Shown: positions 1 through 64,000 of the stretch, piece by piece
Position numbering within the stretch: the stretch's first letter is position 1
How the letters are laid out: every line of letters starts with the position of its first letter
Origin: Spartobacteria bacterium LR76
Lineage (GTDB): Bacteria > Verrucomicrobiota > Verrucomicrobiia > Chthoniobacterales > Terrimicrobiaceae
NCBI GenBank assembly: GCA_003054655.1
Contig: QAYZ01000009.1
Span: 65,751 to 129,750 of the forward strand
Direction: 5' to 3'
Length of the DNA stretch: 64,000 bases
Notes under the pieces: model-generated
Databases searched by the model: none
Told to the model about the DNA's origin: nothing
Seen by the model: the letters and a program-made list of their open reading frames with translations, nothing else
Program-made: the position numbers and the translations under genes

Positions 1-592
1 TTGCCGTTGGCATGGCTGTTGGCGTGGCTGTTGGCGTGGCTGTTGGCGTGGCTGTTGGCGTGGCTGTTGGCGTGGCTGTTGGCGTGGCTGTTGGCGTGGC
101 TGTTGGCGTGGCCGTTGGCGTGGCCGTTGGCGTGGCTGCTGGGGTCGAACTCTCAGCACCAGCATAATGGAACGCAAAATCCCATGGAGCCTTGGTCAAT
201 CCTCCCTTGGCTCCGATGAAGCCAAAAGACACCCGGCCATTCGGCGGAATGTTTTTGTTCCAGTCAAATGACTGGGCATCGAAGGTATACAAGTCCCCCG
301 ACGTCTTCGCGATCCGCGCATTCCAGACATTGGCCGGAGGTTGCTCGATGCGAAAGGAGAGCTGCCAATCGGGCAAAACCTGCGCCGTCCGGTTCTCGAT
401 CGTGACATCAGCCTGATACCCCTCACCCCAGTCGCTATTCAGCCGGAAGGTGACGATCACCTGATCGTGCTCAAAGCGGGCGTCGCGGGCTTCCTTTCTT
501 TCCTGCGCCTGGCCGAATACCGGGAGAAACGCAAAAAAGGCGATTGCGAAAAAAGCAGTTCTTCCCCCACGCAGTCGATCCGACATCTTCAT
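1..592 (-). CDS. Secreted carbohydrate-binding (CBM2-type) protein, 3' end cut by window edge
   Basis: Reading the minus strand from an ATG at 592 (alternative ATG at 586, same frame) gives an open frame that runs off the window. It starts with a short basic stretch and a hydrophobic signal peptide ending near GQAQ. About 110 residues follow with the CBM2 pattern: Trp-Gly-x-Gly-Tyr, a VTIENRT strand, a Trp-containing LSF strand, a Val-Trp-Asn-Ala strand, and a terminal VSFGFIG strand. After this comes a Thr-Pro-Thr-Ala linker encoded by a 12-bp repeat, typical of a spacer between a binding module and a catalytic or second domain, which would lie left of the window. The domain call is by motif recognition; ligand (cellulose, chitin or xylan) is unknown. 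The opposite-strand frame over the repeat is an artefact. Confidence 0.82.
   Translation of the reverse strand, partial: MKMSDRLRGGRTAFFAIAFFAFLPVFGQAQERKEARDARFEHDQVIVTFRLNSDWGEGYQADVTIENRTAQVLPDWQLSFRIEQPPANVWNARIAKTSGDLYTFDAQSFDWNKNIPPNGRVSFGFIGAKGGLTKAPWDFAFHYAGAESSTPAATPTATPTATPTATPTATPTATPTATPTATPTATPTATPTAMPTA
7..138. repeat. 12-bp tandem repeat coding a Thr-Pro-Thr-Ala linker
   Basis: Eleven consecutive 12-bp units of the form TTGGCGTGGCTG (plus strand), with one CAT and two CCG variants, lie in frame with the minus-strand CBM2 gene. They encode repeated Ala-Thr-Pro-Thr. Being a multiple of three, copy-number slippage would change linker length without breaking the frame. Confidence 0.95.
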
Positions 593-731
593 CACTTATC
601 CACGAGATTCCCGAAATCTCACCCCAAACCGCGTATTTTTACAGCCCAGTTTGTTGTTTTCCCTCATCGGCGACCATACATCTGCCCACCTCCTGCTTGC
701 GCGGCGAGGAGGGATAAGGTTCTCTTTCCCG

Positions 732-1943
732 ATGCCCGCAGCTAGCATCTCGACTCTCTGGCAGAATCTCTGGTCCTTCCTGGAGAAGATTCCCGCCAAA
801 CGCGCCCTGGTCGCCGCCCTCGCCATATGGATCGTTTACGGCACGGTCATCTCGACCATCGTCGCCATCCAGCCGACCCGTCGCAGCGCCACCATCGAGT
901 ACCAGCTTGCCACCGACAACTGGTGGGGCGGCGAAAAAAGCCTCTATCGCAAAAAGAACGGCTACCTCTACCTCCCGCAATTCGCCATCCTTTACACCCC
1001 CTACGAACTCCTCCCAGACCGCGTCGGCGAGCCTCTCTGGCGCCTGACCTGCCTGGGATTGCTCGCGGGTTCGCTCTGGGTGGCGGCGGGGCATTTCACG
1101 CCGCGACGTCGCGAACTCATCTTTCTCATCGCCACGCTGCTCGTCCTGCCAGCGTCGTTTTCCAGCGCCCGCAATGGTCAGGTCAACATGCCCCTCGCCG
1201 GGATATTCCTCCTGCTCGCCGTGACCCTGGCCCGGGAGAAATGGTGGACGTCCGCCATCCTGCTCGGCCTGACCCTGATTCTGAAACCGATCGCCATCGC
1301 CCCGATCCTGGTCTGCGGCGTGCTCTTCCCGCGGCTGCGCATCCCGCTAGTGGCCACCCTCTTGGCCATCATCGCCCTGCCTTTCCTGCACTGGAATATC
1401 AGTTATGCAGCGGGACAGTATCCCGCTTTCTTCAATAACCTCACCCAGGCGGGTAAACCAAAGGGAAACTCCTGGTGCGACTTTGCGGGAATGTTCCGAA
1501 CCTTCGGGATGGAGCTTCCGTCCACCCTGCAACTCGGCATCCGGGGCCTGGCCGGACTCGGCACGCTCGTGCTTTCGTGGCTCGCGCTGCGAAGATTTGA
1601 TGCCATGCGGGGAGCCTTCGCTGTGCTCTTCCTCAATGTCACCTACCTGATGCTCTTCAACCCCCGCACCGAAACCAACTCCTACATCATGCTCGCCGCC
1701 TTCGCGGCCGTGATGGGTGCGTACACCGGCGGGTTCCTGAAACGCATCGACTATGCCGCATGGTGGACGGCTGTCGCCATCATCCTTGGCTCGGAAAACT
1801 ACGGAAACCCGATCTTTCCCTGGACCAATCTGTGGCTGAAGGCTCTCGTGGCCTCCGCCATCTTCGTCTGGCTGGCCCGCCAGATCCTCGCGCTACCCAA
1901 GACGACCTCGCTGCCGTATCAGGCAGCGACGGAAGCAGCCTGA
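732..1943 (+). CDS. GT87-type (DUF2029) integral membrane glycosyltransferase
   Basis: A 403-residue polytopic membrane protein with roughly ten hydrophobic segments. The N-terminal helix (about residues 25-45) is followed by a large extracytoplasmic loop with a Tyr-Leu-Tyr-Leu-Pro-Gln-Phe stretch, then Tyr-Thr-Pro-Tyr-Glu-Leu-Leu. This layout is characteristic of the DUF2029/GT87 polyprenyl-phosphate-dependent mannosyl- or arabinosyl-transferase group. The start at 732 is preferred over an in-frame ATG at 651 because it leaves a normal short N-terminus and a purine-rich GAGGAGGG element at 706-713, though that spacing is long. The 3' end overlaps the convergent GT9 gene by 25 bp. Substrate cannot be told from sequence; the GT9 neighbour suggests surface glycan assembly. 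Confidence 0.75.
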   Translation: MPAASISTLWQNLWSFLEKIPAKRALVAALAIWIVYGTVISTIVAIQPTRRSATIEYQLATDNWWGGEKSLYRKKNGYLYLPQFAILYTPYELLPDRVGEPLWRLTCLGLLAGSLWVAAGHFTPRRRELIFLIATLLVLPASFSSARNGQVNMPLAGIFLLLAVTLAREKWWTSAILLGLTLILKPIAIAPILVCGVLFPRLRIPLVATLLAIIALPFLHWNISYAAGQYPAFFNNLTQAGKPKGNSWCDFAGMFRTFGMELPSTLQLGIRGLAGLGTLVLSWLALRRFDAMRGAFAVLFLNVTYLMLFNPRTETNSYIMLAAFAAVMGAYTGGFLKRIDYAAWWTAVAIILGSENYGNPIFPWTNLWLKALVASAIFVWLARQILALPKTTSLPYQAATEAA

Positions 1944-3172
1944 CGCCGCTCGAGGGCGACGGTGACGGCCTGAAAGACCTGATCCACCGAGATGCGCCGC
2001 ATGCAGACATTGTCGCGGCAGTTTGTCTGGCGGTTGTTCAGCGCGCTCACGCACGGGCTGCATGCCAGCCCGGCGGTGATCGACTGGGTATTCGGCGAAA
2101 GGGTGCCGAAGAGCTTTGGCGTCTCGGGACCGAAGAGCACCACGGTTTCCACCGAGGTAAGGGCGGCAAAATGCGCCGGGCCGCTGTCATTGGTCACCAG
2201 CACATCGGATTCGTTATAAAGAGCGAGAAGTTCGCGCAACGTCGTGCGACCGGCAAAACAAACCACGCGGGGATGATCGAGCTGGGCCACGATATCCGCG
2301 ACTTTCCTGGCCTCGGCAGGACCGCCGGTGAAGCCGACGTAGTAGTGCTCGGACAAGGCGAGCACGCGCCGGGCCAGCTCGAGGTAGTTTTCATTGGGCC
2401 AGCGGCGCAGCGGCAGAAGGTCGCTGGCATTGGCATTGAGCAGCACGAGGGCCTTGCGGCCCGGACTCGTCGTCTCGGCAACGAGAGAGCGGACGGCAGC
2501 CACCTCCTCTGGAGTCGGCTGGAAATGGGGCAACGGAAGAAGCTCCTCATCGGCATGCCAGTCAAAGCGCGGCATCAAATCGGGTTCGCGGTCATCAACC
2601 GCCGCCACGAGCGAGCGAAACGTCACGCTGCTGTGCAGGTGCGGGTTATACCGCAGGCGACGGGTAAAGAGATCACCCCGGAACGGCCCCTCCCCCGCAT
2701 GCCAGGCGTGAAAACCTACGCGGATCGGGATGCCGGTGAGGTAACACAGCACCGCCGTGGAACGGGCAAAAAACTCCATGTCCACACACGCTGCGAGTTT
2801 CATCCGGCGGATACGCCCCACGACCTCAAGGGCGCTCGTGATCATGGTAAAGGCGTTCTTCGTATTGACCGTAAGGACGTTCTCCGACGGGATCACGTCC
2901 AGGGCATCGAGAATGAAGCGATTTTCCTGAAAAACGAAAAAGTAGACATTCTCGCGTCCATGGCGCTGTACCGCATCGCGGATCGCCGCACTGGCCAGCA
3001 CGGTGGAGCCCTGCTCGGCAAGCTTCATGAAGAGCAGCCCCTTATGCTCGGGGGTCACAATCTCCCTGCCGCCAAACAACTTACGAAAAACGGTCAGAAC
3101 CGCGCAGGCGGTCCCGCCACACCACCGATCAATGAAACCGAGGACTTTGGGATTGGTGGCGAGTTGGCTCAT
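1919..3172 (-). CDS. Glycosyltransferase family 9 (heptosyltransferase-like)
   Basis: This 417-residue soluble protein has the two-Rossmann GT-B layout of the ADP-heptose:LPS heptosyltransferase family. Visible features are an N-terminal segment with LLFMKLAEQGSTVLA, a mid-protein VVLFGP-like strand, and the family's C-terminal signature region: LVTNDSGPAHFAAL around residue 325, which binds the nucleotide sugar. A KALVLLNANASDLLPLRRWP stretch near residue 240 matches the start of the second domain. It probably adds heptose or another sugar to a lipid-linked surface glycan on the cytoplasmic face. It converges on and overlaps the GT87 gene by 25 bp. A Cys-rich run near the C-terminus (CSPCVSALNNRQTNC) is unusual and could bind a metal. 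Confidence 0.85.
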   Translation of the reverse strand: MSQLATNPKVLGFIDRWCGGTACAVLTVFRKLFGGREIVTPEHKGLLFMKLAEQGSTVLASAAIRDAVQRHGRENVYFFVFQENRFILDALDVIPSENVLTVNTKNAFTMITSALEVVGRIRRMKLAACVDMEFFARSTAVLCYLTGIPIRVGFHAWHAGEGPFRGDLFTRRLRYNPHLHSSVTFRSLVAAVDDREPDLMPRFDWHADEELLPLPHFQPTPEEVAAVRSLVAETTSPGRKALVLLNANASDLLPLRRWPNENYLELARRVLALSEHYYVGFTGGPAEARKVADIVAQLDHPRVVCFAGRTTLRELLALYNESDVLVTNDSGPAHFAALTSVETVVLFGPETPKLFGTLSPNTQSITAGLACSPCVSALNNRQTNCRDNVCMRRISVDQVFQAVTVALERRQAASVAA

Positions 3173-3297
3173 CTACGAATACAAACCGCCAATTAAGCGC
3201 GCCGGTCAGGGCGGAGGCAAGGCGATTTCGCGACTCCCCGGCGGCATAGCGGTACAAACATTCGCCGCCGCCTGGCCGGGGATCCGCCGAGCCGCTC

Positions 3298-3897
3298 CTA
3301 CACGAGCTTATCGCGTAGACCGCCAAAAGCGTGAGTAAGCTTCTTCATGCCCAGCTCGATACGGGTCTTTACGGTACCGAGAGGGGTATCGGTAAGCGCC
3401 GAGATCTCTCGCTGGCTTCGGTTCTCAAAATAGGCGAGTCGGATGACCTGTTGTTGCTTGGGCGGCAGCGTCGCGATCTGCTGGTGCAGCAGTTCCCGAA
3501 TGTCATCGCGGAAGGCGTCGCGCTCCACCACATGCGTCTCGTCGAAGGCCTTGTCCGGATGATTGCACGAGATCTCGTAGCGATCCGTGGCCCGACGGTA
3601 GGCGCTATGCTGGCGGAGGCGGTCGATCGCCCGACGCCGAGCCAGAGTGCAGAGCCAGCTCACGAGCTTGCCCTTGCGGGCAGAATAACTGTCTGCTCGG
3701 TCCCAGACCTGAAGAAAAACCTCCTGGAGGACATCCTCGGCCTCGGCTTCGTCATGGAGCACCTGCATGATGATCGATCTCAAAACCGTGCGATATCTCC
3801 GGTGCAACCGCTCAAGCGCCTGCGGGATTCTCTGCATCAATCCCTCCATCAACTCCTGGTCTTCTCCCGCCGTAATCTGTTCCATTGTGATTTCCAT
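3298..3897 (-). CDS. ECF-type RNA polymerase sigma factor
   Basis: A protein of about 199 residues with the two conserved sigma-70 regions of ECF factors. Region 2 contains the acidic DEAEAEDVLQEVFLQVWDR helix and an aromatic SWLCTLARRRAIDRLR segment for promoter melting. Region 4 carries LPPKQQQVIRLAYFENRSQREIS, then a TPLGTVKTRIELGMKKL recognition helix. An upstream in-frame ATG at 3957 would add 20 residues unlike the family, so 3897 (or 3885) is more likely. No anti-sigma gene is adjacent: the left neighbour is GT9 and the right one is the divergent treZ. The regulon is therefore unknown. It is distinct from the second ECF factor at 7950-8516. Confidence 0.85.
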   Translation of the reverse strand: MEITMEQITAGEDQELMEGLMQRIPQALERLHRRYRTVLRSIIMQVLHDEAEAEDVLQEVFLQVWDRADSYSARKGKLVSWLCTLARRRAIDRLRQHSAYRRATDRYEISCNHPDKAFDETHVVERDAFRDDIRELLHQQIATLPPKQQQVIRLAYFENRSQREISALTDTPLGTVKTRIELGMKKLTHAFGGLRDKLV

Positions 3898-4069
3898 AGG
3901 TTGTCTTGGGTTCGAGAGCAGACTAGCGTCGCTGACGCGTTCCTCCAATCGGTGCACCCTACGATTGGCGCATCAGCAAATCGCCTACCCCGTCAGGAAA
4001 CCCTGAGGAGCGTTTAGGGGTATTCCCTCGCTCGCAAGAATCGCTCAGGTACGATACTTAGCTGTGGAA

Positions 4070-5878
4070 ATGGAACACATGATCGGGGCGACCTGGACGG
4101 GCAACGCTGTATTTTACAGGGTGTGGGCACCAAAATTCAGCTCGGTTGCAGTGGAGGTTCATCGCGATGGGAAGACACGAACAATAGCTCTCTCCCAAGC
4201 CGAAGGGGGATACTTCATCGGGGAGGACCCCGAGGGTCGGCCCGGCGACACCTATGGATATCGACTGAATCATTCCGACAGAATATTCCCCGATCCCGCT
4301 TCGCGTGCGCTCAGCGGAGGAGTACATGGACTCTCTCTGGTTGTCGATCCAGCCGCCTTCAACTGGGCGGACCAGGGATGGAAGTCCCCCGCCTTGCGGG
4401 ATCTCGTCATTTACGAAGTGCATGTCGGCACATTCACTCCTGCCGGTACGTTTCAAGCCGCAAAAGAGCGTCTGCCTTACCTCCGGTCACTCGGCATCAC
4501 GGCGATCGAACTCATGCCGCTCGCGGATTTTCCCGGCACGCGCAACTGGGGTTACGACGGCGTGCAGATCTACGCTCCGGCCTCCTGCTACGGCACGCCC
4601 GATGATCTGCGGTCTCTCGTCGACGCCGCGCATGGCGAGGGCATCGCGGTGATCCTCGATGTCGTCTACAATCACCTCGGCCCGGATGGAAATTACCTCA
4701 CCGCATTCAGCCCCTACTACTTTCACTCCCGGCATCACACCCCGTGGGGGAATGGTTTCAACTTCGATGCGGAGCACTGCGCCCCGGTGCGTGGGTATTT
4801 CAGATCAAATCCCGGCTACTGGATGGACGAGTTTCACATCGACGGATTTCGTTTCGATGCCGCCCACGAGATCCAGGATGACACCACGCCCCACATCCTC
4901 GCCGAGATGACCGACGAGATCCACAAGCGCGGAGGTTTTGCCATCGCAGAGGATGACCGCAATGAAGCCCGGATGCTCGCTCCGACGGCGCAGGGCGGCA
5001 TGGGGTTTGATGGCGTGTGGGCCGATGACTTTCACCACAGCATCAGGGTGACCCTCACTGGAGAAACTCACTCCTATCTCGGGAACTTCGCGGGCGGAGC
5101 CAGAGAGGTCGGCGAGGTTCTCAGCGAGGGATGGCTGTACCACGGCCAGAAGACACCCGTGACGGGCAAACCCCGCGGCACCCCGGGCGGGCATCTGCCG
5201 CCGCATCAGTTCATTCACTGTCTTTCCAATCACGATCAGGTGGGCAACCGCGCCTTCGGAGACCGGATCAGTCAAACGGCCTCACTATCCGGTTATCGTG
5301 CCGTCTCAATGTTGCTATGCCTCTCTCCCTACACCCCGATGCTATTCATGGGGCAGGAGTGGGCGGCCACATCGCCCTTTCTTTTCTTTACGGATCATAA
5401 TGATCAGTTGGGCAAACTCGTCATCGAGGGGCGGCGCAGGGAGTTTGCCGCCTTTCCGGAATTTGCCGACCCCGCGACGCGCCTGCGTATCCCGAGTCCC
5501 CAGGCGCAAGAGACATTCCAACACTCCAAACTGCGATGGGACGAGATCGAAAGAGAGCCTCACGCGCTCATTCTGTCACTCTACCGCGAGTGCCTTCATC
5601 TGCGGCGCGAGGAAGCCACCTTCCGCCCGGAAGCGCGAGAAGGCTATCGCACGGAATGCGACGCGGATACGCTGCGGATACGATGGAGAGGTCCCGCTGC
5701 CGAGTGGCTGCTGATTACCCATCTGGGAGGAGCGTGTGAGATCTCCCTAGGGCGGACCTGGCGCTGCGTGCTGGGGAGCGAGGAAATCCGCTTCGGCGGT
5801 CATCGCACCGCCCTCACCTCGCTAGACTCACTTGTGTTTGACGGCCCGGAGTCCATTCTCCTTCACAACGAGGGGTAA
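4070..5878 (+). CDS. treZ: Malto-oligosyltrehalose trehalohydrolase
   Basis: A 602-residue GH13 enzyme that releases trehalose from maltooligosyl-trehalose. It has an N-terminal beta-sandwich (about 8-100), then a TIM barrel with the conserved DVVYNHLGPDGN loop, the nucleophile region DGFRFDAAHE (Asp about 263) and the general acid in AIAEDDRNE (Glu about 294). The FIHCLSNHDQVGNRAFGDR segment carries the third conserved Asp. These match TreZ better than a branching enzyme. The start is ambiguous between GTG 4064, ATG 4070 and ATG 4079; none has a clear Shine-Dalgarno. TreY, the usual partner that makes the substrate, is not in this window. The gene is divergent from the ECF sigma gene across a short promoter region. 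Confidence 0.92.
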   Translation: MEHMIGATWTGNAVFYRVWAPKFSSVAVEVHRDGKTRTIALSQAEGGYFIGEDPEGRPGDTYGYRLNHSDRIFPDPASRALSGGVHGLSLVVDPAAFNWADQGWKSPALRDLVIYEVHVGTFTPAGTFQAAKERLPYLRSLGITAIELMPLADFPGTRNWGYDGVQIYAPASCYGTPDDLRSLVDAAHGEGIAVILDVVYNHLGPDGNYLTAFSPYYFHSRHHTPWGNGFNFDAEHCAPVRGYFRSNPGYWMDEFHIDGFRFDAAHEIQDDTTPHILAEMTDEIHKRGGFAIAEDDRNEARMLAPTAQGGMGFDGVWADDFHHSIRVTLTGETHSYLGNFAGGAREVGEVLSEGWLYHGQKTPVTGKPRGTPGGHLPPHQFIHCLSNHDQVGNRAFGDRISQTASLSGYRAVSMLLCLSPYTPMLFMGQEWAATSPFLFFTDHNDQLGKLVIEGRRREFAAFPEFADPATRLRIPSPQAQETFQHSKLRWDEIEREPHALILSLYRECLHLRREEATFRPEAREGYRTECDADTLRIRWRGPAAEWLLITHLGGACEISLGRTWRCVLGSEEIRFGGHRTALTSLDSLVFDGPESILLHNEG

Positions 5879-5928
5879 ACACACGCAGCGACTCGCCGGG
5901 ATACGAATCTCCGGTTGGAAAGTCGCTT

Positions 5929-6147
5929 ATGAAAACTCTCGGCATCATCCTACTAGTCGTCGGCATTGCCACCCTGGCACTGCCCTACATCACCTTCACC
6001 AAAAAGGAAAAGGTCCTCGATGTCGGCCCCATCGAAGCCGTGAAAGAACAGAAGGAGAGCATCCCGGTCTCACCGATTATCGGCCTGGTGGTCCTGGCTT
6101 CAGGCGCGGGAATCGTCATCGCCTCCGTCGTGAGAGGCAAGAAATAG
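5929..6147 (+). CDS. Small two-helix membrane protein (DUF3185-like)
   Basis: A 72-residue protein with a hydrophobic helix at about 4-22, a polar hairpin containing a VLDVGPIEAVKEQKES stretch, a second helix at about 48-66, and a basic C-terminus. The overall pattern resembles small DUF3185-type membrane proteins found in environmental bacteria, whose function is not established. It starts 50 bp downstream of treZ and is followed by a strong hairpin terminator, so it could be co-transcribed with treZ. Family assignment is from memory of the pattern and is moderately secure; that it is a real gene is well supported by start, topology and terminator. Confidence 0.7.
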   Translation: MKTLGIILLVVGIATLALPYITFTKKEKVLDVGPIEAVKEQKESIPVSPIIGLVVLASGAGIVIASVVRGKK

Positions 6148-6163
6148 CATTCCTGAATAAAAC

Positions 6164-6200
6164 AAACGCCCCCTCCGGCAACACATCGGAGGGGGCGTTT
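6164..6200. terminator. Bidirectional intrinsic terminator
   Basis: A perfect 14-bp stem (AAACGCCCCCTCCG with its complement) and a 9-base loop ends in GTTT and GCTTTT on the plus side and is flanked by A-rich sequence on the other. It lies between two convergent small genes and would stop both. Confidence 0.9.
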
Positions 6201-6214
6201 GCTTTTCCAGCGAT

Positions 6215-6373
6215 TTACTTTCCTCCAAAAACCTTCCCAAACACCCAGATCACAAAAAGCACGATCGCGGCAATCCACAGGAGGTGGAAGGCCAGCCCGG
6301 TGAGGGCGAATGCAACCCGCAGAATGAACCAGGCAATCAAGAGGAATATTGCGACGCCGATGATTCCGTTCAT
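6215..6373 (-). CDS. 52-residue hydrophobic membrane protein (lmo0937/DUF5670-like)
   Basis: A short minus-strand gene of 52 codons. It begins MNGIIGVAIFLLIAWFILR, has a second hydrophobic stretch centred on a LWIAAIVLFVIWVFG run, and ends in a lysine. A good Shine-Dalgarno (GGGAGGTG) sits eight bases before the ATG, and its stop codon lies 15 bp beyond the bidirectional terminator. Its size and hydrophobicity resemble the lmo0937-type small membrane proteins often found beside stress genes. No function can be assigned. The strong ribosome site is notable because most genes in this window lack one. Confidence 0.72.
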   Translation of the reverse strand: MNGIIGVAIFLLIAWFILRVAFALTGLAFHLLWIAAIVLFVIWVFGKVFGGK

Positions 6374-6527
6374 GACGAGACACCTCCCGCTCCGATGAAT
6401 GCGTTTTGTTTCTTCATGCCCGGGAATCGACGCTCAAGCCGCTTTCGGATGCCGTAAGATTTCCACACATTTCGGACACAGCCAGCAGCCGATCTAAAAA
6501 CGAACCTAGCGTAAATACTATTTAGTT

Positions 6528-6701
6528 ATGAAACTCTCACTCATTCGCAAAACAACTCTGGCTCTGGTCTTGACCCTGAGCGGAACCCTCCTCTCCGGCT
6601 GCATCAACGTCGAGCGCCACACGGAACCTGATACCACGACGACCGTGACCCGCACCTCCGTGCCGTCCTCGACCACGGTGGAACGCACCACGACATACTA
6701 A
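6528..6701 (+). CDS. 57-residue Thr-rich lipoprotein
   Basis: A short gene starting MKLSLIRKTTLALVL with a classical lipobox LLSGC; the Cys at residue 25 would be lipidated after signal peptidase II cleavage. The mature part is only 33 residues and mostly Thr, Ser, Val and Arg, so it resembles a small outer-membrane anchor or entericidin-type peptide rather than an enzyme. It is followed at once by a strong intrinsic terminator, which supports a monocistronic unit. A TAAATACTATTT element just upstream could be a -10 region. It is the leftmost of the small exported proteins flanking the CnrYXH-like operon. Confidence 0.75.
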   Translation: MKLSLIRKTTLALVLTLSGTLLSGCINVERHTEPDTTTTVTRTSVPSSTTVERTTTY

Positions 6702-6722
6702 AGCCCCCCCCACACACAAGCC

Positions 6723-6770
6723 ACTCCATCTCTTTGGCTCCGCATGGAGCACGAGAGGTGGAGTTTTTTT
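6723..6770 (+). terminator. Intrinsic terminator after the small lipoprotein gene
   Basis: An outer stem (ACTCCATCTCT with AGAGGTGGAGT, one G-U pair) encloses an inner GCTCC-GCAT-GGAGC hairpin and is followed directly by seven T residues. Confidence 0.88.
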
Positions 6771-6803
6771 GCCCCTGTGAAACGGAGCCGCAAAAATTTC
6801 CAT

Positions 6804-6840
6804 GAGGGTTTTTCCCGGAAGCGGGATTGGACTCGTTATA
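6804..6840 (+). promoter_or_regulatory. Copy 1 of a shared upstream motif (candidate ECF promoter)
   Basis: Begins GAGGGTTTTTCC, carries CGGGATT at positions 19-25 and ACTC at 28-31, then GTTATA. The same arrangement, without gaps, occurs at 8524 and 8981 ahead of two other small exported-protein genes. Here the next start codon is 84 bp from the motif start, leaving a short leader with a GGTC-AAAAA-GACC hairpin. Confidence 0.6.
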
Positions 6841-6887
6841 CGGGACGGAAAACACCTCCCGGTCAAAAAGACCAAACCCTGAATCCC

Positions 6888-7187
6888 ATGAAAACCTCTA
6901 GAAACCTCCTCACAATCGCCTTCTCCCTTATCGCCGCCACCGGATTTGCCGTGGCAGGCCCCAGCAACCCTGCCAGTTCCTTCTCTGGAGTCCCGAACGT
7001 CTCGCAAGGACGCGGATGCCCGATGGTCACGCCAGTGGCCCATTCTCTGGCGACGACGAACCCCAAGGGAGCAGCCGCAGCCACCCAGACGATCTCCTAC
7101 CAACACGAGGGCTGCACCCGTAACGCTGAAAATAAGCTGACGTGCAAACCCGGCCAGACCTCCTGCCAGGCCATGCGCCAGAGCTAA
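6888..7187 (+). CDS. Small exported Cys-containing protein, function unknown
   Basis: A 99-residue protein starting MKTSRNLLTIAFSLIAATG, with a clear Sec signal peptide probably cleaved after AVAG. The mature part of about 75 residues has four Cys in short polar contexts (GCP, GCT, TCK, SCQ), a spacing compatible with two disulfides or metal ligands. The ATG at 6888 is chosen over an upstream in-frame start at 6744 because the signal peptide begins exactly there and the upstream start lies in a terminator. It is not recognised as a known family. It sits between shared-motif copy 1 and the CnrYXH-like operon, so a periplasmic metal or redox role is an inference from context. Confidence 0.72.
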   Translation: MKTSRNLLTIAFSLIAATGFAVAGPSNPASSFSGVPNVSQGRGCPMVTPVAHSLATTNPKGAAAATQTISYQHEGCTRNAENKLTCKPGQTSCQAMRQS

Positions 7188-7196
7188 GGTTATCGG

Positions 7197-7227
7197 TCCG
7201 GAGGCGAATGGTGCATTCGCCTCCGGA
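7197..7227. terminator. Stem-loop between small exported protein and CnrYXH-like operon
   Basis: A perfect 14-bp stem (TCCGGAGGCGAATG and its complement) closes a 3-base GTG loop. No T-run follows, so termination may be weak. It ends 19 bp before the next start codon, so it could also act as a leader structure on the operon mRNA. Confidence 0.65.
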
Positions 7228-7246
7228 TCATGCTAATGATCTCACC

Positions 7247-7519
7247 ATGCAAGACGACCTTGGAAACCTGCTGAAATCCTGGCAGCCCGACCTCCCGGAA
7301 GCTTCGGATTTTCGCCGGACGGTATGGTTACGTATCGAGCAAACGCCCTCGGCACGAAGAATGTTGCCCATTCTTGAGTGGTTCATCCGCCCTCGTGTGG
7401 CGTTGGCCATCGTTGCGGTCGCCCTCGTCCTTGGTGGATTCGCCGGTGCCGCCACAGCGGAGCGCACCGACAGCGCCACGTATCTTCGCTCCGTCAATCC
7501 CTACGCCCGCCTCCGGTGA
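7247..7519 (+). CDS. Single-TM small protein, candidate anti-sigma factor (CnrY-like)
   Basis: A 90-residue protein with a cytoplasmic N-terminal stretch of about 50 residues containing LLKSWQPDLPEASDFRRTVWLRIEQ, one hydrophobic helix at about 52-72, and a tail of about 18 residues. This is the size and topology of CnrY (about 95 residues), which holds the sigma factor CnrH at the membrane by a short N-terminal helix. Its stop codon overlaps the GTG of the next gene (GTGA), and the third gene is an ECF sigma factor, giving the gene order cnrY-cnrX-cnrH. The role is inferred from topology and context, since such short anti-sigma factors have little sequence conservation. Confidence 0.68.
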   Translation: MQDDLGNLLKSWQPDLPEASDFRRTVWLRIEQTPSARRMLPILEWFIRPRVALAIVAVALVLGGFAGAATAERTDSATYLRSVNPYARLR

Positions 7520-7953
7520 AAAGAGCAATCGTCGTTTTCGCCCTCGTTCTCGTCGCCGCATTTGTGGCATTGGCAGTCTCCCGCCACGTATTCGCCAGCC
7601 ATTCGTCGATGGACTGGCTCCGCGACGAGTTTCACCTTACCGACGCCCAGATGGACAAGGCGGCGGCTCTGCACGCCGAGTATGAGGCTAGCTGCGAGAC
7701 CATGTGCCGTCGCATCGCGGAGACAGACGCCCGGCTTGCCTTGGCGATCCGATCAACCACCTCAATCACACCGGAAATCGCCGCCGCGATCGCCGAGACC
7801 GACCGCGTCCGCACCGAGTGCCGGATCGCAATGTTAAGCCATTTCTACCAAACCGCAGCCCTGATGCCTGAGAGCGAACGCCAGCGGTATCTGGAAAAGG
7901 TATTACCGACCGTCCTGCACCCCGGGGAAATGCACGACGATCATATGCGATGA
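7516..7953 (+). CDS. Periplasmic heavy-metal sensor/resistance protein (CnrX/CpxP-like)
   Basis: A 145-residue protein starting at a GTG that overlaps the previous stop. An N-terminal hydrophobic anchor (about 2-22) is followed by a mostly helical periplasmic domain of the heavy-metal-resistance type (CnrX, NccX, Spy and CpxP fold). A His-x4-Trp-Leu-x2-Glu-Phe-His-Leu-Thr stretch opens the domain, and the C-terminus carries a His-x3-Met-His-x2-His-Met cluster suited to metal binding. Two Cys occur near residues 62 and 66. In Cupriavidus, CnrX binds Ni/Co and releases the sigma factor from CnrY. The stop overlaps the sigma gene start by four bases (ATGA), indicating translational coupling. Metal specificity is not known. 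Confidence 0.78.
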   Translation: MKRAIVVFALVLVAAFVALAVSRHVFASHSSMDWLRDEFHLTDAQMDKAAALHAEYEASCETMCRRIAETDARLALAIRSTTSITPEIAAAIAETDRVRTECRIAMLSHFYQTAALMPESERQRYLEKVLPTVLHPGEMHDDHMR

Positions 7954-8516
7954 GTCCCGAACCCGACAGCGCTGCAATGCTGCGTCTCCAGGCGGGAGAC
8001 GACCTCGCGTTGAACGAATTGATGGATCGGTGGCGCACACGTGTCATCAGCTATCTCATTCGAATGGTGTCCAGTCAGACCACGGCCGTCGACCTGGCGC
8101 AGGAGACGTTTGTCCGCGTCTACAGCGCTCGCCAGAGTTATCGTCCGTCAGCGACATTTTCCACCTGGCTTTTCGCCATCGCGACGAATCTGGCCCGTCA
8201 TCATCTCCGCTGGCAGCGAAGGCACCCCGCCGTGTCCTTGGATGATCCCGTCGAAGGAGAAGCTCTCCATGACCGACTGCCATCTGCTTCAGGCACGCCC
8301 TCCGGAGATACTGTGAAATCCGAGCAGGCCGTCGCCGTGAAGCAGGCCATCGGCGATCTCCCTCAAGACCTTCGCGAAGCGGTAATCCTTTTCGAGTACG
8401 AAGGAATGTCCCATGCCGAGATAGCAGCCGTGGTCGGCTGCTCGGCAAAGGCCGTCGAAACTCGCCTGTACCGGGCGCGACAGATCCTTCGCCAAAATTT
8501 ACGGTTCCTTCTCTAG
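7950..8516 (+). CDS. ECF RNA polymerase sigma factor (CnrH-like position)
   Basis: A 188-residue sigma factor. Region 2 has AVDLAQETFVRVYSARQSYRPSA and an FSTWLFAIATNLARHHLRWQ melting segment; region 4 has LPQDLREAVILFEYEGMSHAEIA, then SAKAVETRLYRARQIL. CnrH has nearly the same length (191). It is translationally coupled to the periplasmic sensor and third in the operon. It probably activates its own operon and the small exported-protein genes around it; the shared motif at 6804, 8524 and 8981 is the natural candidate recognition sequence, but this pairing is an inference. The gene ends 7 bp before motif copy 2. Confidence 0.85.
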   Translation: MSPEPDSAAMLRLQAGDDLALNELMDRWRTRVISYLIRMVSSQTTAVDLAQETFVRVYSARQSYRPSATFSTWLFAIATNLARHHLRWQRRHPAVSLDDPVEGEALHDRLPSASGTPSGDTVKSEQAVAVKQAIGDLPQDLREAVILFEYEGMSHAEIAAVVGCSAKAVETRLYRARQILRQNLRFLL

Positions 8517-8523
8517 AAACTCC

Positions 8524-8556
8524 GAGGGTTTCCCCTTTTCACGGGATTTTACCCTT
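8524..8556 (+). promoter_or_regulatory. Copy 2 of the shared upstream motif, abutting a start codon
   Basis: GAGGGTTTCCCC, CGGGATT at positions 19-25 and ACCC at 28-31 align without gaps to the copy at 6804. The ATG of the next gene follows at position 34, so if this is a promoter the transcript would be leaderless or nearly so. No Shine-Dalgarno is visible. Confidence 0.6.
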
Positions 8557-8961
8557 ATGAAAACGGTATTTTCCCTCGCTTCCGCGTTTTTCCTCGCCGT
8601 CCCAACCGCCATGCAAGCCGGCCCGGTGCTCGACATTCACTCAGGCAGCGACGTGGTCGTCGCCAGTTCGCACATCCGCGCCGCTCCCGACGGCGGGACC
8701 TATATTTCCGGCATTTCCCGACCGGCCCAGGGAGTTTCGGCCCCGGCCCAGCCCCACATCCATATCATCGCCTACGACAGGAACGGCGACATCCTTTTGG
8801 AAAAAATCGACATCCTGAACCGCTCCGATTTCATCGCGAGCCACTACGCCCCAAGCCCACGGGCAGCCTACACAGCATATCTTCCTGTAGAAGCCTCGAA
8901 GATTGGCAAGGTCGCCGTCATCCCGCACTCGGGCCATCACCATGGCAAAGCAAAAATATAG
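8557..8961 (+). CDS. Small exported protein with His-rich tail, function unknown
   Basis: A 134-residue protein with a signal peptide (MKTVFSLASAFFLAVPT, cleavage near MQAG) and a mature beta-rich domain of about 110 residues. HIHIIAYDRNGDILLEKIDIL and AYTAYLPVEASKIGKVAVIPH look like strands of one small sandwich. The C-terminus has His-Ser-Gly-His-His-His-Gly-Lys, a possible metal ligand cluster. The domain is not recognised. The start is fixed by the signal peptide, which leaves no room for a ribosome site between it and the shared motif. It lies immediately downstream of the CnrH-like sigma gene, so a periplasmic metal-handling role is plausible but unproven. Confidence 0.75.
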   Translation: MKTVFSLASAFFLAVPTAMQAGPVLDIHSGSDVVVASSHIRAAPDGGTYISGISRPAQGVSAPAQPHIHIIAYDRNGDILLEKIDILNRSDFIASHYAPSPRAAYTAYLPVEASKIGKVAVIPHSGHHHGKAKI

Positions 8962-9016
8962 GGGTTTTTCGAATTTCCCCGAGGGGTTTTTCCTTCTGCG
9001 GCTATTCACTCCTATC
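8961..9016 (+). promoter_or_regulatory. Copy 3 of the shared motif plus a 22-bp-spaced direct repeat
   Basis: From 8981 the sequence reads GAGGGGTTTTTCC with CGG at positions 19-21 and ACTC at 28-31, aligning without gaps to copies 1 and 2. GGGGTTTTT also occurs at 8961-8969 and again at 8983-8991, a direct repeat 22 bp apart (two helical turns), which could bind a dimeric regulator. The ATG follows at 9017. Confidence 0.55.
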
Positions 9017-9448
9017 ATGAAAAGAACACTCCTTCTCATCGCCGTCGCCGTATCCCTCGCGCCGGGACTTCTCCGTGCACAGAACGCTGAACTCGACGAG
9101 TACGTGGCGGTCTCCGCGGCACTCGCCCAGGATAACCTGGACTCGGCCAAGACGGCTGCGGGAAAACTCGCCCAGGAGAAGGGCGCTCTCTCGGCACCGG
9201 CCTCCCAGGTGGCGGAGGCAGCTTCCCTCGACGCAGCTCGCGAAAGCTTTCGCACGCTCAGCGCCGCCGCCGAGAAACTCGCCTCGGGCCAGCCTGGATA
9301 TTATGTTTTCCGTTGTCCCATGGCCGGAGCCGACTGGGTGCAAAAGAGCAAGGATGTGCAAAATCCCTACATGGGTAAGCAGATGTCCTCCTGCGGAAGT
9401 ATCAAGGACTCCACTGCTCCCATGAAAATGGGCGGCTGCTGCGGCTAG
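9017..9448 (+). CDS. Exported DUF3347-like metal-binding protein
   Basis: A 143-residue protein with a signal peptide (MKRTLLLIAVAVSLAPGLLRA), a helical segment typical of DUF3347 (about 25-90), and the family's C-terminal block: YYVFRCPMAGADWVQKS, VQNPYMGKQMSSCG. It ends in Met-Lys-Met-Gly-Gly-Cys-Cys-Gly. CPM, SCG and the terminal CC are good soft-metal ligands, and DUF3347 domains are usually found with copper or silver efflux systems. The start at 9017 is preferred to 8903 because the signal peptide begins there and the shared motif lies just upstream. A 7-bp hairpin overlaps the stop codon. It completes the CnrYXH-flanking set. Confidence 0.78.
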   Translation: MKRTLLLIAVAVSLAPGLLRAQNAELDEYVAVSAALAQDNLDSAKTAAGKLAQEKGALSAPASQVAEAASLDAARESFRTLSAAAEKLASGQPGYYVFRCPMAGADWVQKSKDVQNPYMGKQMSSCGSIKDSTAPMKMGGCCG

Positions 9449-9461
9449 CAGCCTCCCGGAT

Positions 9462-11552
9462 TTAGCGCGGTGAGTCGACCGCCAGCACGGTCGATCCGGC
9501 AGGCGGGAGGCAAAGAACACCGTCAAGCACTTCACCGAGCAACAAATCTCGCACCTTCAGCCCTGCCAGGGAAACCTCCTGCGGCTGCGGCGTAAAGTTC
9601 TCGATGAACACGTAGTCCTCGCCGTCACCGAGCCGACGCTGGGCCGATACACCCGCAGGCAGCGCGCCAGGCCAGGCGCTCTCCAGCGACAGACGCTCGA
9701 TCAGCGGGCGGTAAAATGCTCGTAACGCGTCAGCCTCCAGTCGGGGAGCGATGTACCACGCCTCCCCCCTTCCGTGGCGATTTCTCGTGATCGCAGGAGT
9801 TTCCGCAAACATCCCCGACGAGTAGGTGGCGACCACCTCGGCCTCGACATCGCGCAGGATGCCGCAAAGCACGTTTGCCCTCAGTCTCTCACCCAGGCCG
9901 CAGACATCGGCGGCAACGGGTTTCAGTTCAATTTTCTCCCCCTCGGGAAGGGTGTCATATTCCTCATTCCAAAGGCCAAAGAGACGCATCAGCCCGTCAC
10001 CAGGCCAGCCGCCAGCAAGGCAAAGATTTGTCTCGTCACAGATGCCGAGATATGAGGTGGCCACCAGGAGACCGCCTTGCTCGACAAAGGACTCCAACCT
10101 CCGGGCGACACCGGGCTTGAGCATCCAGAGCTGAGGCAGAACCAGTATTTCGTAGGGAGTGAAATCGTGTTCGGATGGGAAGATGTCCACCGGTATGGAC
10201 CTCTCCCAGAAGGCCAAGTGATGCTGACCCGCGACCACATCGTACGCGTCGTTGCCGCGAGCAGCCCCCTCGGAGAATTCCAATCCCCACCGCGCCTCCA
10301 GGTCGTAAACGAGGCCAACGCGCGCCGGTTGCGGCACGGAGCCGAGCACCGGTTCCAACCGTTCATAGCTGAGGGACAAATCTGCCACGCTGCGAAAGAC
10401 CCGGCCATCGGCGCGGCCGGAGTGGTCCACCACGGCTCCATGGAGCTTTTCCCGGCTTCCCCGGCCCTTACGCCATTGAAAGTAGCACGTCCCCTCGGCG
10501 CCATGCCCGAGGGCCTGAAGCATTTCCAACTGATGCACCGCCGCAGGCTTCGGTCGCATGCGAGACTTCCACTGCGGCGCGTCCGGACAGCTCTCCACCA
10601 GCATCCATGGGCGATCCGGCTTGAAACAGCGATAGTAGTTATCCTTGAAGCTGATCGCCGCTGCGGACGGGATGAGATTGGGATCATCAATCTCATAAGC
10701 CGGATATTGATCATCCATGACAATATCCACCTTATGAGAGAGCGCGGCATAATCGATCCACGAATGCATGCCCATGAAATTGGTTGAAATCGGCACACCA
10801 GGCGAAAGCGGCCGAACAGTCGCCACCTCAAACTCATACCAATCCTGAAGCTGCCAGTTCCTAAACCGCAGCCAGTCCACCGAGAGACTGTCGACGCTCC
10901 AATCCCGGGGATCGATCTGCTCCCAGGCTGTAAACTCATGGCTCCAGAAGGCGGCCCACCAGGAGCGGTTCAGGTTTTCCAGCGTCGCGTATTTCCGCTC
11001 CAGCCAGCGCTGCCACTGCTCGAGGCAGAGAGAGCAGAAGCACTGGCCCTGGAGGTCGTCGTTGCCGAGCTCATTGGAGATATGCCACATCGCCAGAGCC
11101 GGATGCTGGCCAAAACGATCGGCGAGACGCTCATTGATCGCCCTCACTTTCTCCCGGTAAACGGGCGACGACCAGCAGTGATTATGCCGGTGCCAGTGCG
11201 GCTCCCGCAGCCCCTGGGCATTGACCCGCCGGATCTCGGGATACTTTTGCGACATCCAGGCAGGCTTCGCCCCGCTGGGTGTGGCGAGGATCACCTTGTG
11301 ACCCTGCTCCGCCATCCGGTCAAATATCCGGTCGAGCCATCCAAAATCATAGACACCCTCGTCGCGCTCGTAACTCGTCCAGCCAAAGACCCCGAGAGTG
11401 AATGTATTGCACCCGGCGATCTCCATGAGGCGGAAGTCCTCATCGATAACCTCCGGCGAATGCAACCACTGGTCGGGGTTGTAGTCTCCTCCATGGAGGA
11501 TTTTCCGGAAACCCGGGATGAGCAAAGGGCGAGAAGCTTCAGATGATGTCAT
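9462..11552 (-). CDS. Beta-galactosidase, glycoside hydrolase family 42
   Basis: A 696-residue cytoplasmic-type enzyme with no signal peptide. It opens with the GH42 strand ILHGGDYNPDQWL and carries the family Asn-Glu acid/base pair in WHISNELGND (Glu161) and the nucleophile in WMLVESCPDAPQW (Glu320). A CFCSLC segment near 171-176 matches part of the Cys cluster that binds zinc in many GH42 enzymes. The C-terminal half has the trimerisation Rossmann-like domain and a short beta domain. It hydrolyses terminal beta-galactosides, probably from oligosaccharides taken into the cell. It is monocistronic; the 257-bp gap to the divergent PEP-CTERM gene (11553-11809) holds both promoters and no other gene that I can see. 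Confidence 0.93.
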   Translation of the reverse strand: MTSSEASRPLLIPGFRKILHGGDYNPDQWLHSPEVIDEDFRLMEIAGCNTFTLGVFGWTSYERDEGVYDFGWLDRIFDRMAEQGHKVILATPSGAKPAWMSQKYPEIRRVNAQGLREPHWHRHNHCWSSPVYREKVRAINERLADRFGQHPALAMWHISNELGNDDLQGQCFCSLCLEQWQRWLERKYATLENLNRSWWAAFWSHEFTAWEQIDPRDWSVDSLSVDWLRFRNWQLQDWYEFEVATVRPLSPGVPISTNFMGMHSWIDYAALSHKVDIVMDDQYPAYEIDDPNLIPSAAAISFKDNYYRCFKPDRPWMLVESCPDAPQWKSRMRPKPAAVHQLEMLQALGHGAEGTCYFQWRKGRGSREKLHGAVVDHSGRADGRVFRSVADLSLSYERLEPVLGSVPQPARVGLVYDLEARWGLEFSEGAARGNDAYDVVAGQHHLAFWERSIPVDIFPSEHDFTPYEILVLPQLWMLKPGVARRLESFVEQGGLLVATSYLGICDETNLCLAGGWPGDGLMRLFGLWNEEYDTLPEGEKIELKPVAADVCGLGERLRANVLCGILRDVEAEVVATYSSGMFAETPAITRNRHGRGEAWYIAPRLEADALRAFYRPLIERLSLESAWPGALPAGVSAQRRLGDGEDYVFIENFTPQPQEVSLAGLKVRDLLLGEVLDGVLCLPPAGSTVLAVDSPR

Positions 11553-11809
11553 AATATCAGGGGATCACTAGCAAACGATGCGATTGCCTAAGTCTCTCAG
11601 GCGGCCACGTCTCCAAGGGAGTGCAACCGTATCCGGCGCTCCCTCGACCCAACAATCCCGGGAAGGCGGTTTTGCGGGGATATTTCATTCAACGCATTGA
11701 ACTGATCTCCGAAAGAAAAGAAACACCGCACTCACGAATTCTACGGTAAGAACAATCTTGGCACGCCTGCCCCTTTCTATTTCCCGGCGACCCGATGTAC
11801 GGTGCCGCC

Positions 11810-13027
11810 ATGAAGATCCCCTTCCCCAAGCTGGCCCTTGCTCTGAGCGTTGCCGCAGGGATTCCCTCCACGCACGCGACCGACCTGATCAAGGCGGACA
11901 ACAGTTCCAACCTCCGAACCGCCGGCACATATGCCGCACCAAACGAGACGGTGAACAACCCCTCAAGCTCCGATCGCATTATCTTTAACAATGTTTTTGC
12001 GAACACGACAGCTTCCATCAACACGGGCGGCCTGACGGCAAATGCCATCGTCATCCAGGATCCGGGACATGACGTGAAGCTCTCCACCGGCGGCAGCCTC
12101 ACCATCGCAACTCTCGACCTGTCGGCCGCAACCCAGAATCTCACCATAAACAGCGGCGGCTTTGCCACCCGTATGTCGGGAGCGGCTCCCAGCGTAACCG
12201 TGAAAAGCGGCATCACGCTAACGATCAACTCGGCCTTTTATTCCAACAACAGCGGGACGATCACCCTCACTGGCGACGGGACTACAAATATCAACGGCGT
12301 CATTTCCGATGGAACTGGAACGACGAAGATCACCAAGAGTGGAAACGGTGTCCTGACAACGACAGGCAGCAATACCTATGTCGGACAAACCACGGTTTCT
12401 TCCGGCACGCTTCTGATCAACGGGACCCACACGATGAGTTCGGGCACGACCTCCGCGACCGCTTACAATGTGACCGGCGGCATCCTCGGGGGAACTGGCT
12501 CGATCAACCTTTCGGCCATCAACTCCGGCGTCACGCTCGGATCAGGCGCAAAGCTGGCCGCGGGAGGTTCCGGCGGAGCCTCCGTGGAAAGCCTCACCTT
12601 TGCCCTCGGCACGGGATCTCTCAATACGACCGCGGCGATCGGAGCGGCCAATACAGGAGCCTTTGTGTTTGAGCTCGGATCGAACCTGACTCCCGGCTCA
12701 ACCTACGACCAGATCCTGTTGACCAGCGGCACCCTCGACATCGGTACGGGTCTCCTGGAAGCAACCGACTTCGACTTCACCACCCTTGCGGGCTTTGGCA
12801 CGGGAGTATATGTCCTCTTCGACGCCGATTCCGCCATCAGCGGATCGCTCGGCGCAAACACAACAGTTGACCTGGGCAATGGCTATACAGGCACGCTCAG
12901 CCTGGCGGATTCCAATACCAACCTGATCCTCACCGTCGTACCCGAGCCGCAGACGGCCACCCTTCTCTGCCTCGCATTGGGAATGACATTCGTCTTCGTT
13001 GCACGGCGCAGACGCAGACAAAGCTAG
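11810..13027 (+). CDS. Secreted beta-strand-repeat protein with PEP-CTERM sorting signal
   Basis: A 405-residue protein with a signal peptide (about 1-23), then beta-helix-like sequence rich in Gly, Thr, Ser and Asn. A SGNGVLTTTGSNTYVGQTTVSSG segment around 185 is a textbook autotransporter-associated beta strand repeat. The C-terminus has VVPEPQTATLLCLALG, a hydrophobic helix and Arg-Arg-Arg-Arg-Arg, the tripartite PEP-CTERM signal recognised by exosortase. The protein is therefore exported, cleaved and probably attached or released at the surface, where glycosylation is common for this class. No exosortase gene is present in the window. The ATG at 11810 is chosen because the signal peptide starts there. 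It converges on the CsoR-type regulator gene. Confidence 0.9.
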   Translation: MKIPFPKLALALSVAAGIPSTHATDLIKADNSSNLRTAGTYAAPNETVNNPSSSDRIIFNNVFANTTASINTGGLTANAIVIQDPGHDVKLSTGGSLTIATLDLSAATQNLTINSGGFATRMSGAAPSVTVKSGITLTINSAFYSNNSGTITLTGDGTTNINGVISDGTGTTKITKSGNGVLTTTGSNTYVGQTTVSSGTLLINGTHTMSSGTTSATAYNVTGGILGGTGSINLSAINSGVTLGSGAKLAAGGSGGASVESLTFALGTGSLNTTAAIGAANTGAFVFELGSNLTPGSTYDQILLTSGTLDIGTGLLEATDFDFTTLAGFGTGVYVLFDADSAISGSLGANTTVDLGNGYTGTLSLADSNTNLILTVVPEPQTATLLCLALGMTFVFVARRRRRQS

Positions 13028-13045
13028 CTTTCGCTGTCCCGCCAC

Positions 13046-13068
13046 GGCGCTGCCTCAATCGCAGCGCC
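13046..13068. terminator. Hairpin between convergent genes
   Basis: An 8-bp GGCGCTGC stem with a 7-base loop lies between the PEP-CTERM gene and the regulator gene and touches the latter's stop codon. No T-run, so efficiency as a terminator is uncertain. Confidence 0.5.
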
Positions 13069-13376
13069 TACTCGACATATCGCTCCAGCACGGAGAGGAG
13101 CTCGCGCAGGCGGCGCCTGCCCTCTTCCGGATGCTGGGCTCCCTCGATGCAGTGGTGCATGTGAATATTCACCACCTTCTCGGAAAGAGACTTTAGCGCC
13201 TTCCGTGCCGACACGAGCTGCATCAGCACATCCGCGCAATCCCGATCGGCCTCCAGCATTCGCTCGATACCATTGAGCTGCCCCACGATGCGGCGAAGGC
13301 GCGCCTTCAGCGCCTTGGTTTCCTCCTCGGGATGGTGATGCAGGTCAGTCGACATCGCGTGGAAATGATATGTCAT
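13068..13376 (-). CDS. CsoR/RcnR-family metal-responsive repressor, InrS-like ligand set
   Basis: A 102-residue all-helical DUF156 repressor. It has the hallmark KARLRRIVGQLNGIERMLEADRDCADVL block and a second helix with VVNIHMHHCIEG. Metal ligands by family position are Cys47, His72 and Cys76, with the same 25- and 4-residue spacing as Cys36-His61-Cys65 of CsoR. His15, 32 residues before Cys47, matches His21 of the nickel sensor InrS. The neighbour is a divergent RcnA-type Ni/Co exporter, which favours nickel or cobalt over copper. It should bind the G-tract operator in the shared intergenic region and release it when loaded with metal. An alternative start is the ATG at 13355. Confidence 0.85.
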   Translation of the reverse strand: MTYHFHAMSTDLHHHPEEETKALKARLRRIVGQLNGIERMLEADRDCADVLMQLVSARKALKSLSEKVVNIHMHHCIEGAQHPEEGRRRLRELLSVLERYVE

Positions 13377-13411
13377 GAACAGATTTCCGCCAGAATAAGC
13401 GTTGCTTCATT

Positions 13412-13435
13412 ATAGGGGTAAGGGGTATACCCTAT
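13412..13435. promoter_or_regulatory. G-tract inverted-repeat operator for the divergent regulator/exporter pair
   Basis: ATAGGG at 13412 and CCCTAT at 13430-13435 form an inverted repeat around G-tracts, with a perfect 10-bp palindrome GGGTATACCC at 13423-13432. CsoR/RcnR proteins bind such AT-flanked G-tract palindromes. A TTGCTT (13402) and TATACC (13426) pair with 18-bp spacing could be the exporter promoter, so repressor binding would cover the -10. It ends 2 bp before the GTG start of the exporter. Confidence 0.72.
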
Positions 13436-13437
13436 CC

Positions 13438-14520
13438 GTGACATCATTCCAGGAATTAATCACCCAGGGAGCGGCAAACGCCTGGCTGTTCATTCCGACG
13501 GCGGTGCTCCTCGGCATCCTGCATGGCTTGGAACCCGGCCACTCCAAGACGATGATGGCGGCCTTCATCATCGCGATCCGCGGCACGGTCGCCCAGGCCG
13601 TCTTGCTCGGGCTGTCGGCCGCGATTTCTCACTCTTTCGTCATCTGGCTGCTGGCAGCCACGGCTCTGCATTTCGGCTCCCGGTGGGATGTGGAAACCTC
13701 GGAGCCGTATTTTCAGATGATTTCGGGCATCATCATCGTCGGCCTGGCCGCCTGGATGTTCTGGCGCACGCGACGCGATCAAACCGACGCAACCCATCAC
13801 GACCACCACCATCACGGAGAAGACGGCGGCGGACCTCATGGGGGACAAATTGTCTCCACGGATCGCGGTGAGATCGAAATCTGCATCCACGAGGACGGCG
13901 TGCCCCCGCGATTCCGGGTCTATGCGCCACTCACGCAAACCATTGCCCCAATCGTGGAGGTCTCCCGTCCCGACGATTCGAGGGAAACCTACCATTTCAC
14001 CCGGTCCGGAGAATACTGGGAGGCCACCACCGAGTTGCCCGAGCCGCATGCGTTCACGGCCACCCTCCGACTGGAACCCGGCGGTCCCCTTTACAGCATT
14101 GCCTTCGAGGAACACGAGCATCTGGAGCTTTCCGACAGCGGCTTCCAAGATGCGCATGAACGCGAACACGCCGCCGATATTGCGCGCCGATTCCGCAACC
14201 GCCATGTCACCACGAGCCAGATCGTGCTCTTCGGTCTCACTGGCGGCCTGCTCCCCTGCCCCGCCGCGATCACCGTTTTGCTCGTCTGCCTGCAACTGAA
14301 GCAATTCATCCTCGGTTTCACCCTCGTCGCGTGTTTCAGCTTCGGCCTGGCCCTGACCATGGTGACCGTCGGTGCTGCCGCCGCGTGGGGGGTCCAGCAC
14401 GCAACCAAGAGGTTCTCGTGGTTCTCCTCGCTGGCTGCCCGCGCCCCGTATTTTTCCAGCGCCATCCTCCTCGTTTTGGGCCTCTTCATCGCCTGGACGG
14501 GGGCAAAGCATATCCTTTAA
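13438..14520 (+). CDS. rcnA: Nickel/cobalt efflux transporter (RcnA-type) with inserted domain
   Basis: A 360-residue NiCoT-superfamily exporter. It starts with the RcnA-typical TSFQELITQG, then the signature HGLEPGHSKTMMAAFIIA in the first helices, a His-rich loop (DATHHDHHHHGED, about residues 120-133), and a second signature with GLLPCPAAITVLL in the C-terminal half. About six membrane helices are visible. Between the His loop and the C-terminal helices lies a soluble, beta-rich stretch of roughly 95 residues (about 137-231) that makes it about 85 residues longer than E. coli RcnA. GTG 13438 is chosen rather than TTG 13402, because the latter would place the operator inside the coding region. 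Expected function: export of Ni(II)/Co(II) from the cytoplasm, under the divergent repressor. Confidence 0.9.
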   Translation: MTSFQELITQGAANAWLFIPTAVLLGILHGLEPGHSKTMMAAFIIAIRGTVAQAVLLGLSAAISHSFVIWLLAATALHFGSRWDVETSEPYFQMISGIIIVGLAAWMFWRTRRDQTDATHHDHHHHGEDGGGPHGGQIVSTDRGEIEICIHEDGVPPRFRVYAPLTQTIAPIVEVSRPDDSRETYHFTRSGEYWEATTELPEPHAFTATLRLEPGGPLYSIAFEEHEHLELSDSGFQDAHEREHAADIARRFRNRHVTTSQIVLFGLTGGLLPCPAAITVLLVCLQLKQFILGFTLVACFSFGLALTMVTVGAAAAWGVQHATKRFSWFSSLAARAPYFSSAILLVLGLFIAWTGAKHIL

Positions 14521-14610
14521 GGACAAAGAGCCTGAAAAAAGACCCAGAAAAATCCTCCGCAGGGCGCTGGACAAACCCTCCCTCCTGCGCAATACTCCCC
14601 GTCCTCTTTA

Positions 14611-14701
14611 GGAAGGGTGGCTGAGTCCGGTTTAAGGCACACGACTCGAAATCGTGCGACCCCAAAAGGGTCCGTGGGTTCGAATCCCACCCCTTCCGCC
14701 A
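14611..14701 (+). tRNA. tRNA-Ser (anticodon CGA)
   Basis: A 91-base class II tRNA: acceptor stem GGAAGGG pairs with CCCTTCC, anticodon stem CACGA/TCGTG encloses loop CTCGAAA (anticodon CGA, decoding UCG), a long variable arm GACCCCAAAAGGGTC follows, then the T arm with GTTCGAATC, discriminator G and an encoded CCA. A CTTTTT run follows at once and probably terminates transcription. Confidence 0.97.
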
Positions 14702-14742
14702 CTTTTTCCCCTCTTGGCCCCACTTTTTGATCAAGAGCCGTA

Positions 14743-15105
14743 TTATGCGGGATCGGGAACGAAGTGCGTATCCGCGCCTTCCTTAAAGATGACGTACGCC
14801 CGCTTCCAGGGATCATCCGTCAATAAACGCCATTTGTGGCCGGTGCCAGTATGATCGATCGCCAGCAGGACGTCGCCCGGATGAAGCGTAAAAGTCTCGC
14901 CGCCCAGACAGGTGAACTCAAGAACCCCGGCCAGCGTGAGAACATACTGAGGCGTCGGATCGTTGTGCCAGTCGAAGGACGCATGGACCGGCGATTCCTT
15001 GAACTCGATCGATTCCGCGCCGATCAAAAACCCCGGGCTGATGCTCCCCGTCTCGACGTGGGAGTTTCCATCCGGACCGGTGAAAAGCTTATAGGCCTTG
15101 ATCAT
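14743..15105 (-). CDS. Cupin-domain protein
   Basis: A 120-residue single-domain cupin. The first cupin motif is degenerate (FDWHNDPTPQYVLTLAG, with one His and no clear HxH) and the second reads GETFTLHPGDVLLAIDHTGTGHKW, with several His that could bind metal. Its ATG overlaps the stop codon of mqo (ATGA), so the two are translationally coupled and share an operon with fumC. No catalytic role can be assigned. Being tied to malate oxidation suggests a small-molecule sensor, isomerase or dioxygenase-like function connected with organic acids, but that is only inference. The longer frame upstream of 15105 is a shadow of mqo. Confidence 0.82.
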   Translation of the reverse strand: MIKAYKLFTGPDGNSHVETGSISPGFLIGAESIEFKESPVHASFDWHNDPTPQYVLTLAGVLEFTCLGGETFTLHPGDVLLAIDHTGTGHKWRLLTDDPWKRAYVIFKEGADTHFVPDPA

Positions 15106-16607
15106 CAGGGCTGCTGGTTGAGGTTGAGTACGCTGGCAGTTTCCGCTCGCACCCTCTTGCAAAGCTCGGCGTCGTCGATCAGGGACTGTCCATAGGAAGG
15201 AATGATTTCCTTTAGCCTGGCCTCCCAGCCGCCGTTCTTCAGCTTGTCGCCGAAGCACTTTTCGAGCACGTGGATCATGATCGCCGCCGCGGTGGAGGCT
15301 CCGGGCGATGCGCCCAGCATGGCGATGATGGAGTGGTCGGCCGCTCCGACGAGCTCCGTGCCAAACTGCAGAACCCCGCCATGCACGGGGTCCTTCTTGA
15401 TGATCTGAACGCGCTGGCCAGCTTCTTCCAGCCGCCAATCCTTCTCGTTGACCTCAGGATAAAATTCCCGAAGAAGCGCAAAACGAGCCTCCATGCTCTC
15501 GATCACCTGACCGATGAGATACTCGGTGAGCGCGACGTTGTCGCGGCCCACCGCCAGCATCGGCAGGAGGTTTTCGGGATCGATGGAACCGAAGAGATCC
15601 AGATAGGAGCCATGCTTGAGGAACTTGGATGAGAAGCCCGCATAAGGCCCGAAAAGCAGCGCCGTTTTGCCTTCGATATGACGTTTGTCGAGATGAGGCA
15701 CGGACATGGGAGGCGAACCCACGGAGGCCTTGCCATAAACCTTGGCATCGTGCCGTCCAGCCAGTTCCTCATTATCGCAGCGCAGCCAGATCCCGCTCAC
15801 CGGGAAGCCCGCATATCCGCGGCCTTCGGGAATACCGGATCGTTGCAGGAGATGCAGCGATCCGCCACCCGCTCCCAGGAAGACAAACTTTGCCTGGACG
15901 TATTTGTGCATGCCGGTCCTTTCGTCGCGGATTTTCACATCCCATCCGTCTCCGTCGCGCTGCAAATCCTGCACACGGCTGAAGAAGTTGATCGAAAAGC
16001 CCGGCTGCCCCTTGAGCGAATCCAGGAGGACAGTCGTAAGCGCTCCATAGTCCACATCGTTGCCGGTGACCATCCGCGTCGCGGCCACGATCTCGTTGGG
16101 ATCGCGTCCTTCCATGACGAGAGGAATCCATTCGGCGATCTGCGCCTTGTCATCGCTGAATTCCATCCCGTGATAGCAATGGTGCGCGGTCAGGGCCTCG
16201 AAGCGCTTCTTGAGGAACTTTGCATTCTCAGCACCCCGCACGAAACTCATGTGCGGTACAGGGTGAATGAACGCCTGCGGGTCCTTGATTGCGCCCTTCC
16301 TTGTCAGATACGCCCAGAACTGCCTCGACAGGTCAAACTGCGTATTGACGTCCAGCGCCTTGGAGATATCCACACTGCCGTCAGGCTGCTCCGGGGTGTA
16401 GTTCAGCTCGCAAAGCGCGGCATGCCCCGTGCCGGCATTGTTCCAGGCATTGGAGCTTTCCTGTGCCTCGGAACCAAGCACCTCGTGAATTTCGATTTTC
16501 AGGCCGGGCTCGAGTTCCTTGAGGAACACAGCCAGGGTGGCACTCATGATGCCTGCGCCGACCAGCAGGACGTCGGTTTGCTCGGTCGGTGTGGGGGAGG
16601 TTGTCAT
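15105..16607 (-). CDS. mqo: Malate:quinone oxidoreductase
   Basis: A 500-residue FAD-dependent membrane-associated enzyme that oxidises malate to oxaloacetate and passes electrons to quinone, bypassing NAD malate dehydrogenase. The N-terminus has the FAD-binding fold ([20 protein letters not shown]) and the family-specific [20 protein letters not shown] stretch near 52-72. [20 protein letters not shown] and [19 protein letters not shown] are also typical of MQO. The C-terminal [13 protein letters not shown] loop closes the flavin site. It lies 3 bp from fumC and overlaps the cupin gene, so the operon order follows the pathway: fumarate to malate to oxaloacetate. Confidence 0.95.
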
Positions 16608-16610
16608 ACT

Positions 16611-18014
16611 TTAGGCTTTTGCCACGTAGGGTTGCGTCATCTTCGCAGGGTCGACCACGCGGTCGAACTCCGCTTCGGTGACATAGGCCAGCTTCAGCGC
16701 GGCCTCTTTCAGCGTGAGATCGTTATCCATCGCGTAATGGGCGATCTTGGAGGCCTTGTCATAGCCGATGACCGGCGCGAGCGCCGTGACCAGCATGAGC
16801 GAACGATCCACATAATCCTGGATCTTCTTAAGATTTGGTTTGGTCCCCTCGACGAGAAACTTGCGGAAGTTTTCACATCCGTCTGTCAGCAGGGTGATGG
16901 AGTGTGTGATGTTAAAGATGATAAGCGGCTTGTAGACGTTCATCTCCAGGTATCCGCTGGCTCCGCCAAAACCCACAGCCACATCGTTGGCCATGACCTG
17001 CACGCCGATCATGGTGAGCGCCTCCGCTTGGGTGGGATTCACCTTGCCGGGCATGATGGACGATCCCGGCTCGTTCTCGGGAATCTTCAGTTCGGCAAAG
17101 CCAGCGCGCGGCCCGCAGGACATCAGCCGGATGTCGTTGCCGATCTTGTAGAGCGAGACACCCAGCGTGCGCAACGTGCCGGAAAGCTGCACCAGCGCAT
17201 CATGCGCGCCCTGCACCGTGAATTTGTTCGGTGCGGTGACAAAGGGCAATCCGGTCAGCTTCGCAATCTCCGCTGCCGCTTCCTCCGCGAATCCCGGGGC
17301 CGAGTTGATCCCCGTGCCCACCGCCGTGCCGCCCAGGGCGAGCTGGTAGACTCCTTTCAGCGCATCATCGAGCCGGGCCAGCCCGTCGGACAGCATCCCG
17401 GCGTAGCCCGACCACTCCTGCCCGAGGGTTAAGGGAGTAGCGTCCTGCATGTGAGTGCGGCCGATCTTGACGATGTCCTTCCACTCCTCGGCCTTGGCCG
17501 ATATGGCGTCGCGCAATGCCGTCACGGAAGGAATCAGGCGCGAGGTCGTATTGACCGCTGCGGCGATATACATCGCGGAAGGAAACGAGTCGTTCGAAGA
17601 TTGCGCCATGTTCACATGGTCATTCGGATGAACCGGCGTCTTGCTTCCGAGGGCCGTGCCGGCCAGTTGGCAGCAGCGATTCGATATCACCTCGTTGACG
17701 TTCATGTTGAACTGCGTGCCGCTTCCGGTCATCCAGACATGGAGCGGGAACATGTCGTGATGCTGGCCGGCGAGGATTTCATCGCAGACCTTCGCGATCA
17801 GTCCATACTGCTCGTCAGCCAGGCGCTTGTCGGCGTGGTTGGCTGTGGCGGCTGCTTTTTTCAGGATCGCATACGCCGTGATCATCTCCCGGGGGATCAG
17901 ATCTTTTCCGATGCTGAAATGTTCAAGCGAGCGCTGGGTCTGGGCTCCCCAGAGTTTATCGGCCGGCACGGCGACCTCTCCGAGGCTGTCGGTTTCTTTG
18001 CGGATATCAGTCAT
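16611..18014 (-). CDS. fumC: Class II fumarate hydratase
   Basis: A 467-residue homotetrameric fumarase of the iron-independent class. The signature loop [13 protein letters not shown] lies near residue 320, the active-site [16 protein letters not shown] near 190, and the [14 protein letters not shown] segment near 130. Length matches the family (about 460-470). It is first in the fumC-mqo-cupin operon. The upstream region to the ThrE gene (18015-18143) contains the promoter and an inverted repeat. It hydrates fumarate to malate in the TCA cycle. Confidence 0.96.
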
Positions 18015-18107
18015 AAATTGACCTTAGTTTTGAAAGCGGGGGGACGCGAAACTGGAGGGATCAAATCACACCCTGAGGCTGATTCCCAGAGATTTCCCCC
18101 AGATTCT

Positions 18108-18127
18108 CCCTGATTACTTGATCAGGG
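18108..18127. repeat. Inverted repeat downstream of the ThrE gene / upstream of fumC
   Basis: CCCTGAT and ATCAGGG arms of seven bases flank a six-base spacer in the 129-bp gap. It may terminate the ThrE transcript (no T-run) or serve as an operator for fumC. Confidence 0.4.
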
Positions 18128-18143
18128 CGACTTCTTATAAGGT

Positions 18144-19400
18144 TCAGGCAGTTCGCGCGCGCGGGTTCTTGATCAAGATAGCCGGCGCAGCCACGCCGAT
18201 CGCTATGGCCAGTACCATGAAGATACAGGTGGCACTCAGCGCGATCGTCTCCGTAAGCAGAGTCATGGACGCACCCGTGCCCGCGCTGACGATACCGAGG
18301 AAGCCGATCACCGCCCGAAACGCATAGGCTCCCGGAATCATCGCCACCACCCCAGGAAAGGCAAACGCGCTGGCGGGAGCCTTGAAGGCTCGCGCAAAGA
18401 AAAACGCCAGAAATCCGGCAGCGAGTGCACCGATCAGCGAACCGGCGACAATGTCGATATGGTGCTGAAGACAGAAAGTCCGCGTCGTGTGGCTCGCCAC
18501 CCCGCAGACGACGCCGACCCAGGCCAGTCGCCAAGGCACATTGAAAAGGCACAGGTAGCCAAGCGCCGCACAGGCCGAGAAAAGCGCATCCTCCATCAGA
18601 GAAGGCAATACAGAGCTTTCCACCACCGGGATCTGGGCGCCAGTCACGGCGGTGGCCGTAAAAAGCCCCACGGCGATGGCGAGGGTAATGAGAACCGCAA
18701 ATCCCAGCCGGGATATGCCGATCGCCATGTGGTTCTTGATCATGTCCTGCACGCAATTCACAAACGGCACTCCGGGCACGAGGATCATCCCCTGCGTGAT
18801 CAGGCAGAGCGCTGGCATCCCGCTGAGTTTGAAAAACACGGCCACTCCGGCCACTGCTCCACTGGCGAAGGCAGTCACCAGCGAATTCAAAAAAATATTC
18901 ACCCCGCGCCGGCCCATTTCCAGGCGGATCGCAGTCCCCACGACTCCAGCAAAGAACGCCACGAAAAAAGTCGGCCAGTCGCCGCCGAATAATCGGCTCA
19001 GGCTCGCCGCGGTGAGCGCCATCCCCAGCACGACCATCCAGCGCCTGTAAATTGGCGGCTGCCGCTCGATCGCTTCCAGCCTGGATCGAATTTCCGGCAG
19101 CCCCAGCCCTTTCGCCTCCACGTCATCCAGCAATGCCTCAACAGCCGCGACCGCCGCCATGTTCACAGCCATCGTCGGCACACGGTTTCCCGTTTTGGTC
19201 CGAAATGCTGCGTTCGAACTGACCGTCAGGAGGAGCGTTTCATAGGTGACCAGAGGATGAATCTCGCACCCGAACATCTTGCCAAACCGCACGACGGCAC
19301 ACTCCACCGAATCGGTATCCGCATTATTCTGAAACAGTATCCGGCCCACCGAAAGCGCCAGATGCGAAACTTCCTCGATGGGGGCGGAATCGACAGACAT
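18144..19400 (-). CDS. Threonine/serine exporter family protein (ThrE, DUF1212)
   Basis: A 418-residue membrane protein with the fused arrangement of ThrE. A soluble N-terminal part of about 120 residues (LALSVGRILFQNNADTDSVE, VTYETLLLTV) leads into the ThrE_1 domain with about five helices. ThrE_2 then occupies about 270-405 with the conserved FPGVVAMIPGAYAFRAVIGFLG. The Pro-rich LVPGVPFVNCVQD segment in the first half is another family marker. It likely exports threonine, serine or related small molecules by proton exchange. It stands alone between fumC and the GNAT-like gene on the same strand. Confidence 0.88.
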   Translation of the reverse strand: MSVDSAPIEEVSHLALSVGRILFQNNADTDSVECAVVRFGKMFGCEIHPLVTYETLLLTVSSNAAFRTKTGNRVPTMAVNMAAVAAVEALLDDVEAKGLGLPEIRSRLEAIERQPPIYRRWMVVLGMALTAASLSRLFGGDWPTFFVAFFAGVVGTAIRLEMGRRGVNIFLNSLVTAFASGAVAGVAVFFKLSGMPALCLITQGMILVPGVPFVNCVQDMIKNHMAIGISRLGFAVLITLAIAVGLFTATAVTGAQIPVVESSVLPSLMEDALFSACAALGYLCLFNVPWRLAWVGVVCGVASHTTRTFCLQHHIDIVAGSLIGALAAGFLAFFFARAFKAPASAFAFPGVVAMIPGAYAFRAVIGFLGIVSAGTGASMTLLTETIALSATCIFMVLAIAIGVAAPAILIKNPRARTA

Positions 19401-19470
19401 CTCCGCGATTCCTAGGCAATGCGCCCCTGCGGAATCAAATCTTTTCTCTTCACCGCAGCGGCCATCCCGG

Positions 19471-20598
19471 TCACGCCCTCAGGAGCGGCTTTTCGTAGAT
19501 GGCGTAGGACTTGGAATGCGTCGCTCCCATGAGCCCGATAAGCTTGATGACCTGGGCGTTGTTGGCCTCGATCCAGGACAGCTCGGCGGAGTGGGCTGTC
19601 TTCTGCGTGCGCCGGACCATGTCGTGGCACAGGAGACCCACCAGCCCGGTATCCCGATGCTCGGGCGCGACGCCGAGGATCACCTGGCGGACGGTCTGGA
19701 TCTTGTACGTCTTCATCAGCCACAAGATGGCGGGCAGACGCAGCCAGCGGGGGATGCGCTTGGTGCGCATGAGGAGCTCATTGAAATTTGGCAGCGTGAG
19801 CATGAATCCCACCGCCTCGCCATTCACCTCGGCAAAGACGAGGAAATCGGGATCGGCAAAGGCCTTCAGGTCGTCGGCGGAGGCGAGGAGGTCCTCCAGC
19901 GAGATCGGCACGAATCCCCAGTTGCGATCCAGGGTCACGTTGTAGAGCCGATGAGCGAGGCGCAGTTCCTCGTCCAGACGCTTCATGTCAAAGGAGCGGA
20001 TGGTCACGTGCTTCGACCGCTCCCGGAGCCTTGCGGCCATCTTTTCGATGCGAGCGGGAATGCCGATGTGCAGCGGAAGGTGGAAGGCGAAGAGATTGCG
20101 CACCGCCTGCTGGGAAACGCTTTCCAGGAGCGCGGGATAGTAGGAGGGATTCCAGGGCATGGAAATACTCGGCGGCTCGTCGTATCCCTCGGTCAGCAGG
20201 CCGCACTCCTCGTTGATCGACGGACTATAGGGACCGCGCACCGTATCGCACTCGAGCTTCCCGAGCACGGCGTCGACCTCGGCAAAAAGCGCCTGCGCCG
20301 TCTCCACCCGATCTTCGCAGGCGAAGAAGCCGAAAAATCCGACCCGGTCGTTCCAGTAGGCATTGTGCGAGCGATTGTGAATCGCAGCGATGCGCCCCAC
20401 GGGCTTTCCATCCCGACGCGTAATGAATCCCGTAATGGAGCCATCCTGCCGGTTAAAGAGGCTGTCGGGCTTCAGGAATTTCGCGATGCTTCCCGGGAAG
20501 GGTGGGACGAAGGCCGCGTCAGCCCCATGCAGCATCTCCGGGATGCGTTCGAAGAGGGTTCGGTCTGCGGCGGAACAGCAAGGTGTAACTGAAATCAT
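19471..20598 (-). CDS. GNAT-fold hypothetical protein
   Basis: A 375-residue protein from the ATG at 20598 (a TTG at 20625 would add nine residues). It shows a GNAT-like core split over the sequence: SITGFITRRDGKPVGRIAAIHN near the N-terminus is the usual beta strand pair, and DFLVFAEVNGEAVGFMLTLP followed by LGVAPEHRDTGLVGLLCHDMV near 300 matches the acetyl-CoA loop region in degenerate form. Such two-GNAT hypothetical proteins of about 370-390 residues are frequent in environmental bacteria and occasionally linked to lipid or peptidoglycan chemistry; no substrate is known. Neighbours give no clue. Confidence 0.7.
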   Translation of the reverse strand: MISVTPCCSAADRTLFERIPEMLHGADAAFVPPFPGSIAKFLKPDSLFNRQDGSITGFITRRDGKPVGRIAAIHNRSHNAYWNDRVGFFGFFACEDRVETAQALFAEVDAVLGKLECDTVRGPYSPSINEECGLLTEGYDEPPSISMPWNPSYYPALLESVSQQAVRNLFAFHLPLHIGIPARIEKMAARLRERSKHVTIRSFDMKRLDEELRLAHRLYNVTLDRNWGFVPISLEDLLASADDLKAFADPDFLVFAEVNGEAVGFMLTLPNFNELLMRTKRIPRWLRLPAILWLMKTYKIQTVRQVILGVAPEHRDTGLVGLLCHDMVRRTQKTAHSAELSWIEANNAQVIKLIGLMGATHSKSYAIYEKPLLRA

Positions 20599-20962
20599 AA
20601 CGAATGGTCTCTGACTTTCGGACAAGGCGCGGGACGGAGATGTATGCGCCAGGAGATTTTATGCGTTCCCGCCTGGAGGAAGGGCAGACTCCGGTAAAAC
20701 CATGGGAATGCCGGGAAGAAATCCCAAATCGAATCGAAAGAACGGGAGGCATTGTAATGGGAATCTTCAAGAGGTTTCACCCGGGCTGCAGGCGCTGGCG
20801 TTTCGAGGGAGCAGACTCCGTCCGAAGATGACCTGTGTCAAACACCATCGAGGCATCTCCGGTCCGCAATACCCCCTCTCCGCAGATCCCTCCGCCCTCT
20901 CCCGCCGAGCTTACATATATTCGTATTGAAAAATATATGCATGTACGAATATATTCCCGCCC
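20599..20962. other. Intergenic region upstream of the arsenic operon
   Basis: The 364 bp between the GNAT-like gene and arsR contain the GNAT gene promoter on one side and the ars operator (20915-20954) on the other. A 75-codon plus-strand open frame at 20604-20831 has no recognisable features. I see no RNA gene or terminator here. Confidence 0.6.
20915..20954. promoter_or_regulatory. Palindromic ArsR operator overlapping the ars promoter
   Basis: Perfect 11-bp arms ATATATTCGTA (20915-20925) and TACGAATATAT (20944-20954) flank 18 AT-rich bases that include a TATATG -10 candidate. Placed 8 bp before the arsR start, it is the natural ArsR dimer site giving arsenite-released autorepression of the whole operon. 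Confidence 0.85.
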
Positions 20963-21325
20963 ATGGATCTCATCCAGATCTACCAATGCCTCTGCGATGG
21001 CACCCGCCTGCGCATCGTCAATCTGCTGACGCACGGCCCGCTGTGCGTCTGTCATTTTCAGCAGATCCTCGAAATCCCGCAGGCAAAGGTTTCCCAGCAT
21101 CTCGCCTATCTGCGCAAGCACGACATGGTCGAGACCACCCGCAAGGGCACCTGGATCATCTACTCGCTCCCGGCGAAACCCACCCGGGAGCTCGAGGCCA
21201 ATCTGAAATGCCTCCAAGATTGCACGACATCCGACAAGATGTACCGCGAAGACCTGGCCCGCCTCTCAAAGATTCAAAAGTGCTCCGACTGGAAAGAATA
21301 CTGCGCTCCCAAATCCTGCTGCTAA
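20963..21325 (+). CDS. arsR: Arsenic-responsive repressor, ArsR family
   Basis: A 120-residue winged-helix repressor. The metal-binding motif LCVCHF (Cys28, Cys30) is in the DNA-binding helix position as in E. coli ArsR, and the recognition helix reads IPQAKVSQHLAYLRKHDMVETTRKGTW. The C-terminus has additional Cys (KCSDWKEYC, SCC) that may add ligands. Arsenite binding should release it from the palindrome just upstream. It is first of six genes with tight spacing: 4 bp to arsC, then four-base overlaps. Confidence 0.93.
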   Translation: MDLIQIYQCLCDGTRLRIVNLLTHGPLCVCHFQQILEIPQAKVSQHLAYLRKHDMVETTRKGTWIIYSLPAKPTRELEANLKCLQDCTTSDKMYREDLARLSKIQKCSDWKEYCAPKSCC

Positions 21326-21329
21326 CACC

Positions 21330-21848
21330 ATGTCCACCAAATTCCAAATCCTCTTTCTCTGCACGGGAAACTCCGCCCGCAGCATCCTGGCAGAGTTTTT
21401 GCTCCGCAAAATCGCGCCCGATAGATTCGATGTCTTCAGCGCCGGAGCCAGCCCCAAGCCCGCTCCGCACCCTCTGGCGCTGCTGGTTCTGCGCGACCAT
21501 TACAGGATCGATGTCTCCGAGGCTCGCAGCAAATCGTGGAGCGAGTATCAGGGAAAACGCTTCGATTTCGTCATCACCCTTTGCGACAACGCGAAAGAAT
21601 CCTGCCCGGTCTGGCCGGGCCAGCCAATCATCGCTCACTGGCCCTCCCCTGACCCGGCGGAGTTCGAGGGCAGCGAGGCCGAGAAGGAGCGCGCTTTCTG
21701 GCAGGTTGCCCAGCAGATCCAGCGCCGTCTGGAGCTTCTCGCCTCCCTGCCGTTTGAGAAGCTCGATTCACTCCGCCTTGAGGCAGCCACGAAGGATATC
21801 GGCTCACGGGAACCTCTCAACCTCGAACATCCCACCGCCAAGAAATGA
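21330..21848 (+). CDS. arsC: Arsenate reductase, thioredoxin-coupled LMW-phosphatase type (first copy)
   Basis: A 172-residue ArsC of the low-molecular-weight tyrosine-phosphatase fold. The P-loop nucleophile lies in CTGNSARS (Cys11) and the resolving pair in LCDNAKESCPVWPG (Cys85, Cys92), the S. aureus-type three-Cys relay. It reduces arsenate to arsenite for export. It has an extra 30 residues at the C-terminus compared with the second copy at 25222. The stop overlaps the arsD start by four bases. Confidence 0.9.
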   Translation: MSTKFQILFLCTGNSARSILAEFLLRKIAPDRFDVFSAGASPKPAPHPLALLVLRDHYRIDVSEARSKSWSEYQGKRFDFVITLCDNAKESCPVWPGQPIIAHWPSPDPAEFEGSEAEKERAFWQVAQQIQRRLELLASLPFEKLDSLRLEAATKDIGSREPLNLEHPTAKK

Positions 21849-22165
21849 TCTCCGTTCAAGTCTACGACCCGGCAATGTGCTGCTCGACGGGAGTCTGCGG
21901 CCCGGATGTCGACCCGGAGCTGGCCGCCGTGGCTGGCTGGCTGCATCAACTCAAGGAAAGCGGAGTACGCGTCGATCGCTACAACCTCGCCCAGCAGCCG
22001 ATCGCCTATGCCCAGAACAGCGTGGTAAAGGATCTGCTCCAGAAAGAAGGCATCAATGTGCTGCCACTGGTGTTCGTGGATGGAGAGATCGCCTTCAAGG
22101 GCGCGTACCCCGATGAAGCCACCCGGCAGGCATGGCTCGCCGGAGCAAAGACCGGCCAGCCATGA
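21845..22165 (+). CDS. arsD: Arsenite metallochaperone ArsD
   Basis: A 106-residue thioredoxin-fold chaperone that hands As(III) to the ArsA ATPase. The ligand set Cys12, Cys13 and Cys18 in PAMCCSTGVCGPDVDP is identical in position to E. coli ArsD, and the NVLPLVFVDGEIAFKGAYP segment is the conserved cis-Pro region. The start and stop overlap arsC and arsA by four bases each, which fits tight stoichiometric coupling with ArsA. Confidence 0.95.
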   Translation: MISVQVYDPAMCCSTGVCGPDVDPELAAVAGWLHQLKESGVRVDRYNLAQQPIAYAQNSVVKDLLQKEGINVLPLVFVDGEIAFKGAYPDEATRQAWLAGAKTGQP

Positions 22166-24138
22166 GCTCCGGCCTTGCGGATTTCCTCCCTTCGGCCACC
22201 CGGTTCCTGTTCTTCACCGGGAAGGGCGGAGTAGGAAAAACATCCCTCGCCTGCGCCACGGCGCTTTCCCTCGCCGGAGCGGGCAGGCGTGTGCTCCTCG
22301 TCAGCACCGACCCGGCATCAAACCTCGACGAGGTCCTGGAGACTCCGCTATCCAGCGAAGCCGCACAAATTTCGCAGGTTCCGGGATTGTTCGCGCTGAA
22401 CATCGATCCCCAGGAGGCCGCCCGGCAATACCGTGAGAAGATCGTCGGCCCCATGCGCGGCATCCTTCCCGATGCCGCCATCGAAAACATGGAGGAGCAG
22501 CTCTCAGGCGCCTGCACGATGGAGATCGCCGCGTTTGACGAATTTTCCCGCTTCCTCGGCGACCCCGCATCGACGGAGGGATACGATCACGTCATCTTTG
22601 ACACCGCTCCGACCGGGCACACGCTCCGTTTACTGACGCTGCCCAAAGCATGGACGGGCTTTTTTCAGACCAACACGTCGGGCACCTCGTGTCTCGGTCC
22701 GCTCGCGGGACTCGACCGGCAGCGCTCCGTCTACGAGGGAGCGCTCAAGGCCCTGACAAACTCTGCGCTGGCTACCGTAGTCCTCGTCAGCCGCGCGGAA
22801 ATGGCTCCCCTGCGTGAAGCCCGGAGAACGCACGAGGAGTTGAACGCTCTCGGGGTCACCAGTCAGCGCCTCATCCTCAACGGTCTATTCACGGCCAGCG
22901 TGGACGGAGATCGCATTGCCACAGCGATGGAGGCTCGGGGAAAGCGCGCACTCGCTCATTTTGCGACCTTCCTCAGCCAGCTCCCGGTCTACGAAGTGCC
23001 TCTCGGGCCAGCAAATCTCGTCGGCATCGCCGCTCTGCGCGCCCTCGCGGGAACAGCTTCGGATCTGAAAACCGCTTCCGGCTTTCCGATTCTCGCCGTT
23101 CCGGATTTCGAAAGCATCGGCGATTTTCTTTCCGACCTGGAAAGCGCCGGACACGGCATCATCATGACGATGGGCAAGGGCGGAGTAGGAAAAACAACTC
23201 TCGCCGCCGCCATCGCCACAGCACTCGCCAGCCGGGGCCACGCCGTCCACCTGTCCACCACCGACCCGGCGGCGCATCTTCTGGATACCCTGCAGGGGAG
23301 CTTCCACGGACTCACCGTAAGCCGCATCGACCCGCAGGAGGAAACGCGAGCCTATGTCGCCCAGGTCATGAAAACCCAGGGTGCCCAGCTCGATGCGGAG
23401 AGCCGGGCCTTGCTGGCGGAGGACCTGCGCTCCCCATGCACCGAGGAGATCGCCGTGTTCCGAGCCTTCGCACGGACGGTGGCCGCAGCACGCGATGGGT
23501 TTGTCATCCTGGATACCGCACCGACCGGACACACTCTGCTGCTGCTCGATACCACCGAGGCCTACCACCGGGAACTCGGTCGCCAGTCTCGCGACACGAT
23601 CCCGGAGGACGTGCGCACCCTCCTGCCGCGCCTGAGAGATCCGGATTTCACCCGGGTGATCCTGGTCACCCTGCCGGAGGCCACCCCGGTCCATGAGGCG
23701 GCGGCACTCCAGACCGATCTCCGCCGCGCGGGCATCGAACCTTTTGGCTGGGTCGTCAATCAGTGCCTCACCTCGCTCGACTCCAGCGACCCCGTATTAA
23801 AATGCCGCGCCATCAACGAAGCGCCCTACCTCGCCGAGGTGACAGCTTTGGCGCAACGCGCTGCCATGATCCCCTGGCAGGCCGAGGAGCCTGTCGGCCC
23901 GGCAGCGCTGGCCGCCCTGTTCGCAACCGCGATCCCTTTTATGAAAACCTACATCTACGAAACCATCCCCTCCGGCTGCTGCGAAACTCCGAAGCACTAC
24001 GAAATCAAGCAGGAGGAAAACTCACCTGCCCTGACCCAGCACCCCGAGACGGGGGAGGCCATCCGACGCGTGATGATCGGCGATCAGCCACTGGCCAAGG
24101 CGAGCAGCGAGTGCTGCGGGGGAACCGGCTGCTGCTAA
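22162..24138 (+). CDS. arsA: Arsenite efflux ATPase ArsA with Cys-rich C-terminal extension
   Basis: A 658-residue duplicated ATPase. Each half has a GKGGVGKT P-loop (residue about 20 and 338) and the signal-transduction motif DTAPTGHT (about 150 and 452). The As(III) allosteric Cys are visible as SGACTMEIAAF, GTSCLGPL and SPCTEEIAVF, equivalent to Cys113, Cys172 and Cys422 of E. coli ArsA. Unusually, residues 594-658 add a module beginning MKTYIYETIPSGCCETP, with EAIRRVMIG and a final ECCGGTGCC, resembling a FmdB-type zinc-ribbon-like domain. ATG 22162 is chosen because it overlaps the arsD stop. The exporter partner here is ACR3 rather than ArsB. Confidence 0.94.
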   Translation: MSSGLADFLPSATRFLFFTGKGGVGKTSLACATALSLAGAGRRVLLVSTDPASNLDEVLETPLSSEAAQISQVPGLFALNIDPQEAARQYREKIVGPMRGILPDAAIENMEEQLSGACTMEIAAFDEFSRFLGDPASTEGYDHVIFDTAPTGHTLRLLTLPKAWTGFFQTNTSGTSCLGPLAGLDRQRSVYEGALKALTNSALATVVLVSRAEMAPLREARRTHEELNALGVTSQRLILNGLFTASVDGDRIATAMEARGKRALAHFATFLSQLPVYEVPLGPANLVGIAALRALAGTASDLKTASGFPILAVPDFESIGDFLSDLESAGHGIIMTMGKGGVGKTTLAAAIATALASRGHAVHLSTTDPAAHLLDTLQGSFHGLTVSRIDPQEETRAYVAQVMKTQGAQLDAESRALLAEDLRSPCTEEIAVFRAFARTVAAARDGFVILDTAPTGHTLLLLDTTEAYHRELGRQSRDTIPEDVRTLLPRLRDPDFTRVILVTLPEATPVHEAAALQTDLRRAGIEPFGWVVNQCLTSLDSSDPVLKCRAINEAPYLAEVTALAQRAAMIPWQAEEPVGPAALAALFATAIPFMKTYIYETIPSGCCETPKHYEIKQEENSPALTQHPETGEAIRRVMIGDQPLAKASSECCGGTGCC

Positions 24139-24145
24139 TGGCCCG

Positions 24146-25225
24146 ATGACCGCCAACGTTGCCAAGCGCCTCGATTTCTTCGAGCGCTATCTCTCCGCCT
24201 GGGTGCTCGTCTGCATGGTCGCCGGGGTCACGATCGGCAAACTCCTGCCCGGCGTGACCACCGCTGTCAGCCGATGGGAGTTCGGCCAGGGCTCCCACGT
24301 CAATGTCGCCATCGCCATCCTGATCTGGCTCATGATTTATCCCATGATGCTGAAGATCGACTTCGGCGGGATTCATGGCGTCTTTCAGAAGCCGAAGGGA
24401 CTCCTCGTCACCTTGTTCGTCAACTGGATCATCAAACCGCTCAGCATGGCGGCGCTGGGCTGGATTTTCATCCAGGGACTTTTTTCCGCCGTCCTCGGCT
24501 GGATCGAACCCACCACGGCGGCCAACTATGTGGCAGGCCTCATCATCCTCGCAGCCGCGCCCTGCACGGCCATGGTCTTCGTCTGGAGTTATCTCACCGA
24601 CGGCGATGGTGCTTACACGCTGGCCCAGGTCGCCATCAATGACCTGATCATGGTGTTCGCCTTTGCTCCGATCGTCATGATCCTCGCCGGGGTGAGCGGA
24701 GTCCATATCCCGGCGGAGGTCCTCATCACCTCGGTGGTCGTCTTCATCGTCGTACCGCTGGCGGCGGGCTGGCTCAGCCGCGTCGCGCTGATCAAGGCAA
24801 AGGGTTCGGCGTGGTTCGAGAGCGCATTCCTGCCGAAATTCCGCCCGGTCGCCATCCTCGCCCTGCTCGCCACGCTCACGCTCATCTTCGCCTTCCAGGC
24901 CGACAACCTCCTTTCGAACTGGCTGGCCGTCATCCTTCTGGCCATTCCCATCACCATCCAGGTCTACTTCAACTCCGGCCTCACCTACGGCCTGATGCGG
25001 CTCTTTGGGGTGCGGCACAATGTCGCAACCCCCGGTGCCCTCATCGGCGCGAGCAACTTCTTTGAACTCGCCGTCGCCGTTGCGATCACCCTCTTTGGCC
25101 CGACCAGCCCCGCCGCCCTGGCTACCATCGTCGGCGTGCTCGTCGAGGTGCCAGTCATGCTCTCCGTCTGCCGCATCTGCGTCCAGAGCCGCGATTGGTA
25201 TCAACGCAAACCCGCTCACTCATGA
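24146..25225 (+). CDS. acr3: ACR3-family arsenite permease
   Basis: A 359-residue ten-helix transporter. It has the ACR3 markers [17 protein letters not shown] in helix 2, an [17 protein letters not shown] loop with the conserved Cys that binds As(III), and [18 protein letters not shown] near the C-terminus with the conserved Glu. It extrudes arsenite from the cytoplasm, alone or energised by ArsA. The stop overlaps the second arsC start by four bases. Only 7 bp separate it from arsA. Confidence 0.95.
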
Positions 25226-25653
25226 AACCCACGGTCCTCATCCTCTGCACCGGCAATTCCTGCCGCAGTCATCTCGCCGAAGGCATCCTCCATCACGCCG
25301 CCGGCCACCTCGTCAATGTCCAGAGCGCCGGCTCAAAGCCTGCCGGCTACGTCCATCCCAAGGCCATCCAGGTCATGCAGGAGATCGGTATCGACATCTC
25401 CGGCCACCGCTCGAAGCACATGGACGAGTTTCTCCAGAGCAAGATCGACACCGTCATCACCGTGTGCGGCAATGCCGACCAGGCCTGCCCGATGTTCCCC
25501 GGCCAGGTGCATCGTTATCATTGGGGATTCGACGACCCCGCGCACGCCACGGGCACGGACGAGGAAATCCTCGCGGAATTCCGCCGCGTTCGCGACGAGA
25601 TCAAGCTCGTCTTTGAGGCCTACGCCGCCGGTCTCTCCGCTGCGATCCGCTGA
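25222..25653 (+). CDS. arsC: Arsenate reductase, LMW-phosphatase type (second copy)
   Basis: A 143-residue ArsC with the P-loop CTGNSCRS (Cys9) and resolving Cys in [14 protein letters not shown] (Cys82, Cys89), the exact spacing of S. aureus ArsC. It differs clearly from the first copy (CTGNSARS, longer tail), so it is not a recent duplication. ATG 25222 overlaps the acr3 stop. It is the last gene of the operon; the next 240 bp contain small hairpins (for example AGACCG/CGGTCT at 25736-25755) but no T-run terminator. Confidence 0.92.
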
Positions 25654-25896
25654 CGCGTTCTTCGCCAGGATCATCGGCACCTTCCTCCCGGGAGAATGAA
25701 TCCCCCCTGCCCTCTTCGATGGCAATTCTAACAAGAGACCGGTGCGCGTCGGTCTATAAAATAACTACGTACAAACCGTAGGATCTTGCTTGGCAGGACC
25801 ACATCGCCTCCTGCCCGATCCTCATTACATAACCGTGAAAGGGAAGCTAGGCATTCTGCTCTGGTACATTTTTTTGAAATTTACCATATCGCACCG

Positions 25897-26781
25897 ATGC
25901 AGGCTGCCCTTCTGTTTCTTGCCGGATTGACGCCGTTTTTCGGCGTCTTCGGCGTTATGTTTTTGCTGGTTTTCGTGTGCCGAAGACGGCTCAAGACCCC
26001 GTTTACTCAGCACCTGCTTCGCCCTCCCGGAGAATCCTTGCGCCTGAGGATTGACGAGTTGAGCGAGAAGCTCATGACCGATGTTTTGATCCTGCTCATT
26101 TGCTCGATGGTCGTCGGCTTCGGCGTCTGGTCTCTCTTCAAGAGCGCTCTCGGCGGCGGGATCATCCTGGCGATCTCGCTGCCTCCGTTTCTCATTTTTG
26201 CCCGCCGACTCTGGCGAAGGAGCTGCCTGCTTCGCGACTACAACCTCGGGTTCCTCGGCGAGCGCGCCGTGGGAGAGGAACTCAACACCCTCCTCGCCGA
26301 AGGCTGGAAGGTTTTTCACGATGTGGAATTCGACGAAAACCCGGGCCAGAAGACCTTCAACGTCGATCACGTGGTAGTCGGCCCCGGGGGGCTTTTTGCC
26401 ATCGAGACCAAGACCCGCAGCAAACGCGTGATCAAATCCCGGGACAACTCCCCGAATATCGTCGTCTTCGATGGTACGGCGTTGGAGTATCCTTGGGGGC
26501 GAGAAGACTACGGCATCCGCGACGCGAGAGAACGCTCCCAGCACCTTTCGCAATGGCTGACAAAAAGCCTGCAAACCGTCTGCGCCTTCAAGCCCATCCT
26601 CGCCCTGCCCGGCTGGTTCGTGAAGCGCACCGGAAAGAGCGATCTGCACGTCGTGAGCGGCCGCGAGTTGAGCCAGATCTTTGCCGGCCTGAACAAACGC
26701 CCCGTCATGGACCCCGTCACGGTCCATGCCATTTGCGCCCTGCTGGATCAGAAGTGCCGCGACGTCGGCAAGGACAATTAA
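25897..26781 (+). CDS. Membrane-anchored NERD-domain protein
   Basis: A 294-residue protein with two N-terminal hydrophobic stretches (about 2-26 and 66-105), then a NERD (nuclease-related) domain from about 120. GERAVGEELNTLL, FNVDHVVVGPGGLFAIETKT gives the restriction-endonuclease-like Asp...Glu-x-Lys core. NERD domains occur in membrane proteins thought to process DNA or RNA, with no established pathway. ATG 25897 begins just before the first helix; an upstream in-frame start at 25786 would add 37 residues unlike the family. A TATAAAAT element at 25755 could be its promoter. It converges on dnaE2 (14 bp gap). Confidence 0.82.
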   Translation: MQAALLFLAGLTPFFGVFGVMFLLVFVCRRRLKTPFTQHLLRPPGESLRLRIDELSEKLMTDVLILLICSMVVGFGVWSLFKSALGGGIILAISLPPFLIFARRLWRRSCLLRDYNLGFLGERAVGEELNTLLAEGWKVFHDVEFDENPGQKTFNVDHVVVGPGGLFAIETKTRSKRVIKSRDNSPNIVVFDGTALEYPWGREDYGIRDARERSQHLSQWLTKSLQTVCAFKPILALPGWFVKRTGKSDLHVVSGRELSQIFAGLNKRPVMDPVTVHAICALLDQKCRDVGKDN

Positions 26782-26795
26782 TCGCGAAAACGTCC

Positions 26796-29700
26796 TCAGT
26801 GGAAATCGTGGGAGGACGCCGCCACCTCCGGCGGGCGGGCGGCGAGCTTTTCCACGGCGGAAGCGAGGACGTGAATGACGCCCTTGTGGCGTTGCAGCTT
26901 TCCGCGGATGCGCAGGAACCGCTCCTGAGTCACCACCAGCCGGTGTTTCTCGAAAAACGCAGCATGCAGGATGGCATTGGCTATTCCCGTCTCATCCTCC
27001 AGGCTGACAAAGACGACTCCCTTGCCCGTCCCCGGTCGCTGGCGGCAGATAACCATCCCGGCGATCTCGACCTCCTCATTGGCGGGGCAGACGGGCAGAT
27101 CAGCCGCAGGGACGGCATCGGGAATCTGGCCGCGCAGCAACTGCATGGGATGCGGACCAGTCGTCACCCGGGTATCCGCGAAATCCATTGTCAGCCGCTC
27201 CTCCGGACTCATCGCCTCCAGCGGCGAGCTTTCCGCCTCCTCAAAGAGCGGCAACTCGTCCGGTGAAAACGGCGCCTCGATCTTCCAAAGGCCGTCGCGA
27301 CGGTGAGCCACCAGTCCATTTAGCGCGCCAATGCGGGCGAGGATGCGTAGCGCGGGCGTGCCGGGTTGGGTGCGGATGCGCAGGTCTTTCAGGGAGGTGA
27401 AGCGGGCTCGCGCGTTCTCGCTCGCGATGCGTTGCCCGGCATCCGCCGACACTCCCCGTACCATGCACAAGCCGAGTCGCAAGGCCCCCTCCTCATCGAC
27501 CCGGCAGAGCCAGTCCGACTCCAGCACGGAGATGGGCCGCACGCGCACACCACGCTGCCGGGCGTCCTGCAGGAGCGTATTCTCGCTGTAAAAACCCATG
27601 GGCATGTTGTTAAGCAGCCCGCAATAAAACTCCGGCGCACGGTGAACCTTCAGCCAGCAGCTCGCGTACGCGATGGTGGCAAAGCTGATGGCGTGGCTTT
27701 CCGGGAAACCGTAGACGGCGAAGGACTGGACGGCTTGAATGAGCTGATCCCGCACGTCGGGCTTCACACCCTTGTGTTCCAGGGCGGTGCGCAGCTTCAC
27801 GCAGACCTTGTCCATGCGTTCCTGGCTGCGATGAAAGGACAGGGCGCGGCGAAGCTCCTCCGCCTCGCTGCCGCTGAAGTCGGCCATCACCATCGCGATC
27901 TTGAGCAACTGCTCCTGGAACAAGGGAACGCCGAGCGTGCGCTCCAGCACCGGCTTGAGCTTCGGGTCAATGTAGGTCACCTCTTCCTCCCCGGCTTTGC
28001 GAGCCAGGAATGGATTCACCATGTTGCCCTGGATGGGGCCGGGCCGGATGATCGCCACCTGCACCACGATGTCGTAAAAGGTCTGCGGCTTCAGCCGGGG
28101 CAGCGTCGCCATTTGCGCCCGACTCTCGACCTGGAAGGTGCCGATCGTATCCGCCCGCTGGAGCAGATCATACACGCCGGGATCGTCCTTGGGCAGGTGC
28201 GCCAGATCGACAGGTCTGCCGCGTTTTGTGCAAATCGCCAGCGTGTCCTGCATGGCCGACATCATGCCGAGCCCGAGGAGATCGACCTTGATGATGCCCA
28301 TGTCCTCGCAGTCGTCCTTGTCCCACTGGGCGACAACGCGCCCGGGCATGGAGGCATTTTCCAGTGGCACCACGGAACTGAGCGCCCCCTGGCAAATGAT
28401 CATGCCGCCCGAGTGCTGGCCGAGATGGCGCGGCAGACCGTACATCTGCTCGTAAAGCATCGCCGCCGTGCGGGCATGCGGATTGTCCCGTCCCACTCCG
28501 GAGCGCTCAAGCTGCGACTCAAGATCGAGCGTGTGCGGGAAATCGCCGTTGGCGAAGAGGCTGGAGAAGCGCTTCAGCGTGCTCTCGGAAAATTCCAGCG
28601 CCTTGCCGATTTCCCGCATGGCGCTCCGCCCGCGATAAGTAATGACGTTGGCCGTCATGGCCGCGCCATGTTTGCCGTAGCGCTGGTAGACCTCCTGAAT
28701 GACCTGCTCCCGCCGGGTGCCGCTCGGCAGGTCGAGATCGATATCCGGCCACGAGGTGCGGCCTTCGCTCAGGAAACGCTCAAAGAGGAGATTCGCCCCC
28801 ACCGGGTCGCACACCGTGATGCCCAGGCTGTAGCAGACGGCGCTATTGGCAGCGCTTCCCCGCCCCTGCACGAGGATGTCGTGATCGCGGCAGTAATTGA
28901 CCAAATCCCAGACGATGAGGAAGTACCCGGCAAAACCCAGCCGACAGATCAGGTCGAGTTCGAACTCCAACTGCCTCCGCACCTTTTCCGAAAGCCCCGA
29001 GCCATACAGTCGCCGCGCGCCCTCCATGGTGGTGCGACGCAAAAACGCCTCCATCGTCTCGCCCTCCGGCACCGGGTATTTGGGAAATTCATACCCGAGA
29101 TCGGCGAGGCGAAACTCCAGCCGCTCGGCCACGCGCAGCGTATTATCCAGATACTCCGGGTGATCGGCAAAAAGCCGCCGCATCTGCTCCGGCCCCTTGA
29201 GAAACCGCTCGCCATTGGCGGAGAGCACCCGCCCTGCCTTGCAAAGCGAAGTGTGGTGTCGGATGCAGGTAAAGACATCCTGCACGCCCCGGCGGGCGGG
29301 GTCGTGGTACATCACGCCATTGGTCGCCACGATGGGCAGATGGCGGCGGGCGGCGACAGCCTCCAGATATTGCTGCCGCCGTTCCTCGCCGCGCAGCAGA
29401 TGACGCTGGACCTCCACATAGACATTACCCTGCCCGAAGGCCGCGAGCACCTTCTCCAGGCGATCCTCCGAAGCCCTCCCCGCCCGATGTTGCAGGATGC
29501 CGTCGATTTCGCCTGTGAGAGCCAGCAACCCGGCGGCATAGGCGGGCAATTCGCCCCAGCGCACGGCGCATTCGGTTTTCGTTCCGCGCAGCTTCGCCTC
29601 CGTAATGAGGCGGCTCAGGTTGCGATACCCTTCCCGCGTGGCCACGAGCACAGGCAGGATGGAGCCATCCTCCATGGTTAGTTCCGCTCCGATCAGGGGC

Positions 29701-29882
29701 TCGATGCCTGTATCTTTGGCCGCAACATGATGCCGCGCCGCGCCGTAAAGTCCGTCCCGGTCACAAAGCGCCATGGCGGGCAGTGCCAGCTTGGCCGCCT
29801 GTTTGCTCAGTTCCTCCGGTCGCGACGCGCCTCCCAAAAAACTCAGGGCGCTACGGGCGTGCAGTTCAACATACCCGCTCAT
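26796..29882 (-). CDS. dnaE2: Error-prone DNA polymerase III alpha subunit DnaE2
   Basis: A 1028-residue C-family polymerase. It starts MSGYVELHARSALSFLGGAS, the PHP domain entry typical of DnaE2. The polymerase core includes WPDIDLDLPSG with catalytic Asp residues, RHLGQHSGGMIIC and the AIIRPGPIQGNMVNPFL region. The C-terminal part has an OB fold and lacks the tau-binding tail of the replicative DnaE. It performs lesion bypass after DNA damage together with ImuA and ImuB. Only the part from 29882 is coding: the same frame stays open upstream for about 155 codons but that stretch is a shadow of imuB. It overlaps imuB by 17 bp. Confidence 0.94.
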   Translation of the reverse strand: MSGYVELHARSALSFLGGASRPEELSKQAAKLALPAMALCDRDGLYGAARHHVAAKDTGIEPLIGAELTMEDGSILPVLVATREGYRNLSRLITEAKLRGTKTECAVRWGELPAYAAGLLALTGEIDGILQHRAGRASEDRLEKVLAAFGQGNVYVEVQRHLLRGEERRQQYLEAVAARRHLPIVATNGVMYHDPARRGVQDVFTCIRHHTSLCKAGRVLSANGERFLKGPEQMRRLFADHPEYLDNTLRVAERLEFRLADLGYEFPKYPVPEGETMEAFLRRTTMEGARRLYGSGLSEKVRRQLEFELDLICRLGFAGYFLIVWDLVNYCRDHDILVQGRGSAANSAVCYSLGITVCDPVGANLLFERFLSEGRTSWPDIDLDLPSGTRREQVIQEVYQRYGKHGAAMTANVITYRGRSAMREIGKALEFSESTLKRFSSLFANGDFPHTLDLESQLERSGVGRDNPHARTAAMLYEQMYGLPRHLGQHSGGMIICQGALSSVVPLENASMPGRVVAQWDKDDCEDMGIIKVDLLGLGMMSAMQDTLAICTKRGRPVDLAHLPKDDPGVYDLLQRADTIGTFQVESRAQMATLPRLKPQTFYDIVVQVAIIRPGPIQGNMVNPFLARKAGEEEVTYIDPKLKPVLERTLGVPLFQEQLLKIAMVMADFSGSEAEELRRALSFHRSQERMDKVCVKLRTALEHKGVKPDVRDQLIQAVQSFAVYGFPESHAISFATIAYASCWLKVHRAPEFYCGLLNNMPMGFYSENTLLQDARQRGVRVRPISVLESDWLCRVDEEGALRLGLCMVRGVSADAGQRIASENARARFTSLKDLRIRTQPGTPALRILARIGALNGLVAHRRDGLWKIEAPFSPDELPLFEEAESSPLEAMSPEERLTMDFADTRVTTGPHPMQLLRGQIPDAVPAADLPVCPANEEVEIAGMVICRQRPGTGKGVVFVSLEDETGIANAILHAAFFEKHRLVVTQERFLRIRGKLQRHKGVIHVLASAVEKLAARPPEVAASSHDFH

Positions 29883-31323
29883 AGCAACCCTCCACCCACC
29901 ATTGGTTATCCCGGCGCGCGATGCGATAAAGCCCGTCGCCGAGCGCGATGTCCCACTCCTCCTGCTGCCAGGCCGCAGGGTCCCACCAATGCCCGGAAAG
30001 CCGGTAAGGCCCCAGCGCCTCGGTGATGCGGCCATCCGCCAGGGAGGAGGAAATACGAACCGGACAGGAGTGGCGCGTCTCCACCGTGGCGGCGATGGCG
30101 GGTCGGCAGCGTTGCAGCGGCAGGCCGAGCCATTCGCGATTCGGCTCCCCGGTTTCCTCCGCATTCCAGGCCACCCGGGGCGCGAGTTGGTAGCTGTCGG
30201 GCTTGTGCGTATCCTCAGGCACAGGGAACCCCACCTCCCGCACCCCGACCAGGGTGCCGATGCGTGCCAAGGTGTGGCCGAAACGGTTTGGATCGCGCAG
30301 CCGTGTGCCGAAGAGGCCAAACTGCTGCCGCGTCGGCTCCATCGCCTCAATCTCCAGGCTGAGCCCCACCGGCTGCTGCGGAAGAGTCAATTGGTCGAGG
30401 TGCGTCTCCAGTGTGCGAAACATCACGTCGGCCTCCGAGGTCGGCTCCGGGATGGAAAAGACCCGTTCGTAAGCCTCGCCATCATCCAGCGGCAGGCGGA
30501 GGGTCATCTGCGACGCCACCACATAGCGCACCTGCAGGCGGGACGAGAGCTGGTCGACGAAGCGCCGGAGCAAAAACAAAAGCGGCGCAGTGGTTTCCAC
30601 CACATGCTCAAAGTCGAACGCCTCGCGGTACACCTCCGGCGGCGCGACGAGCTTCAGCGGACGCTGCGTGCGGCCATTGGCCACGCGCCACATTTCCTCC
30701 GCCCCCGCGCCGAGGCGGGCGATCACGTCGGCCTTGGGCAGGCGCAGGAATTGCCCGATCGTGTGAATCCCCCAATCTTCCAGCACCGAGAGCATGCGTT
30801 CGTCCGAGGTGAGATGAGAAAGCGGCAGCGGCCCCAGATATTCCCCGCGATCACGCACCACGCTCACTGCATCCGTCTCATGGGCGGCTAGAATGGCGAC
30901 ATCCGGCGTGGGTGCCACGCCCACCGTGGCCTTGAGCCCGGAAGCTTGCAGGTCTTTCAGTAAATGATCGCCCTGCGTGTGCCAGTCGATCTGGTGCAGC
31001 ACACCGCGCCAATCCAGCACCACGACATCCGGCTGCGTCGCCTCGACAAAAGGCGAGTGCGAGAGCGCGATGTCCTGCAGGAGGCCGGAAAGTGCCGCCT
31101 CCTTGGCCGGAAAAATGGAGAAAACCTTCAGCTCCGCACAACGCGCGAGGGCAAGCGCGACCGGCATTCCCACCGAGATATCGCGGGCTGCGGCGGGCAG
31201 GTTGCGCTCGCAGATACAGCCATCCTGGGTATCCACCACCGCCGCCGGGACAGCCCACAGTTCCTCCCGCCAGCGCAGCGCGGCCTGGAGATGGAACGTC
31301 GGCAGATGGACGGCGGCATACAT
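29866..31323 (-). CDS. imuB: ImuB, catalytically inactive Y-family polymerase homologue
   Basis: A 485-residue Y-family protein starting MYAAVHLPTFHLQAALRW. The two acidic motifs of active Y polymerases are absent (VVVLDWRGVLHQI replaces the second), as in ImuB proteins, which serve as scaffolds linking DnaE2 to the beta clamp. The helix-hairpin-helix region is seen at LEDWGIHTIGQFLRLPKADVIARLG. The C-terminal domain (about 340-485) is the ImuB-specific part. It sits 8 bp after imuA and overlaps dnaE2, so the three form one operon. Confidence 0.92.
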   Translation of the reverse strand: MYAAVHLPTFHLQAALRWREELWAVPAAVVDTQDGCICERNLPAAARDISVGMPVALALARCAELKVFSIFPAKEAALSGLLQDIALSHSPFVEATQPDVVVLDWRGVLHQIDWHTQGDHLLKDLQASGLKATVGVAPTPDVAILAAHETDAVSVVRDRGEYLGPLPLSHLTSDERMLSVLEDWGIHTIGQFLRLPKADVIARLGAGAEEMWRVANGRTQRPLKLVAPPEVYREAFDFEHVVETTAPLLFLLRRFVDQLSSRLQVRYVVASQMTLRLPLDDGEAYERVFSIPEPTSEADVMFRTLETHLDQLTLPQQPVGLSLEIEAMEPTRQQFGLFGTRLRDPNRFGHTLARIGTLVGVREVGFPVPEDTHKPDSYQLAPRVAWNAEETGEPNREWLGLPLQRCRPAIAATVETRHSCPVRISSSLADGRITEALGPYRLSGHWWDPAAWQQEEWDIALGDGLYRIARRDNQWWVEGCYERVC

Positions 31324-31331
31324 GGCGCGCG

Positions 31332-32081
31332 TCAGGCGATATGCAGCGCACGCTCGTCCGGAGCGGCGACACCGCGATACTGGGACTCGGACCGCAGCTC
31401 GGCCATCAACTCCTCGCGCGGACGCAGGAGGTCGCGCAGGGTCCACTGGCTACGGGCATGCACCCGCAAACGCGCCGCCGATATGCAAGGCCGCGCCGTA
31501 CAAATACCCAGGGCGGTTCCCTGTTGCTCCAGCAAACGCTGAAACCGATGCCACGTGCTCGCAGGCACCGAGCGCAGTTCCTTCGCCGCGACCATGCGCA
31601 GATCGAGCAGCACCATCGGCAGGTTGCCATCGCGCAAAAGAAGGTCCACCGCCTGGATCGCTCCGGTCAGCTTTTCGCAGCGCACCCAGAGCAGGCGGGA
31701 AAGAAAATCCTCCGGCACATCGGAGGGGTCAAAGCTGTCGCTCGCATCCACCACCGCCGCAAAGGCCGAGGGCGCGATAAGGGCGTCCAGCATGAGCAGC
31801 CCGACGCCTCCCGAGGGGCCGGTGATTTCGGTCAAAATTCCCGCCGGAATGGCCGCTCGCTCGACCGGCTTGGGAGCCTGGAGGCCCTGCGTCGCGGCGG
31901 GGAACTTCTCCGCCAGCATGCCCCGCAGTTGCTCAAAACGGATGATCTTTTCGGACAACGGGTTACAATTTTCACCCTCTTCTCCAAAGGGCGGCGTACC
32001 AGCTCCCAGCGAGCGGGCCGGAACCTTTGCCGCATCCATCCCCTCAACTGTAGGTTCCCGGGCCGTCCGCGCAAGTTCCAT
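31332..32081 (-). CDS. imuA: ImuA, RecA-like cassette protein
   Basis: A 249-residue protein with a RecA-like core: EITGPSGGVGLLMLDALIA at about 90-108 corresponds to a Walker A site in which the lysine is lost, and LPMVLLDLRMVAAKEL corresponds to Walker B, also degenerate. The first 45 residues are low in similarity to the family, so a start at the ATG at 32039 is possible. It is first in the imuA-imuB-dnaE2 cassette, the widespread damage-inducible mutagenesis module normally controlled by LexA. An inverted repeat just upstream (32113-32127) is the operator candidate. Confidence 0.85.
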   Translation of the reverse strand: MELARTAREPTVEGMDAAKVPARSLGAGTPPFGEEGENCNPLSEKIIRFEQLRGMLAEKFPAATQGLQAPKPVERAAIPAGILTEITGPSGGVGLLMLDALIAPSAFAAVVDASDSFDPSDVPEDFLSRLLWVRCEKLTGAIQAVDLLLRDGNLPMVLLDLRMVAAKELRSVPASTWHRFQRLLEQQGTALGICTARPCISAARLRVHARSQWTLRDLLRPREELMAELRSESQYRGVAAPDERALHIA

Positions 32082-32112
32082 AAAGACGCTTTTCAGTACA
32101 CTCGCAGGGGTC

Positions 32113-32127
32113 GGACATTGCTTGTCC
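32113..32127. promoter_or_regulatory. GGACA-N5-TGTCC inverted repeat upstream of imuA
   Basis: Perfect 5-bp arms with a 5-base spacer, 32 bp before the imuA start, in the position expected for a damage-response operator. It does not match the TGTTC-N4-GAACA form I recall for verrucomicrobial LexA, so the regulator is open. Confidence 0.45.
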
Positions 32128-32194
32128 TAGCAGGGTAAAATCACCCCGCAAAAGATGTCGCCAGCCGTCATTTTCCGCCCTAAAGGAAACCCTC

Positions 32195-32707
32195 ATGCCC
32201 GCCTATGTCGCCCTGCTCCGCGCTGTCAATGTAGGAGGAACCGGCAAGCTGCCCATGACGGAGCTGAAGGCTCTTTGCGAGGAGGCGGGCTTTCAGGACG
32301 TCCGCACCTACATTGCCAGCGGCAATGTGGTCTTTCGTAGCACCTTGGGCGAAAAGGCTGCTCGCTCCGCGCTCGAAACACGCCTCCAGGCCCACATGGG
32401 AAAACCCGTACAGGTCTTCATCCGCACCGCCGAGGAAATGGCCGACGTAGTGAAGCGGAATCCCTTCTCCCGGGAACCGGGCAACCGCGTGGCCGTCCTT
32501 TTCACCGATGCCCCCCTGCCCGCCGATCCGACGATCGGGATCACCGGCCAGAAAACGGAGCAACTCGCCCTCGGAAAACGCGAGCTTTTCATCCTCTATC
32601 CCAACGGCATGGGGACATCGCGACTCCGGCTTCCCGCCGAGAAAACCGGCACCGTCCGCAATATCAATACCGTGGCGAAACTGGCCGAAATGGCCGCCTC
32701 TCTTTAA
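32195..32707 (+). CDS. DUF1697 family protein
   Basis: A 170-residue protein with the DUF1697 opening YVALLRAVNVGGTGKLPMTEL, the AGFQDVRTYIASGNVVFRS strand-turn and the C-terminal GTVRNINTVAKLAEMA helix. The family is widely distributed and small, with a duplicated alpha-beta fold and no known biochemical role. It is divergent from imuA, with 113 bp between their start codons that carry the inverted repeat at 32113. It is unlikely to be part of the mutagenesis cassette functionally, although it could share the regulatory region. Confidence 0.92.
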   Translation: MPAYVALLRAVNVGGTGKLPMTELKALCEEAGFQDVRTYIASGNVVFRSTLGEKAARSALETRLQAHMGKPVQVFIRTAEEMADVVKRNPFSREPGNRVAVLFTDAPLPADPTIGITGQKTEQLALGKRELFILYPNGMGTSRLRLPAEKTGTVRNINTVAKLAEMAASL

Positions 32708-32805
32708 ATATCGCGGGTCGGATGCCTCGGAATTAACGATTCCTCCCTCGTCCCTTGTATCCCCGGCTTGCCAGAGAGGGCGCAATCGGAGAAAACACAC
32801 GCCCG

Positions 32806-33711
32806 ATGTCTTCTCTCTCTCTTCTCGTACTCGCCGCAGGCATGGGCAGCCGTTACGGAGGCCTGAAACAAGTCGATCCCATGGGACCATCGGGGGAAAC
32901 CTTGCTCGACTACTCGGTTTACGATGCCATGCGCGCCGGTTTTGACCGCGTGGTATTCCTGATCCGCCGCGACATCGAGGAGGAGTTCCGCGCCAAGGTC
33001 GGCTCACGCTATGAAGGCCGTATCGATGTGGCCTACGCTTTCCAGCAGTTGGATTCGCTGCCCGGCAGCTTCACCGTGCCAGCCGATCGAAAGAAACCCT
33101 GGGGCACCGCTCATGCGGTCTGGTGCGCCCGCGACGTGCTCGACGGCCCGTTTGTCTCGATCAACGCCGACGATTTCTATGGCGTCGGCTCGTACGAGGT
33201 GCTGGCGAAGTTCCTCCGCGACAAGGCAGCAGGCAGCACGGATTACGCCATGGCTGGCTATCGCCTCGATAATACGCTCTCCGATCACGGTTCCGTCGCC
33301 CGCGGCGTCTGCGAGGTGGATGCGGCCAACAAGCTCACCTCCATCGTCGAGTGGACCGCCATTGAGCACGCCGAGGGCAAAATTTTCCAAAAGACCGACG
33401 GCGGCGAAAAGACCTTCACCGGCAGCGAACCGGTATCGATGAATTTCTGGGGCCTTACGCCCGCAGTGTTCCCGCAGCTTGAGACGATCCTCAGCGACTT
33501 CCTCGCTGCGAATAGCAGCGACCTGAAGGCCGAATGCTACATCCCGACCGCCCTCGGCCAGCTCACCGAGCAGGGCAAGGCAACCCTCGAGGTACTGCCG
33601 ACGAATGCCCCATGGTTCGGCGTGACCTATCGCGAGGACAAGCCGCTCGTCACCGAGGCGCTGGCCCGGCTCCACGCATCGGGTGAGTACCCGACCCCGC
33701 TGTGGAAATAA
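32806..33711 (+). CDS. NDP-sugar-type nucleotidyltransferase
   Basis: A 301-residue protein of the sugar-phosphate nucleotidyltransferase fold. The N-terminal signature is LLVLAAGMGSRYGGLKQVDP, and a FVSINADDFYG metal-binding Asp motif lies near 120. SMNFWGLTPAVFPQLE and the DKPLVTEALARLHASGEYP end are typical of an uncharacterised nucleotidyltransferase group often found in Bacteroidetes and Verrucomicrobia, so the specific sugar is unknown. The ATG at 32806 begins directly before the signature. Its last 10 bp overlap the GTG start of thiE. Confidence 0.82.
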   Translation: MSSLSLLVLAAGMGSRYGGLKQVDPMGPSGETLLDYSVYDAMRAGFDRVVFLIRRDIEEEFRAKVGSRYEGRIDVAYAFQQLDSLPGSFTVPADRKKPWGTAHAVWCARDVLDGPFVSINADDFYGVGSYEVLAKFLRDKAAGSTDYAMAGYRLDNTLSDHGSVARGVCEVDAANKLTSIVEWTAIEHAEGKIFQKTDGGEKTFTGSEPVSMNFWGLTPAVFPQLETILSDFLAANSSDLKAECYIPTALGQLTEQGKATLEVLPTNAPWFGVTYREDKPLVTEALARLHASGEYPTPLWK

Positions 33712-34355
33712 CCGCCGCCCGCCGGGCTGTCTCCGAGGCCCGGCTCTACGGCATCCTCGACCTTTCCTACGTCGCCGCCAACGGCGCGCTCGATATGACG
33801 CGCCGCATGATCGATGGCGGAGTGCAGATCCTGCAGCTCCGCGCCAAGAACCAGCCGCTGGACCTGATCGAGCGACTGGCGAAGGAAGTCGCCGTCCTCA
33901 CCAGCGCCGCCGGGGTGCCTTTCATCATCAATGACCACCCGAACCTCGTGCAACCCACGGGAGCGGATGGAGCACATGTGGGCCAGGACGACCTCGCCGT
34001 CGAGGCGACCCGAGGAATCATCGGCAACGTGCTCCTTGGGAAATCGACCCACAGTGTCGCCCAGGCAACCGCCGCCGGAGAGCAGGATCTGGATTACATC
34101 GGATTCGGCCCGCTCTTTGCCACCCCGACCAAGCCGGACTACACCCCGATCGGCATCGCCGAGATCACCGAGGTCCATCGACTGGTCAGGCACCCGATTT
34201 TTTGCATCGGCGGGGTGAAACTGGAAAATCTCGAGACCGTGCTCGCCGCCGGCGCGAAGCGCGTAGTCATCGTCTCAGGCATCCTGCTCGCGGAGGACGT
34301 GGCGGGGTATTGCCGCCGCTGCCGCACCCTGCTCGATGCCGTGCCGCTCGGGTAG
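33702..34355 (+). CDS. thiE: Thiamine-phosphate synthase
   Basis: A 217-residue TIM barrel that joins the thiazole and pyrimidine precursors of thiamine. Conserved motifs are VQILQLRAKN (pyrophosphate side), PFIINDHPNLVQPTGADGAHVGQDDL, LLGKSTHSVAQ, YIGFGPLFATPTKPDY and IFCIGGVKLENL. The GTG at 33702 overlaps the preceding gene by 10 bp, with the alternative being an internal start that would remove part of the first strand. No other thiamine genes or TPP riboswitch are seen nearby. Confidence 0.92.
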   Translation: MEITAARRAVSEARLYGILDLSYVAANGALDMTRRMIDGGVQILQLRAKNQPLDLIERLAKEVAVLTSAAGVPFIINDHPNLVQPTGADGAHVGQDDLAVEATRGIIGNVLLGKSTHSVAQATAAGEQDLDYIGFGPLFATPTKPDYTPIGIAEITEVHRLVRHPIFCIGGVKLENLETVLAAGAKRVVIVSGILLAEDVAGYCRRCRTLLDAVPLG

Positions 34356-34434
34356 AGGCGATTTCCACCCTGCGAAAGACCGGTTTTTGTCTTTTTCCAC
34401 TTGCGCGGCAGCGCGGGGCGGCAATTCTCAGGGG

Positions 34435-35139
34435 ATGAAATTTCTGCGCCTTTTCCTCCTTACCTTCCTGGCCTGCGCCGCCCTGGCCCAGGCGGAAGTC
34501 CAGCGGGAGTACATCGTCGTGAGCGGCGGCCCCTCGCTGATCGAGTGGGAAAAGTACAAGGCGGAACCCCATGACCGCTGGTGGGGCAATTTCATTCGCT
34601 CCGCCCGTGTCCGGATTCAGCAGCTTCGCGAACAGTACGGTCCGAACGCCAAAATCACCTGGCTCGTCTACCGCCCGGCCTATGACCGCCGCAGCCAGCA
34701 GGACAAGACGGATCTCATCAGCAACATCGTCAGCGTACGCGACAAGTACAACGTGAACCTCGTCTGGATCAAATCCGGGCAGGATGTGATCAATTACCTC
34801 AACGCCGGCCTGCCCCGCGGCCAGGTCAAGATTGCGACCTTCGACTACTACGGCCACTCCAATCGCGCCTGCTTCATGTTTGACTACAGCAACGAAATCG
34901 ACAGCGCCTCCAAGGGGTATCTGCACGAGTCGCAGCTCGGTGCCATCCATCGGGGACTCTTCACCCGCGACGCCCTCATCAAGAGCTGGGGCTGCTATAC
35001 CGGCGAAAGCATGAGCAAGGCGTGGCGCGCCGCCACCGGCAAACGCATGATCGGCGCGGTCGGCAAGACGGATTACTCCAAGTGCCCCACCAATGGCTGG
35101 ATCCCAGCCCTGAGCGACGGCAGCCGCTGGGGCGGATAG
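34435..35139 (+). CDS. Secreted protein with possible clan-CD (caspase/CHAT-like) dyad
   Basis: A 234-residue protein with a signal peptide (MKFLRLFLLTFLACAALAQA). The mature domain alternates strands and helices: EYIVVSGGPSLIEW, ITWLVYRPAYDRR, VNLVWIKSGQDVINYL, IATFDYYGHSNRACFMFDY, LIKSWGCYTGESMSKAWRAATG, RMIGAVGKTDY. The placement of a Gly-His after a hydrophobic strand and a Cys after the next strand, followed by Thr-Gly, recalls caspase-like, CHAT and DUF4347 domains (His-Cys dyad). This is my structural inference and not a recognised family. It is monocistronic between thiE and phnA. Confidence 0.7.
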   Translation: MKFLRLFLLTFLACAALAQAEVQREYIVVSGGPSLIEWEKYKAEPHDRWWGNFIRSARVRIQQLREQYGPNAKITWLVYRPAYDRRSQQDKTDLISNIVSVRDKYNVNLVWIKSGQDVINYLNAGLPRGQVKIATFDYYGHSNRACFMFDYSNEIDSASKGYLHESQLGAIHRGLFTRDALIKSWGCYTGESMSKAWRAATGKRMIGAVGKTDYSKCPTNGWIPALSDGSRWGG

Positions 35140-35220
35140 CCTTTCCCTTTATCGGTAGCCCCTCACCGGGTTATAAGGAACATTGCATTCGTTCGGTCCG
35201 ATGCGTAGCGTGGGTCGCCT

Positions 35221-35544
35221 ATGAGTCAGCCCACGTGTCCGGAGTGTGAAATGAACGATGTATCCCAGCATGCAGAGCATTGGGAGTGCATGACCTGTGG
35301 ACATGAATGGGCACGTGAGGAGGAACCGGCAGCCGCCCGTGTCGTCAAGGACGCCCATGGCAATGTGCTGGCCGATGGAGACTGCGTGGTCCTCATCAAG
35401 GATCTGCCGCTCAAGGGCGCGCAGGTGCTCAAGGGTGGCACCAAGACCAAGCCCATCCGCCTCGTCGACGGCGATCACGAGATCTCCTGCAAGATCGACG
35501 GCATGGCCGTGGGCTTGAAGGCTTGCTTCGTGCGGAAAGCCTAG
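35221..35544 (+). CDS. PhnA/YjdM-family zinc-ribbon protein
   Basis: A 107-residue protein with an N-terminal zinc ribbon (CPECEMNDVSQHAEHWECMTCGHEW, Cys-x2-Cys and Cys-x2-Cys) and the PhnA C-terminal beta domain (ANGNVL-like DAHGNVLADGDCVVLIKDLPLKG, ending in IDGMAVGLKACFVRK). The family was once linked to phosphonate use but is not required for it; the real function is unknown. No phosphonate genes are present here, so the name should be taken only as a family label. Confidence 0.9.
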   Translation: MSQPTCPECEMNDVSQHAEHWECMTCGHEWAREEEPAAARVVKDAHGNVLADGDCVVLIKDLPLKGAQVLKGGTKTKPIRLVDGDHEISCKIDGMAVGLKACFVRKA

Positions 35545-35667
35545 ATCGTTGGTCGTGCTGCTCCCGAGGGTTAAGACAACAAGGAATAAACAAAGCCCGA
35601 CGGTACTCCTCCATAGCTTCCGGCATTTGCCTTGATCGGGCCATGCTGGAAGTTCATGCTCAATTCC

Positions 35668-35940
35668 ATGAAAGCTGCCGCATTGGTACTGGCCAGCCTC
35701 ACAGCGGCAGCGTTCGCTCAATCGGTGCCGCCGCTCGACCCACCAGCCGCCTTCACCCTTCAATCCCGCCCCGACTTCCGACTGGAGAACAACGAATCCG
35801 GGAAACCCGTGTCCGCCTGGAGCGGAGTCATCAACCGATCCAGTCTCTCGACAGGACAGACAAGTTCCTTTCGCAACAACATCCCCTGCCTCGACTATCC
35901 CGGTCCGGGATATCGTATCCTGCGCGAAAAGTCGGAGTAA
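35668..35940 (+). CDS. Small exported protein, unknown
   Basis: A 90-residue protein starting MKAAALVLASLTAAAFAQ, a clean Sec signal peptide. The mature 70 residues are rich in Pro, Ser and Asn, with two aromatic Tyr-Pro-Gly-Pro-Gly-Tyr turns near the end and a single Cys. No known family. The start at 35668 is chosen for the signal peptide; ATG 35632 is possible in frame. It converges on the DUF4159 gene (9 bp gap). Confidence 0.6.
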   Translation: MKAAALVLASLTAAAFAQSVPPLDPPAAFTLQSRPDFRLENNESGKPVSAWSGVINRSSLSTGQTSSFRNNIPCLDYPGPGYRILREKSE

Positions 35941-35949
35941 ACTCTGCGA

Positions 35950-37218
35950 CTACAATGCCGAGGAAGCGGCCTCGCCGACCTTGCTCTGCCAGCGGGTCAG
36001 GAGATGCATGACGACGTTGGCACCGAAGCGATAGGAGGCCTCCAGCGAATCGCGGTCGATATTGCGGATGTAAACGTCGCGCTGGTTGTAAATCGCGGGA
36101 TTTGTAGCGACGTACTGGCCGGCGTCATTCCGACCGAGATCGATTTTCCCGTCGTGGTCGAGACCCACCTGCCACATGTCGCCATAGTCGTTGGCGGTGT
36201 AGAGGATGGCGACCTCGCCATACATCTTCATGGCATAAATCGGGAGGCGATAATTATTCAGCCCGGCAGGAATCTGCTTCACGTCCTTGAAGTAGGCTTG
36301 CGAGTAAAGCGGATGGTCGGCCGGGAGCGGTTCGAAGTTCTTGTCCACATCCGCCACCACCCGGCGCATCTCGCGCTTGAAGGCGAGGTCGAAGCGGGAA
36401 CGCTGGCCCGGGACGGAGCTGTCACCCCAGATGCAGCCGCCAACCCGGAGATAGGCACGGAGGTTCTCGACCTCCTTCTCGGTGAGTTGAAAATCACGGG
36501 TTCCCGTGAGGAAAATAAACGGCGGGCGAACGGTAAGGAGTTCGTCGCTGTCGAGCCGGATGGCGCGAACGTTGGTGTAGTTCGTCCGCACGCGATCCTT
36601 CGTCCATGCGCTCATGAGATAGAGCAGGTTGGGCAGGCTGCCTGCATCGATCTTGCCGTTGGTGACGCGCACCGTGGAGTTCCAGTTGCCCCCGGAGTAT
36701 TGCCCGATGAAGGCGGTGAACTCGTATTCCGCGTGCTTGCCTTTGCCTGGAACCCCAGTCCAGATGCGTTGGGTCGCCGCGAGCTGCGTGCGAATCTCCG
36801 GCGTGATCTCGTTCACGCTGGAGGGCGTGGCACTCTCCATTTTGGAGATAGCAGCAGGCATCTGGCCTGCATTCGGCTGAGGAACATCGATATTCTTGAT
36901 AAAGAGCGGGACCTGCGGGTTTTTCTGATCGCTGATAATGATGGCCGGCATATCGCGCGATGGACCCGGGTTGATCAACTTATTCAGCGGTATCTCCTGC
37001 TTGAGGGGCGGTTTGTCTGTCGGCGGAGGGCTAACCGCCTCGGAGACCGGCCCGATCGTTCCGGTAATCTCATCAGGCTCTGGAACGACCCGGGTAATGA
37101 TCACGCCGCCGAGCAGGACGATGATGATGCAGTGGATGACGAGGGAAATGGAGAAGTCGCGCGAGCGGCTGAGCTTGTCGCGAAGTCTCTGAACCAGCGG
37201 GGGCTGCTGATCAGTCAT
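35950..37218 (-). CDS. DUF4159 membrane protein (first paralogue)
   Basis: A 422-residue protein. A cytoplasmic N-terminus of about 24 residues leads to one helix (SLVIHCIIIVLLGGVIITRVV), then a Pro-rich linker of about 120 residues, then the DUF4159 domain from about 165. EFTAFIGQYSGGNWNSTVRV, NLLYLMSAWTKDR, PPFIFLTGTRDFQLTEKEVENLRAYLRVGGCIWGDSS and NYRLPIYAMKMYGEVAILYTANDYGDMW are the domain's landmarks. This fold resembles a ThuA/type-1 glutamine-amidotransferase-like Rossmann domain. A full paralogue lies at 46033-47307, so the two are probably part of one envelope process, possibly related to gliding, secretion or polysaccharide systems. Function is unknown. Confidence 0.86.
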   Translation of the reverse strand: MTDQQPPLVQRLRDKLSRSRDFSISLVIHCIIIVLLGGVIITRVVPEPDEITGTIGPVSEAVSPPPTDKPPLKQEIPLNKLINPGPSRDMPAIIISDQKNPQVPLFIKNIDVPQPNAGQMPAAISKMESATPSSVNEITPEIRTQLAATQRIWTGVPGKGKHAEYEFTAFIGQYSGGNWNSTVRVTNGKIDAGSLPNLLYLMSAWTKDRVRTNYTNVRAIRLDSDELLTVRPPFIFLTGTRDFQLTEKEVENLRAYLRVGGCIWGDSSVPGQRSRFDLAFKREMRRVVADVDKNFEPLPADHPLYSQAYFKDVKQIPAGLNNYRLPIYAMKMYGEVAILYTANDYGDMWQVGLDHDGKIDLGRNDAGQYVATNPAIYNQRDVYIRNIDRDSLEASYRFGANVVMHLLTRWQSKVGEAASSAL

Positions 37219-37285
37219 GGGCGAGCCTTAGCACTGCAGGGAGGCTAAGGCAAGCGGCGATTCTTAGCGCGAGAGGAGCCTCCCG

Positions 37286-38406
37286 CTACTTCTGCTTGGA
37301 CTTATAAAAGTTGATCGCCGTGACCAGGTCCACGGCGCGCTGGAGGACGCCATCTCGCAATGGGTTGTTGCGGCCGCGCTCGCGCTGAACGCTTTGCACG
37401 GAATCGATCTCGGGATTGGTATTCGCAACGAGGGCGGCTTCATTAAGACGCTTGCGCTCGACATCGTAAACGAACTGGCTGACGCCCTTTTCCTTCGATT
37501 CGCGGAAGATCTGTGCCTGCACATCGGCAGGCAGGGCAATGGCGACATCGGGCTTCACGCCATCGGGAAAGATCGGGCCTGCCTCGGGGACGATGACCTG
37601 GGCAATGGCCACGCGCAGGACGAGATTGCCGGAGAGTTCGTTATCGTAAAACTCCGCCGCTCCGCCCTTGGTCGGGGCGCCAATGATCATGGCTCCGGCA
37701 TTCTGGCGCAACGTGGCGGCGAGCGCCTCGGCGGGGCCGGAGGTGTCGGCATCGGTGAGAACGACGATCACGCCCTGGAAAGCCGGGTCCTGATTGGAGG
37801 TAAAGATACGCTCCTGTTTGGCGCTGGGTTTTTGAACGGTGAAGAGAAGTTTGCCTTTTGCGCAGAACCGCCGGGCGACATCCGCCGCCACCTCATAGCT
37901 GCCGCCATGCGCGGCCTCGCGCAGGTCGAGGATCACGGCGTCGACCTTCTTGGGATCAAAGCCTGTGAGGACGGCATCCATCTGCGGCAACACTCCGGCC
38001 TCCATCGAACCCAGCCGGATGTAGCCGATGTGGCCGTCCAGAATCTCAGCCAGGAACGGGGTGCCGTCGTCCTGCTGCCGGGCGCGGGAATCAATCAGTT
38101 CCGCGCCGGGATCGAGGCGTCGGAGCAATCCCTCCAGCAAAGCGCGCTGCACGGCGGCCTCGCTGATTTTTTCGCCGTCGAGAAACTGGCGCTTGATGGC
38201 GTCGACCGCCTTGGAGACATCGTCGTCCTTGAGACTGTTCACCTTTTCCCGGAGCGTGGGAATCGGCGTGGGTGAGGGAGTGGGTGTCGGGCTTTCCGCC
38301 GGAGTCGCTGACGGCGCAGGGGTCGCCGTGGCGCTCGGAGTGGGTGTGGGAGACTGAGCAAGCAGTGGCGCCGTGGCCACCATCACCAGCGGAAGAACAC
38401 GGAGAA

Positions 38407-38410
<4 letters not shown>
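37286..38410 (-). CDS. S41 (C-terminal processing-like) peptidase with Thr-Pro linker
   Basis: A 374-residue exported protein. A signal peptide (about 1-18) is followed by a low-complexity (Thr-Pro/Ser-Ala)-rich linker of about 33 residues, then an S41-type domain. GHIGYIRLGSMEAG and VDAVILDLREAAHGGS are the strands before the active site, and the catalytic region reads DADTSGPAEALAATLRQNAGAMIIGAPTKGG, with Ser and Lys in place for the S41 Ser-Lys dyad. A PDZ domain, usual in CtpA, is not obvious. Its start overlaps the stop of purD by four bases, an odd coupling of a periplasmic protease with purine synthesis. Confidence 0.82.
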
Positions 38411-39662
<1,252 letters not shown>

Positions 39663-39666
<4 letters not shown>

Positions 39667-40373
39667 GGTGCGAAAACGAGAATGGTGGGTCCGGGGAGAT
39701 TGGCGGCGTTGAGAAGGACGGAGGGTCCGGTAAGGCGATACACGCCGGAGCGTCCGGCAAGCCAGCTTTCAATGGCTCCGAACGATCCCATCGGAACCAC
39801 GACCTTGGGGTGAAGCTGGTTGATGATGAGGACTCGCTCCTCATCCGTGAGAGACGATGGCTGGCCCACAGGGAGGAACAGCACATCGACCTGGCCGAGC
39901 TGGCCGATTTCCTCGCTGGTGAGCGGACCCGGGATATTGCCGGCAAAGCAGAAGCGGACGCCCTCCATCGCCCAGGAGAAGACGAGGTTCATGTCTTCCT
40001 TTCTGGCGGGATCGGCATAGGTCGGCACCCCCCGGAAGCGGATGCCCGAGGCGTTATTCAGCCCCGTTCCGATGGCCCCGCGAAAAGCCGTGGGCGTGTT
40101 GGTGATGGAATCCTCGGAGTTGAAGGCGGGTTTCTCCGTCGTGACGAGGAGGACGTCGGGAGCGAGCTTCCGGGGGAGATTGGGGCCGCCCGTACCGTCG
40201 GCGTGGGGATTGACGAGGACTTTCAGCCCGATGCTGGAGCTAAAGAGAAACGTCTGGTTGCCGAGCCAGTCGACGCGCACCTGCCGGGCCGCCGCAGGCT
40301 GGGTGTAATCCCGGCTGCCGCCGCCACATCCAGCCAGGAGCAAACAAAGGAAAAATCCGGCGACGCGTCTCAT
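39663..40373 (-). CDS. MBL-fold (UlaG-like) lipoprotein lacking metal ligands
   Basis: A 236-residue protein with a lipoprotein signal (MRRVAGFFLCLLLAGC). The fold markers of the UlaG-like metallo-beta-lactamase group are all there in order: VDWLGNQTFLFSSSIGLKVLVNP, APDVLLVTT, IRFRGVPTYAD, VFSWAMEGVRFCFAGNI, VDVLFLPVG and LHPKVVVPMGSFG. However, the HxHxDH site is replaced by TTEKPAFNS, the Gly-Asp by Gly-Asn and the final Met-His-Tyr by Met-Gly-Ser. It should therefore bind no zinc and is likely a structural or ligand-binding pseudoenzyme at the envelope. The start at 40373 is set by the lipoprotein signal. Its stop overlaps purD. Confidence 0.82.
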
Positions 40374-40502
40374 GAAAGCGCAGGAGGATAGAGGCAGATC
40401 CCGCGGGAGGCAAGACAGGCGGCAGGGCTGGTGCAAGAAGGAAATTTTTCATTTGGATGATTTTATCCCTCCAAGGACTTGCCTGCCTTCGTATGCTACG
40501 GT

Positions 40503-43500
40503 GTGTCTTCTGTGATTCGAGTACGCGGCGCCCGCCAAAACAACCTCCAAGGCCTCGATGTGGATCTGCCACTCGGCCAGTTGATCGTGGTGACCGGCCC
40601 CAGCGGCAGCGGCAAGTCGAGCTTCGCCTTTGATACCCTGTATGCCGAGGGCCAGCGGCGGTATGTGGAAACCTTCAGCCCGTACACTCGGCAGTTCCTC
40701 GACCGGATGGACAAGCCGCAGGCCGACCTGATCGAGGGCATCCCGCCCGCCATCGCCATTGAGCAGGCAAATTCCGTCAAAACCACCCGCTCGACGGTCG
40801 GCACGATTACGGAGATCAACGATTACCTGAAGCTCTTCTTCCCCCGGGCCGCCCATGCCTTTTGCCCGGAGTGCCAGCGGGAGATCCGCACTGAAACTCC
40901 CGTTTCGATCCTGGAGCAGATTTTCTCGACGATGGCAGGGCAGCAGGTGCTCGTTACCTTCGGAATTCCCGTCCCTCCAGGGACAAAACCGGCTGATTTC
41001 TTCGATTTCCTCCGCCAGCAGGGTTATCTGCGGGTCTGGCTTTATGGGAAGGTGGTTCGCACCGACGAAGCGCCCGCCATGCCGCGTCTCCCCGCCATGG
41101 TTCCGGTGATCCAGGATCGCATCGCCGTCACGGAGGAAAACCGGAGCCGTCTCTCCGAGGCCATCGAGGCTTCGCTGCGCCTGGGAGCAGGCAAGATCGA
41201 CATTCACCCCGTGGAAGGCGGCAGTACGCTCCCCTACTCCTCCGGGTGGCACTGCGCCCACTGCGACATCACGATCCGGCCGCCAAGTCCGGGACTCTTC
41301 ACCTTCAACAACCCGCTCGGTGCCTGCCCGGATTGCCGTGGATTTGGCCGTGTGATCGGAATCGACTGGATGCGCGTGATGCCGGACAAGTCGCTCTCTC
41401 TCGCCGCGGGCGTGGTGCGACCGTTCCAGAGCGGCCAGTCGAAGGAATGCCAGCGCGACCTCATGCGAGCCGCCGCCAAGCGCGATGTCGACGTGCATGT
41501 CGCCTTCGACAAACTGCCCGAGGCGGATCAGAAGTGGGTCATCGAAGGCGACGGGGGCAATCCCGAGGAATCCTGGCAGCATGGCGGCTGGTACGGAGTG
41601 CAGGGTTACTTTAGCTGGCTGGAGTCCAAGACCTACAAGATGCACATCCGGGTGCTACTCAGCCGGTATCGCAGCTACCAGCCCTGCCCGACGTGCAAGG
41701 GCGGCCGCTTCCAGCCCGAGACGCTGAATTACCGCCTGGAGCCAGCCCATCGCACGCTGCCTGAGATCGCATCGACGCCCGTGCGCGATTTGCGCAAGAT
41801 CATGGCTGAGGTGGATCTGCCGCCCGGCGATCCGAGCTCGCTCCTCCTGCGCGATCAAATCGCGTCACGCTTGAATTACCTCGATAGCGTCGGCCTCGGC
41901 TATCTCACGCTGGATCGCCCCACCCGCTCGCTCTCCGGCGGCGAGATCGAGCGCGTCAATCTCACAACCTGCCTCGGCGCGTCATTGGTCAATACCCTCT
42001 TCGTCATGGACGAGCCGAGCGTGGGACTGCACCCGCGCGACACCAGCCGTCTCGTCGAGATCATGCACGCCCTGCGGGACAAGGGGAATACCATCGTCGT
42101 TGTCGAGCATGAGGAGGCGATCATTCGCGCCGCCGACTATCTCGTGGACATTGGTCCCGGTCGCGGCAGCACGGGCGGCAAACTCATGTACTCCGGCCCA
42201 CTGGCAAAGCTGCAGGGGCAGGAGTCGCTGACGGGCGACTATCTCTCGGGCAAAAAGACGATCCCGATTCCGGCGCAACGCCGCAAGCCGGTAAAGTCGC
42301 TCCGCATGAAGGGCATCCGGCATCACAATCTCCAGGGGCTGGATGTCGACATCCCGCTCGGTGTCTTCTGCGCGATCACGGGCGTCTCGGGCTCGGGAAA
42401 GAGCTCGCTCATTCACGATGTGCTCTACCGCAATCTCGTCGCGGAAACGCCCGACGAAACCGATGGACCCGGCTACGTGCGTTCGCTCAAGGGCGACGAA
42501 GACCTCGGCGAAATCGTCATGGTGGACCAGTCGCCGCTGGCGCGGAGCCCGCGCTCGACGCCCGCCGTGTACCTCGGCGTCTACGACGGCATACGGGAAC
42601 TTTTCGGCACACTACCGGAGTCGCTCGGGGAGGGACTTTCACCCTCCTCGTTCTCCTTTAACTCAGGCAATGGTCGGTGCGAGCGCTGCGCGGGCCTCGG
42701 CTTTGAAAAGGTCGAGATGCAGTTCCTCAGCGATCTTTTCCTCCGCTGCCCGGAATGCGAGGGCAGGCGCTTCCAGCCCCACGTGCTCAAGATCACGTAC
42801 AAGGGCAAGTCGATACACGACGTGCTGGAGCTGACCGTGCGCGACGCCATCGAGTTTTTCGCCGGCCACGCGCGCATCGTGCAGCCCCTGCAGCTCCTGG
42901 CTGATGTGGGTCTCGATTATCTGCGTCTCGGCCAGCCGGTGAACGCCCTCAGCGGCGGCGAATCCCAGCGCCTCAAGCTGGCCAGCCATCTTGCGGATAA
43001 GCGTGAGGCGGGCGCGCTGCTCATTTTCGACGAGCCGACGACGGGGCTGCATTTCGACGATGTGGCGCAGTTGCTCCGCGTCTTTCAGCGCCTCGTGGAT
43101 CAGGGCGACAGCGTGATCGTGATCGAGCACAACCTCGAGGTCATCAAATCCGCCGACTGGGTGGTCGATCTCGGCCCCGAGGCTGGCGACCAGGGGGGCA
43201 AGCTCGTCGCGGCAGGAACGCCGGAAGACGTCGCGCTATGCGCGGAATCCCACACCGGGCGATTCCTCGCCCCGCTGCTCAGCGGCAAGCGGAGCCACAA
43301 GATTCCCGCCGCCCGTGCGACCGCGCCGAAGAAGGCGCTGGATGTCATCCGAGTGCAGGGCGCGCGCGAGCACAATCTCAAGAACATCACCGTCGAGATT
43401 CCGCGCGAGAAGATCGTGGTGGTGACCGGGCTGAGCGGATCAGGAAAATCCACCCTCGCCTTTGACATCCTCTTCGCCGAGGGCCAGCGGCGCTTCCTCG

Positions 43501-45995
43501 ACAGCATGTCGGCGTATGCCCGGCAGTTCGTCGAGCAGATGGAAAAGCCCGACGTGGATTCCATCGAGGGCCTGCCGCCCAGCGTGGCGATTGAGCAGCG
43601 CGTGACGCGCGGAGGCGGCAAATCGACCGTCGCGACGGTCACCGAAATCTACCACTTCCTGCGCTTGCTCTTCGCCAAGCTCGGCACCCAGCACTGCCCC
43701 GACTGCCATGTGCCGGTGGAGAAGCAGACGCTCTCGGCCATCGTCACGACGGTGCAGAGCTTTGCCAAGAAGGGCAAAACACTCGTCTTCGCGCCGCTGA
43801 TCAAGGCGCGCAAAGGTTTCCACTCCAAGATCGCCCTCTGGGCCGAGCGGCAGGGCATCGACACCCTGCTCGTCGATGGCAAGCTCGTGCGGGTGGCAAA
43901 TTTCAACAAGCTCGAGCGTTTCAAGGAACACACCATCGACGCACTGATCGGCGAGGTGGATTCTTCCAACGCCTCGGAGATCCCGGCCATCGTGCGGCGC
44001 GCCATCGAGATCGGCAAGGGTTCGGCCCGCGTGCGGGATTCCAAGGGGGCGTATCATATCCTCAGTTCCGAGATGAACTGCCCGTCGTGCGCTCGCGCCT
44101 TCGAGCCGCTTGATCCGAGGTTATTCTCGTTCAACTCTCCGCACGGCTGGTGCACGCACTGCCGGGGATTTGGTGTCGTCTGGGAATCGTTTTCCAGGAA
44201 GGAATTCGATTCCGAGATCGAGGCCGAACTCGCCGAGGAGCGCAGCCACGAGAATCTCGAGGAAACCGAGGCGCGTCCCTGCCCGGTCTGCCAAGGCACC
44301 CGGCTGAACGAAGTGGCTCGCTCAGTACACCTGCAAGGCCACACCATCGAGGGCATCACGGGTTCCTCGGCGACGGATGCGTTGTCCCTGGTCGGGAAGC
44401 TGAAATTCCGCGGCTCAGCCGAGCAAATCTCGCACGACATCCTGTCCGAGATTTCGCAGCGCCTGAAATTCCTCAGCCAGGTCGGCCTGGATTATCTCAC
44501 GCTCGACCGCGCGGCCAATACGCTGAGCGGCGGCGAGTCGCAGCGCATCCGTCTCGCGGCCCAGCTCGGGTCCAATCTTCGCGGCGTGCTTTACGTCCTC
44601 GACGAACCCACCATCGGCCTGCATGCGAGGGACAACTCGCGGCTGCTTGACGCGCTGGAGTCGCTGGCCGGAAATGGCAATTCCCTGGTCATCGTCGAGC
44701 ACGACGAGGAGACCATGCGCCGGGCCGACCATATCATCGACCTGGGTCCGCGTGCGGGCAGCCGGGGCGGAGAAATCGTGGCGGCAGGCCCGCTCAAGAC
44801 GATCCTCGCGGACAAGAAGTCCCTGACCGGCCAGACCCTGCGAGAGCCGATGCCGCACCCCTCGCGCGGCGAACGCCGTTCGCTGGACGCCGCTCCGGGC
44901 TGGGTGGAACTGCGCAGCGGCAACCTGCACAATCTCAAGGATGTGAGCGTGAAATTCCCGCTCAACCGCCTTTCCGTCGTCTCCGGTATTTCCGGCTCCG
45001 GCAAAAGCACGCTGGTGCGCGGTATCGTCCTGCCTGCGGTCAAGGACGCACTCTCGCGCTCGTCGCGGCGGAAGCTGCCGCTCGACCAGCCGTGGGGTTC
45101 CATCACGGGATGCAACGAACTCGGCGCGGTTCTCGAGGTGGATCAGTCGCCCATCGGGAAGAGCTCACGCTCCACGCCTGCAACCTACATCAAGGTCTTC
45201 GACGAAATCCGCAGCCTGTACGCCAGCCTCCCCGCCGCTCGCATGCGCGGGTATTCCGCCAGCCGGTTCTCGTTCAATACCGAGGGCGGCCGCTGCGAAG
45301 CCTGCCAGGGACAGGGCGTGATCAAGCTTGAGATGAACTTCCTCCCGGCCGCGTACATGCCGTGTCAGGAATGTCTCGGCAGGCGGTACAACTCCGCCAC
45401 TCTGGAAATCGAGTACAACGGCAGGTCGATCGGCGATGTCATGGAAATGACGGTCGAGCAGGCGGCTGAGTTCTTCGGATCGCACCCAAAGATCCGCCGC
45501 GCCCTCGGTCTCCTCAACGAGACCGGCCTGGGTTATCTGAAGCTCGGCCAGCCCTCGCCCACCCTCAGCGGCGGCGAAGCGCAGCGTATCAAGCTGGTCA
45601 CGCAGCTCACCCGCCGCGCGACGTCCAGCGCCGAGGAGATCAAGACCACGCGCCGGGGCAAATCGACGCTCTACATCCTCGAGGAACCCACCATCGGCCT
45701 CCATGCGCACGATGTCAGCCAGCTCATCCAGGTTCTGCATCGCCTGGTGGATGAAGGCGGCACCGTGATCGTGATCGAGCATCACCTCGATGTCATCGCC
45801 GAGGCGGATTATGTCGTCGATGTCGGCCCCGAGGCGGGTGCCAAAGGCGGCAAGATCATCGCCATCGGCACTCCCGAGGAGGTCGCCCGCAATAAAGAGA
45901 GCCGCACCGCGCCCTTCATCAAGGAGGTGCTGACCCAGGGGAAATCCACGCCCGTTCCGGCGAAAAAGACAAAGAAAAAGGCAGTGGCGATCTGA
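40503..45995 (+). CDS. uvrA: Double-length fused UvrA (excinuclease subunit A)
   Basis: About 1830 residues, twice the usual UvrA. It contains four ABC ATPase sites: Walker A at about 31 (GPSGSGKSS), 628 (GVSGSGKSS), 978 (GLSGSGKST) and 1496 (GISGSGKST), with signatures SLSGGE (about 477), ALSGGE (816), TLSGGE (1340) and TLSGGE (1687). Zinc modules with paired CxxC occur in both halves, for example RCERC...CPEC and RCEAC...CQEC. The internal half-sites repeat the UvrA order (ATPase I, insertion, ATPase II) twice. Chlamydial UvrA has the same doubled layout. The start is uncertain: GTG 40503 fits the family ([14 protein letters not shown]), TTG 40479 is longer. It senses DNA damage for nucleotide excision repair. 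Confidence 0.93.
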
Positions 45996-46010
45996 GGATC
46001 ACCACTGCCT
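45979..46010 (-). terminator. Terminator for the minus-strand DUF4159 gene, overlapping the uvrA stop
   Basis: A 14-bp stem (one mismatch) around TGAG spans the uvrA stop codon. On the minus strand it is followed by CTTTTTCTTTGTCTTTTT, a good U-tract, so it ends the convergent DUF4159 transcript inside uvrA. Confidence 0.8.
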
Positions 46011-46032
46011 TGAAAAACAGAGCCGGACTGGC

Positions 46033-47307
46033 CTAGAGCGTCGGAGCCGTGCGCACCTTGCTCTCCCAGCGGGTGAGCAGATGGATGACCACGTTCGTGC
46101 CGAACTTGTAGGTCATCGTGAGCGCGTCAACGCCCAGGTTGCGAATATACACGTCGCGCTGATCCCAGATGGCCGGATTGAGAGCCACGAACAGACCGGC
46201 CGCGTTCTTGCGGAAGTCGATCTTGCCGTTCTCATCCAGACCGACCTGCCACATGTCGCCATAATCATTGGCGGTGTAGATGATGGCCACCTCGCCGTAG
46301 ATCTTCATCGCGTAGATCGGGAGAGAGTAGTAGTTCAGCCCCGGGGGCACGTCCTTGACCTCGGGGAAGTAGGGATTCTGCGTAAAGATCGGGTGATTCG
46401 ACGGAAGCGGCTCGAAGTCCTTGTCCACGTCGGGAATCACTCGCTTCATCTCACGGCGGAAGGCGATATCGAAGCGCGAGCGGAGACCCGGCACCGAGCT
46501 GTCACCCCAGATGCAGCCGCCCATGCGGACATATTTCTGGAGATTCTCGACTTCCTTCGGGGTCAGCACGAAATCACGCGTGCCGGTGAGGAAAATGAAG
46601 GGCGGCTTGACGGCAAAAATCTCGTCGCTGTCGAGCTTGATCGCCTTGACGTTCTTGTAGTTCGTCTTGATCTTGTCCTTGGACCAGAAGCTCATCAAAT
46701 AGAGCAGGTTCGGCAGGCTCCCGGTGTCGATCTTGCCACCGCTGACGCGGATGGTGGAGTTCCAGTTGCCGCCGTTGTACTGGCCGATATAGGCGGTGAA
46801 TTCAAATTCCCGGCTGCGGGTGCCTGTACCGGTGCCTGTTCCCTTGCCCCAGCCGCCCGTGAAGGCCTTGATCTGGGAAGCCACCGCAGTAGGCATGCCC
46901 TCCGCGCCGCCTGCCGGAGCAGGAGCCGGGGCCGGGGCGCTCGGTGCTGTCGGAGTCGTCACTGGCGCCACCACGGTGGGTGCCATCGAGAAATTCAGCG
47001 GATTGACCGCGGTGGTGGTGATGGTGTTCAGCGTGGACGCCGTGGGAGTGGCCACAGTCGTGACGTTAAAGGTGGTCTGCTGCTGTTGCTGCTGAGGTGG
47101 TGGCGGGACATTCTGCGCGTCGGAGGCCTGGACGAATCCCCCTTCACCACCCTCGAAATCCGGCGGTTCCTGAACGGCCTTGAACAAGACTGTGCCGCCA
47201 AAAGCTGCGACCAGAATCACGTGCAGGGTAAACGAAATCGCAAAGTCCCGCGAGTTGCTGAACTTATCGATAAACTTTTGAAGAACCGGGGGTAGCTGAC
47301 CTGCCAT
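46033..47307 (-). CDS. DUF4159 membrane protein (second paralogue)
   Basis: A 424-residue paralogue of the protein at 35950-37218. It has the same plan: short cytoplasmic N-terminus (QLPPVLQKFIDKFSNSRDFA), one helix (FTLHVILVAAFGGTVLF), a low-complexity linker with Gln6 and Ala-Pro repeats, and a DUF4159 domain beginning FEFTAYIGQYNGGNWNSTIRV. NLLYLMSFWSKDK and MGGCIWGDSSVPGLRSRFD are nearly identical between the two. The linkers do not resemble each other, so they are old duplicates. ATG 47307 is chosen because the upstream frame to 47484 has no family similarity. It is next to hsp20-lon (divergent). Confidence 0.86.
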   Translation of the reverse strand: MAGQLPPVLQKFIDKFSNSRDFAISFTLHVILVAAFGGTVLFKAVQEPPDFEGGEGGFVQASDAQNVPPPPQQQQQQTTFNVTTVATPTASTLNTITTTAVNPLNFSMAPTVVAPVTTPTAPSAPAPAPAPAGGAEGMPTAVASQIKAFTGGWGKGTGTGTGTRSREFEFTAYIGQYNGGNWNSTIRVSGGKIDTGSLPNLLYLMSFWSKDKIKTNYKNVKAIKLDSDEIFAVKPPFIFLTGTRDFVLTPKEVENLQKYVRMGGCIWGDSSVPGLRSRFDIAFRREMKRVIPDVDKDFEPLPSNHPIFTQNPYFPEVKDVPPGLNYYSLPIYAMKIYGEVAIIYTANDYGDMWQVGLDENGKIDFRKNAAGLFVALNPAIWDQRDVYIRNLGVDALTMTYKFGTNVVIHLLTRWESKVRTAPTL

Positions 47308-47423
47308 GGGAATGGATAAACGTAACGATTCCAGGTCGGCGTCGCAATGCTTTTCGTGCAATCCAACCCCGCGGCGGCCCGCCATGACTTGAGAACCCGC
47401 CCGCCTCCGGCTATCAGTAGGAT

Positions 47424-47828
47424 ATGGGCGATCTGAACAGCCTGAAACTCCGCTGGCTCCACGGCCAGCTTCTCGACGCGGCATCGCGTCATCTCGCCAC
47501 CTTTTCCCATGTGCCGCACTCGGCCGCGTGGCAGCCTGCGGTCAATGCCTACCGGTGCGACAAATGCGTCCGCATCTGCGTGGACCTCGCCGGAGTGGAC
47601 AAGTCGGAGATCGACCTGACGATCGAACCCGGCCGCCTGCGCATCCGGGGACGCCGCTCGCTGCCGGAACCCGGCGCGCCTCATGGCAGGCCCGTACAGG
47701 TCCTGGCCATGGAAATCGACTACGGGCCGTTCCAGCGTGACGTCCTCCTACCCTGCGGGGTGGACGTCAGCCGGGTGACGGCGGAACAGAAAAACGGCCT
47801 CCTTTGGATCGACCTGCCGCTATCATGA
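47424..47828 (+). CDS. Small heat-shock protein, Hsp20/alpha-crystallin family
   Basis: A 134-residue protein with an alpha-crystallin domain from about 40: [40 protein letters not shown], then [38 protein letters not shown]. These are the usual strands of the ACD with the final GLLxIxLP box. The C-terminal Ile-x-Ile tail is absent because the protein ends at the box. The stop codon overlaps the lon start by four bases, so chaperone and protease are translationally coupled. It presents misfolded proteins to refolding or degradation. Confidence 0.9.
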
Positions 47829-50236
47829 GCACCTTTTCTCCTCTTGATCTGTTGTCCGGCACAGGGAATCAGCCTTCCGGACAGGAACCGGGAACGGGCC
47901 ATACGGCCAACGCGGAAAAACCCGCGATTCCCGATACGCTTTCGCTGCTGCCGCTGCGGGGCGGCGTCTTTTTCCCCGGAGCGGTCATGCCGCTCACGAT
48001 CGAGCGGACGGCTACCCTCAAGATGCTCGACGAGACCCTGCCCGAGTCGAAGATCCTCGGCGTCATCGCCCAGCGGAGCGAGCAAACGGTGGAACCCGGC
48101 CCGGCCGATGTCTATGGCGTCGGCACGGCGGTGCAGGTGCTCAAGTACATCCGCCAGAGCGAGCAATCGGCCATCATCATCGTGCAGGGTTTGCAGCGCT
48201 TCGCCGTGCAAAAGTTCGTCCTGACCTTTCCCTACCTGCGGGCGGAGGTGCGATTGCTCGATTCGATCCTGCCGGCAGCGGCTGACAAGGAGGCTGAGGC
48301 CGCCGCGAATAACCTGAGACAAACCGGCATGGAGCTGCTCAGCCTGAACCCGGAAGCTCCAGAGCAGTTTCGCCAGATCCTCCAGAGCATCACGGACCCG
48401 GGCACTCTGGCCGACTTTCTCAGCGTCAACCTCTCCATCGACCTCGCAGCCAAGCAGGCGCTCCTGGAGGAACTCGACGTCAGGAAGCGCGTGGCAGCCG
48501 TCCAGAGCGGGCTTTCCGCCCAGCTTGAGATCGCCCGCATCCAGCAGCGGCTCCACCAGGACGTCCAGGCCCAATTCACCGACGCCCAGCGCCGCGCCTA
48601 CCTGCGCGAGCAGGTCCGGGCCATCCAGCGCGAACTCGGCGAGGACGACAGCGGTGCCCAGGAGCAGACGGACGAACTCCGCAAGCAACTCGACGCCGCC
48701 AACCTGCCCGCCGAGGTCAAGGAACAGACCGACCGCGAGTTGAAGCGGCTCTCGTCGATTCCCAACGCGAGTCCGGAGTTTTCCGTGATCGTGAGTTACC
48801 TGGAAACGGTCGCTGAATTGCCGTGGAGCAAGTTCAGCGAAGACAATCTGGACCTCAATAGGGCCCAGGAGATCCTGGACCGAGACCATTTTGGCCTGAC
48901 CAAGGTGAAGCGCCGCATCATCGAGTATCTCGCCGTGCGAAAGCTCAATCCGAAGGGACGCGGCCCGATCCTGTGTTTCCTCGGGCCTCCCGGCGTGGGC
49001 AAGACCAGCCTTGGCCAGTCCATCGCCGACGCGCTCGGGCGGACCTTTGTCCGCATAAGCCTCGGCGGCATTCGCGATGAGGCGGAGATTCGCGGCCATC
49101 GGCGCACCTACATCGGCTCGATGCCGGGACGCATCATCCAGGAGCTTCGCCGAGCGGGCACCCGCAATCCGGTGATCATGCTCGACGAACTCGACAAGGT
49201 CGGCACGGATTTCCGCGGCGACCCGGCCAGCGCGTTGCTGGAGGTGCTCGACCCGCGGCAGAACCATGCCTTCGTGGATCGTTATCTCGATGTGCCCTTT
49301 AACCTCTCGCAGGTGATTTTCATCGCCACGGCGAACTACGTGGAGGGCATCCCGGCCCCGCTGCGGGATCGCATGGAGACGATCGAGATTCCCGGCTACA
49401 CTGCGCGGGAAAAACAAAACATCGCCGCCAAGTATCTTGTACGCCGCCAGCTCGAAGAAAACGGCCTCACCTCGGAACAATGCGTGTGGGAGGATGCCGC
49501 GCTCTCCTTTGTCATCGACAACTACACCCGCGAGGCCGGTGTGCGCGACTTGGAGCGTCAAGTCGGCTCGGTCTGCCGCGCCGTGGCGGCGGAAGTGGCT
49601 CGCGGCAGGCAGGAGCGTATCGCGGTCACGCCGGAGCTCGTGCAGGAGTTGCTCGGCCCGCCGCGCTTCGTCCGCGAGGAACATCTGAAAACCAACTCGC
49701 CCGGCGTGGTGACGGGACTAGCCTATACTCCGGTGGGCGGCGAAGTGCTGTACATCGAGGCGGCGAAATTCCCAGGGCGCGGCGGCGTCACGCTCACCGG
49801 CCAGATCGGTGAGGTGATGAAGGAATCCGTGCAGGCCGCGCTGAGCCTCGTGCGTTCGCGAGCGACCCAGCTTGGGATCAATCCCTCGCTCTTCCAGGAA
49901 AACGACATCCATGTGCATGTCCCGGCCGGGGCGGTGCCGAAGGATGGACCGTCGGCGGGCATCGCGATGTTTACCGCCATCGCCTCCCTGTTCCTCGACA
50001 AGCCGGTGCGTTCCGATGTCGCCATGACCGGCGAAGTCACCTTGCGCGGACTCGTTCTGCCCATCGGCGGCCTGAAGGAAAAGAGCCTCGCGGCGCTCCG
50101 GGCAGGTATCAAGCGGGTGCTCATTCCCGAGCTGAACCGCAAGGATCTGCCGGACATTCCCGAGGAAGTGCGTGAGGCGATTGAGTTCGTCCCCGTCTCG
50201 ACCGTCGATCAGGTGCTGGAAGGTGCGCTGCAATAA
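47825..50236 (+). CDS. lon: ATP-dependent protease Lon
   Basis: An 803-residue LonA protease: an N-terminal substrate domain (about 40-240), a coiled helical region, an AAA+ module with Walker [14 protein letters not shown] (about 388) and Walker [12 protein letters not shown] (about 455), and a C-terminal Ser-Lys protease domain with [11 protein letters not shown] (Ser about 710) and [14 protein letters not shown] (Lys about 753). It degrades damaged and regulatory proteins. Its start overlaps hsp20 by four bases. It converges on lrgB (9 bp gap). Confidence 0.96.
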
Positions 50237-50245
50237 GCACGCCGC

Positions 50246-50935
50246 CTAGCCGCGGAGGTGGACAAACAACACCACCGCGAGCACGTTGAGCAAACCCGCA
50301 AAGACCATGATGAGGCCGGCCACAGCGCCCTCCTCTTCGCCGATCTCGCGGGCCTTGGCCACGCCCGCGCCGTGGGCACCCATGCCGAAAAAGGCGCCCC
50401 GGGCAAACGAGGAGCGCAGCGGCAGCCAGCTCATCACGCCTTCACCGATGGCCGCGCCGAAAAGACCGGTGATGGCGGTGAAAGCCGCCGTGAGCTCCGG
50501 CAGACCGCCGAGATTCTGCGATACCGTAATGGCAAAAGGCGTGGTGATCGAGCGCGGCAGCAGACTCGCCTGCATCTCGGGCGAGAGATGAAACAACCAC
50601 GCCAGCGCCCAGGCTGAGCCAAACGAGATCGCGCTGCCCGCCACCGTACCGATGAGAAGCAGCACCCAGTGTTTTCGGATCAATGCGCGGTTTTCATGAA
50701 TCGGGATGGCGAAAGCCACCGTGGTCGGCCCGATGAGGCTGACCAGCCAGCTCGTACCGCGCAAATAATCGCGGTAGGCGGCATGGAAGACCACGATCAG
50801 CACCCCGCACAGAACCCAGGTCACAAGCAGAGGCGACAGCCACCAGACCCGACAGGCCCGGTAAATCCGTGAAGCGGCGATATAGATTCCCAGCGTAACC
50901 GCCGCCCAGAGAACAGCCTGGACTTCAGTGCTCAC
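50246..50935 (-). CDS. lrgB: LrgB/CidB-family membrane protein
   Basis: A 229-residue polytopic protein with the LrgB hallmark RSITTPFAITVSQNLGGLPELTAAFTAITGLFGAAIGEGVM and the C-terminal GMGAHGAGVAKAREIGEEEGAVAGLIMVFAGLLNV. The GTG at 50935 overlaps the lrgA stop by 11 bp; an upstream in-frame ATG at 50971 would overlap lrgA further. LrgB and its partner LrgA act in the membrane as a holin/antiholin-like or pyruvate/overflow-metabolite transport pair. Confidence 0.92.
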   Translation of the reverse strand: MSTEVQAVLWAAVTLGIYIAASRIYRACRVWWLSPLLVTWVLCGVLIVVFHAAYRDYLRGTSWLVSLIGPTTVAFAIPIHENRALIRKHWVLLLIGTVAGSAISFGSAWALAWLFHLSPEMQASLLPRSITTPFAITVSQNLGGLPELTAAFTAITGLFGAAIGEGVMSWLPLRSSFARGAFFGMGAHGAGVAKAREIGEEEGAVAGLIMVFAGLLNVLAVVLFVHLRG

Positions 50936-51335
50936 GACTCGGCTGCAGGCGGAACCCGATCTCCACCACAACGGCTGTACCGATCATGACGAGAGGGGTG
51001 CCAATCAGCACGGCGACAATGAGCTTCAGGCCGGTCATGCTGAGGAGTTCGCGATGGTTCACCACCGCCAGCATGGCTGGAGTCAGGAAAAGCAAAAGGT
51101 GGGCGAGCAATCCACGCGCTCCGCGACGAAACCAGCGAACCGAGATCCAGCGAAATTCCAGCGCCGCCAGCAACGCCCCCATTCCGAGCACACTGCCGGG
51201 GATCGGGATGGAAAACTGCCGTACCACCGCCTCGCCCAGCGCCCAGATGGCGATGAAGAGGACAGCCTGCAGCCACCAGTGCCGGCTCAGGTGCCAGCGA
51301 GCGGTGCGACAGGCTTTCGAAATCGCAAGATTCAT
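50925..51335 (-). CDS. lrgA: LrgA/CidA-family membrane protein
   Basis: A 136-residue four-helix membrane protein of the holin-like CidA/LrgA family. The core FSIPIPGSVLGMGALLAALEF near residue 42 and the following LLFLTPAMLAVVNHRELL are typical. ATG 51335 or 51347 are both possible. It is cotranscribed with lrgB (11 bp overlap) and transcribed away from a LysR-type regulator, the arrangement of CidR with cidAB in firmicutes, implying control by acetate, pyruvate or another overflow signal. Confidence 0.88.
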   Translation of the reverse strand: MNLAISKACRTARWHLSRHWWLQAVLFIAIWALGEAVVRQFSIPIPGSVLGMGALLAALEFRWISVRWFRRGARGLLAHLLLFLTPAMLAVVNHRELLSMTGLKLIVAVLIGTPLVMIGTAVVVEIGFRLQPSREH

Positions 51336-51356
51336 GACGTGGCTCATTCTGCCCTA

Positions 51357-51412
51357 TTCCCATCCATTCAAAAAATGAATTGATGGAATATTACTTATTC
51401 CATATGGGAATT
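51357..51412. promoter_or_regulatory. LysR-type operator region between lrgAB and its regulator
   Basis: ATTCCCATCCATTC and GAATTGATGGAAT (51357-51388) form an imperfect inverted repeat, and ATTCC-N5-GGAAT (51398-51412) forms a second dyad ending just before the regulator ATG. The spacing suits LysR-type recognition and activation sites on a divergent promoter. Confidence 0.6.
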
Positions 51413-51414
51413 CC

Positions 51415-52296
51415 ATGGAATTACGCCACCTGAGAATCTTCGCCGAGGTGGTGAAACAGGGGGGCTTTTCCGCCGCCGCCAAAACCCTGGGCAGCACGCA
51501 ATCCACAGTAAGCAAGGTGATCCAGCAGCTCGAGCACGACTGCGGAATGCCCCTGCTCGACCGCCTGCCCAACGGCATCAAGCCGACAGATGCGGGAGAG
51601 GCCGTCCTTCAACGCGCCCGCACCATGCTGGCCGAGCAGGAGCGGCTGGAAAGCGAACTCGCCGCCCGGCGCGGGCTGGAGACCGGCTGCCTGCGCATCG
51701 GGGTGCCGCCGCTGGGCAGCGCGACGATCTTTGCCCCTCTGATTGCCAAGTACCGCAAACAACATCCCGGCATCCGCATCGATTTGCTCGAGGAAGGCAG
51801 CAACCGGCTGGAAAGCGCGGTGCAGTCCGGAGAGATCGAAGTGGGAGGCACGCTGCTTCCCGCTCCGGAATCCTTCGCGTGGCAGCCGGTGCGGGAGGAA
51901 CCCATGATGGCGCTGCTTCCTGCCGGGCACGCTCTCTGGGGCCGCAAGAGCATCGAGTTCTTCGAGCTGGATGGAAACCCGTGTATCCTCTTCGAGCGCG
52001 GATTTGCCCTGAATGCCATCATCGCCTCCGCCTGCCGGAAAAAGGGCATCGAGCTGCATGAGGTTGCGAGGAGCTCGCAAGCCGAGTTCATCATCGCGCT
52101 CGTCGCGGCGGGACTCGGTATTGCCTTGCTCCCGCGCATCATCGCGACATCTCATGGCGGCGTGAAAGCCGTGCTGATCGAGGATAGCGACCTTCTCTGG
52201 CGTCTCGGTCTGATCTGGCGGCAGGGCTCTCCTCTCTCCCGTCAGGCGCAGAACTGGGTGGACCTGGTGCGCAAGCATTCGTCGCCGACGGCTTAA
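51415..52296 (+). CDS. LysR-family transcriptional regulator (CidR-like context)
   Basis: A 293-residue LTTR with the N-terminal winged helix (MELRHLRIFAEVVKQGGFSAAAKTLGSTQSTVSKVIQQLE) and a substrate-binding domain from about 92 (LRIGVPPLGSATIFAPLIAKYRKQHPGI). GLGIALLPRII near 242 closes the effector pocket. It is divergent from lrgAB with only a 67-79 bp shared promoter region, so it almost certainly controls that pair and itself. The inducer is not visible in the sequence; overflow metabolites are a guess from CidR. Confidence 0.9.
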   Translation: MELRHLRIFAEVVKQGGFSAAAKTLGSTQSTVSKVIQQLEHDCGMPLLDRLPNGIKPTDAGEAVLQRARTMLAEQERLESELAARRGLETGCLRIGVPPLGSATIFAPLIAKYRKQHPGIRIDLLEEGSNRLESAVQSGEIEVGGTLLPAPESFAWQPVREEPMMALLPAGHALWGRKSIEFFELDGNPCILFERGFALNAIIASACRKKGIELHEVARSSQAEFIIALVAAGLGIALLPRIIATSHGGVKAVLIEDSDLLWRLGLIWRQGSPLSRQAQNWVDLVRKHSSPTA

Positions 52297-52322
52297 TCCG
52301 CGATTCTTCCAAAAAACAAAAC

Positions 52323-52344
52323 AGCCCCGAGTTGCCTCGGGGCT
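52323..52344. terminator. Bidirectional terminator between LysR gene and groEL
   Basis: A perfect 9-bp stem AGCCCCGAG with loop TTGC is flanked by a TAGTTTTT run on the plus side and by A-rich sequence that gives a T-rich tract on the minus side. Confidence 0.9.
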
Positions 52345-52381
52345 GCCTGTTAGTTTTTCGCTTAAGAGCGAGGTGCCGGAC

Positions 52382-54046
<1,665 letters not shown>

Positions 54047-54058
54047 TTATTGTGAGGC

Positions 54059-54355
54059 TTAGCCAATGATGCCGAGGATGTCGTCCTCGCGCATGATCAG
54101 GTAGCTTTCGCCGTCGATTTTGACTTCGGTTCCGCCGTACTTGGAGATGAGGACCTTGTCGCCCTTCTTCACGGTGAACTCCACGAGCTTTCCGTCCTCA
54201 TCGCGCTTGCCGGTGCCGAGGGCAACGACTTCGCCTTCCTGAGGCTTCTCCTTGGCGGTGTCGGGAATGATGATTCCGCCCTTCTTGACTTCCTTCTCCT
54301 CGAGCGGGTGCACGAGCACACGGTCGCCGAGAGGTTTGATGTTAACGTTAGCCAT
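54059..54355 (-). CDS. groS: Co-chaperonin GroES
   Basis: A 98-residue co-chaperonin with [36 protein letters not shown] (the mobile loop region), [14 protein letters not shown] and [28 protein letters not shown]. It caps GroEL. It starts 89 bp after dnaK, with a hairpin between. Confidence 0.98.
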
Positions 54356-54391
54356 GTATGTAGGTTCGTTTTGGTTGTTTTTTAACAGGAT

Positions 54392-54416
54392 CCCGCCCCG
54401 GCAGACCCGGAGCGGG
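54392..54416 (-). terminator. Hairpin in the dnaK-groES gap
   Basis: A 10-bp stem (one G-T pair) with a 5-base loop is extended by outer TTTAACA/TGTTAAA arms at 54381-54387 and 54423-54429. No T-run follows on the minus strand, so it may be an attenuator or mRNA-processing element that sets the dnaK to groESL ratio. Confidence 0.5.
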
Positions 54417-54444
54417 AGGGTTTGTTAAAGGGTTATGTTGGGAC

Positions 54445-56424
<1,980 letters not shown>

Positions 56425-56518
56425 TTACATATCTCACTTAAAAAGAAGTTCTTACAGGAATTCACAAGATATTCAGAAGCGCCAAAATGGGCCATATTGA
56501 CTCACTTTAGCGTCACAA

Positions 56519-56538
56519 TGTCACACAAAAGTGTGACA
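56519..56538. promoter_or_regulatory. TGTCACAC-AAAA-GTGTGACA palindrome in the dnaK/methyltransferase gap
   Basis: Perfect 8-bp arms around AAAA in the 227-bp region between dnaK (start 56385) and the methyltransferase gene (start 56613). It resembles CRP/FNR-superfamily half-sites and could serve either gene. Confidence 0.6.
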
Positions 56539-56612
56539 CACCGCTCTTTGCGCCGAGCTTGGCCCACGCCGGAAGATGCCCTAAAATGAAGTCCATGTCG
56601 GGGGAACATCGA

Positions 56613-57347
56613 ATGAATACGCCGGAAGGCAAGCGCCTCCTGGCCGCCCTGCGCGGGGCGGATTACGCCCATGCCGGAGAAGAAACCGCCATCGAACTCG
56701 CCTTGGCGGAATGGCCGAAAAACTCCCGCCGGAGGATTCTCGACGCGGGCTGTGGTCGCGGCGGAACGGCGCATTTCCTCCGAACCCACGGATGGGGCCT
56801 CGTTACCGGGGTGGATCGCGACTCCGACTCCATCGACCATGCGCGGGAAAAATACCCGGAAGTCACTTTTGCGACGGCAGATCTGACTGATGCACGAAGC
56901 CTGCCGGACGGACCGTTCGACGGCATCACGATGTTCAACGTGCTATACGCAATTTCCGATCAGGCGGCAGCATTGAAAGCCCTCCGCACAGTGGCCGCTC
57001 CGGGGGCGCAGCTCATGATCTTTGATTATACCGGGACAGGTGGTTACGAGAAGGCCGTCGCCTCGCTTCACCCGGAGTTTGCTCTGTGGCATCCGCCGAT
57101 CATGGCCAAAATGTCCGCCACGCTTCAGGCGGCGGGATGGGATCTCGTGACAACCCATTCCCTCAACCGCGAATACGAGCGCTGGTATGCCGATCTCGTG
57201 TCCCGCTTCACGACGCGGCAGACGGCCCTGGCCTCGGTGGCGGACGAGGCAACCATCGCCTATGCGAAGGGATTCTACGCCAACCTGCTCCATCTCATTC
57301 GCGAGGGAGCGCTCGGCGGAGCGATTTTTCACGCCGAGGCGGCTTGA
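56613..57347 (+). CDS. SAM-dependent class I methyltransferase
   Basis: A 244-residue methyltransferase with motif I ILDAGCGRGGTAHFL (about 43-57), an acidic VTGVDRDSDSID after it, and the motif II-IV region FDGITMFNVLYAISDQAAALKALRTVAAPGAQLMIFDYTG. The substrate is unknown; the size and lack of a specificity domain suggest a small-molecule acceptor. ATG 56613 is chosen over 56559, 56586 and 56595 because a GGGGGAA ribosome site lies nine bases upstream. It is divergent from dnaK and convergent with the GH28-like gene. Confidence 0.85.
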   Translation: MNTPEGKRLLAALRGADYAHAGEETAIELALAEWPKNSRRRILDAGCGRGGTAHFLRTHGWGLVTGVDRDSDSIDHAREKYPEVTFATADLTDARSLPDGPFDGITMFNVLYAISDQAAALKALRTVAAPGAQLMIFDYTGTGGYEKAVASLHPEFALWHPPIMAKMSATLQAAGWDLVTTHSLNREYERWYADLVSRFTTRQTALASVADEATIAYAKGFYANLLHLIREGALGGAIFHAEAA

Positions 57348-57356
57348 GCTTCCGCG

Positions 57357-58712
57357 CTACCCGACGCGCTCGGCGTGAAAAGGCTCCGCCGAAAGCACGG
57401 CGTCCTCATCGGCCTGCCAGGTGCAATCCTCACAGTGGAGGTCTCTCACCCCGACGGCCCACAAGGGCGCACTTCCTCCGGCCATGATCGACCAGTCGTG
57501 ATTGGCTACGGGGCGTAACTCGACGTTTCCGCCCCACTGCTCGAATAAAGCTCCCCGGTGCAGCGTGTTGCTGACCCGGACGAGACGCACGTGATCGACA
57601 GCTCCGGGTTCCTCCGCAAAGAAGAGCATGCCGTTTTCCCCCTCGGCCCGGATGTCGCGGAAGGTCAGGTTGCGAAGGCGAAAAAGCGGCAGGGCACCTC
57701 CGAAACGAACGGCGGAGACATGAATTGGCTCTCCCCGCCCCCACCAGTTCCCATGAAAGAGCCGGGTCTGGATGGAGCAATCCTCCACGGTCACGTCCTC
57801 CACATCCGCCTGCCGGGCGTAGATGCCGATGCCGCGATTCGACTCCCGGATGTCGAGACGCTTGAGACGGATGTCTCGCACGGGATTCTCCCCATAGCCA
57901 ATGCGCACCGCCGACGACCGGCTGGTCAAGGTGCAATCGGAAACCTCGATATCCTCGCCCACGCCCTCGATCCCGCTCAAGCCAAAGGCGATCTCGCGTT
58001 CCCCGCCATGGTTTCGAAATCCCGTGATCGCCACGCAATCATCCCCGCTCACGATCCGGCAATGGCGGATCGCAGCATGGCGGCAGGTGGTCAGATGAAT
58101 GCCGTCGTTATTCGGATGGCGCAGATCGTTGGCGATGTTCAGTCCCTCAAAAACCAGATGCTCGGAGTCTGCACAATGGATCGTCCAGTAGGACGCCCCG
58201 GTGATCGTGAGCTTTTCCATCCGCACATCGCGGCACCGGGCCAGGACGATCATGTTGCCGGGACGCGGCTTCGGCCGGAACGGGCCATGGACGGCGTCTT
58301 TCGTCCCATGGGGCAAGGCGTTGCGCCGCTGCCAGGTGTCGTGGGCTGAGTAGTCGTCGTGCCCGCCGTGCAATTCCCCCTCGTGAAAGTGCAGCGCCCC
58401 GTTGCCATCGAGAATGCCCTCCCCGGTCAGCGCGATGCCCTCGGCATCCTGCGCGTAGAGCAGGCCGACACTGTATTCCCCGACCAGATGGTCGCTCTGT
58501 TCCGCGCTGGCGAGAAGGCGCGCTCCGGCATCCACCTGAAGGGTCGTATGGCTGAAGAGTTCAAAGGTCCCGGTGACAAATGTACCCGGCGGCACGAGCA
58601 CCGCCCCTCCGCCAGCATCACGGCAGGCAATCGCGGCGGCCTGGATAGCCAGCGTGTTGATGGTTGTTCCGTCAGGAATCGCGCCAAATTCGGTGATCGG
58701 GAAGGTCTTCAT
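57357..58712 (-). CDS. GH28-like right-handed beta-helix protein (pectin-related)
   Basis: A 451-residue protein starting MKTFPITEFGAIPDGTTINT, the entry of the pectate-lyase superfamily/GH28 fold, followed by GGGAVLVPPGTFVTGTFELFSHTTLQVDAGARL. It has the GH28 NxD in NNDGIHL and the GDD in VSGDDCVAI, and an RIGYGEN stretch in place of the usual Arg-Ile-Lys. The catalytic Gly-His-Gly loop is not found, so activity may differ from polygalacturonase. No signal peptide is visible, suggesting an intracellular oligogalacturonide or related glycan substrate. It is divergent from the TetR gene. ATG 58712 begins at the conserved N-terminus. Confidence 0.82.
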   Translation of the reverse strand: MKTFPITEFGAIPDGTTINTLAIQAAAIACRDAGGGAVLVPPGTFVTGTFELFSHTTLQVDAGARLLASAEQSDHLVGEYSVGLLYAQDAEGIALTGEGILDGNGALHFHEGELHGGHDDYSAHDTWQRRNALPHGTKDAVHGPFRPKPRPGNMIVLARCRDVRMEKLTITGASYWTIHCADSEHLVFEGLNIANDLRHPNNDGIHLTTCRHAAIRHCRIVSGDDCVAITGFRNHGGEREIAFGLSGIEGVGEDIEVSDCTLTSRSSAVRIGYGENPVRDIRLKRLDIRESNRGIGIYARQADVEDVTVEDCSIQTRLFHGNWWGRGEPIHVSAVRFGGALPLFRLRNLTFRDIRAEGENGMLFFAEEPGAVDHVRLVRVSNTLHRGALFEQWGGNVELRPVANHDWSIMAGGSAPLWAVGVRDLHCEDCTWQADEDAVLSAEPFHAERVG

Positions 58713-58828
58713 GGAGGTGGTTCTCCCATCCTGGAGCCTCGGCCAGCGCTGCGCCAAAGCCATGATACTCTAATTATAGCACATAGGACCGAAGAGGAGG
58801 CTGATACAATTTTTTACAACTCCCTCCT

Positions 58829-59515
58829 TTGACAAATACCAAAAATGAATTTGCGTTCAGTATTGTGAATACCGATTCACCCTTACCTCCCTCCCGCCGG
58901 GTTTCGGCTGTCCGCCAGAAGGCGAGAGACGAACATCGGCGATGGATCGTGAACGCGGCGGAGGAGGTTTTTAGTGAGAGCGGGTATCACGAAGCCTCGC
59001 TGACCATGATCGCCCGGCGGGCCGAGATCGCGGTCGGCACGATTTACCTGTATTTCCGCGACAAGTCCGATCTCTACGGCTGCGTGCTGCTGGAGCGGAT
59101 GAAGCAAATGGTGGGTGGGTTTGAATCCGCGCTCACCTCTTCGGACCGCGCAGAGGAGTGCCTGCGTCGGGGCATTCACGCGCAGTTTGCTTTTCACGAC
59201 GCAAACCGGAGGTTTTTCGAGATATTCCTCCATCAGCATCAGGTCCAGCAGTCGCCGCTCCACAAGGAGCATTGGGAGGAAATGGAGGCGCTAAAACTCC
59301 ATAATCTCGGCGTGATCGAGGATTGCATCCTGCGCGGACAATCCCGGGGCGAACTGAAACCGGGAAGTCCGCGCCTGCTTGCAGTCGCGTATCTCGGGAT
59401 CACCCTGCAAATGATCCGCCAGTTCATCCGCGAAAACACCACCTCCCGCCTTATCGACTCGGCCGATTTTGCCGCCGATTGCTTCCTGCACGGTGCCGCC
59501 TCTCTCCCTCAATGA
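58829..59515 (+). CDS. TetR/AcrR-family regulator of an efflux operon
   Basis: A 228-residue regulator (TTG start; GTG 58865 would give 216). The N-terminal helix-turn-helix reads RWIVNAAEEVFSESGYHEASLTMIARRAEIAVGTIYLYFRDKSDLY, with the classical TetR Tyr-x-Tyr-Phe. The C-terminal domain is a helical ligand-binding part. Its stop overlaps the start of the adaptor gene by four bases, so it is the first gene of the TetR-adaptor-RND operon and probably represses it. The ligand is unknown. Confidence 0.88.
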   Translation: MTNTKNEFAFSIVNTDSPLPPSRRVSAVRQKARDEHRRWIVNAAEEVFSESGYHEASLTMIARRAEIAVGTIYLYFRDKSDLYGCVLLERMKQMVGGFESALTSSDRAEECLRRGIHAQFAFHDANRRFFEIFLHQHQVQQSPLHKEHWEEMEALKLHNLGVIEDCILRGQSRGELKPGSPRLLAVAYLGITLQMIRQFIRENTTSRLIDSADFAADCFLHGAASLPQ

Positions 59516-60642
59516 AGATTCGTATCCCTACACTCCTTGTCCTGTGTGCCGGTTTGGCCGCGTGCGGTAAACCCGCCGGCCCCAGTTCTCCGGCCAATCC
59601 GCCGACCCCGGTCGAGGTTTCGGCAGCAGCTCTCCGCAGCATGCCAGTCGAGATGAAGGCCATCGGCACCGTGGAACCCATCGCGAGCGTGCAGCTCAAG
59701 TCGAAGGTCACCGGGGAAATCCTGAAGGTGCATTTCGCCGATGGAGCACAGGTAAAAGTGGGGGAGCCGCTTTTCAGCATCGATCCCCGAGCCTTCCAGG
59801 CCGCGCTCGACCGGGCCAAGGCCAACCTGGAGATTGCCGAGGCCACGGCGTCCAATGCCACCGAGCAAGCGCAGCGCTACACGACGCTCATCCAGCGCGG
59901 CGTCGCGTCCAAGGAGCAGACGTCGCAATTTCTCTCCAATGCCAAATCGCTGAAGGCCGAACTGGCCGCCCGGCAGGCGGACATCAATGAGGCGCAGCTC
60001 TCCCTCGATTGGGCCGAGATCACAGCCCCCATCAATGGACGGGCTGGTGCGGCGCTGCTGAAACCGGGCAACATCGTCCAGGCCAACACCGATACCCTGG
60101 CGGTGATCAATCAGATGCAGCCGATCTATGTCACCTTCTCGCTGCCGGAAAACACCCTGGCCGAGGTGCGGGAGTGGATGGCGAGGAACAAGCCCGTAGT
60201 CACCGCCTACGATCCCGACAACGGCAGGCTGCTCGGCACGGGAACGCTGGATTTCATCGACAACGCCGTCGATCGCGCCACGGGCATGGTGGCGTTCAAG
60301 GCGACATTCCCCAATGAAAATGAAACGCTCTGGCCCGGGCAGTTCGTCGATGTCACACTGGAGCTGGCCATCCAACCCCAGGCGCTCGTCGTTCCGTCCA
60401 TCGCGGTGATGGAGGGACAGCAAGGCTCGCAGGTCTTCGTCGTGACGGGTGATACAGTCAGCTTGAGAAAGGTGAAGGTGGCACGGACGGCCGGCAACCT
60501 TTCCATCATCAGCGAGGGGCTCGACCCCGGCGAACTGGTGGTGACGGTCGGCCAGCTCCGGCTGAATCCCGGCTCGAAAGTCGAAATCAAGAAACAGCAA
60601 AAGGCCGAGGAGGTTCCAGCGGTTGACAAGACCCCGGAGTAG
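59512..60642 (+). CDS. RND efflux periplasmic adaptor lipoprotein
   Basis: A 376-residue membrane fusion protein with a lipobox (AGLAACG), lipidated near residue 18. The barrel-sandwich (lipoyl-like) half VQLKSKVTGEILKVHFADGAQVKVGEPLF is followed by a helical hairpin (about 90-150) and the second half EITAPINGRAGAALLKPGNIV. A beta-barrel and a membrane-proximal domain follow. It links the inner-membrane pump to an outer-membrane channel, which is not encoded here. It is translationally coupled to the regulator and lies 3 bp before the pump. Confidence 0.92.
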   Translation: MKIRIPTLLVLCAGLAACGKPAGPSSPANPPTPVEVSAAALRSMPVEMKAIGTVEPIASVQLKSKVTGEILKVHFADGAQVKVGEPLFSIDPRAFQAALDRAKANLEIAEATASNATEQAQRYTTLIQRGVASKEQTSQFLSNAKSLKAELAARQADINEAQLSLDWAEITAPINGRAGAALLKPGNIVQANTDTLAVINQMQPIYVTFSLPENTLAEVREWMARNKPVVTAYDPDNGRLLGTGTLDFIDNAVDRATGMVAFKATFPNENETLWPGQFVDVTLELAIQPQALVVPSIAVMEGQQGSQVFVVTGDTVSLRKVKVARTAGNLSIISEGLDPGELVVTVGQLRLNPGSKVEIKKQQKAEEVPAVDKTPE

Positions 60643-60645
60643 CCG

Positions 60646-63600
60646 ATGAGCATCACCGACCCCTTCGTACGCCGCCCCATCATGACCACGCTCGTGATGG
60701 CGAGCATTCTCGGCTTTGGCACGCTGGCTTACCTCCAAATGCCCGTGAGCGACCTGCCGAGCGTCGACTTTCCGACGATCAGCGTCACGGCGAACCTGCC
60801 GGGCGCCAGCCCGGAAACGATGGCCTCCGCGGTGGCCCTGCCGCTGGAGAAGGAGTTTTCCACCATCGCCGGCATCGAGTCGATGACGTCGAGCAGCGCA
60901 CAGGGATCGACCACGGTCACGATCCAGTTTGACCTCTCGCGCAATATCGACGCGGCGGCGCAGGACGTGCAGTCGGCCATCTCGCAGGCGCAGGGCAGCC
61001 TGCCGACCGACATGCCGACCCCGCCGTCGTTCCGGAAGGTCAACCCGGCGGACCAGCCAATTCTCCTTCTCGCCGCATACTCCGACACGCTGCCCTACAG
61101 CAAGGTCGATGAATACGCCGACACCCTCATCGCCCAGCGCCTCTCGACCGTGTTGGGCGTAGCCCAGGTGGACCTCTACGGATCGCAAAAATACGCGGTG
61201 CGGGTGAAGGTCGATCCGCGCGAACTCGCCGCCCGGGGAATCGGCATCGACGAGGTGGAGAACTCCATCAAGGAAGCCAACTCCAAGGAAGCCACGGGCG
61301 AACTCGACACCGGATCGAAGTCCCGCACCATCGAGACGACAGCCCAGCTCACCAACGCGGCGCAGTTTCGCGAACTGATCGTCACCTACCGCAACGGCTA
61401 TCCTGTGCGGCTCAAGCAGATCGCCACAGTCCTCGACGATGTCGAGAACGACAAGAACTTCGGATGGTACAACGACAAGCGCGGCGTCGTGCTGGCCGTG
61501 CAGCGCCAGCCGGGAGCCAATACCGTCGCGGTCATCGACCGCATCCTTGAGCTGCTGCCGACCTACAAGGCGCAGCTGCCGGGGGGCATGCACCTCGACA
61601 TCCTCTACGACCGCTCGACCTCCATCCGAGAATCGCTCCATGACGTGGAGTTCACCCTCGTGCTGGCCGTGGTCCTTGTGGTGCTGGTGATTTTCATCTT
61701 CCTGCGCAACGTCTGGGCGACGCTCATTCCGAGCGCGGCTATCCCGCTGTCGATCATCGGCACGTTCGGCATCATCCATCTACTGGGCTTCAGCGTGAAC
61801 AATTTCTCGCTCATGGCGCTGATCCTGGCCGTGGGCTTCGTGGTCGATGACGCCATCGTGGTGCTGGAAAACATCGTGCGCCACCTGGAGAAAGGTATGA
61901 CTCCGATGGAGGCGGCGCTGAAAGGGGGTCGTGAGATCGGCTTCACCATTCTCTCCATGACGCTGTCGCTGGCGGCAGTGTTTATCCCTGTGCTTTTCAT
62001 GGGCGGCATCCTCGGGCGGCTGCTCAACGAATTTGCCGTCACGATCGCCGTCGCCATCCTGATCTCGGGCGTGGTCTCATTGTCGCTGACGCCCATGCTT
62101 TGCAGCCGGTTCCTGAAACAGGCTCATAGCGAAAGCAAAAACCCGATCTTCCGCTTCTCCGAGGCGGCATTTACCACGCTGCAAAACGGCTATCGCAGGA
62201 CTCTGGGCATCGCGCTCAAGCATCACGTGATCGTCTCGCTCTTCGCCCTGGTGATGGCTTGCGGGACGGCATGGCTGTTCCTCATCGTCCCGAAGGGCTT
62301 CCTGCCCAACGAAGACTCCAGCCGCATCATGATCACGACGGAGGCCGAGCAGGGGGTGGCCTTTGAAAAACTCGTGGAGATGCAGCAGGAGGCGGCAGCC
62401 ATCGTGGCGAAGAACCCCGCCGTGGAGGGATTCATGTCCCGCATCGGCGGCGGGTCCATGGCTTCGGCTGGCAACAACGGGCGCCTGATCGTCACCTTGA
62501 AACCGCGCAGCGAACGTCCTCCGGTCGATACGGTCGTGCGTCAGATGCGCCGGGATCTGGCGGGCATCCCGGGCCTGAAGGTTTTCCCCCAAAATCCGCC
62601 CACGATCCGCATCGGCGGGATGCAGACCAAGAGCCTGTATCAGTTCACCCTCTTCGGCCCGGATCTCAAGCAGCTCTACGGCGCATCGGAGAAAATGGAG
62701 GGCCTGATGCGAAACATCCCGGGCATCGTCGATGTGACGACCGACCTGCAAATCACCAACCCCCAGGTGCTCGTGGATATCAACCGCGACAAAGCCTCGA
62801 CGCTCGGTGTGAGCGCGGCGCAAATCGAGCGGGCGCTGGGTGCGGCCTTTGGCTCTCGCCAGATCTCCACGATCTACACGCCGAACAACCAGTACCGCGT
62901 CATCATCGAGGCGAAGGACGATTTCAAACGCGAGGCGGAGGATCTTTCCCGCCTCTACGTGCGCTCCAGCCAGGGCCAGCTCGTGGCGTTGTCGTCGGTG
63001 GCGCAATTCAAGACCCAGGTCGGCCCCCTCACGGTCCAGCATCTCGGCCAGCTCCCGGCGGTGACTCTTTCATTCGACCTCGCGAAGGGATACTCGCTCA
63101 GCGACGTCGTGCCGCGCATCCAGCAGCTCGCCAAGGCAGAACTCGACGAACGCATCGGCACGCAGTTCCAGGGAACGGCCCAGGCCTTCCAGTCATCGCT
63201 CAGCAATCTCGGCCTGCTCCTGATCATGGCGATCGTCGTGATCTACATCATCCTGGGCATCCTCTATGAGAGCTTCGTCCATCCGCTGACTATCCTGTCC
63301 GGCCTGCCCTCCGCCGGATTCGGGGCGCTGCTGACGTTGCTGATCTTTGGGATGGAGCTGAACGTCTACGGATTCGTCGGCCTGCTGATGCTCATCGGCA
63401 TCGTGAAAAAGAACGCCATCATGATGATCGACTTCGCACTGGACGCGCAGCGCACGGATAAAATGCCGCCGGAGCGGGCCATCTTCGAGGCGTGTGTCGT
63501 GCGCTTCCGTCCAATCATGATGACCACGATGGCGGCCATGATGGGAACGTTGCCCATCGCCCTCGGCCTGGGAGCCGGAGGAGACGTGCGACAGCCCCTG

Positions 63601-63762
63601 GGTTTATCGGTGGTCGGCGGACTGATCCTGTCGCAGGTCGTGACGCTCTACATCACGCCGATCATCTATCTTTACCTTGAGCGGGTGCAGGGATGGTTTG
63701 GAAAGCGACAGCCGAAAGATCCGGCGACGCCCAAGCCCGGAAAGCTGGCGGAGGCGCACTAA
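60646..63762 (+). CDS. RND-family multidrug efflux pump, inner-membrane subunit (HAE1)
   Basis: A 1038-residue proton-driven pump with twelve membrane helices and two large periplasmic loops. Start MSITDPFVRRPIMTTLVM is typical of the AcrB/MdtB group. The TM4 motif GFVVDDAIVVLENIVRHLEKG carries the Asp-Asp proton relay, and the second half has GFVGLLMLIGIVKKNAIMMIDFA in TM10. It expels hydrophobic drugs or detergents with the upstream adaptor. It overlaps the convergent LysR gene at the stop codons. Confidence 0.95.
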   Translation: MSITDPFVRRPIMTTLVMASILGFGTLAYLQMPVSDLPSVDFPTISVTANLPGASPETMASAVALPLEKEFSTIAGIESMTSSSAQGSTTVTIQFDLSRNIDAAAQDVQSAISQAQGSLPTDMPTPPSFRKVNPADQPILLLAAYSDTLPYSKVDEYADTLIAQRLSTVLGVAQVDLYGSQKYAVRVKVDPRELAARGIGIDEVENSIKEANSKEATGELDTGSKSRTIETTAQLTNAAQFRELIVTYRNGYPVRLKQIATVLDDVENDKNFGWYNDKRGVVLAVQRQPGANTVAVIDRILELLPTYKAQLPGGMHLDILYDRSTSIRESLHDVEFTLVLAVVLVVLVIFIFLRNVWATLIPSAAIPLSIIGTFGIIHLLGFSVNNFSLMALILAVGFVVDDAIVVLENIVRHLEKGMTPMEAALKGGREIGFTILSMTLSLAAVFIPVLFMGGILGRLLNEFAVTIAVAILISGVVSLSLTPMLCSRFLKQAHSESKNPIFRFSEAAFTTLQNGYRRTLGIALKHHVIVSLFALVMACGTAWLFLIVPKGFLPNEDSSRIMITTEAEQGVAFEKLVEMQQEAAAIVAKNPAVEGFMSRIGGGSMASAGNNGRLIVTLKPRSERPPVDTVVRQMRRDLAGIPGLKVFPQNPPTIRIGGMQTKSLYQFTLFGPDLKQLYGASEKMEGLMRNIPGIVDVTTDLQITNPQVLVDINRDKASTLGVSAAQIERALGAAFGSRQISTIYTPNNQYRVIIEAKDDFKREAEDLSRLYVRSSQGQLVALSSVAQFKTQVGPLTVQHLGQLPAVTLSFDLAKGYSLSDVVPRIQQLAKAELDERIGTQFQGTAQAFQSSLSNLGLLLIMAIVVIYIILGILYESFVHPLTILSGLPSAGFGALLTLLIFGMELNVYGFVGLLMLIGIVKKNAIMMIDFALDAQRTDKMPPERAIFEACVVRFRPIMMTTMAAMMGTLPIALGLGAGGDVRQPLGLSVVGGLILSQVVTLYITPIIYLYLERVQGWFGKRQPKDPATPKPGKLAEAH

Positions 63763-64000
63763 AGCGAACTCGTATAGCTCCTGGAGCGAGCCTTGATCCG
63801 CTCGAGGAAGCTCTCGGCCACCGGCGCGAGCGAACCGCGCCAAAACGCACCAATGGCCAGCGAGGGAAATCCCGCCAGCGGAAGGACACGAAGGTCTTTT
63901 GCCGCCACCAGATCGGGCGTCTGGACGGCAAGTCCCGCGCCAAGGGCATTGCGCACGTAGATGGTCACTAGATCCTGTGAGCTGGTCTCCATCGCGGTTC
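63759..64000 (-). CDS. LysR-type regulator, C-terminal fragment cut by window edge
   Basis: The open frame continues to the window end and shows the C-terminal part of an LTTR effector domain: DLVTIYVRNALGAGLAVQTPD, LRVLPLAGFPSLAIGAFWRG and SFLERIKARS. The N-terminal DNA-binding part must lie to the right. The stop codon (63759-63761) overlaps that of the pump gene, so the two are convergent. Assignment is moderately secure because only 80 residues are visible. Confidence 0.68.
   Translation of the reverse strand, partial: TAMETSSQDLVTIYVRNALGAGLAVQTPDLVAAKDLRVLPLAGFPSLAIGAFWRGSLAPVAESFLERIKARSRSYTSSL

Follow-up and report, generated by a model that had tools for sequence, protein, structure and literature searches.

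A verrucomicrobial sigma factor operon laid out like CnrYXH, with a cysteine-bearing CnrX-type sensor and a predicted promoter

Organization of the operon and its surroundings

We analysed a 64,000-nucleotide stretch of a contig from Spartobacteria bacterium LR76 (the window), in which genes for a small candidate anti-sigma factor, a candidate periplasmic sensor and an ECF sigma factor are joined by two 4-nt overlaps, GTGA and then ATGA (Table 1). A preliminary description had placed genes of 90, 145 and 188 residues with 4-nt overlaps at these coordinates and had likened their order, sizes and topology to the CnrYXH system of Cupriavidus. Both statements were confirmed: in the pMOL28 reference, CnrY, CnrX and CnrH (95, 148 and 191 residues) follow one another in the same order, with overlapping genes. 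The verrucomicrobial setting that it had proposed also proved right, the nearest named relative being a member of the Terrimicrobiaceae (L035; identities of 52, 44 and 56% for the three proteins). The product of gene 6888, which is predicted to be the first gene of the operon, has no Pfam family and a single homologue, in L035 (E = 8.8e-9), where a site scoring 17.6 with the promoter matrix described below lies upstream. The perfect inverted repeat behind this gene was not predicted to be a terminator, and may therefore form a hairpin that serves processing or attenuation. Prediction of sigma-70-type promoters gave none at the locus. A tRNA was the only match to Rfam.

The products of the genes behind the three predicted promoters P1-P3 carry weak or no family names. 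Besides that of gene 6888, the product of gene 8557 had no match in Pfam or NCBIfam and no homologue at E 1e-3 among the loci compared, and the product of gene 9017 reached 23.7 bits with DUF3347 (cut-off 25.5) and 45 bits with NF047615 (E = 1.5e-11, cut-off 100). At 13068-14520, 4.5-6 kb downstream of the operon, lie a CsoR/RcnR-family repressor and a NicO Ni/Co exporter, which look like a module separate from the operon, with no promoter site nearby.

Table 1. Features of the operon and its predicted targets in the window
Feature	Position	Strand	Description
Promoter P1, predicted	6804..6834	+	-35 GAGGGTTT at 6804-6811, 13-nt spacer, -10 region at 6825-6834; score 21.4, rank 2 of 127934 window positions
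Gene 6888 (P0006), predicted first operon gene	6888..7187	+	99 aa, exported, Cys-containing; signal-like N-terminus by eye
Inverted repeat	7197..7227	no strand	Perfect, 14 bp, 3-nt loop; between gene 6888 and the anti-sigma gene
Anti-sigma gene	7247..7519	+	90 aa, one hydrophobic helix
Sensor gene	7516..7953	+	GTG start, 145 aa, N-terminal hydrophobic helix
ECF sigma factor gene	7950..8516	+	188 aa; Sigma70_r2 and r4_2 above cut-off
Promoter P2, predicted	8524..8554	+	GAGGGTTT, N13, GATTTTACCC; before gene 8557; score 23.3, rank 1 of 127934
Gene 8557 (P0004), predicted target	8557..8961	+	134 aa, exported, His-rich
Promoter P3, predicted	8981..9011	+	GAGGGGTT, N13, CTATTCACTC; before gene 9017; score 20.1, rank 3 of 127934
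Gene 9017 (P0005), predicted target	9017..9448	+	143 aa, exported, DUF3347-like

Relatives of the sensor, the anti-sigma factor and the sigma factor

The sensor of the window scored 28.0 bits with Metal_resist (PF13801), below the gathering cut-off of 29.2, and 21 of 29 family members matched this family at E up to 0.01. Searched against PDB, the single sequence retrieved NccX and CnrX first (7e-4 and 0.006), and a 29-row profile of the family retrieved them at 7.3e-10 and 5.2e-8, respectively, the same profile also finding an unrelated coiled coil (Bicaudal D) at 1.7e-4; hhalign gave 96% for the sensor against CnrX. A predicted model of the sensor (mean pLDDT 93.7; helices at 2-26, 31-39, 43-79, 86-114, 119-134 and 138-142) had CnrX as its best match in Foldseek (2y3d_A, probability 1.00, TM 0.78 over the target; E of 1.1e-3 at best) and in VIA-align (Z of 10.6 over 105 residues, compared with 8 to 8.8 for the best other folds), where helical bundles with Z under about 13 may share an arrangement only. 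The sequence profile is stronger evidence of CnrX kinship than the fold match, and the two together place this kinship on firmer ground than the preliminary description could give it.

The profile alignment of the sensor with CnrX is ungapped with an offset of 10, and puts H53 at the position of CnrX E63, H109 at H119, T113 at M123, M32 at H42 and R36 at H46; in a pairwise alignment with one gap, H42 and H46 fall on D33 and D37 instead. We take H42, H46 and H119 to be Ni/Co ligands of CnrX, and PDB titles are the source for E63 as a ligand position. The sensor of the window, with M32, R36, H53, H109 and T113 there, does not keep this set. Met123 is required for CnrX signalling and is conserved among CnrX homologues, according to the accessible part of PMC7689651. 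With the ligand positions largely replaced and this methionine lost, the sensor family seems to use another chemistry. Among 84 distinct sensors (the window's included, as well as that of L034, which is frame-shifted at a contig break and was counted as without C102 and H109), C60 was present in 82, C64 in 80, C102 in 75 and all three cysteines in 74, while H109, H53 and Y56 were present in 75, 71 and 81, and position 113 was Met in two. Two duplications occur among the loci, one near (L047/L049) and one exact (L005/L056), and only exact ones were merged in these residue counts. A CX3C pair plus a third cysteine is therefore a near-invariant addition relative to CnrX, with C102 missing in nine of the 84 sensors. 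Since helices 43-79 and 86-114 run antiparallel around residues 82-83, C64 is expected to lie opposite C102, and C60 at a distance of one turn, as judged from the helix register of the model. The sensors of L100 and L029 have none of the three cysteines, yet carry Glu, His and Met at CnrX positions 63, 119 and 123, and the two fusion sensors described below (L095 and L111) also lack the cysteines by eye. L100 shares its genome with the cysteine-type sensor of L084, and this pair offers a natural test of metal choice in the CnrX fold.

The preliminary description had doubted that the anti-sigma factor is homologous to CnrY, and the doubt was justified, as no test made here revealed a kinship. 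The model of the window protein (mean pLDDT 80.7, pTM 0.39) has helices at 3-11, 20-32 and 35-47, all before a membrane helix at about 49-71 and a short periplasmic tail, and family alignments gave the motif LL..W.......F...VW.RI, followed by the membrane helix and by Y..S(I/V)(D/N)P in the tail. This protein had no family in Pfam or NCBIfam. With E up to 1 allowed, none of 29 anti-sigma factors matched the CnrY/NccY family NF033790, for which CnrY reaches 139 bits; two hhalign runs against CnrY gave 0.4-0.7%, and a profile search of PDB returned no credible match, so that homology to CnrY was rejected. The search for further CnrY relatives yielded six plasmid records only.

A relationship of a different kind came from the 16 non-verrucomicrobial relatives of the sigma factor, all but one acidobacterial by title. 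In 15 of these 16 loci the sigma gene is followed by a protein with a zinc motif (none was found in L112), and HX3CX2C is the zinc signature of class I anti-sigma factors (ASDI) according to the available text of PMC7406223. The verrucomicrobial anti-sigma factors align with these acidobacterial-type proteins only past the zinc motif, before or into the membrane helix (hhalign 92-93% in single comparisons, E of 5.7e-7 and 4.6e-7). In NF052375, a model of 217 positions, four of eight scanned verrucomicrobial members matched, entering at positions 42-49 (span 42-125), whereas two acidobacterial proteins entered at positions 3-4. Across the 29 anti-sigma factors, 11 hit NF052375 weakly (best 1.6e-4, below the curated cut-off), the window protein by itself giving no match, and HX3CX2C occurred in none of the 29 and none of 51 anti-sigma family sequences. 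PMC7406223 reports that, on binding, two CnrY helices imitate helices one and four of class I. In this class II mode two helices wrap around sigma 2 and sigma 4, and the monomer model of the window protein shows short helices ahead of the membrane helix. On our reading of these weak scores, the verrucomicrobial protein may descend from a class I anti-sigma factor by loss of the zinc domain, which would have brought it to the size of CnrY.

The sigma factor, as far as its sequence tells, is not especially CnrH-like. In PDB, CnrH ranked 10th of 27 (33% identity, 65 bits), behind chains named sigma-H, sigma-E, SigW, SigE and SigH, and the weakest of 80 sigma relatives, which were chosen for similarity, scored 119 bits against these 65. 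The protein (P0003) ends directly after region 4, with no C-terminal extension.

Conservation of the triplet and its predicted promoter

Among 387 verrucomicrobial genomes, 40 had a match to the single sensor sequence (E up to 1e-6) and 69 a match to a 53-row profile (E up to 1e-8), the weaker of the latter perhaps being other Metal_resist proteins; plasmid records gave no match. The order anti-sigma, sensor, sigma was present in 26 of 29 loci gathered by the sensor (L004-L032), with the anti-sigma frame identified by eye in L023, L027, L029 and L030, and the exceptions were L004 and L012, with no sigma gene within the 3.4 kb examined, and L025, a 1.7-kb contig end in which no triplet was read. 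A second Metal_resist match in the genome (L002) was set aside as a Spy-like frame by eye, with no sigma or anti-sigma gene in the 3.2 kb examined. From a sigma-based scan of named genomes the best 80 loci were kept, 64 of them verrucomicrobial by title (one titled only 'bacterium') and the other 16 serving as controls. The triplet stood in the same order in 56 of these 80, with two further fusions, so that anti-sigma and sensor lie just upstream of sigma in 58 of the 64 verrucomicrobial loci; the remaining six comprise L065 and L074, in which the pair lies at another place in the locus, L062, L073 and L082, which are cut by contig ends, and L079, in which no such pair was found. Recurring in both collections, the arrangement is not a product of chance. 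The anti-sigma/sensor junction was a 4-nt overlap in 33 of the 56 triplets and the sensor/sigma junction in 22, with start codons chosen by a script that favours such overlaps. The two fusions (L095 and L111, Puniceicoccaceae) encode one protein before sigma, in which an anti-sigma domain (residues 18-113 and 17-117), one hydrophobic stretch and a sensor domain (125-232 and 156-248) follow each other; this order is clear in L095 and weak in L111, whose sensor part matched at 0.0012 and had no match with the 53-row profile. Such a layout is what one would expect if the anti-sigma, in the cytoplasm, and the sensor, in the periplasm, act together.

A bipartite element was first seen by eye in the upstream regions of relatives, and it replaced the idea of a GGGTTTTTC element close to the ATG. 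Because the regular expression was written after these regions had been read, only the spacing counts as an open test: GAGGGWT was followed by NGTNNN at a spacing of 14 in 19 of 56 upstream regions (0.08 expected from shuffles) and in no more than one region at any of 17 other spacings. The -35 half alone occurred in 20 of the 56 on the forward strand and in 11 on the reverse. A weight matrix was iterated on the upstream regions of 54 relatives, with 51 sites used; the window was left out together with its close relative L035, L100 was excluded for too little upstream sequence, and L086, L036 and L089 were dropped with no site above 7 bits. As the matrix was trained without the sites of the window, their ranks of 1, 2 and 3 constitute an independent test. 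Only P1-P3 exceeded 17 in the window, the fourth and fifth sites scoring 16.3 and 8.9, and the fourth (-20190) was discarded as it lies inside a long open frame. On these statistical grounds, GAGGGWTT-N13-NGTATTAC is the likely promoter read by the sigma factor.

In the relatives, 1.0 Mb from the 64 verrucomicrobial loci held 79 sites scoring 17 or more (41 at the operon, mostly training sites), and 211 kb from the 16 other loci held none. A narrow pattern written from P1-P3, which recovers them by construction and shows only the rarity of close copies elsewhere, matched nowhere else exactly in the 4.75-Mb genome and once with a mismatch, on contig C11 (L121), a hit that was rejected with no clear gene behind it. 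P1 stands before gene 6888 and hence before the whole operon, and the relatives divide in this respect: the site lies 313-528 nt from the anti-sigma gene in 25 of 51 and within 166 nt in the other 26. The 25 long regions leave room for an extra gene, and in 21 of them script and eye identified a plausible candidate for a small exported protein, as in the window, the script-picked frames of four (L040, L050, L059 and L071) looking wrong. Several types occur among these leaders, and Cys and Met are abundant in some of them (L034, L037, L056 and L076) only. From the -35 element to the ATG there are 34 nt in L058, L077, L087 and L094, 33 at P2 and 36 at P3, a short geometry from which we infer leaderless or near-leaderless mRNA.

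Candidate signal, mechanism and comparison with known systems

The genes behind the non-operon sites bear on the nature of the signal. These sites precede YHS-like small exported CCxxC genes in 15 cases (12 by script and three, in L037, L040 and L050, by eye where the regular expression missed them), small CxxC proteins in five, multicopper-oxidase-like genes in three (two near duplicates), DUF3347-like genes in two, a CusB-like gene in one (L048, likewise added by eye), an anti-sigma gene elsewhere in one, and other or no genes in 11; 'YHS-like' is a label given by eye, and the one such protein scanned had no NCBIfam match. A YHS-like (CCxxC), Cu-ATPase-type, multicopper-oxidase-like or RND-adaptor neighbour was present in 39 of 58 loci and in none of the 16 controls, which belong to other phyla and had shorter flanks, and the tblastn threshold of 1e-8 used for neighbours may count other P-type ATPases. 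Among scanned representatives, both ATPases scored above the cut-off for copper ATPases and both RND pumps above that for CusA/CzcA, while the oxidase stayed under the copper-resistance cut-off and the adaptor passed only the general RND model, with its CusB-type score under the cut-off. Sorting the RND neighbours by metal from a short motif failed. Among the homologues of gene 9017 are four long CusB-like adaptor frames. The homologues in L060 and L068 directly follow strong sites (32.5 and 21.1), those in L085 and L100 follow weaker ones (14.4 and 15.3), and one in L096 follows none. These homologues, the copper-type neighbours and the promoter-linked genes of relatives favour copper over nickel or cobalt. 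In the genome of the window, a Cu-ATPase/adaptor/CusA-type cluster (L134) and a second CusA-type cluster (L135) are without the promoter (best scores 6.6 and 8.8), so that a direct tie to copper efflux is missing there; the narrow pattern and these two clusters gave no efflux gene behind a site in this genome.

We read the operon, with a probability of roughly 0.6, as a membrane-spanning ECF sigma switch in the CnrYXH layout, through which a soft metal, most likely Cu(I), would open P1-P3. With its short cytoplasmic helices the anti-sigma factor would tether the sigma factor to the inner membrane, and the sensor, with its CnrX-type domain in the periplasm, would contact the periplasmic tail of the anti-sigma, as the fusions and the conserved tail suggest. 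The metal ion would bind the thiols of C60, C64 and C102, with H53 or H109 nearby, and the metal-bound sensor would then alter its hold on the anti-sigma, which would release the sigma factor. RNA polymerase could thereby read promoters of the predicted type, with P1, before the operon and its leader gene, providing autoregulation and P2 and P3 supplying exported proteins that may bind or handle metal.

That the operon is a true CnrYXH system sensing nickel or cobalt, as in Cupriavidus, would agree with its gene order, sizes, overlaps and sensor fold, with the downstream repressor and NicO exporter, and with the two of 84 sensors that retain Glu, His and Met at the CnrX positions. Yet the residues at H42, H46 and M123 have changed, a Met at 113 is confined to those two of 84, and this methionine is needed for CnrX signalling (PMC7689651, accessible part); moreover, the anti-sigma is not CnrY-like and no promoter site lies near the NicO gene, P1-P3 being the only sites above 17 in the window. 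We consider such a reading very improbable, and of the likeness to CnrYXH first proposed, the architecture and topology stand, while the nickel or cobalt implied by the name finds no support, given largely replaced ligand positions, an added three-cysteine set and copper-type neighbours and promoter-linked genes in relatives. The cysteines raise a second possibility, since a CX3C pair and a third cysteine in an oxidising compartment could become disulfide-linked when the cell meets oxidative or disulfide stress, or answer to other soft metals such as Ag, Hg, Cd or Zn and not to copper specifically. The copper assignment is drawn from sequence, and no target in this genome bears the name of a copper gene, but the CnrX fold, the conserved H53 and H109 (71 and 75 of 84) and the copper-type genes around relatives make a thiol or redox switch unlikely. 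Much the same weight falls on a third account, in which the sensor is a Spy/CpxP/ZraP-like chaperone that shields the anti-sigma, and the sigma factor is freed by regulated cleavage instead of an allosteric pull. ZraP, Spy and CpxP do appear lower in the fold list, two of 29 members weakly match ZraP and four the LTXXQ family, and AabA/AabB of the Acinetobacter SigAb system raise the same question of proteolysis in the accessible portion of PMC12153292; CnrX nevertheless ranks above these folds (Z of 10.6 versus 8.7 for ZraP and 7.3 for Spy and CpxP).

The copper-switch reading can be set beside several known systems. CnrYXH and NccYXH of Cupriavidus metallidurans share the gene order, overlaps, sizes, topology and a sequence-related CnrX-fold periplasmic sensor, whereas the verrucomicrobial system has largely changed ligand positions, the added three-cysteine set, an anti-sigma unrelated in all tests made, a sigma factor that is not especially CnrH-like, a promoter of its own and neighbours of copper type. 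In its working it seems to resemble CnrYXH, but its anti-sigma, its sigma and its ligand set all place it outside that group; with a CnrX-related sensor next to an anti-sigma of no detectable kinship to CnrY and a sigma not especially like CnrH, the layout looks reassembled from other parts. SigAb-AabA-AabB of Acinetobacter is alike in combining an ECF sigma factor, a small one-helix membrane anti-sigma modelled as CnrY-like and a periplasmic partner, and SigAb activity is raised by copper; its sigma gene comes first, and no CnrX-type cysteine sensor is mentioned in the part of the source available (PMC12153292), on whose description alone the two were likened. Class I anti-sigma factors (acidobacterial, NF052375-like) are matched weakly in the segment that follows the zinc motif and ends before or in the membrane helix, and differ in having HX3CX2C and a gene downstream rather than upstream of sigma. 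CorE-type sigma factors of Myxococcus are tied to copper as well, but are controlled by their own Cys-rich C-terminal extension instead of an anti-sigma, as far as the accessible text of PMC10141476 goes, whereas P0003 has no such extension. The layout and sensor fold are thus already known from CnrYXH, and a copper-responsive sigma factor with a small membrane anti-sigma and a periplasmic partner from SigAb; our literature search, mostly of openly accessible papers, found no description of this verrucomicrobial system, its cysteine sensor or its promoter.

A broader proposal, to which we give slightly less than even odds, is that of a phylum-wide verrucomicrobial copper-stress regulon, in which a CnrX-fold sensor would have given up the Met/His/Glu chemistry used for Ni and Co in favour of a periplasmic Cu(I) site of three thiolates, the anti-sigma would be a class I protein minus its zinc domain, and the CnrYXH layout would have arisen on two occasions, one sensor fold being combined with different lineages of anti-sigma and sigma. 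In many Verrucomicrobia the switch appears to activate a few exported proteins that probably handle copper. If this is true, these bacteria would gain a defined transmembrane route of metal signalling with its promoter, candidate targets and sensor residues named, sensor and anti-sigma would have separated in evolution, and a small class II-like anti-sigma may be able to arise independently of CnrY.

Other regulatory and metal genes in the window

The CsoR/RcnR-family repressor gene and the NicO gene, which are divergently arranged, probably constitute a metal module separate from the sensor operon. Near the start of the window, at positions 6-142, a 12-bp unit, GTTGGCGTGGCT, recurs about 11 times in tandem and can be translated as a WLLA repeat.

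Additional regulator and exporter genes, in window coordinates
Gene	Position	Strand	Remark
Second ECF-type sigma factor	3298-3957	-	219 aa; ~3.3 kb upstream of operon
CsoR/RcnR-family repressor	13068-13376	-	
NicO Ni/Co exporter	13402-14520	+	

Predicted leaderless targets

The predicted promoter geometry implies leaderless mRNAs for several targets, both in the window (8524-8557 and 8981-9017) and in the related loci L058, L077, L087 and L094.

Variation in operon composition among relatives

A verrucomicrobial sigma factor of the same family (L079, 4131-4655) was found with no anti-sigma/sensor pair in the 14.7 kb of locus examined. Both sensor operon types were detected in a single genome, one CnrX-like with Glu/His/Met (L100, 292-750) and the other Cys-type (L084, 1056-1532). 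Natural fusions of anti-sigma and sensor were present in L095 (9248-9985) and L111 (9193-9954), and both lack the three cysteines (C60, C64 and C102) and may sense a different signal.
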